From IMG/VR virus record IMGVR_UViG_3300020446_000035, positions 1 through 35,893 of that record: a stretch of DNA of 35,893 nt. One strand, written 5' to 3'. Every line of letters begins with the position of its first letter. The first letter of the stretch is position 1. This document shows, piece by piece, positions 1 through 35,893 of the stretch. This DNA is from a virus. The notes beneath the pieces were generated by a model that was not told the DNA's origin, ran no database searches, and worked only from the letters and a program-made list of their open reading frames with translations. The translations under genes were made by a program, and so were the position numbers.

Positions 1-156
1 AACGGGGCAGAGTTTGCGGAGCAGATGGTTCAGGACTGCGGATATATTAACCAAGAGTTGCCCTACTGGATAGAGGTAGACTGGGAGAAAACTTGGGACA
101 ATTTGAGTTATGATTACACAGAAATCAACGGTTATATATTCTCAAACAATTTCTAA
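1..156 (+). CDS. ArdA-like antirestriction protein, C-terminal part only
   Basis: This is the 3' end of a gene cut by the left edge, with 51 residues visible in frame 1 before a TAA at 154-156. The visible part is acidic, with many Asp/Glu and aromatic residues (GAEFAEQMVQDCGYINQELP, then a Trp-rich stretch, then DYTEINGYIFSNNF). An end of the form acidic helix, 'L..DY', 'INGYIF.N' resembles the C-terminus of ArdA-type DNA-mimic proteins, which inhibit type I restriction enzymes. That assignment is from memory of the family and rests on a short tail, so other acidic phage proteins remain possible. A G/C hairpin followed by a T-run lies 25 bases after the stop and would end its transcript. Confidence 0.5.
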   Translation, partial: NGAEFAEQMVQDCGYINQELPYWIEVDWEKTWDNLSYDYTEINGYIFSNNF

Positions 157-179
157 CGAATTGTAAAGATATGCTGACA

Positions 180-201
180 GGGGGGTTTTAATCCCCCTTT
201 T
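180..201 (+). terminator. Rho-independent terminator after the ArdA-like gene
   Basis: Five G (181-185) pair with five C (193-197) across a TTTTAAT loop. The stem can extend by G180-T198 and A179-T199. The C-run is followed directly by TTTT. This is the classic hairpin-plus-T-tract form, and it sits between two genes. Confidence 0.75.
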
Positions 202-206
202 GTCTG

Positions 207-212
207 TATAAT
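207..212 (+). promoter_or_regulatory. Possible -10 box (TATAAT)
   Basis: A perfect TATAAT lies just downstream of the terminator and 26 bases before the 85-aa gene. No convincing -35 box is seen about 17 bases upstream, where the terminator hairpin lies. It may be an early promoter or chance in AT-rich DNA. Confidence 0.4.
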
Positions 213-238
213 AAAGGTATAAGATTTATTTTCCCCTT

Positions 239-496
239 ATGAACAACTTAACTCAAAGACTTATTAACAGAATCCAAGAGAAAGAATCATTCTTGGACAT
301 TGCCCACCTTTGCGAAGACTTCCAAACATTTTGCAATGAAATCAACGAATGGGGTGTAGACCACATTGGAGGGGTTGACCTCTACGGTGCAGGGTTTCTT
401 CCTAACCCAGAATTAGACCTTGACGCATTAGACAATTTCTTTGCTTCCTTTGGTTGCACACCTTCTAACCCTCATCCTTGCAGTAAATACTTTTAA
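239..496 (+). CDS. Hypothetical acidic protein (85 aa)
   Basis: This is a free-standing ORF with terminator-like hairpins on both sides, so it is probably transcribed alone from the TATAAT box upstream. The product is acidic, starts with a short basic helix (residues 1-15) and has Gly-rich and Pro-rich segments (IGGVDLYGAGFLP, then TPSNPHPCSKYF). It has three or four cysteines, no signal peptide and no membrane segment. No close Shine-Dalgarno sequence precedes the ATG; an AAAGG lies about 21 bases upstream. I do not recognise the family. Its size and setting are typical of small early phage proteins that act on host functions, but that is inference. Confidence 0.6.
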   Translation: MNNLTQRLINRIQEKESFLDIAHLCEDFQTFCNEINEWGVDHIGGVDLYGAGFLPNPELDLDALDNFFASFGCTPSNPHPCSKYF

Positions 497-505
497 GGAA
501 AATTT

Positions 506-537
506 AAGATTTGGGAGAGTCAAAACTCCCAAATCTT
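506..537 (+). terminator. Perfect 12-bp hairpin, probable terminator
   Basis: AAGATTTGGGAG (506-517) is perfectly complementary to CTCCCAAATCTT (526-537) around an 8-base loop AGTCAAAA. Only a short T stretch (536-538) follows, so it is a weak intrinsic terminator, or a 3'-end stabiliser for the 85-aa message. It starts 9 bases after that gene's stop. Confidence 0.65.
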
Positions 538-546
538 TGCTACAAT
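538..546 (+). promoter_or_regulatory. Extended -10 promoter (TGCTACAAT)
   Basis: TG-n-TACAAT directly follows the hairpin and fits an extended -10 element, which can work without a good -35. Transcription would start near 553 and give a leader of about 50 bases for the gene at 602. The call is from sequence only. Confidence 0.45.
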
Positions 547-601
547 TAGAACATACAGGGAGACGCACTTCGACTTCTTCCATACGATCAAAAATCTTAA
601 A

Positions 602-1168
602 ATGAACTACCTACCAACAAAACTCCCAGAATACACAAAAGACTTTTCTGGTGAGTTACCGATTGAATCATTCCTACAATATGGATTTTACAAGATTGCA
701 GATGTTTCTCTAAAACCTGAAGAGAGATTTATCAAAAATCCAGAAGTCAATCCTATTCAGTACAATGTCGTTAAGGGATTAGAAGACAAGTACAACTCTT
801 ACAGAGAGTTAATTTATGCGATAGTGATTGACGGAAAAATTGTTAAAATCGGGGGAACATATGTAGGAATGAAAGGTAGACACAGTTCTTACAACTGCGG
901 AACACGCAAAGCTAGGAATAAAGGTACTTGTTCAGTTACCAACTTCAACATCACGGAAACACAGTACAACGCAATCTTAGAAGGAAAGAAAGTTGAATGG
1001 TTCGTCTTTGATGTACCCCTTGCAGAACAGACAATTAATCTTCCTTGGGGTGATGAAATCAAATACAACGCAAAGACATTTTACAAGTATGAGTCTTCTC
1101 TTTGCGACAAGTACCAACAGTTAACAGGACACTTTCCTCCCCTTAGTGATAACTCAGGGGTTGAGTAA
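602..1168 (+). CDS. Putative GIY-YIG-type nuclease
   Basis: This 188-residue protein has a central segment that fits the GIY-YIG/T5orf172-like nuclease plan. The first strand is LIYAIVIDGKIVKIGGT (residues 70-86), with Tyr72 and the Lys82-Ile-Gly pair standing for the two half motifs. A Gly-Arg pair follows (Arg93, candidate catalytic Arg), and a late Glu164 in KYESSLCDKY could be the metal-binding Glu. The family contains homing endonucleases, restriction enzymes and phage DNA-degrading enzymes. The first 65 residues match nothing I know. The gene stands alone, with a hairpin on either side and an extended -10 upstream. No Shine-Dalgarno is evident just before the ATG, although AGGGAGA lies about 40 bases upstream. 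The match is by motif pattern only; the catalytic assignment is inference. Confidence 0.5.
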   Translation: MNYLPTKLPEYTKDFSGELPIESFLQYGFYKIADVSLKPEERFIKNPEVNPIQYNVVKGLEDKYNSYRELIYAIVIDGKIVKIGGTYVGMKGRHSSYNCGTRKARNKGTCSVTNFNITETQYNAILEGKKVEWFVFDVPLAEQTINLPWGDEIKYNAKTFYKYESSLCDKYQQLTGHFPPLSDNSGVE

Positions 1169-1174
1169 AGTTTT

Positions 1175-1210
1175 GTTTCAGTTCGTGGATATTTACCCCA
1201 CGGACTGAAC
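1175..1210 (+). terminator. Stable 12-bp hairpin after the nuclease gene
   Basis: The left arm 1175-1188 pairs with the right arm 1198-1210 (CCACGGACTGAAC). There is one G-T pair, one bulged T and a 9-base loop. It begins 6 bases after the stop codon. No T-run follows, so it may be a weak terminator, an mRNA-end protector or a processing site. Confidence 0.5.
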
Positions 1211-1229
1211 ATATTCGTTATACTAAGTA

Positions 1230-1237
1230 TATAAATT
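1230..1237 (+). promoter_or_regulatory. Late-type promoter box (TATAAATT)
   Basis: The box differs from the T4 late consensus TATAAATA by one base and lies 15 bases before the ATG of the 58-aa gene. A TATACT (1219-1224) just upstream could instead be a host-type -10. Either is weak evidence on its own. Confidence 0.4.
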
Positions 1238-1252
1238 AAATCCCTTATTATT

Positions 1253-1429
1253 ATGTTAATAACAAAATTTGTTGAAGTCCCTAATACAAACATCAAAGAA
1301 GAAGTCACAAACGACTTTGGATTTGACCTCTGCTATGACATGGCACAGGAGCACGGACATGCTCAATTGGTCTGGTATGCTCTTAACGGAAAGAGAGTTG
1401 TAGAGGGTGAGTACACCGACAGGGACTAA
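1253..1429 (+). CDS. Small hypothetical protein (58 aa)
   Basis: This short ORF starts at ATG 1253 and stops at TAA 1427. The translation begins MLITKFVEVPNTNIKEEV and ends in a charged tail, GKRVVEGEYTDRD. The middle holds His/Gln/Trp (EHGHAQLVWYAL). It is a soluble, mixed-charge protein with no signal or membrane segment. Codon choice and composition resemble those of the genes on either side. A promoter-like box precedes it and a perfect 8-bp hairpin follows, which supports a real transcription unit. The minus-strand ORF across its start is less plausible, because every other gene in the window reads +. I do not recognise the family. Confidence 0.5.
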   Translation: MLITKFVEVPNTNIKEEVTNDFGFDLCYDMAQEHGHAQLVWYALNGKRVVEGEYTDRD

Positions 1430-1445
1430 CCCTCCCCCCTCTCAT

Positions 1446-1466
1446 CAGTCTCACCCCATGAGACTG
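1446..1466 (+). terminator. Perfect 8-bp hairpin (CAGTCTCA/TGAGACTG)
   Basis: CAGTCTCA (1446-1453) and TGAGACTG (1459-1466) form a perfect stem with a CCCCA loop, 17 bases after the stop of the 58-aa gene. The downstream sequence TTCGTTCG is only moderately T-rich. It is a probable terminator or mRNA-end structure. Confidence 0.5.
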
Positions 1467-1674
1467 TTCGTTCGTGATGCAGCAGGTGTGGGGCGGTTGC
1501 CCCCCCTTATATAAAAACGCAAGGTACCATTAAGCTATAAACGACCCAGATCGACTTCCCTATCGAAAACGCAATGGAATTACACAGGGGGTACAGAATT
1601 TTTTTCGTGTGTAAAAATGCCCATATAGGGTCGCAGAGAATACGTAAGTACTATATACTGGAAAAGTGAAAAAT
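1467..1674 (+). other. Structured, relatively GC-rich intergenic region
   Basis: This is about 210 bases without a convincing gene. It holds a second compact hairpin, GGGGC-GGTT-GCCCC (1490-1503), followed by CCCTTATATAAAAA. It also has a six-base inverted pair, TACACA (1581-1586) with TGTGTA (1608-1613), around a T-run, and a TATACT (1654-1659) that could be a -10 box for the next gene. A 31-codon ORF (1574-1669) is present but unsupported. No tRNA cloverleaf was found by eye. The run of structures leaves room for a small RNA or a regulatory leader. Confidence 0.35.
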
Positions 1675-1854
1675 ATGACCCTTATGAAGAAGTACGAAGA
1701 TTCAAAAGTATTACTGAATACAGATCCAGTTACAAACGAGTTTAAGATCACGGTGCCAGAATGGGTCGTCAATGAATTTGATTGGTATGAAGATACTGAA
1801 TTAGTTTGGCACGTTGACGACAGTGGGATTCATATTCAAGAAATCAGTGATTGA
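1675..1854 (+). CDS. AbrB-like small protein (59 aa)
   Basis: ATG 1675 is preferred over the GTG at 1666, because GGAAAAG (1660-1666) is a Shine-Dalgarno-like site at normal spacing for the ATG. The protein has an alternating strand pattern: a KVLLNTDP strand, FKITVPEWVV, then an acidic DWYEDTELVWHVDDSGIHIQE. The order 'strand, I-x-P, helix, W-x-x-x-x-x-L-x-W, D-x-x-G-I' resembles the swapped-hairpin fold of AbrB/MazE-type small proteins and small conserved proteins of cyanomyoviruses. If correct, it could bind DNA or act as an antitoxin-like regulator, but it is more acidic than typical DNA-binding members. Its stop overlaps the -35 box of the next operon. The fold is inferred from pattern only. 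Confidence 0.55.
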   Translation: MTLMKKYEDSKVLLNTDPVTNEFKITVPEWVVNEFDWYEDTELVWHVDDSGIHIQEISD

Positions 1855-1879
1855 CAAGTTGTATAAATTACAGTATGAT
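1851..1879 (+). promoter_or_regulatory. Strong sigma-70-type promoter with a late box in its spacer
   Basis: TTGACA (1851-1856) is followed by a 17-base spacer and TATGAT (1874-1879), so the -35 is perfect and the -10 has one mismatch. Inside the spacer lies TATAAATT (1862-1869), one base from the T4 late box. The pair would let both unmodified host polymerase and the late phage sigma factor start the operon that begins at 1902. The -35 overlaps the preceding stop codon. Confidence 0.7.
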
Positions 1880-1901
1880 ATGAATGTAATTACAACACAT
1901 T

Positions 1902-2798
1902 ATGGCGAAAGGATTTACAGTTAAAGCAAAGTCACCAGTAGCAAAATCAAAACCCCCTGAGTGGGATTATACACTGGCAAGACAATTAGTAAGAGGAAAG
2001 ACAATCGTATTTTGTTTACCTGGTCGAGGAGTATCTTATAATTTTCTAAAGAGTTTTGTATCATTATCATTTGATCTGGTACAGGCAGGAGCAGCGATTC
2101 AAATATCTCAGGATTATTCATCAATGGTGAATTTTGCAAGATGCAAATGTCTTGGAGCAAATGTATTACGTGGAGCAAATCAGTTACCATGGGATGGAAA
2201 ACTCAATTATGATTATCAGCTCTGGATTGACTCAGATATTGTATTCAACACAGAGAAGTTCTATCAGTTAATACTGAATGCAATTCCAGCAGATGCAGTT
2301 GAGAAGGAAGCAGTTACAGAAGTGATGAAGAATGAGAAAGGAGAAGTTGTCAAGAATGAAGATGGAACAGATGCAACTAAATTTGCAGGACATCGTTTAA
2401 AGATTGATACAACAAAGGAACGTTCAATTGTTGCAGGTTGGTACTGCACCGAAGATGGAAAAACAACGTCCGTTGCTCACTGGTTAGATGAAGAAGATTT
2501 TCGTACGAATGGTGGTGTGATGAATCATGAAACCATTGAAAGTATCAGTAAGAGAAGAAAACCTTTCACTGTTGACTATACTGGTTTTGGTTGGTTACTC
2601 ATTAAGAAAGGAGTCTTTGAACATGAAGGCATGCCTTATCCATGGTTTGCACCAAAGATGCAGATATTTGAATCAGGAGAGGTTCAGGATATGTGCGGTG
2701 AGGACGTATCTTTCTGTTTAGATGCAAAAGAGGCAGGATTTGAAATATGGTGTGATCCTCGTATCAGAGTCGGTCACGAGAAAACACGAATCATTTAA
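1902..2798 (+). CDS. GT-A fold glycosyltransferase
   Basis: This 298-residue protein has the hallmarks of a GT-A (family 2-like) sugar transferase. An N-terminal strand TIVFCLPGRGVSY (34-46) would begin the nucleotide-sugar fold. LWIDSDIVF (107-115) carries the DxD-type metal motif Asp110-Ser-Asp112. Near the C-terminus, CGEDVSFCLDAKEAGF (265-280) gives the acidic GED signature, followed by IWCDPRIRVGH with a candidate metal ligand His292. A charged stretch of about 30 residues (131-165) rich in Lys/Glu looks like an inserted loop. There is no signal peptide. The gene is first in the operon behind the strong promoter at 1851. Related enzymes are common in cyanomyoviruses near gp25; the acceptor (DNA, virion protein or host glycan) cannot be told from sequence. 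The stop overlaps the next start (TAATG). Confidence 0.8.
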   Translation: MAKGFTVKAKSPVAKSKPPEWDYTLARQLVRGKTIVFCLPGRGVSYNFLKSFVSLSFDLVQAGAAIQISQDYSSMVNFARCKCLGANVLRGANQLPWDGKLNYDYQLWIDSDIVFNTEKFYQLILNAIPADAVEKEAVTEVMKNEKGEVVKNEDGTDATKFAGHRLKIDTTKERSIVAGWYCTEDGKTTSVAHWLDEEDFRTNGGVMNHETIESISKRRKPFTVDYTGFGWLLIKKGVFEHEGMPYPWFAPKMQIFESGEVQDMCGEDVSFCLDAKEAGFEIWCDPRIRVGHEKTRII

Positions 2799-2959
2799 TG
2801 ACAAAATACAATCTTCTAAGAAATGGTAAGATCATTTTCTGGGATTTATCAGAGAATGAATTACTGGATCGACTCGAAGACTTCGCAGTGGAACAATATG
2901 TCACTGGGGAAAATATAAATGCACAAATTACTTATGAACCTGTAAAGGAGGAGAACTAA
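2798..2959 (+). CDS. Small hypothetical protein (53 aa)
   Basis: The ATG at 2798 shares its A with the stop of the glycosyltransferase gene, so translation is probably coupled. The product is acidic: MTKYNLLRNGKIIFWDLSEN, then an amphipathic helix ELLDRLEDFAVEQY, then an ITYEPVKEEN tail. The 'N-G-K-I' turn followed by a short helix suggests a small alpha/beta domain. The last codons contain AAGGAGGAG (2945-2953), which serves as the ribosome binding site of the next gene. I do not recognise the family; the gene call rests on coupling, codon use and gap-free packing. Confidence 0.6.
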   Translation: MTKYNLLRNGKIIFWDLSENELLDRLEDFAVEQYVTGENINAQITYEPVKEEN

Positions 2960-3103
2960 ATGGCAAAGGGAATGTTAAGTGGAGCGTCTTACAATCGTGA
3001 TGCTCGACCCAAAAAATCTCGACAGGGAACTGGAAAACACTCTAAATATTCAGCGACCTCTCGTAACTCGGCTCGCAAGAGATACCGTGGACAAGGAAAA
3101 TGA
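2960..3103 (+). CDS. Small, very basic conserved phage protein (47 aa)
   Basis: The start follows the previous stop without a gap and has the best Shine-Dalgarno site in the area (AAGGAGG, 6-13 bases upstream). The product is extremely rich in Lys/Arg/Gly/Ser, with MAKGMLSGASYNRDARPKKS at the start and an ARKRYRGQGK end. No hydrophobic core is visible, so it is probably disordered and may bind nucleic acid or coat an acidic partner. From memory, similar tiny basic proteins with an 'RPKK.RQG' and '.YRGQGK' pattern recur in cyanomyovirus genomes near gp25, without assigned function. The stop overlaps the next start (AAATGA). Confidence 0.7.
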   Translation: MAKGMLSGASYNRDARPKKSRQGTGKHSKYSATSRNSARKRYRGQGK

Positions 3104-3237
3104 GACCTCAAAGAATCATACAAGGAAAACGTGGAAAGATACCCGTTGATATGTCAGATGATTTCTACCATCACGGAAATGAATATTGTCGGTATTTAAT
3201 TACGGACTATCGTTGTGATCAATTACTGAAAAAATAA
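3100..3237 (+). CDS. Small hypothetical protein (45 aa)
   Basis: The ATG at 3100 overlaps the stop of the basic peptide, and the TAA at 3235 overlaps the next ATG (TAATG), so the gene fills its slot exactly. The protein starts MRPQRIIQGKRGKIPVDMSD and continues with His/Tyr/Cys (FYHHGNEYCRYLITDYRCDQ). Two cysteines and two adjacent histidines could bind a metal, but the spacing fits no standard zinc ribbon. I do not recognise it. The reading frame is supported by coupling on both sides. Confidence 0.6.
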   Translation: MRPQRIIQGKRGKIPVDMSDDFYHHGNEYCRYLITDYRCDQLLKK

Positions 3238-3686
3238 TGTATTGTCGAATTCGATTAAAGGACACAAACTATCAAGAGTATGAAGAATGTCGTATTCTTG
3301 ATAGTTCTTATTATAAGGAGTGTCTTGAAATATATCGTAAGTATGTTGAATATAAAGAGTTTGAGGATGTAGTGCCTGTATTTAAGGAAGAGTTTGAAAT
3401 ACCTCATTGTGATGTCTTAGGTTATCATGATAAGGGTAAACTTGTTGCTTTTACATTGGCTTATCGTTTTGATAGTCTCAATAGTGTATGGGGAGATCAA
3501 TTTGCTTGGGATTATGAAAATCCAAAGTTAAGTATGGGGCATATTGCAAATAAACATGAATTTGCCTACTATAAAAGATTAGGTTATGATTATTACTATC
3601 TGGGAGAGTCTGTACCATATATGGAAAAGTATGATGGATATGAAGTCTCCAATTTCTTTAAGGACTGGGAAGGATGGCAAAACTAA
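3237..3686 (+). CDS. GNAT-like acyltransferase, arginyl-tRNA-protein transferase-like
   Basis: This 149-residue protein has the late half of a GNAT/ATE-type fold. GKLVAFTLAYRFDSLNSVWG (67-86) is a strand-turn-strand, followed by a helix GHIANKHEFAYYKRLG (101-116) and the strand YDYYYLGE (117-124). The order 'lV.f.l.yrf', 'l...E..yykrlGydYyYLGe' matches the C-terminal domain of arginyl/leucyl-tRNA-protein transferases, which add an amino acid to protein N-termini. The N-terminal Cys-rich part of true ATEs is absent, so this may be a stand-alone acyltransferase with a different substrate. The start overlaps the previous stop, and the last 13 bases overlap the next gene. The family call is by pattern; the activity is inference. 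Confidence 0.5.
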   Translation: MYCRIRLKDTNYQEYEECRILDSSYYKECLEIYRKYVEYKEFEDVVPVFKEEFEIPHCDVLGYHDKGKLVAFTLAYRFDSLNSVWGDQFAWDYENPKLSMGHIANKHEFAYYKRLGYDYYYLGESVPYMEKYDGYEVSNFFKDWEGWQN

Positions 3687-4330
3687 TTGGTAACTTACCA
3701 ACCAAGAAGGTATGGGTAAGAAAGGAATACTTAACTGATTTTCAATCAGGAGAAGGTGAATTTGTAGAGGGAATCTGGGTATGTGCCAAGTCAATACAAG
3801 GTCGTGCTTTCTATTTTGAGACTTATTTACCAGAATATGGTGCAATGTACGATAAATTGCCGATATCTGCTTTTACATCATCACCAAAGAAACCAGATCC
3901 TGATATGGATTTGGTGAATTTACAGTTTTGGAACTGTATGGACTATGATTTTACGGTGATTGTCAAGCAATTTGTCGCACCAATGGAGTGGGAGTGTCGT
4001 ACAAGGCATTTTGGCAATCAAAAAGGGCAGTACATTTGTACTTTAGACAACTATCACGGTGATTTTGATCAGATTGATGCCTCGACAAGTGAAATGCCTG
4101 ATGAACATAAGTCATTTAATTTGATTGAACTTCGTAATGGGCAGTATTGTCTCTATCCAAATAACCGTTGTCGCATCTTTGACACTTCAATGACACCTGA
4201 TCCAGTGAAAACTCCTGATTTTAAGGTGTCAACACGCATTTTTGAAGTTGAGAATGATGTAAATTGGGGTCGATTAGGTGATTGTGACGATTATTTCTGG
4301 ACAACACCCGATGAAAGACGAGAAGAGTAG
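3674..4330 (+). CDS. Conserved T4-like marine phage protein of unknown function (218 aa)
   Basis: This soluble, aromatic-rich protein begins MAKLIGNLPTKKVWVRKEYL and contains YFETYLPEYGAMYDKLPIS (47-65), a conserved-looking FWNCMDYDFTVIV and an acidic C-terminal stretch (GDCDDYFWTTPDERREE). I recall similarly sized proteins with the same segments beside gp25 and speD in cyanomyoviruses, always without function. There is no membrane segment or signal peptide. The start lies inside the end of the acyltransferase gene with a purine-rich GGGAAGG immediately before the ATG, and AGGA about 10 bases up. The end overlaps the next gene by 20 bases. Constant company with the neighbouring gene suggests joint action; this is inference. 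Confidence 0.7.
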   Translation: MAKLIGNLPTKKVWVRKEYLTDFQSGEGEFVEGIWVCAKSIQGRAFYFETYLPEYGAMYDKLPISAFTSSPKKPDPDMDLVNLQFWNCMDYDFTVIVKQFVAPMEWECRTRHFGNQKGQYICTLDNYHGDFDQIDASTSEMPDEHKSFNLIELRNGQYCLYPNNRCRIFDTSMTPDPVKTPDFKVSTRIFEVENDVNWGRLGDCDDYFWTTPDERREE

Positions 4331-4787
4331 GTATATTTTACATTGGATTGGTCAATTATCTAAAATTCGACCAGAATTGGGTAATTTTGCAATATGTCCT
4401 TATGCATCAAAGGCAAATTTCGTAATTATTGACGAAAAATTAAGTCAAATTATGCCAAACGATGATTACAATGTTGTAATTTATGTGGTTGAAGATGATA
4501 TTGATGCAAATTTCTTATATGACGCAGTTGATGACTATAATCGTAACTATCCTGACTATAAATTCATTGCAGATCATGGAAAAACGAAGACTTATATACA
4601 AGGAATACAGACAAGTAATGGAAAATACAACCTTGTACTCTGTCAACCTCGTCAGGAATTGACAGAAGCAAGAAAAAAACTCGCAAAAACAACTTATTAT
4701 GATTATTGGGACAAAAATTACCTTGAAGAAGTGTTAGAGGATGATTATGAGGTCGTTGAAATTCATATTTCACCAGAATTAGAATGA
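4311..4787 (+). CDS. Conserved phage protein of unknown function (158 aa)
   Basis: The start is placed at ATG 4311, giving MKDEKSRYILHWIGQLSKIR, rather than at the GTG at 4278, which would add 11 residues and a longer overlap. The N-terminus has a Trp-containing helix followed by FAICPYASKANFVII, a Cys-Pro-Tyr/Phe-Ala pattern also seen in DUF1415-like proteins. NGKYNLVLCQPRQELTEARK follows in the second half, then a Tyr-rich DYWDKNYL. Homologues in marine myoviruses, as I recall them, start with the same 'K.kYI..WI.QL' segment, which supports the start. The function is unknown. The gene's last four bases overlap speD (ATGA). Confidence 0.65.
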   Translation: MKDEKSRYILHWIGQLSKIRPELGNFAICPYASKANFVIIDEKLSQIMPNDDYNVVIYVVEDDIDANFLYDAVDDYNRNYPDYKFIADHGKTKTYIQGIQTSNGKYNLVLCQPRQELTEARKKLAKTTYYDYWDKNYLEEVLEDDYEVVEIHISPELE

Positions 4788-5125
4788 AAAGTCAAGAAAT
4801 GGGCAAACATTTACTTCTTGAGGTGTATGATGTAGAGTATGATGCTTTGAATGATTACATTTTTCTCAAAGATTTGCTTTTTAATGGTATCATGAAGTCA
4901 AAAAGTAAGATATTGAATACTTTTATACATGAATTTAATCCACAAGGTTGTACAATCATCTTTGCACTCGCAGAGAGTCATGTTTCTCTTCATACATGGC
5001 CAGAAAAAGGTTGTTTATCTGCTGATTTCTATACTTGTGGTGATAAAGATCCAAAAATAATTGCAAATTCTCTCATTGAGGGGTTAAAATCAAAAAAACA
5101 TCGAATTCGATTATTAAATCGTTAA
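4784..5125 (+). CDS. speD: S-adenosylmethionine decarboxylase proenzyme
   Basis: This 113-residue class 1B AdoMet decarboxylase makes decarboxylated AdoMet for spermidine synthesis. The self-cleavage and active-site block is intact: ALAESHVSLHTWPEKG (61-76) has the Glu64-Ser65 cleavage pair, with Ser65 becoming the pyruvoyl group. His70 and Cys85 (in YTCGD) match the processing and catalytic His and Cys of bacterial and archaeal enzymes. The N-terminus MKSQEMGKHLLLEVYDV fits the family; a second ATG at 4799 (MGKHL) is a possible start. The length is near the usual 115-130. It is a known auxiliary metabolic gene of cyanomyoviruses and lies directly upstream of gp25. No spermidine synthase gene is in the window, so host enzymes would have to finish the pathway. 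It is the last gene of the operon that starts at 1902. Confidence 0.93.
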   Translation: MKSQEMGKHLLLEVYDVEYDALNDYIFLKDLLFNGIMKSKSKILNTFIHEFNPQGCTIIFALAESHVSLHTWPEKGCLSADFYTCGDKDPKIIANSLIEGLKSKKHRIRLLNR

Positions 5126-5133
5126 CTATTGGG

Positions 5134-5141
5134 TATAAATA
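5134..5141 (+). promoter_or_regulatory. T4-type late promoter for the gp25 operon
   Basis: TATAAATA is an exact match to the T4 late consensus and lies 19 bases before the gp25 ATG, in the only gap between speD and gp25. It would drive gp25, gp6 and the giant gp7-position gene using the phage sigma gp55 homologue. Confidence 0.8.
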
Positions 5142-5160
5142 AATCTAAAAGTACCACTTA

Positions 5161-5562
5161 ATGGCGATACAACGCAAATCAAGAGCATTTAAGGATATAA
5201 GTTTGTCTTTTTCACCTCATCCAGTGACGAAAGACTTGCCTGTATTAATAAATGAACGTGCGATTATTCGATCAGTGAGAAATTTAGTTGAAACAATACC
5301 AACAGAGAGGTTTTTTAATCCTTTAATTGGTACAGACATACGTGATTCTTTATTTGAAAATTATACACGTACTACAGTTACCATAATTGAAGATCAAGTT
5401 CGTGAGATACTCGATATCTTTGAACCAAGAGTTAATCAAGTTAATGTTGAGGTTTCTGCAAGACCAAATAATAATGTATTAGATGTGAAAGTATTTTTTA
5501 CCATCAAGGGAGCAGATATTCCTCCACAAAGTTTTTCCTTTATATTAGAACCATCGAGATAA
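5161..5562 (+). CDS. 25: Baseplate wedge subunit gp25
   Basis: At 133 residues, this is almost the same length as T4 gp25 and belongs to the GPW/gp25 family, the small wedge protein that initiates sheath polymerisation at the baseplate. Typical elements are the N-terminal SRAFKDISLSFSPHPVTKDL, the ER-F-NP-IGTDIRDSLFE block (residues 49-65) and the helix VTIIEDQVREILDIFEPRV. The protein ends in alternating strands (VLDVKVFFTIKG). It acts in the inner baseplate bound to gp6. It is the first gene after the late promoter, and gp6 starts one base after its stop. No clear Shine-Dalgarno precedes it; the leader is A/T-rich. Confidence 0.93.
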   Translation: MAIQRKSRAFKDISLSFSPHPVTKDLPVLINERAIIRSVRNLVETIPTERFFNPLIGTDIRDSLFENYTRTTVTIIEDQVREILDIFEPRVNQVNVEVSARPNNNVLDVKVFFTIKGADIPPQSFSFILEPSR

Positions 5563-5563
5563 T

Positions 5564-7510
5564 ATGCCTTTTACTCAATTTACAAGTTTTGATTTTGAAG
5601 ATATCAAAATTCAAATTAAAGATTTTTTAAGATCGAATTCAAATTTTACTGATTTTGATTTTGAAGGTTCTAATTTTTCTGTTTTAATCGATACTTTAGC
5701 ATATAACACTTATATTAATGCCTTCAATGCAAACTTAGTTGCAAATGAGGCGTATCTTGATTCTGCGATTGTAAGAGAAAATGTAGTATCATTAGCACGT
5801 AATATAGGTTATGTTCCCCGAAGTCGCACAGCTGCTATTGCAAAAATTAAACTTGATGATGTAGATTTAGGAACAACAAACAATAATACAACAAAATTTT
5901 TAAAATTACGTGCTGGTCTTGTGTGCATTGGATCAGTTGAAAATACAACTTTTAGATTTTCTCTACCTGAAGATGTTACGTCATCAAGAATAGTTGACAT
6001 TGGTGGTAATTCATTTGCACAGTTTGATGATGAAATATCAATATTTGAAGGAACTTACTTAACACGAACTTTTATAGTTGATGCATCTATAGATGCGAGA
6101 TATATTATTGATAGTCCAAACATTGATACTTCAACACTTCGAGTATATGTTGGTGTTCAAGGTGAAACAAGTTTTGGTCGTAAATATTCACAAGTAGATA
6201 ATATTCTTAATTTATCAAAAACATCAGAAATTTATCTTGGTCAGGAAGTTCAAGATGAAAAGTTTGAAATATTATTTGGAGATGGTTTATTTGGTAAAAA
6301 ATTAGAAGATGGTCAACGTATCATCGCAACATATATTGTTACCGATGGAAAAGATGGAAATGGACCAAGTGAATTTAGTTTTCAAGGAACTTTTGCAAAA
6401 GATGACGGTACTTTCTTCACTCCATCAGATACCATATCAATAACCACCGTCTCTAACGCCACTGACGGGGCAGATGTTGAAAATGTGTCTTCTATTAAGT
6501 ATTTTGCTCCAAGACTTTACTCAGCACAATACAGAGCAGTTACACCAAGAGATTATGAAGCAATAATTAGTAATATTTTTCCACGAACTGAGTCAGTATC
6601 AGTTGTAGGTGGTGAAGAATTAGATCCACCACAATTTGGTAAAGTACAGATAAGTATAAAACCAAAAAACGGAAATTTTGTATCAGATTTCGATAAAACA
6701 ATAATAAAAAATAAATTGAAAAATTTTGCAGTTGCAGGTATTGATAATGAGATTGTCGATTTAAAAATTCTCTTTATTGAGATTGATACTAACGTATACT
6801 ATAATCCAGCACAAATTGCATCAGCACTTAATTTGAAATCAAGTATTTTAAGTGCTTTAAATTTATATTCAAATAATGTAGAGATTAATAAATTTGGAGG
6901 TCGTTTTAAATATAGTAAATTAAGTCAATTAATTGACCGTGTAAATGATGGGATTACTTCAAATATAACAACAGTTAAAATTAGAAGAGATTTAAAAGCA
7001 TTATTAAATCAATTCGCACAATATGAGTTATGTTTTGGTAATCGTTTCCATATTAATCCTGCAGGTTACAATATAAAGAGTACTGGATTTACTTTATCTG
7101 GAACAACTGGAACTGTTTTTCTTACTGATGTTCCAAATAAAGACGTTGCAGGAAATTTAGATGGTAGTAATAAAGGAACAATTTCTGTTGTGACTCGAAA
7201 TGAAAAAGATCAGCAAATTGTAGTCATTAAAGAGGCAGGTGGTGTTGATTATCTAAAAGGTGAAATACTATTAAATACAATTAATATTTCATCAACCGCA
7301 TCTGAAAATAATTTAATTGAGGTTCAAGCAGTCCCTGAATCAAATGATGTGGTTGGTTTGAAAGATTTATTTGTCGAATTTGACGTTTCAAATAGTTCGA
7401 TAAATATGTTGAAAGACGTAATTGCATCAGGAGAGGATGTTTCAGGTGTTGTGTTTACTAGAGACTACTATACCTCAAGTTACTCAAATGGAGTTTTAGA
7501 GAGGAAATAA
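5564..7510 (+). CDS. 6: Baseplate wedge subunit gp6
   Basis: This 648-residue protein (T4 gp6 is 660) is the wedge protein that forms the inner baseplate ring with gp25 and gp7. The N-terminus is FTSFDFEDIKIQIKDFLRSN, then a helix YNTYINAFNANLVANEAYLD and ARNIGYVPRSR. A baseplate-J-like signature follows near residues 234-262: FGDGLFGKKLEDGQRI, then GKDGNGPSEF. The next block (about 314-345) includes FAPRLYSAQYRAVTPRDYEA, also typical of the baseplate J/gp6 superfamily. The C-terminal 150 residues are rich in Gly/Asn/Thr strands, as in the other structural proteins here. It lies one base after gp25 and three bases before the next gene, and is co-transcribed with both. Confidence 0.92.
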   Translation: MPFTQFTSFDFEDIKIQIKDFLRSNSNFTDFDFEGSNFSVLIDTLAYNTYINAFNANLVANEAYLDSAIVRENVVSLARNIGYVPRSRTAAIAKIKLDDVDLGTTNNNTTKFLKLRAGLVCIGSVENTTFRFSLPEDVTSSRIVDIGGNSFAQFDDEISIFEGTYLTRTFIVDASIDARYIIDSPNIDTSTLRVYVGVQGETSFGRKYSQVDNILNLSKTSEIYLGQEVQDEKFEILFGDGLFGKKLEDGQRIIATYIVTDGKDGNGPSEFSFQGTFAKDDGTFFTPSDTISITTVSNATDGADVENVSSIKYFAPRLYSAQYRAVTPRDYEAIISNIFPRTESVSVVGGEELDPPQFGKVQISIKPKNGNFVSDFDKTIIKNKLKNFAVAGIDNEIVDLKILFIEIDTNVYYNPAQIASALNLKSSILSALNLYSNNVEINKFGGRFKYSKLSQLIDRVNDGITSNITTVKIRRDLKALLNQFAQYELCFGNRFHINPAGYNIKSTGFTLSGTTGTVFLTDVPNKDVAGNLDGSNKGTISVVTRNEKDQQIVVIKEAGGVDYLKGEILLNTINISSTASENNLIEVQAVPESNDVVGLKDLFVEFDVSNSSINMLKDVIASGEDVSGVVFTRDYYTSSYSNGVLERK

Positions 7511-7513
7511 TTT

Positions 7514-10500
7514 ATGTCACAAATTGACAAAAGAATAAAGGTCAATACTATTATTGAAAATCAATTACCAACATTTTTGTTGAGTGATTTTCCAAATGCT
7601 GTTGAATTTTTTAAACAGTATTATATTTCTCAAGAATTTCAAGGTGGTGTTAGTGATTTAATTAACAATTTCAACCAATATCAAAAAGTTGATAATTTAG
7701 TTCCTGAAGTTATAGTTGGTTTAACAAGTATTACTGCAGATGTTTCAACAACTGATACGGTTATTAATGTTCCAAGCACAAAAGGATTTCCTAGTGAATA
7801 TGGATTACTTAAAATAAATGATGAGATCATATCATACACAGGCATAACAACTAACAGTTTTACAGGTTGTATTCGTGGATTTAGTGGTATAACTGGATAT
7901 AATGTTGGAATTTCATCATCATTATTAGATGTTAATAAAGAAAAACTAACTTTTGAGGATACAAGTGCTTCTAACCATATTTCTGGAACTGAAGTAAAGA
8001 ATTTATCTGTTTTATTCTTACAGGAATTTTATAAAAAATTAAAAAGAACATTTTTACCAGGATTTGAAGATATTACATTAGCAACTGAGTTAGATGTTGG
8101 TAATTTTGTTAAATTCGCACGTTCTTTTTATCAGGCAAAAGGAACAGAAGAATCAATAACAATATTATTTAAAGTCTTATTTGGTGTTGAGTCTAAAATT
8201 CTAGATCTTGAATCAAATTTAATAAAACCATCAAAGGCAGAATTTAATAGAAGAGAAATAGTAGTTGCTGATCTAATTACTGAGACAGGTGATCCATCAA
8301 AGTTAGTTGGACAAACAATATTTAAATCAAATGATTTAAATACAAATGCCTCAGTATCTGAGGTAGAAATATTTACTAGAGAGGGTAAATCATATTATAA
8401 ATTATCATTGTTTGTAGGATATAGCGATAGTGACTTAATTCAGGGGATATTTAATGTTTCAGGTAAGACAAAAGTAATAAATCCAGTATCAATAGGATCA
8501 TCTATTATCTCAGTAGACTCTACAATTGGTTTTGGTGCCACTGGAACAATTATAAGTGGATCAAATACAATTGATTATACATCTAAATCAGTTAATCAAT
8601 TCTTTGGTTGTACTGGTGTAGTATCAAATATATCAACTGCTGATGATATAAGAATTAATGAAAATATATTTGGTTATGAAGATGGTGATTTAAGTAAAAA
8701 AATTGAATTAAGAATTACTGGAGTATTATCTGATTTTAAAACTATTGATGATATTAATTTAGTTAATGAAGGAGAAAACATATATGTTAAAAATGTAGGT
8801 GAAAAGGTAAACAATAACTCTGAGAGTTATAAAGAGATCTTTGCAAATGTTTGGCAATATAATACTAGTTCAAGATTTCAAGTAGAGATTGCTGGTGCTA
8901 CTTTTAAATTAAAAACTAAAATTGATAAAGCATCATTAAGAGTTGGTGATAAGTTTGACATATTAAGAAGAAATGAGCAAACTATTGATGGTTCTGGTGT
9001 AGTGCAATCTGTTGATGCACTATTAAATCAAATAACTGTAACATCTTTAGGTGGTTTCACTCCTGCAGCTGGAGAGGAATATGATATAAGAAGAATTGTG
9101 TTAAAGGCAAAAAGTACGAAGACTGCTATAGGGGAAGGAAATGATAATATTATAAGTGATGTCCTTAATGTATATACAGATGGAGAAGTTGATGGTTACG
9201 TGGCATCAAATTCACTACCTAGTTACAGTATTGATTTAGAAAAAGTTGTAGAAAGCACTGAGTTCAATCAAAATACTTTACTTGGTGTAAATGAAACAGA
9301 TACAGATAAATTTAGTTTTATAAAATTTAATCCACCTGTTGGTGAAGATATTAAGTTTTTGGAGGGTGATGCAGTTGTATATAATGTTCAAAAAGACGTT
9401 AATTCAACTGATAATAATCCTGCAACTGTAGCATCTGGTTTAGTAGATGGTCAATTATATTTTGTAGATCCACAACCTGAAACTGGTAATACAAAGATTA
9501 GTAGAGTAGCTTTATACTTATCAAGATCACAAATAGGTTCTGCAAGCACAGTTCAAATTGGTGCAGGATCTTCTGCATTGGATAAACACGTATTCACTTT
9601 ACAACGACATAGTGGTAAAGATTTATCATCAAATAAGATATTAAGAAAATATCCATTATCACAGAATTTACAAGTCACCTCAAATAAAGATGATGTAGTA
9701 GATGATATAGGAATTTTAAAAAATGGTGTTGAAATTAGATCACCTATATCAAATGATAGAATATTTTTTGGTCCAATTGAAAAAATTGATTTAGCGAATG
9801 AGGGTAGTGATTATGATATTATTAATCCACCTACTGTTGAAGTAGAATCTAGCACAGGAACAACCGCATTGATTGAACCAATTCTATCAGGTTCAGTCGA
9901 AAATGTTTTTGTTGATCCTCAAGATTTTGATATTCAAACTGTAAAAAGTATTTCATTAACAGGAGGAAATGGTTCAGGGTGTGAATTGCAAGCGTTGACA
10001 GGTGCTAGATTTAGATCAATTGAATTTGATGCAAGACCTAATTCTTTTGGCGGTGGTTTAGATTTAGATGAAGAAACTATTACATTTAAAGGTAAACATA
10101 ATTTAGAGACTGGACAAAAAATAACATATAAAAATAATGGATATAATTCTTTGGGTATTGGACCAGCGTTTAACACTACATCTCCCCAAGTAATTGATGG
10201 AACACTAGCTGATGGAGATTCATATTTTGTAAGAGTTATAAACTCAACTACAATTAGAATTTTTAACTCAGAGAGTGATGCAAAATTTAACACAGGTGGT
10301 GCAGTAGGTGTTAATACAATCGGTATTGCAACAGATTTTAATGCAAGTGGTATTCATGAGTTTAGAACAGAGTCAAAAAATACTATTCTCGGTGTAAAGG
10401 TTTTAAATTCAGGTGCAGGTTATCAACATCGTAAATTAAGAGTACCACCAAGTGGTATATCAACATCGTATGATAAGATATTTTTTGATAATCATGGATT

Positions 10501-13500
10501 CAATGCTGGTGAAATAATTGAATATAGCAATGACGTAGGACAAACTATTTCTGGATTATCTACGAGTATCTCCTATTTTGTTATGGATGTTGATGATAAT
10601 TCATTTAGACTCGCTAATGCTGGAGTTGGTGCAACTAATACAACAAACTTTGATAGGGGTAAATTCGTTAATTTAACATCTCAGGGTACAGATTATCATT
10701 GTTTCTCTTATCCAAAAATACAAGTTAATGTAGAAGTTGTTTATGGAAGCACTGTAACAGGTAGTTTTAATTTCACACCTGTGATAACTGGATCATTAAC
10801 TGGTGGATATCTTTATGAAAAAGGAACAAATTATGGATCTAATATTCTTAATCATGAAAATATTCCAGATATAAAATTAAAAACAGGTAAAAATGCAGGT
10901 GTTAAAGCAAGTATTAGTAATGGTAAAATAAAAAGTGTAGTAGTTACAAATAAAGGGAAAGAATATAGTTCTCCACCTAAAATAGTTGTAAGTGATTCAA
11001 CTGGAACAGGTGCAATTTTAAGACCTGTAATTGAAAATAAACAATTAGTTGATGTAATTGTTATAAATTCTGGTATTGGTTATAATTCAAATACGATTCA
11101 AATAACAGTCGAATCAAGAGGTAAAAATGGATTATATATTCCAAGATTAAGAAATTTAACTTTAAACGATCAATTTAGATTTGGAAGTGAAACTTTCATT
11201 GAAAGACCTACAAATCTAAGTTATAGTATATTATCATATTCACAAAAAATAGCTGAAGATTTTGAGAAAGATACATTTACTATTAGTAATTCTGGAGAAT
11301 TTGTAGCACAGGTAAAACACTCTCCTATCATTGGTTGGGCAAATGATGGTAATCCAATATATGGACCATTCGGTTATACTGATCCAGAAAATATAAATTC
11401 ACCTATAAAAATATTAACACCATCATATTCAAAAGATATAAACCAAGTATTTAATAGACCATCTGGATTTGAAGCAGGATTCTTTAATGAAGATTATATT
11501 CTTAATAATACTGGTGATTTAGATTCGCATAATGGTCGTTTTTCTAAAACTCCAGAATTTCCAAATGGAATTTATGCATATTTTGCAACTGTAGAGAAAG
11601 ATATTAATGGTAAGTTATCAGGTGTATTCCCTTATTTTATAGGTAAAACATACAGATTACCATTAATACAGGATAATCAAAAACTTAATCAAGATTTTGA
11701 TTTTAATAATTCAAACCTTCTAAGAAATACTTTCCCTTATAGTGTTGGTGAAAAATTTGCTGATAATGATTTTATCATTGAATCAAATGAAATTGTTAGG
11801 CAATCCATTAAAGTTGAAACTGTAGAGAAAGGCGGTGTCGAAAATTTAATAATCCTTGATGGTGGTAGTAATTATAAAGTGGGAGATAAGGTCGTATTTG
11901 ATGAAAATGATACTGGTGGATCAGGTTTTTCTGCAGAAGTAAATCGAATAGTTGGAATAGGTGTTTCAACAATTGAAACAGAACTTGAATCTTTTGAATC
12001 TGTTGTTTTTACAAGGAAAAATGAATCAACTGTACAGGCAAGGTTACTTCCTTCAATGGAACTTACTAATTTGAGTGCTGTGCAAATTTCTGGTTTGAGC
12101 ACATCAATTAAAAATTTAACAAATACATTCAATATAGGTGTAAGAACAGAAACTGTTGGTTTAGCAAAATCAATGGTAGAAAAAGCATCAGGTGTGGCAC
12201 GAGTTCAAGATATTTTCGTCAATAAAATCCCAAATGGTTTATCGGTAGGTGGAAGTATAAAAGTAGGTTCTGGAAACACCACTTCAATTGAATTTTTAGA
12301 GGTATTGAATATTTTCCCTACAGAAAGAGTCATAAGAGTATTAAGGAGTAAAGGTAATATAGGGGCAGTTGCTATTGCACATACATTTGGAAGTAATGTT
12401 GATAGTTTAAACAATAAATTTGAAATTTCTGTAAAAACTGATGAATTTGAATCAAAAGATCAAGATATAGTTTATTTTAACCCAGTTCATTCAATAGCAG
12501 TTGGAACAAGTGGAATTGGATCTGCTGTCACAGTTAATGTTGGTGAAACTTCGACTGTAGTACAGATTCCAGAAAGACAGATTTACTTACCAAATCATCC
12601 ATTCAGAACTGGTCAAAAAGTAACATTAAATGTTCCAAATGTCACTAATAATAAAATAACAGTTTCACCCACCACTAATAACTCAGATGCATTTCAGATT
12701 CCATTCGGCAATCAATCACAAACATCAATAGATTTATTTGTAATTAAAAAAGGTGAAAATTATATTGGTTTATCTACAGTTGCAATTGGATCAACAAGTC
12801 AAGGTTTATATTTTAAATCAAATGCTTCTACTTCTGGTCCAATATCTGGGTTTGCTGGTATTAGTTCATTTTTCTATAATTTAACATCTAATTTTACACA
12901 ACTTACTGGTGATGTTGATAAGATTACATCGACTGTAACCACAAATGTTTCAGCAGCTAACACCACGACTCATGGATTAAAAAATGGTGATCAAGTAAAG
13001 ATAAATGTAATTCCAAATCTCTCTGTTGGTATTGGAACAACTGTACCTGTTGTTGTTGATTATAATGCAGAATTTGAAAAATTATTAATAAACCCACTCA
13101 CATTTAATGCAGCTGATGTAGAGACAAATCAAATTGACATAGAAGATCACGGATTTATTACAGGTGATAAAGTTTTCTATCAGGGATCGGCAACAGGATT
13201 ATCAACTGGTTCTTATTACGTTAATAAAGTTAGTGATAGATATTTTCAACTTGCTGAAACTTTAAATGATTTGAGTAGTGATCCTGTCAGAACAGTTTTA
13301 ATTACAGCAAATACTGGAGGTAGTGGTCAAAAAATATCACCAATTAATCCAAAAATTAATTCGATAAAAAATTCAAAATTAACTTTTAATTTATCATCAT
13401 CAAATTTATCTGGTTATGAATTTAAATTATTCTATGATGAAAACTTGCAGAATGAATTCAAAAGTTCCTCAGATTCGACTTCATTTAATGTATCATCAAT

Positions 13501-16500
13501 AGGTAATCCTGGTAGTGTAGGGGCAGCTCTAACAATTTCATATTCTCCTACAACACCTAACATATTATATTATGGTGTCGAAAAAGGTCAATTTATTAGC
13601 ACATCAGACACCGATGTGGTAAATTATTCGCAAATCGTCTTCATTGATAGTTTATTTAACGGTGAGTATAATATTTTTGATACCACAGATGAAACATTTA
13701 AGTTTTCACCCAGACTTCCAGAATTTTTAAATTATGATATAACTGATTGTGAAGTATTAGAATATTCTACAAATTCAAAAAACACCACTGGAGCGATAAA
13801 AGATCTTAAAATAAATTCTCAAGGATTTAATTATAAAAAGTTACCAACATTTAAATCAGTATCATCAGTAGATGGTATAAACGCTAATATTGTTCCAGAT
13901 TCAAAATCTATAGGTAAAATTAAAAAATTTAGAATTAATAATATTGGTTATGAGTATGCATCAGATAAAACTTTACAACCAGAGGGATTTGCTGCTCCAA
14001 TAGTTGATATCGATAATTTAGATGTAATAGACTCTGTAAAAATATTATCAGGAGGATTAAATTATACATCTGCTCCTAATTTAATTGTATTCAACCCTAT
14101 TTCTAATACAGTGGTTGATGATGTATCAATGATTGCAAAAGTTCCAAATCAATCTGTGACTGAAGTGGAAGTTGTGGCACCAATAAATGGATTAGACTCA
14201 GTTGAGCATTTAATTATACCAATTAATAACTCAAATGGAATTGGTATTAATTCGATTTTATCTAATCCACAAGGATTAAGTGGTATTGTAACCTGTTTTC
14301 TTGAGACACCTTTTAATGGTTTCCCAGATCCTCAACCATTTGCGATTGGAGATGAAATATTTGTAGAAGGTATCCAAAGAATAAATGAAGTTGGAATCGG
14401 TACACAACAAGGAATTTCAACATCGTCTACAGTACAAGGAGATGGATATAATTCAATCGATCATAATTATGGTTATTTTACAGTTAGCAATTACATTGGA
14501 GGAACAAGGGCTAGATTAGAGTTTAATTTAGCAGGTGTTACTACAAATCCAGGTATTGCAAAAACTTTCCAATCTGGATATGCAACAATAGTGAATAAAA
14601 ATGTTTTACCACAAATTATCCCAGTTCAAAGTAGAGGTCAATTCTTATTAAACGAAGAATTAACTGTAAATGGTAGTGAGACTGATCTTTTAATAGTAAC
14701 TGAAATAAGAGATGATTATATCAAAGTTGATGGTTTATTTGTTCTCAGAAATGGAGACAGAATTGTAGGTAAAACTACTAATGTATCAGCTGAGATAGTA
14801 AATGCAAACTATAAAAAATCATTATTCAAAATTAATTATTCATCTCGTCAAGATTATGGGTGGTTAGATGATATTGGTAAATTAAATCTTGACACTCAAG
14901 TAATACCTGATAATGATTATTATCAAAATTTATCTTACAGTGTAAGAAGTCCAATAGTGTGGGATAAATTCATTAATACAGTTAATAGTTTAGTTCATCC
15001 TGCTGGAATGAAAAATTTTGCTGATACAACCATTCAGCGAAATACACAATCTGGTATACAAACCGTTAGTTCATCTTCAGCAGTGGTCATCGATCTATTA
15101 AATGACCCATTAAGAGTCGATGCTATTAATAATTTTGATTTTGCAACTGATTTTGATAGAATTGGAAATAAATCAAATAATTTAGTATTAGCAACAAAAC
15201 AATTAACAGATTTTAGTAAATGTATATCTAATAGAGTTTTAGTTCATGACGATATAAGTGATAAATTTTCAAGTGTGGGATTTGCAGCAAATAATTCTGT
15301 TATTGAAGAAATATCTAATTTATATCAATCTTATATTATTCAAATCATTGATCCTGATACTTTTGACACCCAATTAAGTGAATTAATTGTTTACACATCT
15401 GAGGATGATACATTCTTAGTTGAAAAATCATCAGATACTAGTGGTATTGGTTTAAATAATACCAATACTAATTTAAAATTAGGAGATTTTGATACAGAGA
15501 AAACAGATACAGGTGTAAGGAATTTATTATTTAATCCTGTTGAAAAATTTACGAAAGATCATAATATAAAAGTACTGAAAACCAATTATGATACTAATTC
15601 ATTAGGTATTGGAACAAATACTGTTGGAAACGTAAGTTTGACAGGTTTGGGTAAAGAGATAACATCTTCAACAACTGAAACTATTATTGAATATCCAAAA
15701 ACTAACTTTAATGGATTTTATGCAAAAATATTTACTCAAGATTCAGTTACTAAAGAAATAAATTATAACGAAATTGTTTGTAATTTTGATGGAACAAATG
15801 TTGTTACATCTGAGATATTTACTGATAAACAAAATGGATTTTCTTTAAATTCAGTAGGAATATTAACAAGTAAGTTTGAAAATAATCTTATCAAACTTCA
15901 ATTAATTAATGATACATCTAATAATATTAAAGTAAATGGTGATGTAGTTGGATTAGGTACAACTACAACTAGTTCAGGAACTTTTAGATACTTAGTCGCT
16001 GGTCAAATTGCAGGTTTTGAGAATAGTCTTAGACTTGAATCATCTTACTCTACAGCAACAAGTTCACCAATAACTTATAGTACAATTGATAAAACAAAAG
16101 ATAGCACTGTAAAAACTCTTGTTAGAGTATCATGTGGCCAAACCTCTGCAATACATCAAGTGGTTACTATACGTGATGCTGATGATGTATTAACAGTTCA
16201 ATACCCATTTGTATCTATAGGTTCAACAAATGGACTTGGATCATTTGATGGTGTGGTTAATGGATCAAATATCAATTTAAGATTTACTCCAGACTCAAAT
16301 ATTCAATCATTAGTTGAGGTTCAAGCGTTTAATCAAATATTCAATACTGATAGTGATTTTGACAATACACCTCCAAAATTAAGTTATGGTACTAATGATT
16401 TGGATTTATTCTTGGCAACTTATGACGGACTAGAAGGAAAACGTGCTAATAAGACTAAATTTGAGTTAACTCACGAAGGAACTCCAATTTATTCTAAAAC

Positions 16501-19500
16501 TTTCAATCCTGATGGGGTAGGATTAGCAAAATCAAATGGTATGTTCACTATTAACAATCATTTCTTTAATACAAATGAAGAGTTAATTTATACACCAGAT
16601 ACAACATTTGCAGGAGTTGCTGCGACTGCGGTATCTATTGGTCAAACAACACTACCCACAGGTATTACTACAGATATTTTACCATCCACTGTGTTTGTGA
16701 AAATAAAAGATGAAAATAATTTCCAACTTTTCCCAAGAAAGGTTGATGTAAACTCTGGAGTTGCAATCACATTTACTGGAATCGGTGCTGGTAATGCTCA
16801 TAGGTTATCAATGACAAAATCATTGTCAAAAACAATTATAGGATTAGATGGCATTGTACAGCAACCAATTAATTTTACATCTATCACACATAACTTAGAT
16901 GGTGCTATAAACAATACACAAACACAATTTGCATTGAGTGGCATTAGTTCTATTTTAACAAGTGATGTATTAAAAATAGATGATGAATATTTAAAAATTG
17001 AAGAGGTAGGATTTACGAGTACAGCAGATGGTTCGGGTCAAATTGACAGTTCTCTTAACATATCATTAGGAATATCAACATTCCCAACAGTTAAAGTTGA
17101 AAGAGGTGTATTAGGTATTTCAGCATCATCACACGCTGATAATTCATTAGTTAGAGTTCATAGAGGTTCATTTAATATAGTTGATAGTTTTGTTCATTTT
17201 ATTGAACCACCAAAAGGAAATACTCGTTCAAGAAAGACAAATACAGAACTTCCATTCGTTAAGGCAAAATTTAGTGGTAGAACATTTACAAGACAAAATT
17301 ATACGACAAATATGTTATTTGATGATATATCTGACGAATTTACAGGTCTTCGTAAAGATTATAAACTAACTGTTGGAGGTGCAAACACATCATCTGGTAT
17401 TCAAGTTGGTAATGGTATTGTTTTAATAAATGGTGTATTCCAAACTCCATTTACAACAAATAATGAAGGACATAATTATATAATTGAAGCTGATACAACT
17501 GCAGGTATTTCTACAATATCATTCACTGGAATTACTTCAACAAATGGTCAACCAATTGTATCAGAATCTGATATTAATCAAAATCAAATACCTAGAGGTG
17601 GATTGATTGTCTCTCTTGGATCGACAACAGGATTAGGTTATGCACCTCTAGTTGGAGCGAAAGTAAAACCATTTACCAATTCAAGTGGAACTATTACAAG
17701 CGTTGTAGGGGTAGGTACATCATCAGGAGTTCCTTTAGGTATTCAAACAGCTGCATACGACCATATCACAGGTATTATTACCGTTACAACTGATATTGTT
17801 CACGGATTCTCATTAAACAGACCAAATACTGTTAAATTGGAAAGATTAGAATTTAGTTGTGCAAATCAACATGCTGGTGTAACAACAACATTCTTCCAAG
17901 ATCATGATAGAGCATTATTCTTAGTTGGAATTGTATCTGAGAGAACTATTGAAGTGCAAGCAGGACCAAGTACGATACCACATATCTATCAGGGTGGTGG
18001 AGATGTATTTGAATTCTTTGAGGATTTGACATTTGGTTCAGGATATCGTGGAAATATGCCAGTTCCAATTGAAGTGGTTGATATTAATTTCTTACATAAA
18101 TTTGTAAGTTCATCAAATAATTCAATCAGTGTTCAAGGTAGCAGTTCAACATTTACACCAACAGATGCAATATATGACTCAGCAACTGGTAGTTTAACTC
18201 TTAGTATTGCAGGACACGGTTTAACTACAAGTAATAAGATAAAAATTGCAACAAATTCATTAGTATTCACTTGTGATAAAGATGGTCATTTTAGTAATCA
18301 TCCTTATCCTCGTTCAACTGATCCTGCAAATAATGTATTCTTGACAATTACAGCAGTTACAACTGATACAATCACAGTTAATGTGGGTGCTGGTGGTGGA
18401 GGGGGAACAGGTGCTAATATCACTGCATCACAAGGTCCTGGTGGTGTACTATCATTTAATATTGTCTCAGGTGGAAGTGGATACATCAATCCACAGATTA
18501 ATGTTCCAGAACCCAATTTAGAAAATCTTACAGTTGAAGGTATATCAAGATTAGGTGTTGGTCCAACAACAGTTACTGGATCTCAATTATTACTTGATGT
18601 TGAGGTTAGTGCTGCATCAACATCAGTCGGTATCGGATCAACTTTATTTGAAATTAAAAACTTCAAGGTAGCAAGATCTGGTCATTCATTCAAAAAAGGT
18701 GATAAGTTTAGACCAGTTGGTTTAGTTACTGCTCTTGGATTCTCAGCACCTGTGCAAGAATTTGAGTTAGAGGTTCTTGAGATAATAAATGATAAGTTTT
18801 CATCTTGGCAATTTGGTGAAATTGATTTCATTGATAGTATTAGTATTTTACAAGATGGATCAAGAACAAGATTTCCCATATTTTTCAATGGTGAATTATT
18901 AAGTTTTGAGAAAGATCCTACAGATTCTGTATCACAACAAATTGATCTAGATGCTGTATTGCTGATATTTGTAAATGGAGTTCTTCAAACACCCAAGGAA
19001 GCATATCAGTTTGAGGGTGGATCGACATTTACATTTTTAGAAGCACCTGATGTTGATGATAAGGTTGATATATTCTTCTATAAAGGAGAAGATGGTGTAG
19101 ATATAAAAATTGCAGATATAAAAGAAACAGTAAAAATTGGTGATACACTTTTTGTTTCTAAAAATGATCGATTACCAGGAATAACAACCACACAATCAAG
19201 AGATAGAATTGTTAAAGATATTTTAAACACTGATAGAGTTGAGACTGATATCTATGTTGGTAGGGGAATTGATGAAAAAAATAAAAAACCAATTAAATGG
19301 ATTAAACAAAAAACTGATCTTAAATTGAATGGTGTTATTGTTGATAAGACAAGACCCATCATAGAACCACAAATTTATCCTACAGCAAAAATTATTGGTG
19401 ATCTCTCTGTAACATCTGGACCTGGTGTAGGGGACAATGATGGAATATTTGTAGATGATGCAACTTCATTCTTCTATGAAGATCCTGTAAAAGGTGGTGC

Positions 19501-20458
19501 TGGATACTCGTCTGGAGGAGGTAATTTCATAGTTGATAGTGTTGACGCATTAATTACATCAGGTGATATAAATGAGGGTGCAACTATAACTGCTACAATA
19601 TCATCTGGATCTTTGACTGGATTTACAATCACAAATGCTGGATCTGGATATGCTGATGGTACGATTGATATCAAATTAACTGAACCATTAGGTGCTGGCA
19701 CGACTGTTGGTTCTGCATCTACAGCAACCGCTACAGCAACCTTTAGTGGAGGTTCACTTGTAAGCACAAATGTAACTGCTGCAGGATCTGGTTTTACAGT
19801 TGCACCTAGAGCAATACTTCCATTACCACCATTTAAAACAGAAAAAATTACTGGAATTGATCAAGTAGAGGGATTTGTTGGTATTATCACAGGCATTAAG
19901 AATGTAAGCAGATCAGGGGGTAGAGCACTTAAATTCTTCTATCATGCTGTTCTACGTGATGCTGATGGTAAATTAGATAGTGTAGATGCAAAACTTCTTG
20001 AAGAGGATTATCCAGTATTAGTTACAGGAACAAGTGTTGGAAGTGGTGCCACATCAGTTGTAACCACTAATTCAAATGTTGTAGGTATTGGTACTGCATT
20101 TGTAGATAATATTTACATTGTTAAATCTCCAAGTGATAATGGTAGTAGTGAAGGAGAATTTACAGCGAATATTCATACAAATAGTAATTCATCTATTGCA
20201 GGTATTGACACAACAGGATTCTATAATGGTACAACAGGAATTACAACTGCTCTTGGATTTATAACTTGGGGCAGATTGTATGGTAATTCACTCAAGAGAT
20301 CTAGTAATCCTATTTCGATTGATGTAAAAGGTAGAACATTAAGTAATTTTAGTGTATCTGGTTTATCTACATTCCCAACAATACAGCGTAAGAGTTATGA
20401 TAATCTAGGTGAAAGAGGTCATAGAGGTAGTGGTTCAATCAGGGCAGATATAACTTGA
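7514..20458 (+). CDS. Giant baseplate/fibre-like structural protein in the gp7 position (4314 aa)
   Basis: One uninterrupted frame covers about 36% of the window. Residues 1-90 and 165-260 look like the baseplate-attachment part: NQLPTFLLSDFPNAVEFFKQ, then LDVGNFVKFARSFYQAKGTE and LFKVLFGVESKI. After that come many small beta modules. One type is an 'H-G/P-F/L-x-x-G-x-x-(V/I)-x-Y' unit near 862, 994, 1696, 1820, 1879, 3430 and 3569. Another is an 'N-x-G-x-G-Y' unit near 764, 967, 1101, 1144, 1190, 1446, 2179, 3652, 4041 and 4090. A third is an 'I-D-D-E-x-(I/L)' plus 'RG' unit near 99 and 3153. A YHYH-type domain lies at about 1270-1380 (GWANDGNPIYGPFGY, then NGRFSKTPEFPNGIYAYFAT). Towards the end there are fibre-like IFVNGVLQTPKEAYQFEG segments and the terminal STFPTIQRKSYDNLGERG. 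T4 has the 1032-residue gp7 here; direct similarity is not evident, so the gp7 role is inferred from order. The start follows GAGAGG, about 10 bases upstream. Confidence 0.85.
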   Translation: MSQIDKRIKVNTIIENQLPTFLLSDFPNAVEFFKQYYISQEFQGGVSDLINNFNQYQKVDNLVPEVIVGLTSITADVSTTDTVINVPSTKGFPSEYGLLKINDEIISYTGITTNSFTGCIRGFSGITGYNVGISSSLLDVNKEKLTFEDTSASNHISGTEVKNLSVLFLQEFYKKLKRTFLPGFEDITLATELDVGNFVKFARSFYQAKGTEESITILFKVLFGVESKILDLESNLIKPSKAEFNRREIVVADLITETGDPSKLVGQTIFKSNDLNTNASVSEVEIFTREGKSYYKLSLFVGYSDSDLIQGIFNVSGKTKVINPVSIGSSIISVDSTIGFGATGTIISGSNTIDYTSKSVNQFFGCTGVVSNISTADDIRINENIFGYEDGDLSKKIELRITGVLSDFKTIDDINLVNEGENIYVKNVGEKVNNNSESYKEIFANVWQYNTSSRFQVEIAGATFKLKTKIDKASLRVGDKFDILRRNEQTIDGSGVVQSVDALLNQITVTSLGGFTPAAGEEYDIRRIVLKAKSTKTAIGEGNDNIISDVLNVYTDGEVDGYVASNSLPSYSIDLEKVVESTEFNQNTLLGVNETDTDKFSFIKFNPPVGEDIKFLEGDAVVYNVQKDVNSTDNNPATVASGLVDGQLYFVDPQPETGNTKISRVALYLSRSQIGSASTVQIGAGSSALDKHVFTLQRHSGKDLSSNKILRKYPLSQNLQVTSNKDDVVDDIGILKNGVEIRSPISNDRIFFGPIEKIDLANEGSDYDIINPPTVEVESSTGTTALIEPILSGSVENVFVDPQDFDIQTVKSISLTGGNGSGCELQALTGARFRSIEFDARPNSFGGGLDLDEETITFKGKHNLETGQKITYKNNGYNSLGIGPAFNTTSPQVIDGTLADGDSYFVRVINSTTIRIFNSESDAKFNTGGAVGVNTIGIATDFNASGIHEFRTESKNTILGVKVLNSGAGYQHRKLRVPPSGISTSYDKIFFDNHGFNAGEIIEYSNDVGQTISGLSTSISYFVMDVDDNSFRLANAGVGATNTTNFDRGKFVNLTSQGTDYHCFSYPKIQVNVEVVYGSTVTGSFNFTPVITGSLTGGYLYEKGTNYGSNILNHENIPDIKLKTGKNAGVKASISNGKIKSVVVTNKGKEYSSPPKIVVSDSTGTGAILRPVIENKQLVDVIVINSGIGYNSNTIQITVESRGKNGLYIPRLRNLTLNDQFRFGSETFIERPTNLSYSILSYSQKIAEDFEKDTFTISNSGEFVAQVKHSPIIGWANDGNPIYGPFGYTDPENINSPIKILTPSYSKDINQVFNRPSGFEAGFFNEDYILNNTGDLDSHNGRFSKTPEFPNGIYAYFATVEKDINGKLSGVFPYFIGKTYRLPLIQDNQKLNQDFDFNNSNLLRNTFPYSVGEKFADNDFIIESNEIVRQSIKVETVEKGGVENLIILDGGSNYKVGDKVVFDENDTGGSGFSAEVNRIVGIGVSTIETELESFESVVFTRKNESTVQARLLPSMELTNLSAVQISGLSTSIKNLTNTFNIGVRTETVGLAKSMVEKASGVARVQDIFVNKIPNGLSVGGSIKVGSGNTTSIEFLEVLNIFPTERVIRVLRSKGNIGAVAIAHTFGSNVDSLNNKFEISVKTDEFESKDQDIVYFNPVHSIAVGTSGIGSAVTVNVGETSTVVQIPERQIYLPNHPFRTGQKVTLNVPNVTNNKITVSPTTNNSDAFQIPFGNQSQTSIDLFVIKKGENYIGLSTVAIGSTSQGLYFKSNASTSGPISGFAGISSFFYNLTSNFTQLTGDVDKITSTVTTNVSAANTTTHGLKNGDQVKINVIPNLSVGIGTTVPVVVDYNAEFEKLLINPLTFNAADVETNQIDIEDHGFITGDKVFYQGSATGLSTGSYYVNKVSDRYFQLAETLNDLSSDPVRTVLITANTGGSGQKISPINPKINSIKNSKLTFNLSSSNLSGYEFKLFYDENLQNEFKSSSDSTSFNVSSIGNPGSVGAALTISYSPTTPNILYYGVEKGQFISTSDTDVVNYSQIVFIDSLFNGEYNIFDTTDETFKFSPRLPEFLNYDITDCEVLEYSTNSKNTTGAIKDLKINSQGFNYKKLPTFKSVSSVDGINANIVPDSKSIGKIKKFRINNIGYEYASDKTLQPEGFAAPIVDIDNLDVIDSVKILSGGLNYTSAPNLIVFNPISNTVVDDVSMIAKVPNQSVTEVEVVAPINGLDSVEHLIIPINNSNGIGINSILSNPQGLSGIVTCFLETPFNGFPDPQPFAIGDEIFVEGIQRINEVGIGTQQGISTSSTVQGDGYNSIDHNYGYFTVSNYIGGTRARLEFNLAGVTTNPGIAKTFQSGYATIVNKNVLPQIIPVQSRGQFLLNEELTVNGSETDLLIVTEIRDDYIKVDGLFVLRNGDRIVGKTTNVSAEIVNANYKKSLFKINYSSRQDYGWLDDIGKLNLDTQVIPDNDYYQNLSYSVRSPIVWDKFINTVNSLVHPAGMKNFADTTIQRNTQSGIQTVSSSSAVVIDLLNDPLRVDAINNFDFATDFDRIGNKSNNLVLATKQLTDFSKCISNRVLVHDDISDKFSSVGFAANNSVIEEISNLYQSYIIQIIDPDTFDTQLSELIVYTSEDDTFLVEKSSDTSGIGLNNTNTNLKLGDFDTEKTDTGVRNLLFNPVEKFTKDHNIKVLKTNYDTNSLGIGTNTVGNVSLTGLGKEITSSTTETIIEYPKTNFNGFYAKIFTQDSVTKEINYNEIVCNFDGTNVVTSEIFTDKQNGFSLNSVGILTSKFENNLIKLQLINDTSNNIKVNGDVVGLGTTTTSSGTFRYLVAGQIAGFENSLRLESSYSTATSSPITYSTIDKTKDSTVKTLVRVSCGQTSAIHQVVTIRDADDVLTVQYPFVSIGSTNGLGSFDGVVNGSNINLRFTPDSNIQSLVEVQAFNQIFNTDSDFDNTPPKLSYGTNDLDLFLATYDGLEGKRANKTKFELTHEGTPIYSKTFNPDGVGLAKSNGMFTINNHFFNTNEELIYTPDTTFAGVAATAVSIGQTTLPTGITTDILPSTVFVKIKDENNFQLFPRKVDVNSGVAITFTGIGAGNAHRLSMTKSLSKTIIGLDGIVQQPINFTSITHNLDGAINNTQTQFALSGISSILTSDVLKIDDEYLKIEEVGFTSTADGSGQIDSSLNISLGISTFPTVKVERGVLGISASSHADNSLVRVHRGSFNIVDSFVHFIEPPKGNTRSRKTNTELPFVKAKFSGRTFTRQNYTTNMLFDDISDEFTGLRKDYKLTVGGANTSSGIQVGNGIVLINGVFQTPFTTNNEGHNYIIEADTTAGISTISFTGITSTNGQPIVSESDINQNQIPRGGLIVSLGSTTGLGYAPLVGAKVKPFTNSSGTITSVVGVGTSSGVPLGIQTAAYDHITGIITVTTDIVHGFSLNRPNTVKLERLEFSCANQHAGVTTTFFQDHDRALFLVGIVSERTIEVQAGPSTIPHIYQGGGDVFEFFEDLTFGSGYRGNMPVPIEVVDINFLHKFVSSSNNSISVQGSSSTFTPTDAIYDSATGSLTLSIAGHGLTTSNKIKIATNSLVFTCDKDGHFSNHPYPRSTDPANNVFLTITAVTTDTITVNVGAGGGGGTGANITASQGPGGVLSFNIVSGGSGYINPQINVPEPNLENLTVEGISRLGVGPTTVTGSQLLLDVEVSAASTSVGIGSTLFEIKNFKVARSGHSFKKGDKFRPVGLVTALGFSAPVQEFELEVLEIINDKFSSWQFGEIDFIDSISILQDGSRTRFPIFFNGELLSFEKDPTDSVSQQIDLDAVLLIFVNGVLQTPKEAYQFEGGSTFTFLEAPDVDDKVDIFFYKGEDGVDIKIADIKETVKIGDTLFVSKNDRLPGITTTQSRDRIVKDILNTDRVETDIYVGRGIDEKNKKPIKWIKQKTDLKLNGVIVDKTRPIIEPQIYPTAKIIGDLSVTSGPGVGDNDGIFVDDATSFFYEDPVKGGAGYSSGGGNFIVDSVDALITSGDINEGATITATISSGSLTGFTITNAGSGYADGTIDIKLTEPLGAGTTVGSASTATATATFSGGSLVSTNVTAAGSGFTVAPRAILPLPPFKTEKITGIDQVEGFVGIITGIKNVSRSGGRALKFFYHAVLRDADGKLDSVDAKLLEEDYPVLVTGTSVGSGATSVVTTNSNVVGIGTAFVDNIYIVKSPSDNGSSEGEFTANIHTNSNSSIAGIDTTGFYNGTTGITTALGFITWGRLYGNSLKRSSNPISIDVKGRTLSNFSVSGLSTFPTIQRKSYDNLGERGHRGSGSIRADIT

Positions 20459-20470
20459 TAGATAAACCAC

Positions 20471-20478
20471 TATAAATA
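20471..20478 (+). promoter_or_regulatory. T4-type late promoter for the gp8 operon
   Basis: An exact TATAAATA lies 21 bases before the gp8 ATG, in the 41-base gap after the giant gene. It would drive gp8, the DUF4815 gene and the 70-aa gene. Confidence 0.8.
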
Positions 20479-20499
20479 AAAAGAAAAAGTTTAGATACA

Positions 20500-22098
20500 A
20501 TGCCAGCGATTGTTACTGATCAATTTAGAATATTAAATGCAAATAATTTTGTAGAATCAGTAGAAAATACAAATAACTCATATTATGTGTTTGTTGGATT
20601 ACCAAATCCAGGTGGACCACCAGATGAAGCTCTTGTTGGTTACGGAAGATCATCTGATTGGGATGAACAAACTCCTGCACCAGAGGACAGTTTTTCATAT
20701 CGTGCTCATAGTCAAGATACAATGATGTATGGTAAAAAAATATCTTCTGGAAACGTTCGTAGATTAATTAGGAGAATAGATTGGGTTGAAGGTAGTAGAT
20801 ATGAAATTTATAGAGATGATTATAGTGCTAAGAATCAAAGTCCCATAACATCATCAAGTCGTTTATATGATGCAAATTATTATGTATTAAACTCTGATTT
20901 TAAAGTATATGTGTGCATTGATAACGGATCTTCTGGTAATAATGTTTTAGGAAATGTTTCTCAAGATGAACCAACATTCACAGATCTAGAACCATCAAAA
21001 GCAGGTAATAGTGGTGATGGTTATATATGGAAATATTTGTTCACTGTATCACCAAGCGATATTATTAAATTTGATGCTACAGAGTTTATAACAGTCCCAA
21101 ATAATTGGTCTTCATCTACTGACGCACAAATTATTAATGTTAGAGAGAATGGTGATTCGAGTATTAATTTAAATCAAATAAAACATGTTTACATTGAAAA
21201 AGAAGGTGCAAACTATACAAATGGTTTAGGTCAAGAGTGTGATATTATTGGTGACGGAACAGGAGCGAAAGCAAGAGTTGATGTTATCGGGGGAAAAATT
21301 GTTGATGTAACTGTAAGTGCAGGTGGACAAGGTTATAGTTACGGAGTTGTTGACCTTGGAAATATTGATAATAATAATCAAACAGCAGCAGATAAGGCAA
21401 AACTCATCCCAATTATTCCACCAGGTTTAGGTCATGGACATGACATTTACACTGAATTGGGAACTGATAAAGTTATTTGTTATGCGAGATTTGATGACAG
21501 CACAAAAGATTTTCCTATTGATACTATTTTTTCTCAAGTTGGCATTGTAAAAAATCCAACTAAAATTGGTACATCAATTACATATACAGAGAGTACTTTT
21601 TCCTCACTGAAAGCATTAAAATTTGAATCCGTAACTGGAACTCCAGTCGTTGGGGAGATAATCAATCAAATATTAACTATTTCACCAAATGTAGGAAATG
21701 TGGCACAATCTTATGTTGCTTCTTTTGATATAGAAACAAAAGTTTTGAAATACTTTAATGATCGAACATTAAACTTCAATCGAACAACTTTTGATCAAAC
21801 TGATTATGTAGGAATATCTACACAGGGTAGGATTTATGATTTTGAAACTGGAGTGGGGATTAATGCTGTTAAAGGTCTTAAATCTAATTTTACAGGTTCA
21901 ATAGAAACTCAGTTTTCTGGGATTACCACTAATCCAGATGGCAATAAATTAATTAATTTAGGTATTAATTTTAATTCAGGGTTATCTGATAGTGAGATAA
22001 ATAAAGGGTCGGGTGAAGTTATCTACTTAGATAATCGACCAGAGATTAGTCGAAATACTCGACAAAAAGAGGACATCAAAATTATACTAGAGTTCTAA
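20500..22098 (+). CDS. 8: Baseplate wedge subunit gp8, enlarged
   Basis: The N-terminus AIVTDQFRILNANNFVES, the middle VRRLIRRIDWVEGSRYEIYR (about 87-106) and the block NSGDGYIWKYLFTVSPSDII match the T4 gp8 layout (IPRRDWG, EPGDGYVWEYLFEIPP). The end is diagnostic: SGEVIYLDNRPEISR and a final EDIKIILEF correspond to T4 SGEMIYMENRPPI and EINILFTF. T4 gp8 has 334 residues and this protein has 532. The extra length lies mostly after about residue 225 and includes a module at 230-286 (EKEGANYTNGLGQECDIIGD, then AGGQGYSYGVVDLGN) shared with other structural proteins here. gp8 dimers link gp7, gp6 and gp10 in the T4 wedge. The next gene starts one base after the stop. Confidence 0.9.
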   Translation: MPAIVTDQFRILNANNFVESVENTNNSYYVFVGLPNPGGPPDEALVGYGRSSDWDEQTPAPEDSFSYRAHSQDTMMYGKKISSGNVRRLIRRIDWVEGSRYEIYRDDYSAKNQSPITSSSRLYDANYYVLNSDFKVYVCIDNGSSGNNVLGNVSQDEPTFTDLEPSKAGNSGDGYIWKYLFTVSPSDIIKFDATEFITVPNNWSSSTDAQIINVRENGDSSINLNQIKHVYIEKEGANYTNGLGQECDIIGDGTGAKARVDVIGGKIVDVTVSAGGQGYSYGVVDLGNIDNNNQTAADKAKLIPIIPPGLGHGHDIYTELGTDKVICYARFDDSTKDFPIDTIFSQVGIVKNPTKIGTSITYTESTFSSLKALKFESVTGTPVVGEIINQILTISPNVGNVAQSYVASFDIETKVLKYFNDRTLNFNRTTFDQTDYVGISTQGRIYDFETGVGINAVKGLKSNFTGSIETQFSGITTNPDGNKLINLGINFNSGLSDSEINKGSGEVIYLDNRPEISRNTRQKEDIKIILEF

Positions 22099-22099
22099 A

Positions 22100-25000
22100 A
22101 TGCCACAAAAGACAAATTTAAATATAAGTCCTTATTTTGATGACTTTGATAAGGCAAAAAACTTTTATAAAGTTTTATTCAAACCAGGTAGTCCTGTTCA
22201 AGCAAGAGAACTTTCTGGGTTACAATCAATATTACAAAATCAAGTCGAATCATTTGGAAAACATATTTTCAAAGAAGGTTCAATGGTCATACCAGGTGGC
22301 ATAGAGTATGATACATCTTACTTTTCTTTAAAGATTAATTCCACACATCTAGGAATTGATGTCTCTGTTTATCTTGATGAATTAATATCAAATAATAATG
22401 GTAAGGGCACAAGAGTTATTGGACAGAATTCTGGAATTGTTGCAACTATAAAAAATTATATTTTACCTCCAACTGAGGGTATAAGTGAACCTACTATTTT
22501 TGTAAAATATAATGAATCTGGAGATGATGGTGAGAGTGTTGGATTTCCTGATGGGGAAATTTTAATTTTACAGGAAAATCTAACTTATGGTAATACAACT
22601 ATAAATGAAAATGAATCTGTCTTAACTGCATCTTTAACTAATGCTGCAGCAACTGGATCTTCATTTGGTGTAAGCGAGGGTGTTTATTTTATTCGTGGAA
22701 CATTCGTAGATGTACCAACTTCTCTAATTATTCTAGATCCTTATAATAACACACCATCATTTAGAGTTGGATTTGATATTGTTGAAGAAATTGTAAATGC
22801 AAATGAAGATTCATCTTTGTATGATAATGCCAAGGGATTTACTAACTTTGCTGCACCTGGTGCTGATAGATTTAAAATAAGTGTAAGATTAGCGAAAAAA
22901 GATTTAACTGATAAAAATGATACTAATTTTGTAGAATTATTCAGAGTTGATGATGGGGCAACTAAAAAATTACAAGATACAACTGTATATTCTGAGATTA
23001 AAAAATATTTTGCATCTAGAACATTTGATGAATCGGGAAATTACTCTGTTGAACCATTTTTAGTAAAAGTTCAAAACTCATTAAATGATGAAGTGGACTC
23101 TGAGGGCATCTATACAGAGGATACTTTAACCGATGAGGGAAATACACCCTCTGAGGATTTACTATGCGTTAAAATGTCTCCTGGCAAGGCATACGTAAGA
23201 GGATTTGATGTAAATCTACCAGGTGGTGTAGTATTAGATGCAAAGAAACCCAGAGATACTAAATCAGTAGATGTTGCATCTGTTCCACTTGCAATGGGCA
23301 GTAATATAAGGATAAACAACGTTCAAGGCACCCCATTTATTAACATTGGTGGTAGTAATACAAACGTAGTTGGATTGTTTAGTAGGAGAAAAGATGGTAC
23401 TAACGCAGCTCAAGGTGCCAAAGTAGGTCAGGCAAGAGTATATAATTTTAATGTTACAGACTCTGCATATACTGGAGCATCAACAGAGTACAATTTATAT
23501 CTTTATGATATTCAAACCTATACGATATTAAAGGTAACTAATTTTGATTCAACTTTAGTCAAAGGAACAAGAATAAGAGGTTTATCAAGTGGTGCGATTG
23601 GTTATCTTGCAGAGAGTCCAGCAACAACTGGTGTTGCAGAATATGCATTATCAGAGACAACAGGTACATTCTTAAAAAATGAGCAAATAATATATGATGA
23701 ACAAACAACTGCTACTTTATCAAGTATATCATCTGTAATAAACTATAAAGTAAGTGATATTAAATCAATATTCCAAGCAGCACCTGGTGGATCTGGGTTA
23801 GTAAGTCCTTTTAGTGCTGACACTGTTTTATATGATACTATACTACCTAAATTCTCAGTTGGTGATAATATTACTTTTGATACGATAACAGGTTCAAGGA
23901 ATTCAGGTACGGTTGCTGGTCGTAATTTTGCTGGTAGTGGCATAGGAACAGATTCAATCGTAGCATACGCTGCTCCAGGTGATACACTTCCTGTTATACA
24001 TCGTGTAAGCACCATTGGTATTGGTGGTACAAATATTGAGGTTGTATCAACAACTGATGTGCCTGATGTAAGTGAGGGTAATATATTAGCATCAGGACAA
24101 GCAACAGGTCCGTTTAGAGTAAGAGTTCCAAAAGTTAGAAATCTAAGAGACTCTGGATTGTTTACAAGACTTCCTCATCGAAATATTGCAAGTTTAAATA
24201 CATCTGATTCTAATCTCATTATTAGTACTCAAGTTACTGGTAAATCTTCATCAGGTGGTACATTATCATTATCAAGTGGTGATGCTCTTGATCCAGCATC
24301 TGGTATTACAACTGCATTCTTTGAACCATTTGATGCTGAAAAATATTCTATCCATTACAATAATGGTGCAATTGAACCACTTACATCAGATCAAGTTACT
24401 ATTGAAAATGGTGGTGCTGATTTAACATTTAAAGGATTGACAAGAAATAGTGCATTAACATTAAATGTTACATTAAAAAAAGTTGGCATTACTAGTAAGT
24501 CAAAAAATTATTCAAGAAGCAATCAACTAGAAATAACACGTACTGTCGGAGTTTCAACAGTTGGTAATTTAACAACTAGCAAATCATATGGAACAAGAGT
24601 TGAAGATCAAGAAATAAGTTTAAACGTTCCAGATGTAGTTAAGATTATTGCAGTATATGAATCAAAAAATCTACTTAAACCTGTATTAGATAAATTAAGA
24701 TTTGTATCTGGATTGAATTTAAATACAAACGCAGTAATAGGTGAAAAAATAGTTGGTAATCAAAGTCGTGCAGTGGCACAAGTTGTAGAAAGATCTTCAA
24801 CACAGATTGGGTTTGTTTATTTAAATGCAAATGCATTTATTGAAGGTGAGGAAGTTACTTTTAAAGAATCATCTATAACAAGTGTTTTACAAGAAATTAT
24901 AACTGGAAATTTTGTAGATAGAACAGAAAATTATGATTTAAATAAAGGACATAAACAACAATACTGTGATTATTCCAGACTTGAGAGAAAAAATAGTGCT

Positions 25001-28000
25001 GCAATCCCATCAAAAAGATTATTAATAATTTTTGATACATATAAAGTTCCAGCTGGAAATAAGGGAGATTTATTTACAGTTAACTCATATTCCGCAGATA
25101 GATTTTCTCAGGATGTACCATTCATATCAAGAATAAGAGCAACTGATACTTTAGATTTTAGACCTAGAGTTGCTGAGTTTAATACGAGCACAAATGGATC
25201 ACCTTTTGCATTTGAAAATCGCACATTTGAAGATACTAACAAATTTGTTGTAACACAAGATGAAAGTTCATTATTAGGATACAGTTATTATTTACCTAGA
25301 ATTGATAAATTAGTAATCAATCAATTTGAACAAGTTAAATTAATACAAGGTGAGTCATCTGATAATCCTGCTGCACCAGTGGATATAGGCAATTCAATGG
25401 AGATTGCACAGATTACATACCCACCATATTTGTATAATCCGTCTCAAGCACGTATTAGAATGTTCGATAATCGAAGATTTACGATGAGAGATATTGCATC
25501 TCTTGAGAAAAGAATCGAAAATCTTGAGACGATGACATCATTGAATGCTCTTGAATTATCGACAAAAACACTTCAAGTAAAAGATCAAGATGGATTAAAT
25601 CGATTCAAGACTGGATTTGTTGTTAACAACTTTAAAGATCGTTCATTTATCAATTTTCATCCTGAAAGAGGTTCAAGATGTGAAGTTGATATTGTAAATC
25701 AAGAATTAGTAAGTGCTGTTGATTTTTGGTCAATGAATGCAGAGTTAGCTCTTGATCCTGCGATTGATGTAAATGCTGCAGATTTGAATGCTAATTTAAA
25801 ACTTCTTGATCCTAATTGTAAAAAAACAGGTGATCTAATTACTTTAGACTATGAAGAGATTGATTGGATTGATCAACCACAAGCAACAAAAAGTGTAAAT
25901 GTTAATCCATTTCAGGTTGTTACATTTGCAGGTGCAATTGTTTTAGATCCACCATCAGATAATTGGTCAAGAACAATTTATGTTGAGAACTTTAGAATTG
26001 AATCAACTGGTGCTAAATGGATTGAAAAAACCAATTTAGTATCTGATAAAACAACGGTTGATGTTGATGTAGATGTAAGTGAGATTGAATTAGAAACTAA
26101 TTTATGCGAATTTGAATATAATCATAAGAATAGAATTACAACTACAACTACAACAACAACTCAAAGAATTGAAAAAAGTTTTACTAACGTATTGGTAGGA
26201 CCTTCAAAAGAATTTGATTATGTAGAAAGTGTTAAAATTGATAGTCAGGCAGATCCATTCATGAGATCAAGAAATGTTATGTTTGCTGCAAATGGTTTAA
26301 AACCAAGAACAAGACATTACCATTATCTTGATAGTCAGTCTCCAGATATCGTACCAAAATTAATTGAAATTGAAATGGTTTCTGGTTCATTTAAAGTATT
26401 TGAAAATGCTCGTATTGAATTAGTAAATAATAATCTAGAAGAACCAGAGATAGGATATGTAAGATTACAGGCACCGAATCACAAATTTGGAGATAGTGGC
26501 AGACCAGAAATTGGAGCAGGTCTTGGAGCACTTGCAACAACTGAAGAAAAATATACTGTCAATCCCTTTGGTAAAAACAAACCAGCACCATCTGATTCAT
26601 ATTCTGCAACATCAGAGTTATTAAACATTGATGTAACCTCACTTGCAAATAATGAAGATTATTATGGATACGTAATAAAAGGTGCAAAAATTATTGGAGA
26701 GGAAAGTGGTGCTGAAGCGTTAGTGACAAATACTAACTTATTCTCAGATAACTGGGGTGATTTAATAGGATCATTCTTCTTTAGGGATGGTAATTCAAAA
26801 CCAAAACCACCTGTTGTTTATACTACTGGATCAAAAACATTTAGAGTTACTGCTGCTCCATCAGATGTGATACCAGTTCCTGGTAGTACAGCATTAGCAT
26901 CTGATGCAACTGGTGTATTTACAGGTTCAGGTGTAATTATTACACAAACATCAAATATTGTTGGTTTAAGAAATCCACCCCCACCACCTCAAAGACCTAA
27001 TGAGGTTACATTAAAGATTAATACAAAAAAGGATAGTAAAACACAGTTTATAGAGGCACCAAGAAGAGATCCTCTTGCCCAGTCTTTTACTGTAGATGAA
27101 ACTGGTGCTTTCTTAACATCATTTGATGTATATTTTGCTCAAAAGGATCCAAATAATAAATTATTTGTTGAATTAAGAACAGTAGAATTGGGAACACCAA
27201 CTAATTTACTAGTTCAAGATTTTGCACAAGTTTCAGTGAATCCAAATGATATTAATGTATCAAATGATGCATCTGTACCAACCACGATTAAATTCCCATC
27301 ACCAATTTATCTTGAACCAAATAGAGAATATGCTTTAGTATTTTTAGCACCTGGTTCTGATTTATATACAATGTGGGTTGCTGAGATGGGACAGAAAACG
27401 GTTCAAACTACAACATTACCTGATGTTGAAGATGTAATCGTAAGTAAACAGTATATTGGCGGTAGTTTATTTAAATCACAAAATGGTACAATTTGGACAG
27501 CAAGTCAATATGAGGACTTATGCTTTAAATTAAGAAAAGCATCTTTTGTTGAATCGGGTACAACTACATTCTTTAACACACCAATAACACCTGGTAATGC
27601 TAATACAAGAAATCTACCTCAAAATCCATTACGTTCTCTTCCAAGAAAACTTAAAGTTCCTGTAACTGGAGTTACTAACAGTAATTTCCCTGTTGGTAGA
27701 AAAATGGCACAAACAGACACTAATGGAAATTTAGTTGCTGAGAATGATGCGTTAACAGGAATCATTGAGGCACAAGGTGGTGCAGTTTCAACAATTGAAG
27801 TTATTGCTCAAGGATCTGATTATCTATTTGTCAACAACACTGGAGCAAATCTAAACAATGTACAAACAATATCAAAAACTGGATCAGGTGAAGGACTTGA
27901 AGTTAATGTAACTTTAGAGGGTAGTACAGTTAGTGAAAAAATAACAGGATTAACAGTTTCAAGTGGAAGTGCTGGAAGTGGTTATGTTGTAGGTGATATT

Positions 28001-29548
28001 ATTGATATTGATCCTGCTGAAACGACCTATACAAAAGGTTCTGGTTTAAGAGCAGTGGTTACTGGAATTACTGGGATAACTCATTTATATCTAACAGATG
28101 TTCAGGGAGATCAATTTGTTGATTCAACAAACAGAAGACTTGTTCATTATGGTGCAAATAATGATACTCCAACAAAAGTTAATACTGCTGAATTAACTGG
28201 TAATTCAACTGTTAATGGCACTTTATTTACTGGAGATACTATTGAAATTTCACAATTTAATCATGGTCATCACAGTAATAATAATAAAATTGTAGTTAAC
28301 AACGTTAAACCAGATACAGTTAAAGTTCCTACTGCAAGTGAATTAGCACCCGACTCAACCTCAGTTGATATACCTGATTTAGCACCATTTAGAACATTTA
28401 ATGGTATTACTACTACAAGTGGTATTGCTCTAATTAACAAAGAAATTGTTAGTTACACGATTGGTACAGGCAAATTAACATTAAATAGAGGGTTGTTCAA
28501 CACAAATGCCTCTACTCATAAAATTGGATCTGACATTCAAGTATATGAAGCGAGTGGTGTATCTTTAGTTGGAATAAACACAACTCATATGGTATCAGCA
28601 GAACCTGATACTTTTGATTCATATTTTATAAAGGTTAACATGAGTAATATTGATTCAAATCGTACTAATGATCAATTACTTTGTTTCTCAAGTGAAAAAG
28701 GATTTGGTGGTAAAAATGTCAAAATTTCTCAAAATCATCAATTCTGTTCTTTATCACCACAATTCAATGTATTAACACCTGGTAATGGCACTGAGGTTAA
28801 TACTAATATTAGAACAGTGACTGGTCAAAGTGCTGGTGGAAATGAAGTATCATTTGTTGATAAAGGATTTGAATCTACAACTTTAAATGAAACTACTTTC
28901 TTTGATTCACCAAGATTAGTTGCATCTAAAGTCAATGAAGCAGAGTACTTAGATGTTATTCCAAAAAATAAATCATTGACTTTAAATATTAATATGTCAA
29001 CGACTGACTCTAATTTATCACCTGTTTTAGATACTAAAAATTCAATCTTTATTTTAGGAAGAAATAAGATTAATAATCCAATTGGTGTTAATAATTATGC
29101 CACCGATCCTAGAACTTATGCATTGAGTGGTGATCCACATGGTTCAGTATTTGTATCAAGACCTGTTACCTTAGAAAATCCAGCGACTTCTCTCAAAGTT
29201 TTAGTTGCTGCAAATGTTCTTCCAGAATCTGATTTTAGAGTATTTTACAGATTATTCAGTTTTGATTCTAGTGAAGTATCACAAACTTACAGAGCATTTC
29301 CTGGTTTCAAAAACTTGAATGATACTGATGGAGATGGTTTCGGTGATCAAATCATTGATGCTAATCAAAATGATGGTAGAGCTGATGCTCTCGTATCAAA
29401 GAGTGGTATAAATGAATTTAAGGAATATCAATTCTCAGTTGATAACTTAGATGCATTTGATGGATTTGCAATTAAAATTGTAATGATATCAACAAATGAG
29501 TCTGTGACAGTTCGTCTAAAAGACTTTAGAGCAATCGCACTTGCGTAA
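22100..29548 (+). CDS. Large DUF4815 virion structural protein, tail-fibre-like (2482 aa)
   Basis: The N-terminus carries a clear DUF4815 signature: ISPYFDDFDKAKNFYKVLFK (9-28), then PVQARELSGLQSILQNQVES and HIFKEGSMVIPGG. DUF4815 is found in baseplate-attached fibre proteins of T4-like marine phages. Around 1380-1402 lies FMRSRNVMFAANGLKPRTRH, and near 1655 a jelly-roll-like region starts with RRDPLAQSFTVDETGAFLTS and includes MWVAEMGQ. A run of eight Thr is at about 1347-1354. Further on are G-Y modules (about 1915-1980), an INKEIVSY/LNRGLF unit, FNHGHHSNNNK (about 2052) and, near the end, a calcium-loop-like DTDGDGFGDQIIDANQNDG (about 2407-2425). By position it replaces T4 gp9-gp12, so it probably forms the outer baseplate and receptor-binding device. 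Its TAA shares its A with the next ATG. Confidence 0.85.
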   Translation: MPQKTNLNISPYFDDFDKAKNFYKVLFKPGSPVQARELSGLQSILQNQVESFGKHIFKEGSMVIPGGIEYDTSYFSLKINSTHLGIDVSVYLDELISNNNGKGTRVIGQNSGIVATIKNYILPPTEGISEPTIFVKYNESGDDGESVGFPDGEILILQENLTYGNTTINENESVLTASLTNAAATGSSFGVSEGVYFIRGTFVDVPTSLIILDPYNNTPSFRVGFDIVEEIVNANEDSSLYDNAKGFTNFAAPGADRFKISVRLAKKDLTDKNDTNFVELFRVDDGATKKLQDTTVYSEIKKYFASRTFDESGNYSVEPFLVKVQNSLNDEVDSEGIYTEDTLTDEGNTPSEDLLCVKMSPGKAYVRGFDVNLPGGVVLDAKKPRDTKSVDVASVPLAMGSNIRINNVQGTPFINIGGSNTNVVGLFSRRKDGTNAAQGAKVGQARVYNFNVTDSAYTGASTEYNLYLYDIQTYTILKVTNFDSTLVKGTRIRGLSSGAIGYLAESPATTGVAEYALSETTGTFLKNEQIIYDEQTTATLSSISSVINYKVSDIKSIFQAAPGGSGLVSPFSADTVLYDTILPKFSVGDNITFDTITGSRNSGTVAGRNFAGSGIGTDSIVAYAAPGDTLPVIHRVSTIGIGGTNIEVVSTTDVPDVSEGNILASGQATGPFRVRVPKVRNLRDSGLFTRLPHRNIASLNTSDSNLIISTQVTGKSSSGGTLSLSSGDALDPASGITTAFFEPFDAEKYSIHYNNGAIEPLTSDQVTIENGGADLTFKGLTRNSALTLNVTLKKVGITSKSKNYSRSNQLEITRTVGVSTVGNLTTSKSYGTRVEDQEISLNVPDVVKIIAVYESKNLLKPVLDKLRFVSGLNLNTNAVIGEKIVGNQSRAVAQVVERSSTQIGFVYLNANAFIEGEEVTFKESSITSVLQEIITGNFVDRTENYDLNKGHKQQYCDYSRLERKNSAAIPSKRLLIIFDTYKVPAGNKGDLFTVNSYSADRFSQDVPFISRIRATDTLDFRPRVAEFNTSTNGSPFAFENRTFEDTNKFVVTQDESSLLGYSYYLPRIDKLVINQFEQVKLIQGESSDNPAAPVDIGNSMEIAQITYPPYLYNPSQARIRMFDNRRFTMRDIASLEKRIENLETMTSLNALELSTKTLQVKDQDGLNRFKTGFVVNNFKDRSFINFHPERGSRCEVDIVNQELVSAVDFWSMNAELALDPAIDVNAADLNANLKLLDPNCKKTGDLITLDYEEIDWIDQPQATKSVNVNPFQVVTFAGAIVLDPPSDNWSRTIYVENFRIESTGAKWIEKTNLVSDKTTVDVDVDVSEIELETNLCEFEYNHKNRITTTTTTTTQRIEKSFTNVLVGPSKEFDYVESVKIDSQADPFMRSRNVMFAANGLKPRTRHYHYLDSQSPDIVPKLIEIEMVSGSFKVFENARIELVNNNLEEPEIGYVRLQAPNHKFGDSGRPEIGAGLGALATTEEKYTVNPFGKNKPAPSDSYSATSELLNIDVTSLANNEDYYGYVIKGAKIIGEESGAEALVTNTNLFSDNWGDLIGSFFFRDGNSKPKPPVVYTTGSKTFRVTAAPSDVIPVPGSTALASDATGVFTGSGVIITQTSNIVGLRNPPPPPQRPNEVTLKINTKKDSKTQFIEAPRRDPLAQSFTVDETGAFLTSFDVYFAQKDPNNKLFVELRTVELGTPTNLLVQDFAQVSVNPNDINVSNDASVPTTIKFPSPIYLEPNREYALVFLAPGSDLYTMWVAEMGQKTVQTTTLPDVEDVIVSKQYIGGSLFKSQNGTIWTASQYEDLCFKLRKASFVESGTTTFFNTPITPGNANTRNLPQNPLRSLPRKLKVPVTGVTNSNFPVGRKMAQTDTNGNLVAENDALTGIIEAQGGAVSTIEVIAQGSDYLFVNNTGANLNNVQTISKTGSGEGLEVNVTLEGSTVSEKITGLTVSSGSAGSGYVVGDIIDIDPAETTYTKGSGLRAVVTGITGITHLYLTDVQGDQFVDSTNRRLVHYGANNDTPTKVNTAELTGNSTVNGTLFTGDTIEISQFNHGHHSNNNKIVVNNVKPDTVKVPTASELAPDSTSVDIPDLAPFRTFNGITTTSGIALINKEIVSYTIGTGKLTLNRGLFNTNASTHKIGSDIQVYEASGVSLVGINTTHMVSAEPDTFDSYFIKVNMSNIDSNRTNDQLLCFSSEKGFGGKNVKISQNHQFCSLSPQFNVLTPGNGTEVNTNIRTVTGQSAGGNEVSFVDKGFESTTLNETTFFDSPRLVASKVNEAEYLDVIPKNKSLTLNINMSTTDSNLSPVLDTKNSIFILGRNKINNPIGVNNYATDPRTYALSGDPHGSVFVSRPVTLENPATSLKVLVAANVLPESDFRVFYRLFSFDSSEVSQTYRAFPGFKNLNDTDGDGFGDQIIDANQNDGRADALVSKSGINEFKEYQFSVDNLDAFDGFAIKIVMISTNESVTVRLKDFRAIALA

Positions 29549-29760
29549 TGAGAAATTTATCAAAAGTTGAAGGTTATAATGACCTATATCGTGACGAAAA
29601 AACAGGTGCTATTATTAACTGTGATAATGTGGGTTATGAGAATTATATTAATAATCGTAGAATGAACAAAGATAAAAAAAATGAATTAGAAAGTGTTAAA
29701 AAAGAACTTAATGAATTGAAATCACTCCTCAACGACCTTGCTTCAAAGATAAACTCATAG
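29548..29760 (+). CDS. Small coiled-coil protein (70 aa)
   Basis: The start overlaps the stop of the DUF4815 gene (TAATG), so expression is coupled to it. The N-terminal half contains YNDLYRDEKTGAIINCDNVG, a pattern I recall in short proteins of cyanomyoviruses at this place. The C-terminal half (about 40-68) is a strong heptad helix: KNELESVKKELNELKSLLND. Such a small head plus coiled coil suits a structural connector, a fibre chaperone or an oligomerisation partner of the preceding fibre protein. The function is unproven. Codon use matches the late genes. Confidence 0.75.
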   Translation: MRNLSKVEGYNDLYRDEKTGAIINCDNVGYENYINNRRMNKDKKNELESVKKELNELKSLLNDLASKINS

Positions 29761-29764
29761 TAAA

Positions 29765-29772
29765 TATAAATA
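29765..29772 (+). promoter_or_regulatory. T4-type late promoter for the fibre-neck-terminase operon
   Basis: An exact TATAAATA lies 5 bases after the stop of the 70-aa gene and 26 bases before the next ATG. No other late box is seen in the gaps up to the right edge, so it may drive everything through gp16. Confidence 0.8.
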
Positions 29773-29798
29773 CTTCCAGATCTGAATTGCTTACATAG

Positions 29799-30029
29799 AT
29801 GGCAGATATAAAAGTCAGAGTTGGACAACAGAATGCCACTAAAGTGATTTCTTCACTGGCAGGTGCCCAAACCTTATCATTATCAGAATTAAGCGACGTT
29901 AATGTAGTTGGAACCTTACAAAATGGTATGGTTCTAGTTTTTAATGGTGCTACACAAAAATTTGATGCAACCTTAGAATTAACGCCAGGTGCAACACAGA
30001 ATTTAGACATCAACGGAGGAAATTTCTGA
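29799..30029 (+). CDS. Small fibre-associated structural protein (76 aa)
   Basis: After a basic start (MADIKVRVGQQNATKVISSL) comes LSLSELSDVNVVGTLQNGMV (27-46) and LVFNGATQKFDATLEL. The 'LSDV ... NGxVLVFN..TQKFDA' unit is a frequent short repeat in phage tail fibres, where it links beta domains. The protein ends NLDINGGNF, a C-terminal motif it shares with the 570-aa protein next door. It could be a trimeric collar or adaptor piece for that fibre. It is first behind the late promoter at 29765 and lacks a clear Shine-Dalgarno. Its last codons contain the GGAGG used by the next gene. Confidence 0.75.
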   Translation: MADIKVRVGQQNATKVISSLAGAQTLSLSELSDVNVVGTLQNGMVLVFNGATQKFDATLELTPGATQNLDINGGNF

Positions 30030-30030
30030 A

Positions 30031-31743
30031 ATGGCTAGTATAATTAGAATTAAACGATCATCAGGTACGTCGAAACCTAGTAGTTTAAATTGGGGTGAAT
30101 TAGCGTATGTTACTGGTATCGGTAGTTTTGGAGGCACACTAGGAAATAGTGATAGAGTATTCTTAGGTGATAACGGAACTAATGTTCTACCAGTCGCTGG
30201 TCATTTTTACACCTCGATGATGGAGCATGCTCCTGGTACTTTGACGGGTGTTACAAATACAAGAAACAGTGATGGTGGTATCGTTGCAATACTTGATAGT
30301 AATAGAAAAATAGATGAATGGAATGTTGATGATTTAAAATTAAATGGTAATGTATTATCATCAAGCACAACTGACGCAGATATCATAATTGATCCTAATG
30401 GATCTGGTGATATTATGGTTCCAGATGATACCAAATTAGCGTTTGGTGGTGGATCTGATGGTACATCTGCTCCACAGGCATTTATTAGATATGATGAAGC
30501 AACAGCAGATAAACTTGAAATAGGTTCAGCGGTTGATGGTGTTGGTAGAGTAAGATTTTCTAACGCTACTCAAGCAACAACTACAACTGATGGTTCTGTA
30601 TCATTTGATGGTGGTATTGGAGTTGCAAAGAACGCTGTTATCGGTGGAGATTTAATTGTATCTGGTGGTAATTCAAAGTTAGGTAATATAAGAATTGAGA
30701 ATAATATTATCGCATCATTAGCAGGTGCTGATAATACAATATTCATTGATCCATATCCAGATGGTTTGAGTAATGAAGGTAATGTTATAATTAAAGGTAA
30801 TTTACAAGTTGATGGTACTACAACAACAGTTAACTCTACTCAATCAACCGTAAATGATCCAATATTAACTGTTGGTGATGTTACTAGTACAAGAACTGTA
30901 ATGGTAACAGTTGCTAGTGGTGTTTCAACAGCGATAATAGATGATATTAGTGGTATCAATGTTAATGATACAATTACAGTTACAAATATTTCTCCAAGTG
31001 GAATTAGCACTGTAACTAATGTTAATTCTGGTGCGAAGATGCTTACCTTCCAAGGTACAACTACCGCAGGTATTGCAACAGGAACACAGTTAACAATCAC
31101 ACACGCAACTGATACAAATACAGACCGTGGATTAAGTTTCAAATATAATACAGCTACTGGAACAGCAAATCAAAAGGATGGTTTCTTTGGATTTGATGAT
31201 AGTTCAATCGCATCTAGCACTGCTGGAACAGGTAATCACGGTACACACGGTGATGATAGTCGTAGATGGACATATGTTCCTGATGCGACAATTACAAATA
31301 GTGTTGTAGCTGGAACAAAAGGTTTCCTCGATATTAAAGGTATCTACTATCAGTCAGGGAACTTCAATTCAGGTGGTGTAGTTTGGTTTGATAGTGATGG
31401 TCTTCAGCAATCAACAAATGCACCTGCATCACCAACTATTACATCTAAGCAAGTATTAACTGCTGTTACTAAGGTTGTTCTAACGATGCCTGGTAATGTT
31501 ACACTTACACAGGGTGATATTATTAAACAAAATAGTTCAAATGCGTTTGGTGTTGTTGAAAGTGCTGTCAACGCTGCAACAACTGTTCCAGTTGTTGGAG
31601 TCGAAGGAACATTTAATAATTCAAATACATTAGTAAGAGAGAGTAGTGGTGGTCAAAGTAATTTAGCAGCACCATCTAGTGTAGCGACTACATATGTTAA
31701 TAAACCACATTGGACTTCAACCCTAGACGGAGGTACCTTCTGA
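30031..31743 (+). CDS. Tail-fibre-like structural protein (570 aa)
   Basis: The N-terminus MASIIRIKRSSGTSKPSSLN, followed by GELAYV, is the 'KRS...P..L..GELA' adaptor of phage fibres (related to the N-terminal domain of the major tropism determinant). Then come FLGDNG and repeats common in marine T4-like fibres: SVSFDGGIGVAKNAVIGGDL (about 190-209) and GNVIIKGNLQVDGTTTTVNS followed by DPILTVGD. A degenerate domain with DIKGIYYQSGNFNSGG lies near 430-450, and the protein ends STLDGGTF. No S74 peptidase-type chaperone or lyase catalytic motif is visible. GGAGG lies 11 bases before the ATG. It probably forms a side fibre or collar fibre, since it sits where T4 has gp12/wac, but its exact place in the virion is unknown. 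Confidence 0.8.
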   Translation: MASIIRIKRSSGTSKPSSLNWGELAYVTGIGSFGGTLGNSDRVFLGDNGTNVLPVAGHFYTSMMEHAPGTLTGVTNTRNSDGGIVAILDSNRKIDEWNVDDLKLNGNVLSSSTTDADIIIDPNGSGDIMVPDDTKLAFGGGSDGTSAPQAFIRYDEATADKLEIGSAVDGVGRVRFSNATQATTTTDGSVSFDGGIGVAKNAVIGGDLIVSGGNSKLGNIRIENNIIASLAGADNTIFIDPYPDGLSNEGNVIIKGNLQVDGTTTTVNSTQSTVNDPILTVGDVTSTRTVMVTVASGVSTAIIDDISGINVNDTITVTNISPSGISTVTNVNSGAKMLTFQGTTTAGIATGTQLTITHATDTNTDRGLSFKYNTATGTANQKDGFFGFDDSSIASSTAGTGNHGTHGDDSRRWTYVPDATITNSVVAGTKGFLDIKGIYYQSGNFNSGGVVWFDSDGLQQSTNAPASPTITSKQVLTAVTKVVLTMPGNVTLTQGDIIKQNSSNAFGVVESAVNAATTVPVVGVEGTFNNSNTLVRESSGGQSNLAAPSSVATTYVNKPHWTSTLDGGTF

Positions 31744-31744
31744 T

Positions 31745-31921
31745 ATGCAACCAAACAGTGAAGTGGACGTAAATGTGCTCGTCAACTTATATAATTCTAG
31801 ATTAGCATCTGCACTTAATCAAAATATTCTATTAGAGGCAAAGATACAAACTCTTAAAAATGATTTTGATAAAGAACGTAATGAACTTCTAGAGGAAATC
31901 GCAAATCTTAAAGGTGATTAA
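31745..31921 (+). CDS. Small coiled-coil protein (58 aa)
   Basis: The ORF from ATG 31745 to TAA 31919 fills the gap between the fibre gene and gp13. The translation starts MQPNSEVDVNVLVNLYNSRL and continues as a long heptad helix (AKIQTLKNDFDKERNELLEE) to the end. It has the same GGAGG-11-base spacing as the gene before it, and gp13 begins two bases after its stop. A short, almost wholly helical protein here may be an oligomeric coiled-coil rod, a fibre chaperone or a minor neck part. T4 has the coiled-coil fibritin Wac at this place, but this one is far shorter and shows no foldon. Confidence 0.75.
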   Translation: MQPNSEVDVNVLVNLYNSRLASALNQNILLEAKIQTLKNDFDKERNELLEEIANLKGD

Positions 31922-31923
31922 AT

Positions 31924-32745
31924 ATGCTGACAAATAGAGGACAACTTATAAACTACGGATTGCGTCAATTGGGAGCACCTGTTCTTGAGATCAATATTGA
32001 TGATGAACAACTTCACGATGCAGTAAATGATACTGTTCAAATATATCAAGAACGCCATTATGATGGCATTGAGAGAATGTTCTTGAAGTATAAGTTTACT
32101 CAGGATGATATTGATAGAGGGACTGCAAAAGACACAGATGGTGTAGGTATTGTCACATCTACTGGTATTCAAACATCTAATGTAACTGTTACAAGTAATT
32201 TTTATGAAACTTCTAATTTTTTAGCAGTTCCAGAAAATATATTAGGAGTAAATCGAATATTTAAATTTGACTCTAGTTCCATTTCTGGTGGAATGTTTAG
32301 TATTAAATATCAATTATTTTTGAATGATTTATATTATTTTAACTCAGTGAATTTATTGCAATATGCAATGACAAAAACATATCTTGAGGATATAGATCAT
32401 TTGTTAACAACAGAAAAGCAAATAAGATTTAACATGAGGCAAGATAGATTATATTTGGATATTGATTGGGGAGCACAAGCAGTAGATGAATTTATTGTAA
32501 TAGATTGTTTCCGTGCGATAGATACAGAGCAGATATATAATGATCCCTTTGTAAAACGTTATTTTACTGCATTGATCAAGAAACAATGGGGTCAGAACTT
32601 ACTTAAATTTAGAGGAACAAAATTGCCAGGTGGTATTGAACTAAATGGAAGAGAAATTTATGATGAAGGGGTAAGAGAATTGCAAGCGTTAAGAGATAGA
32701 TCAGCAATGGATTATGAAATGCCTCCTCTTGATTTTATTGGGTGA
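31924..32745 (+). CDS. 13: Neck protein gp13
   Basis: This 273-residue protein (T4 gp13 is 309) is, with gp14, the head-completion neck protein that joins the filled head to the tail. The N-terminus is MLTNRGQLINYGLRQLGAPV, followed by EINIDDEQLHDAVNDTVQIY and ERHYDGIERMFLKYKFTQDD, the standard gp13 start of marine T4-like phages. A conserved-looking part near 175-215 includes LDIDWGAQAVDEFIVIDCFR, and the protein ends in a helix-rich section (IKKQWGQNLLKFRGTKLPGG). There is no inserted fibre-like module, unlike gp14. The start follows AAAGGTG at good distance. gp14 starts 6 bases after its stop. Confidence 0.9.
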   Translation: MLTNRGQLINYGLRQLGAPVLEINIDDEQLHDAVNDTVQIYQERHYDGIERMFLKYKFTQDDIDRGTAKDTDGVGIVTSTGIQTSNVTVTSNFYETSNFLAVPENILGVNRIFKFDSSSISGGMFSIKYQLFLNDLYYFNSVNLLQYAMTKTYLEDIDHLLTTEKQIRFNMRQDRLYLDIDWGAQAVDEFIVIDCFRAIDTEQIYNDPFVKRYFTALIKKQWGQNLLKFRGTKLPGGIELNGREIYDEGVRELQALRDRSAMDYEMPPLDFIG

Positions 32746-32751
32746 TGAATA

Positions 32752-34152
32752 ATGGCATTAAATCCGTATTTTCAACAAGGATCGCAAGGTGAACAGAGAT
32801 TAGTACAAGATCTAATTAATGAACATCTAAGACTTTATGGTATAGAAGTAACATATATTCCTCGAAAATTTGTTAATAAAGCAACTATCATTGAAGAAGT
32901 AACAGCATCTAAATTTGATGACAATTTTGCTGTTGAAATGTATGTTAATTCATATGATGGATACTCAGGTGCTGGTGATGTTCTCACTAAATTTGGAATG
33001 AGTTTAAGAGATGAAGTAGAACTCACAGTATCAAAAGAAAGATTTGAAGAATTTATTGCTCCTTTTATGGTATCATCAGAGGATATTGAACTTGGTTCAA
33101 GACCTAGAGAGGGTGATTTAGTATTTTTTCCACTAGGTCAAAGATTGTTTGAAATTAAATTTGTAGAACACGAAGATCCTTTTTATCAGTTAGGTAAAAA
33201 TTACGTCTACAAATTAAAATGTGAGTTGTTTGAATATGAAGATGAGGTTATTGATACATCACTTGATTTTATTGATACACAGGTTCAAGAAGAGGGATAT
33301 ATTGCAACTCTCCAATTGGTTGGTGTAGGTAGAACTGCTACCGCACTTGCTACTCGTGGAACAGGATATATTCGTGAAATATTCTTAAACAATGATGGAT
33401 CAGGATTTATAAGTAATCCCACTGTTGCAATTAGCACATCTCCAACTGGTGATAATGCAACTGCTGTTGCATTTACCACTGAAAGGGCAGGTGTAAGGTC
33501 AGTTGAAAAAATATTAATGACTAATGCAGGTTCAGGTTACATATCAGTGCCTACAATTACAATATCTGGTGGTGGAGGCACTGGTGCAGCTGCAACTTGT
33601 TCGATTAATACAACATCAACGGGTGTAATTCGATTTGCTATGACTGATAATGGTATTGGATTTGGAACAGTGCCAATTGTTACAGTTCAAAATCCAGCTG
33701 GAGGAATTGCATCAGATAAAGCAGTTGGTATTGCTTCTATTGGTGCATTTGGTCAATTTAATCAAGTCAATTCAATTTTTGTTGAAAATGCTGGACAAGG
33801 ATATACAAATAATCCTACTGTTACTATTAATCCACCAGAAACAATCAGTGGCATCGGTACTTTCCAATTTAATGAAATAGTACAAGGAATGCGTTCAGGA
33901 ACTCAAGCAAGAGTAAAAAATTGGGATCAAGATACAGGTATATTATCCATATCAAATGTTTCTATTGGTGGAACAATATCAGGATTCTTTAATGGTGAAG
34001 ATCTTAAAGGTCTTACATCAGGGGCATTATTTAGTATTTCAAGTTTTAATAAGGATGACAGCACCGATAAATATAATGAAGGTGATATATTTGAGTCTGA
34101 GGCAGACGCTATTCTCGATTTCACAGAATCAAATCCATTTGGTAGTTTCTAA
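32752..34152 (+). CDS. 14: Neck protein gp14 with a long beta-module extension
   Basis: The first ~185 residues are a normal gp14 neck domain: FQQGSQGEQRLVQDLINEHL, then GIEVTYIPRKFVNKATIIEE, MYVNSYDGYSGAGDVLTKFG and LGKNYVYKLKCELFEYEDE. T4 gp14 has 256 residues and this has 466. The extra part (about 190-440) holds four G-Y units: NDGSGFISNPTVAIS, NAGSGYISVPTITIS, DNGIGFGTVPIVTV and NAGQGYTNNPTVTI. Then comes a FNEIVQGMRSGTQARVKNWD module. The C-terminal EADAILDFTESNPFGSF closes the protein. The extension probably points outward from the neck as a decoration. The stop overlaps the start of gp15 (TAATG). Confidence 0.9.
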   Translation: MALNPYFQQGSQGEQRLVQDLINEHLRLYGIEVTYIPRKFVNKATIIEEVTASKFDDNFAVEMYVNSYDGYSGAGDVLTKFGMSLRDEVELTVSKERFEEFIAPFMVSSEDIELGSRPREGDLVFFPLGQRLFEIKFVEHEDPFYQLGKNYVYKLKCELFEYEDEVIDTSLDFIDTQVQEEGYIATLQLVGVGRTATALATRGTGYIREIFLNNDGSGFISNPTVAISTSPTGDNATAVAFTTERAGVRSVEKILMTNAGSGYISVPTITISGGGGTGAAATCSINTTSTGVIRFAMTDNGIGFGTVPIVTVQNPAGGIASDKAVGIASIGAFGQFNQVNSIFVENAGQGYTNNPTVTINPPETISGIGTFQFNEIVQGMRSGTQARVKNWDQDTGILSISNVSIGGTISGFFNGEDLKGLTSGALFSISSFNKDDSTDKYNEGDIFESEADAILDFTESNPFGSF

Positions 34153-35003
34153 TGTTAGGTAATTATTTTTATCACGAAATTATAAGAAAGACAGTAATTG
34201 CATTCGGTACACTGTTCAATGATATTCATGTGCGACATCAAGATCAAGCAGGAAATGATATATCAGAGTTGAAAGTTCCTATTGCTTATGGTCCAAGACA
34301 AAAGTTTTTAGCAAGAATACAACAACAACCAGAATTAAATAAAGCAACTCAAATCACATTGCCTAGAATGTCTTTTGAGATTAATAATATATCTTACGAT
34401 GCAACAAGAAAAGCAGGTATTACGCAAACATTTAAAGCACCGAACAAAGAAAATAATGATAAACTGACTAAAGTTTTTATGCCAGTTCCATATAATCTTG
34501 GGTTTGAATTAAATATTTTAGTTAAATTACAGGATGATGGATTACAAATATTGGAACAGATATTACCATTCTTTCAACCAGGTTTTACGTTATCTATTGA
34601 TTTAGTAAAATCTATAGGTGAAAAAAGAGATGTGCCAATGATATTAAACTCTATTAGTCAACAAGATGATTATGAGGGTGATTTTGCGACAAGAAGAGCG
34701 TTAATATACACATTATCATTTACTGCAAAGACATTTATGTTTGGACACATTGCAAAAACACCAGAAGGTCTTATACGCAAAGTTCAGTTGGATTTTTACT
34801 CAGATTCAAATACAAGAACAGCAAAGAGAGAGCAAAGATATACTGTTGCAGCAAAAGCGAAAAAGGATTATAACGAAGATAATGTTATAGATAAATTAGA
34901 TGATCCATTTATCGAACCTGGTGATGATTTTGGTTTTACTGAAACAAGCACTTTCTTCGGTGATGGTAAAGAATTCAATCCAGCGAGAAATCAAGATTTA
35001 TAA
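34152..35003 (+). CDS. 15: Tail sheath stabiliser and completion protein gp15
   Basis: This 283-residue protein (T4 gp15 is 272) is the tail terminator, which forms a hexamer on the finished tail tube and sheath and receives the head. The N-terminus MLGNYFYHEIIRKTVIAFGT matches T4 'FGYFYNSSFRRYATLMGDLF'. LPRMSFEINNISYDA (70-84) matches T4 'LPRINLHLVDFSYNAP', and QILEQILPFFQPGF (132-145) matches 'QIVEQILPYFQPHF'. The later DFATRRALIYTLSFTAKTFM corresponds to T4 'RRRIEWSLTF'. The C-terminus is acidic and variable. It is coupled to gp14 and followed two bases later by gp16, in T4 order. Confidence 0.93.
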   Translation: MLGNYFYHEIIRKTVIAFGTLFNDIHVRHQDQAGNDISELKVPIAYGPRQKFLARIQQQPELNKATQITLPRMSFEINNISYDATRKAGITQTFKAPNKENNDKLTKVFMPVPYNLGFELNILVKLQDDGLQILEQILPFFQPGFTLSIDLVKSIGEKRDVPMILNSISQQDDYEGDFATRRALIYTLSFTAKTFMFGHIAKTPEGLIRKVQLDFYSDSNTRTAKREQRYTVAAKAKKDYNEDNVIDKLDDPFIEPGDDFGFTETSTFFGDGKEFNPARNQDL

Positions 35004-35005
35004 TC

Positions 35006-35461
35006 ATGAAAAACTCATATGATTCATTAAATGATACCTTCAATACTGATCCTGTTGAAGAAACTGACATTGTTAAAGAACAAAAAAGAAAAAGTCAAAT
35101 TCAAAAACTAACAGATGATGTTAGTAAAGATTATGATTATACAAGAGGTAATTTATACTCTTTAATCGAAAAAGGTCAAGAGGCAATCAACGGTATTATG
35201 GAAGTTGCTGGTGAAACTGCAAGTCCAAGAGCGTATGAAGTTGCAGGTCAATTAATCAAAAGTGTTGCAGATAGCACTGATAAATTAATGGATTTACAAA
35301 AGAAAGTAAAAGAGATAGAAGAAGATAATCCAAAAACACAAAATACTGTCACAAACAACGCATTATTTGTTGGTTCAACAAGTGAACTTTCAAAAATGTT
35401 AAAAGACGGAATACTAAATAGTAATAACTCTGATAACTTTAATGGGCAAGAAGTCTCCTAA
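35006..35461 (+). CDS. 16: Small terminase subunit gp16
   Basis: This 151-residue protein (T4 gp16 is 164) is the ring-forming regulator of DNA packaging that recognises DNA and controls the large subunit gp17. The layout matches T4. An acidic disordered start is followed by YDYTRGNLYSLIEKGQEAIN (T4 '[20 protein letters not shown]'). Next is the long coiled coil ASPRAYEVAGQLIKSVADST with DKLMDLQKKVKEIEED (T4 'SPRHMEVFATLMGQ'). The closing NNALFVGSTSELSKML matches T4 'NATVFMGSPTELMDEI'. No Shine-Dalgarno precedes the ATG, so translation probably depends on gp15. The last 20 bases overlap the next gene. Confidence 0.92.
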   Translation: MKNSYDSLNDTFNTDPVEETDIVKEQKRKSQIQKLTDDVSKDYDYTRGNLYSLIEKGQEAINGIMEVAGETASPRAYEVAGQLIKSVADSTDKLMDLQKKVKEIEEDNPKTQNTVTNNALFVGSTSELSKMLKDGILNSNNSDNFNGQEVS

Positions 35462-35893
35462 AAAAGGATACTACTACTGTAATACAGACAAAATGTACAA
35501 ACCTATTCCCAAGGGATATAAGGTTCGTGATGATGGCATTCTTGTAAAAGAAGGTTGGTCTGACAAATATAAAAAATCAATTGATTGTGATAATCCAAAA
35601 GGATTCAGTCAAAAAGCACATTGTCAGGGTAAGAGGAAGAGAATGAATGAAGCGAAAGACAAGCAACTAACTAAGATTGTAAAGCAACTTAGGAAGTCAG
35701 TTAAAGGTCATGCTAAACAAGCCGATTACATTGAAAAAATAAACGAAGGATCAAATCCTCGTATTCCTCGCAAAAAAGGTCAACCTGCTAAGTCTAAAAA
35801 ACATAGCGATTTATACACAGATGAAGATCCTAAAGGAACTATTCATGGACTTGGTTTCAAGGACGTTGCTACTGCTAAAGCAAGCGTGGCAAA
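35442..35893 (+). CDS. DUF5872-like basic protein, 5' part
   Basis: The ORF runs from ATG 35442 to the right edge without a stop, with 150 codons visible. It starts MGKKSPKKGYYYCNTDKMYK, then has SIDCDNPKGFSQKAHCQGKRKR (about 52-73), with Cys residues near 13, 54 and 62. It ends with KKHSDLYTDEDPKGTIHGLG and FKDVATAKASVA, the typical beginning of a DUF5872 domain, which phages and algae share. It is strongly basic, so nucleic-acid binding is possible. Placed between gp16 and the expected gp17, it overlaps gp16 by 20 bases in another frame. The function is unknown. The 3' end lies outside the window. Confidence 0.75.
   Translation, partial: MGKKSPKKGYYYCNTDKMYKPIPKGYKVRDDGILVKEGWSDKYKKSIDCDNPKGFSQKAHCQGKRKRMNEAKDKQLTKIVKQLRKSVKGHAKQADYIEKINEGSNPRIPRKKGQPAKSKKHSDLYTDEDPKGTIHGLGFKDVATAKASVA

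Follow-up and report, generated by a model that had tools for sequence, protein, structure and literature searches.

How cyanophages reshuffle the small genes of their variable regions is an open question: promoter-early stem-loops (PeSLs), elements composed of a hairpin and an early promoter that are described as mediating gene shuffling in T4-like phages (Arbiol 2010 and Comeau 2014, as presented in PMC4503421 and PMC3950731), were looked for in cyanophage S-PM2 and judged too sparse, their density being too low to explain its gene acquisition (PMC4503421). The left end of the DNA analyzed here, a single virus record of 35.9 kb (IMG/VR record IMGVR_UViG_3300020446_000035; hereafter the window), bears on this question. 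The record comes from an uncultured ocean virus infecting photosynthetic bacteria and represents part of the genome of a T4-like cyanophage (Kyanoviridae type), carrying in T4-like order g25 (5161-5562), g6 (5564-7510), a 4314-codon ORF that occupies the place of g7 between g6 and g8, g8 (20500-22098), and head-tail genes. Ahead of these lie a 298-aa glycosyltransferase-like core gene (1902-2798, + strand; phrog_1574), which opens the stable block, and speD (4784-5125); the left 1.9 kb, upstream of the series speD-g25-g6-g7-g8, is a variable region. Since the glycosyltransferase homologue of S-SRM01 and P-SSM2 comes after an extended series of small hypothetical genes and before g25-g6-g7, positions 1-1900 represent the right-hand end of a variable region of this type; in the relatives and the annotated cyanophages, the stretch likewise sits directly upstream of the glycosyltransferase-like gene, speD, g25, g6, and g7. 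Judging from the comparisons described below, the left 1.9 kb very probably forms the edge of a hyperplastic region in this T4-like cyanophage, in which single-gene units are joined by recombining cassettes of the PeSL type.

The first gene (1-156, + strand), of which the 3' end encoding 51 aa is visible, matches a phage anti-restriction family (phrog_36653, E = 1e-12), and its full-length relative in the related locus L035 (L035:268-672) matches the same family strongly (E = 2.6e-30). The ArdA profile PF07275 scores this relative at 18.7 bits (E = 0.0028), below the Pfam cut-off of 27, and the gene is therefore labelled ArdA-like only. The gene at 602-1168 (+ strand) encodes a 188-aa GIY-YIG nuclease of the Hpy188I type (phrog_1111, endonuclease), which matches Hpy188I (PDB 3oqg) at E = 2.2e-9 over 66 residues (55-120) comprising the nuclease/GIY-YIG core, and PADLOC REase_II at 3e-11; the occurrence of antirestriction and nuclease functions beside each other, proposed in the initial annotation, is borne out by these matches. 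The relationship to Hpy188I suggests a restriction-type enzyme. In contrast to that restriction endonuclease, however, the window nuclease, whose activity is a prediction, has no cognate methyltransferase among the neighboring genes searched in the window. As a possible sign of self-avoidance, the Hpy188I site TCNGA is seen 66 times against 96 expected (0.69, compared with 0.85-1.00 in five other phage genomes), but other patterns are equally depleted, so that the deficit is no clear indication.

The 85-aa (239-496, + strand; phrog_9580) and 58-aa (1253-1429, + strand; phrog_17176) proteins belong to cyanophage families without assigned function, the former having 65 relatives in IMG/VR and 16 cyanophage isolate records, and the latter 33 relatives; cultured cyanophages such as P-RSM4 and S-TIM4 carry both families. 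Their structure models are confident (pLDDT 89), with no match to a solved fold in the PDB; searches of both proteins against Pfam, NCBIfam, and PADLOC gave zero matches, and a profile comparison with ArdA, prompted by the small ArdA proteins reported in PMC12548430, found no link. The proposal that these two proteins are anti-host or anti-defense factors thus gains no support. In L040 and L038 the place of the 58-aa gene is taken by another gene, f26, which is weakly linked to the 58-aa family, so that this swap may exchange distant relatives. The last small gene (1666-1854, + strand; phrog_661) encodes a 62-aa protein, whose homologue in S-SRM01 is annotated as DNA-binding, and forms the fixed right border of the variable region.

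All left-region genes lie on the + strand, and each of the first four is followed by a hairpin, as had been noted from the window alone, with stems at 179-198, 506-537, 1177-1209, and 1446-1466. TATAAT-like boxes, also recognized at that stage after most hairpins, start 3-9 nt beyond the stems of three of the four. In the first joint (J1, 157-238; all joints are given on the + strand), the stem lies within a longer weak stem and is followed by a U-rich tail, the -10 box TATAAT (207-212), and a short leader. Joint J2 (497-601) has a hairpin with 12/12 pairs, the box TACAAT (541-546), and, at about 558-581, a further hairpin in the leader of the nuclease gene, and J3 (1169-1252) has a hairpin with 11/12 pairs, the box TATACT (1219-1224), and the start region AAGTATATAAAT. 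The hairpin of J4 (1430-1665), with 8/8 pairs, has no -10 box directly after it and is present in some relatives only, being missing in L040 and L036; the joint further contains a second G+C-rich hairpin near 1484-1508 and the strongly conserved non-coding leader of the 62-aa gene (1509-1668), in which covariation indicative of a structured RNA was not found. Finally, J5 (1851-1901) consists of TTGACA (1851-1856) and TATGAT (1874-1879), separated by 17 nt and overlapped by a palindrome (1858-1896). Relative to dinucleotide shuffles, the folding z scores are -1.6 over the entire gap 157-238, -3.8 for 497-601, -3.4 for 1169-1252, and -4.0 for 1440-1475; the hairpins at 506-537, 1177-1209, and 1446-1466 clearly beat shuffled sequence, whereas the first is moderate, and a classic + strand U-tail is seen in the first only. 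Known RNA families and tRNAs were searched for, and none were found. A sigma-70 consensus scan of positions 1-3000 yielded no excess (9 found, 8.5 expected), and the promoters become significant only when the hairpins serve as anchor points in a comparison of the relatives. The rest of the window is tightly packed, in agreement with the first description: the non-coding share of the whole window is only 3.8%, and six of its seven same-strand gaps of 25-200 nt fall within the first 10 kb. Such gap counts were used in place of a genome-wide composite scan with a loose threshold, which was too permissive, giving as many hits in the shuffled window.

About 95 related loci were compared, protein searches having led to 33 loci with the 58-aa, 65 with the 85-aa, and 23 with the 188-aa protein. 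As gene calls in these loci are erroneous in places, with loose ORF calls hiding real genes in some (e.g., the 58-aa gene in L035), the sequences were read directly; the loci are metagenomic and partly redundant, and numbers of gene-pair types are therefore quoted beside raw counts. In the 58-aa and 85-aa locus sets, gain, loss, and reordering affect the genes for the ardA-like, 85-aa, nuclease, and 58-aa proteins, whereas the right border (the 62-aa gene, then the glycosyltransferase) is stable. Among the near relatives of the window, the order is ardA-like, 85-aa, 58-aa in L035; 85-aa, f26 in L036 and L038; 85-aa, another ORF, 58-aa in L037; and 85-aa, nuclease, f26 in L040, and the 58-aa gene stands either before or after the 85-aa gene, depending on the relative. 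A conserved operon, in which the hairpins serve internal mRNA processing or stability and the variation is due to gene decay only, would agree with the placement of all genes on one strand and with the absence of strong U-tails from three of the four hairpins. We nevertheless hold it to be highly improbable, because genes are replaced and reordered, as the two positions of the 58-aa gene illustrate, and not merely lost, and because a -10 box is tied to each hairpin in the comparison across joints (75/102, below). The initial annotation had proposed an exchangeable accessory region of gene, hairpin, and promoter units, a proposal against which a gene order fixed in all relatives or unconserved hairpins would speak; the order varies and the hairpins hold their position while their sequences change, so neither objection applies, and the proposal can be refined in that the unit is bounded by common joints.

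The presence of a GIY-YIG nuclease among the mobile genes may instead point to homing, in which the free-standing Hpy188I-like enzyme and its neighbors would spread by cutting phages that lack them, with the joints remaining passive. The nuclease gene indeed occurs in other neighborhoods as well, namely in L162 and in more distant phages, and the slot is filled in L037 by another ORF that is nuclease-like (PADLOC, E = 3e-5). However, most of the exchanged genes (85-aa, 58-aa, f26, f15, and others) travel without an adjacent nuclease, and the relationship to Hpy188I suggests an enzyme of the restriction type, so that homing appears a quite unlikely explanation in comparison with exchange at the joints.

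The architecture of the joints was derived from the 468 same-strand gaps of 20-160 nt that lie upstream of the glycosyltransferase gene; clustering at 80% identity leaves 189 distinct ones. Of the distinct gaps, 54% contain a hairpin of dG <= -9 kcal/mol, as do 53% of all 468, compared with 16% in shuffles of the full set and 8% in the right block. Among the 102 distinct hairpin joints, 75 (74%, versus 24% shuffled) have a -10 box whose start lies between -6 and +12 nt relative to the end of the stem. The joint consensus is TATAATAAnnAGTATAAA, and the start codon follows the -10 at a median distance of 34 nt. The stem starts at a median of 12 nt past the upstream stop codon, the -35 position (17-nt spacer) falls inside the stem-loop in 74 of the 75 joints, and TTGACA is matched at 5/6 positions or more in 10 joints, with 1.2 expected. 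At least four T residues within 8 nt after the stem are found in 41% of joints against a background of 20%, a modest T-richness, and with U-tracts this weak, termination is not assured. For one gene pair, that of J1, the stem sequences are wholly different among phages while the hairpin position is kept; in J3, the stem pairs are kept in 95% of cells, with compensatory cells, this covariation resting on few changes (two pairs with double changes). Joints of the 58-aa and f26 type have TATATAAAT as their start region. The box near 1230, which had been called late-like, lies within this conserved start region, in many joints 10 nt downstream of the early-type -10, and because of this conserved position its reading as an early-type element is the simpler one, a late promoter there being the alternative.

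The same joints sit between different genes in related viruses, which makes them look like seams for gene swaps. Of 107 gene-pair types with a hairpin joint, 65 have a joint resembling one between two entirely different families, compared with 5 of 95 types with a weak or no hairpin (Fisher p = 3e-18) and none of 25 in the neighboring structural (right) block; when matched for length (60-120 nt), the figures are 56/84 and 3/43 (p = 3e-11), and 0/5 in the right block. Similar joints also recur inside one contig, in 16 contigs. The joint at 1165-1252 occurs in all four combinations of the 85-aa or nuclease gene upstream with the 58-aa gene or f26 downstream: nuclease/58-aa in the window, nuclease/f26 in L040 and L063, 85-aa/f26 in L038 (with a diverged form in L039), and 85-aa/58-aa in L035; in L037 it lies between the 85-aa gene and a third gene. 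Between the window and L038, this joint is 75-95% identical and the sequence on either side is unrelated, with the boundaries at the gene ends, and between the window and L040, identity drops close to the start codon, at most about 10 nt away, to resume past the next hairpin. L002 and L040 are 91% identical over 80 nt of joint, with both flanking genes different. The second joint of the window (497-557), which precedes the nuclease gene, precedes the 58-aa gene in L025 (2316-2371), with matched changes in the stem, and the nuclease-f26 joint of L160 is the one used by L036 between the 85-aa gene and f26.

Part of this joint-to-joint similarity could stem from common function and not from descent. 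Taken to its full extent, such an explanation would make the genes independent morons, each with its own promoter and terminator, whose joints are alike only through doing the same job; the -10 box, the start region, and the G-run/C-run stems are indeed generic, and the sequences of many stems vary from one relative to another. We consider it unlikely, since the similarity of 75-91% over 80-90 nt takes in loops and spacers without obvious function, gaps of like length without strong hairpins show no such similarity, and a single joint persists with changing genes on either side. The joint comparisons already suggest a recent common ancestry of joints between unrelated genes.

Comparison of these related sequences shows the architecture of the joints, demonstrates that whole genes are gained, lost, and replaced and that a single joint is reused between different genes, and further supports an exchangeable unit bounded by common joints, in which genes would swap between the joints and the joint is often kept. 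In each joint, the upstream stop codon is followed by a spacer of about 12 nt, a hairpin of 7-13 bp, a TATAAT box 0-9 nt past the stem, the conserved start region (AGTATAAA), and the start codon about 34 nt from the -10. Since the hairpin occupies the place of the -35, a single segment of 70-90 bp can serve both to terminate the upstream transcript and to initiate the downstream one. Host RNA polymerase would read the joints as early promoters, the hairpins would terminate or protect the transcripts, and phage homologous recombination between dispersed similar joints would swap genes, leaving coding sequence and regulation undamaged. We speculate, as a tentative extension that is more doubtful than probable, that the joints are a common adaptor across the marine cyanophage community, making the variable region an open cassette platform in which recombination between joints could add, remove, or move any gene lying between two of them and bring it at once under an early promoter; if so, counter-restriction and nuclease genes would be traded between viral lineages via the joints. 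The dense recurring joints in wild marine relatives offer a concrete and testable seam with evidence at the population scale, and as a practical rule, a gene flanked by such joints can be taken as a candidate for an early function that was traded recently.

These joints are worth comparing with the elements known from other viruses. Like the PeSLs, as characterized in papers citing the original work, they combine a hairpin with an early-type promoter, lie between the small accessory genes of a T4-like phage, are dense where gene content varies (strong hairpins being frequent where gene order varies), and place one element between otherwise unrelated genes. In the scan of same-strand gaps, the hairpins of RB49 are placed alike relative to the -35 and -10, e.g., GTGTTGACAGGGGAGGATAACTCCCCTACAAT. 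The window joints differ from the PeSLs thus described in that they occur in cyanophages, have a conserved start region, and often possess only a weak -35 and U-tract. Because the RB49 geometry and the PeSL features in those descriptions agree with the joints, which on sequence evidence unite a stem-loop with a host sigma-70-type early promoter, we assign the joints, with their presumed function, to the PeSL kind, here in cyanophages. The PeSL-like motifs of the archaeal virus HGTV-1, which pair an inverted repeat with a TATA-like box ahead of most ORFs along one side of its genome, have been proposed to aid regulation and shuffling (PMC3950731); likened by description, they share this composition with the joints, whereas their promoter and host are archaeal. 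The hyperplastic regions of cyanomyoviruses (Millard 2009, via PMC3037559) resemble the left region in being variable blocks among conserved structural genes, and the earlier accounts of them, as far as accessible, contain no description of exchange along hairpin-promoter joints as its seams.

Two sequence motifs recur at many joints of the variable region, where a hairpin and promoter-like segments lie between small genes. A C-rich tract (CCCC, CCCT or TCCC) precedes the start codon at window positions 229-241 and 1241-1255 as well as in relatives; it is found in 43% of the distinct hairpin-promoter joints, whereas none of the 103 gaps of the structural block contains it (0/103), and SD-like motifs are rare in both sets. 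In many relatives (e.g., the related IMG/VR loci L049, L006, and L012), the spacer preceding the hairpin often contains an inverted motif with imperfect symmetry, AGTGGACAGTTAACAAAGTGGCACA being one example, and motifs of this kind repeat at the joints of different genes.

The leader of the Hpy188I-like nuclease gene carries a conserved hairpin, GGGA-ACGCA...TTCCC (558-581), which accompanies the gene into other neighbourhoods in four further related loci (L160, L162, L163, and L164) and is possibly a translation control element. In the related locus L037, the slot of this gene is occupied by a different ORF (phrog_10849, positions 1509-2081 of that locus), weakly matching a type II restriction enzyme (PADLOC, E 3e-5). 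The pattern TCNGA, the Hpy188I site, is mildly depleted in the whole window (66 seen, 96 expected), but so are other patterns. Elsewhere in the window, a 149-aa ORF (3237-3686) gives a sub-threshold match to the C-terminus of arginine-tRNA-protein transferase (E 2e-4).

In the leader of the 62-aa gene, a non-coding stretch (1509-1668; GCAAGGTACCATTAAGCTATAAACGACCC ... TTTACACAGGGGGTACAG ... CGTGTGTAAAAATG ... TACTATATACTGG) is strongly conserved and present in 42 loci; its search in the phage isolate collection gave 0 matches, and no covariation indicative of a structured RNA was found in it. A near-consensus promoter, TTGACA-17-TATGAT (1851-1901), lies downstream and is retained in 43 loci; it overlaps a palindrome as well as the stop codon that ends the 62-aa gene. 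This promoter/palindrome site could be an operator at which the 62-aa protein acts; the homologue of that protein in the annotated cyanophage S-SRM01 is annotated as DNA-binding.
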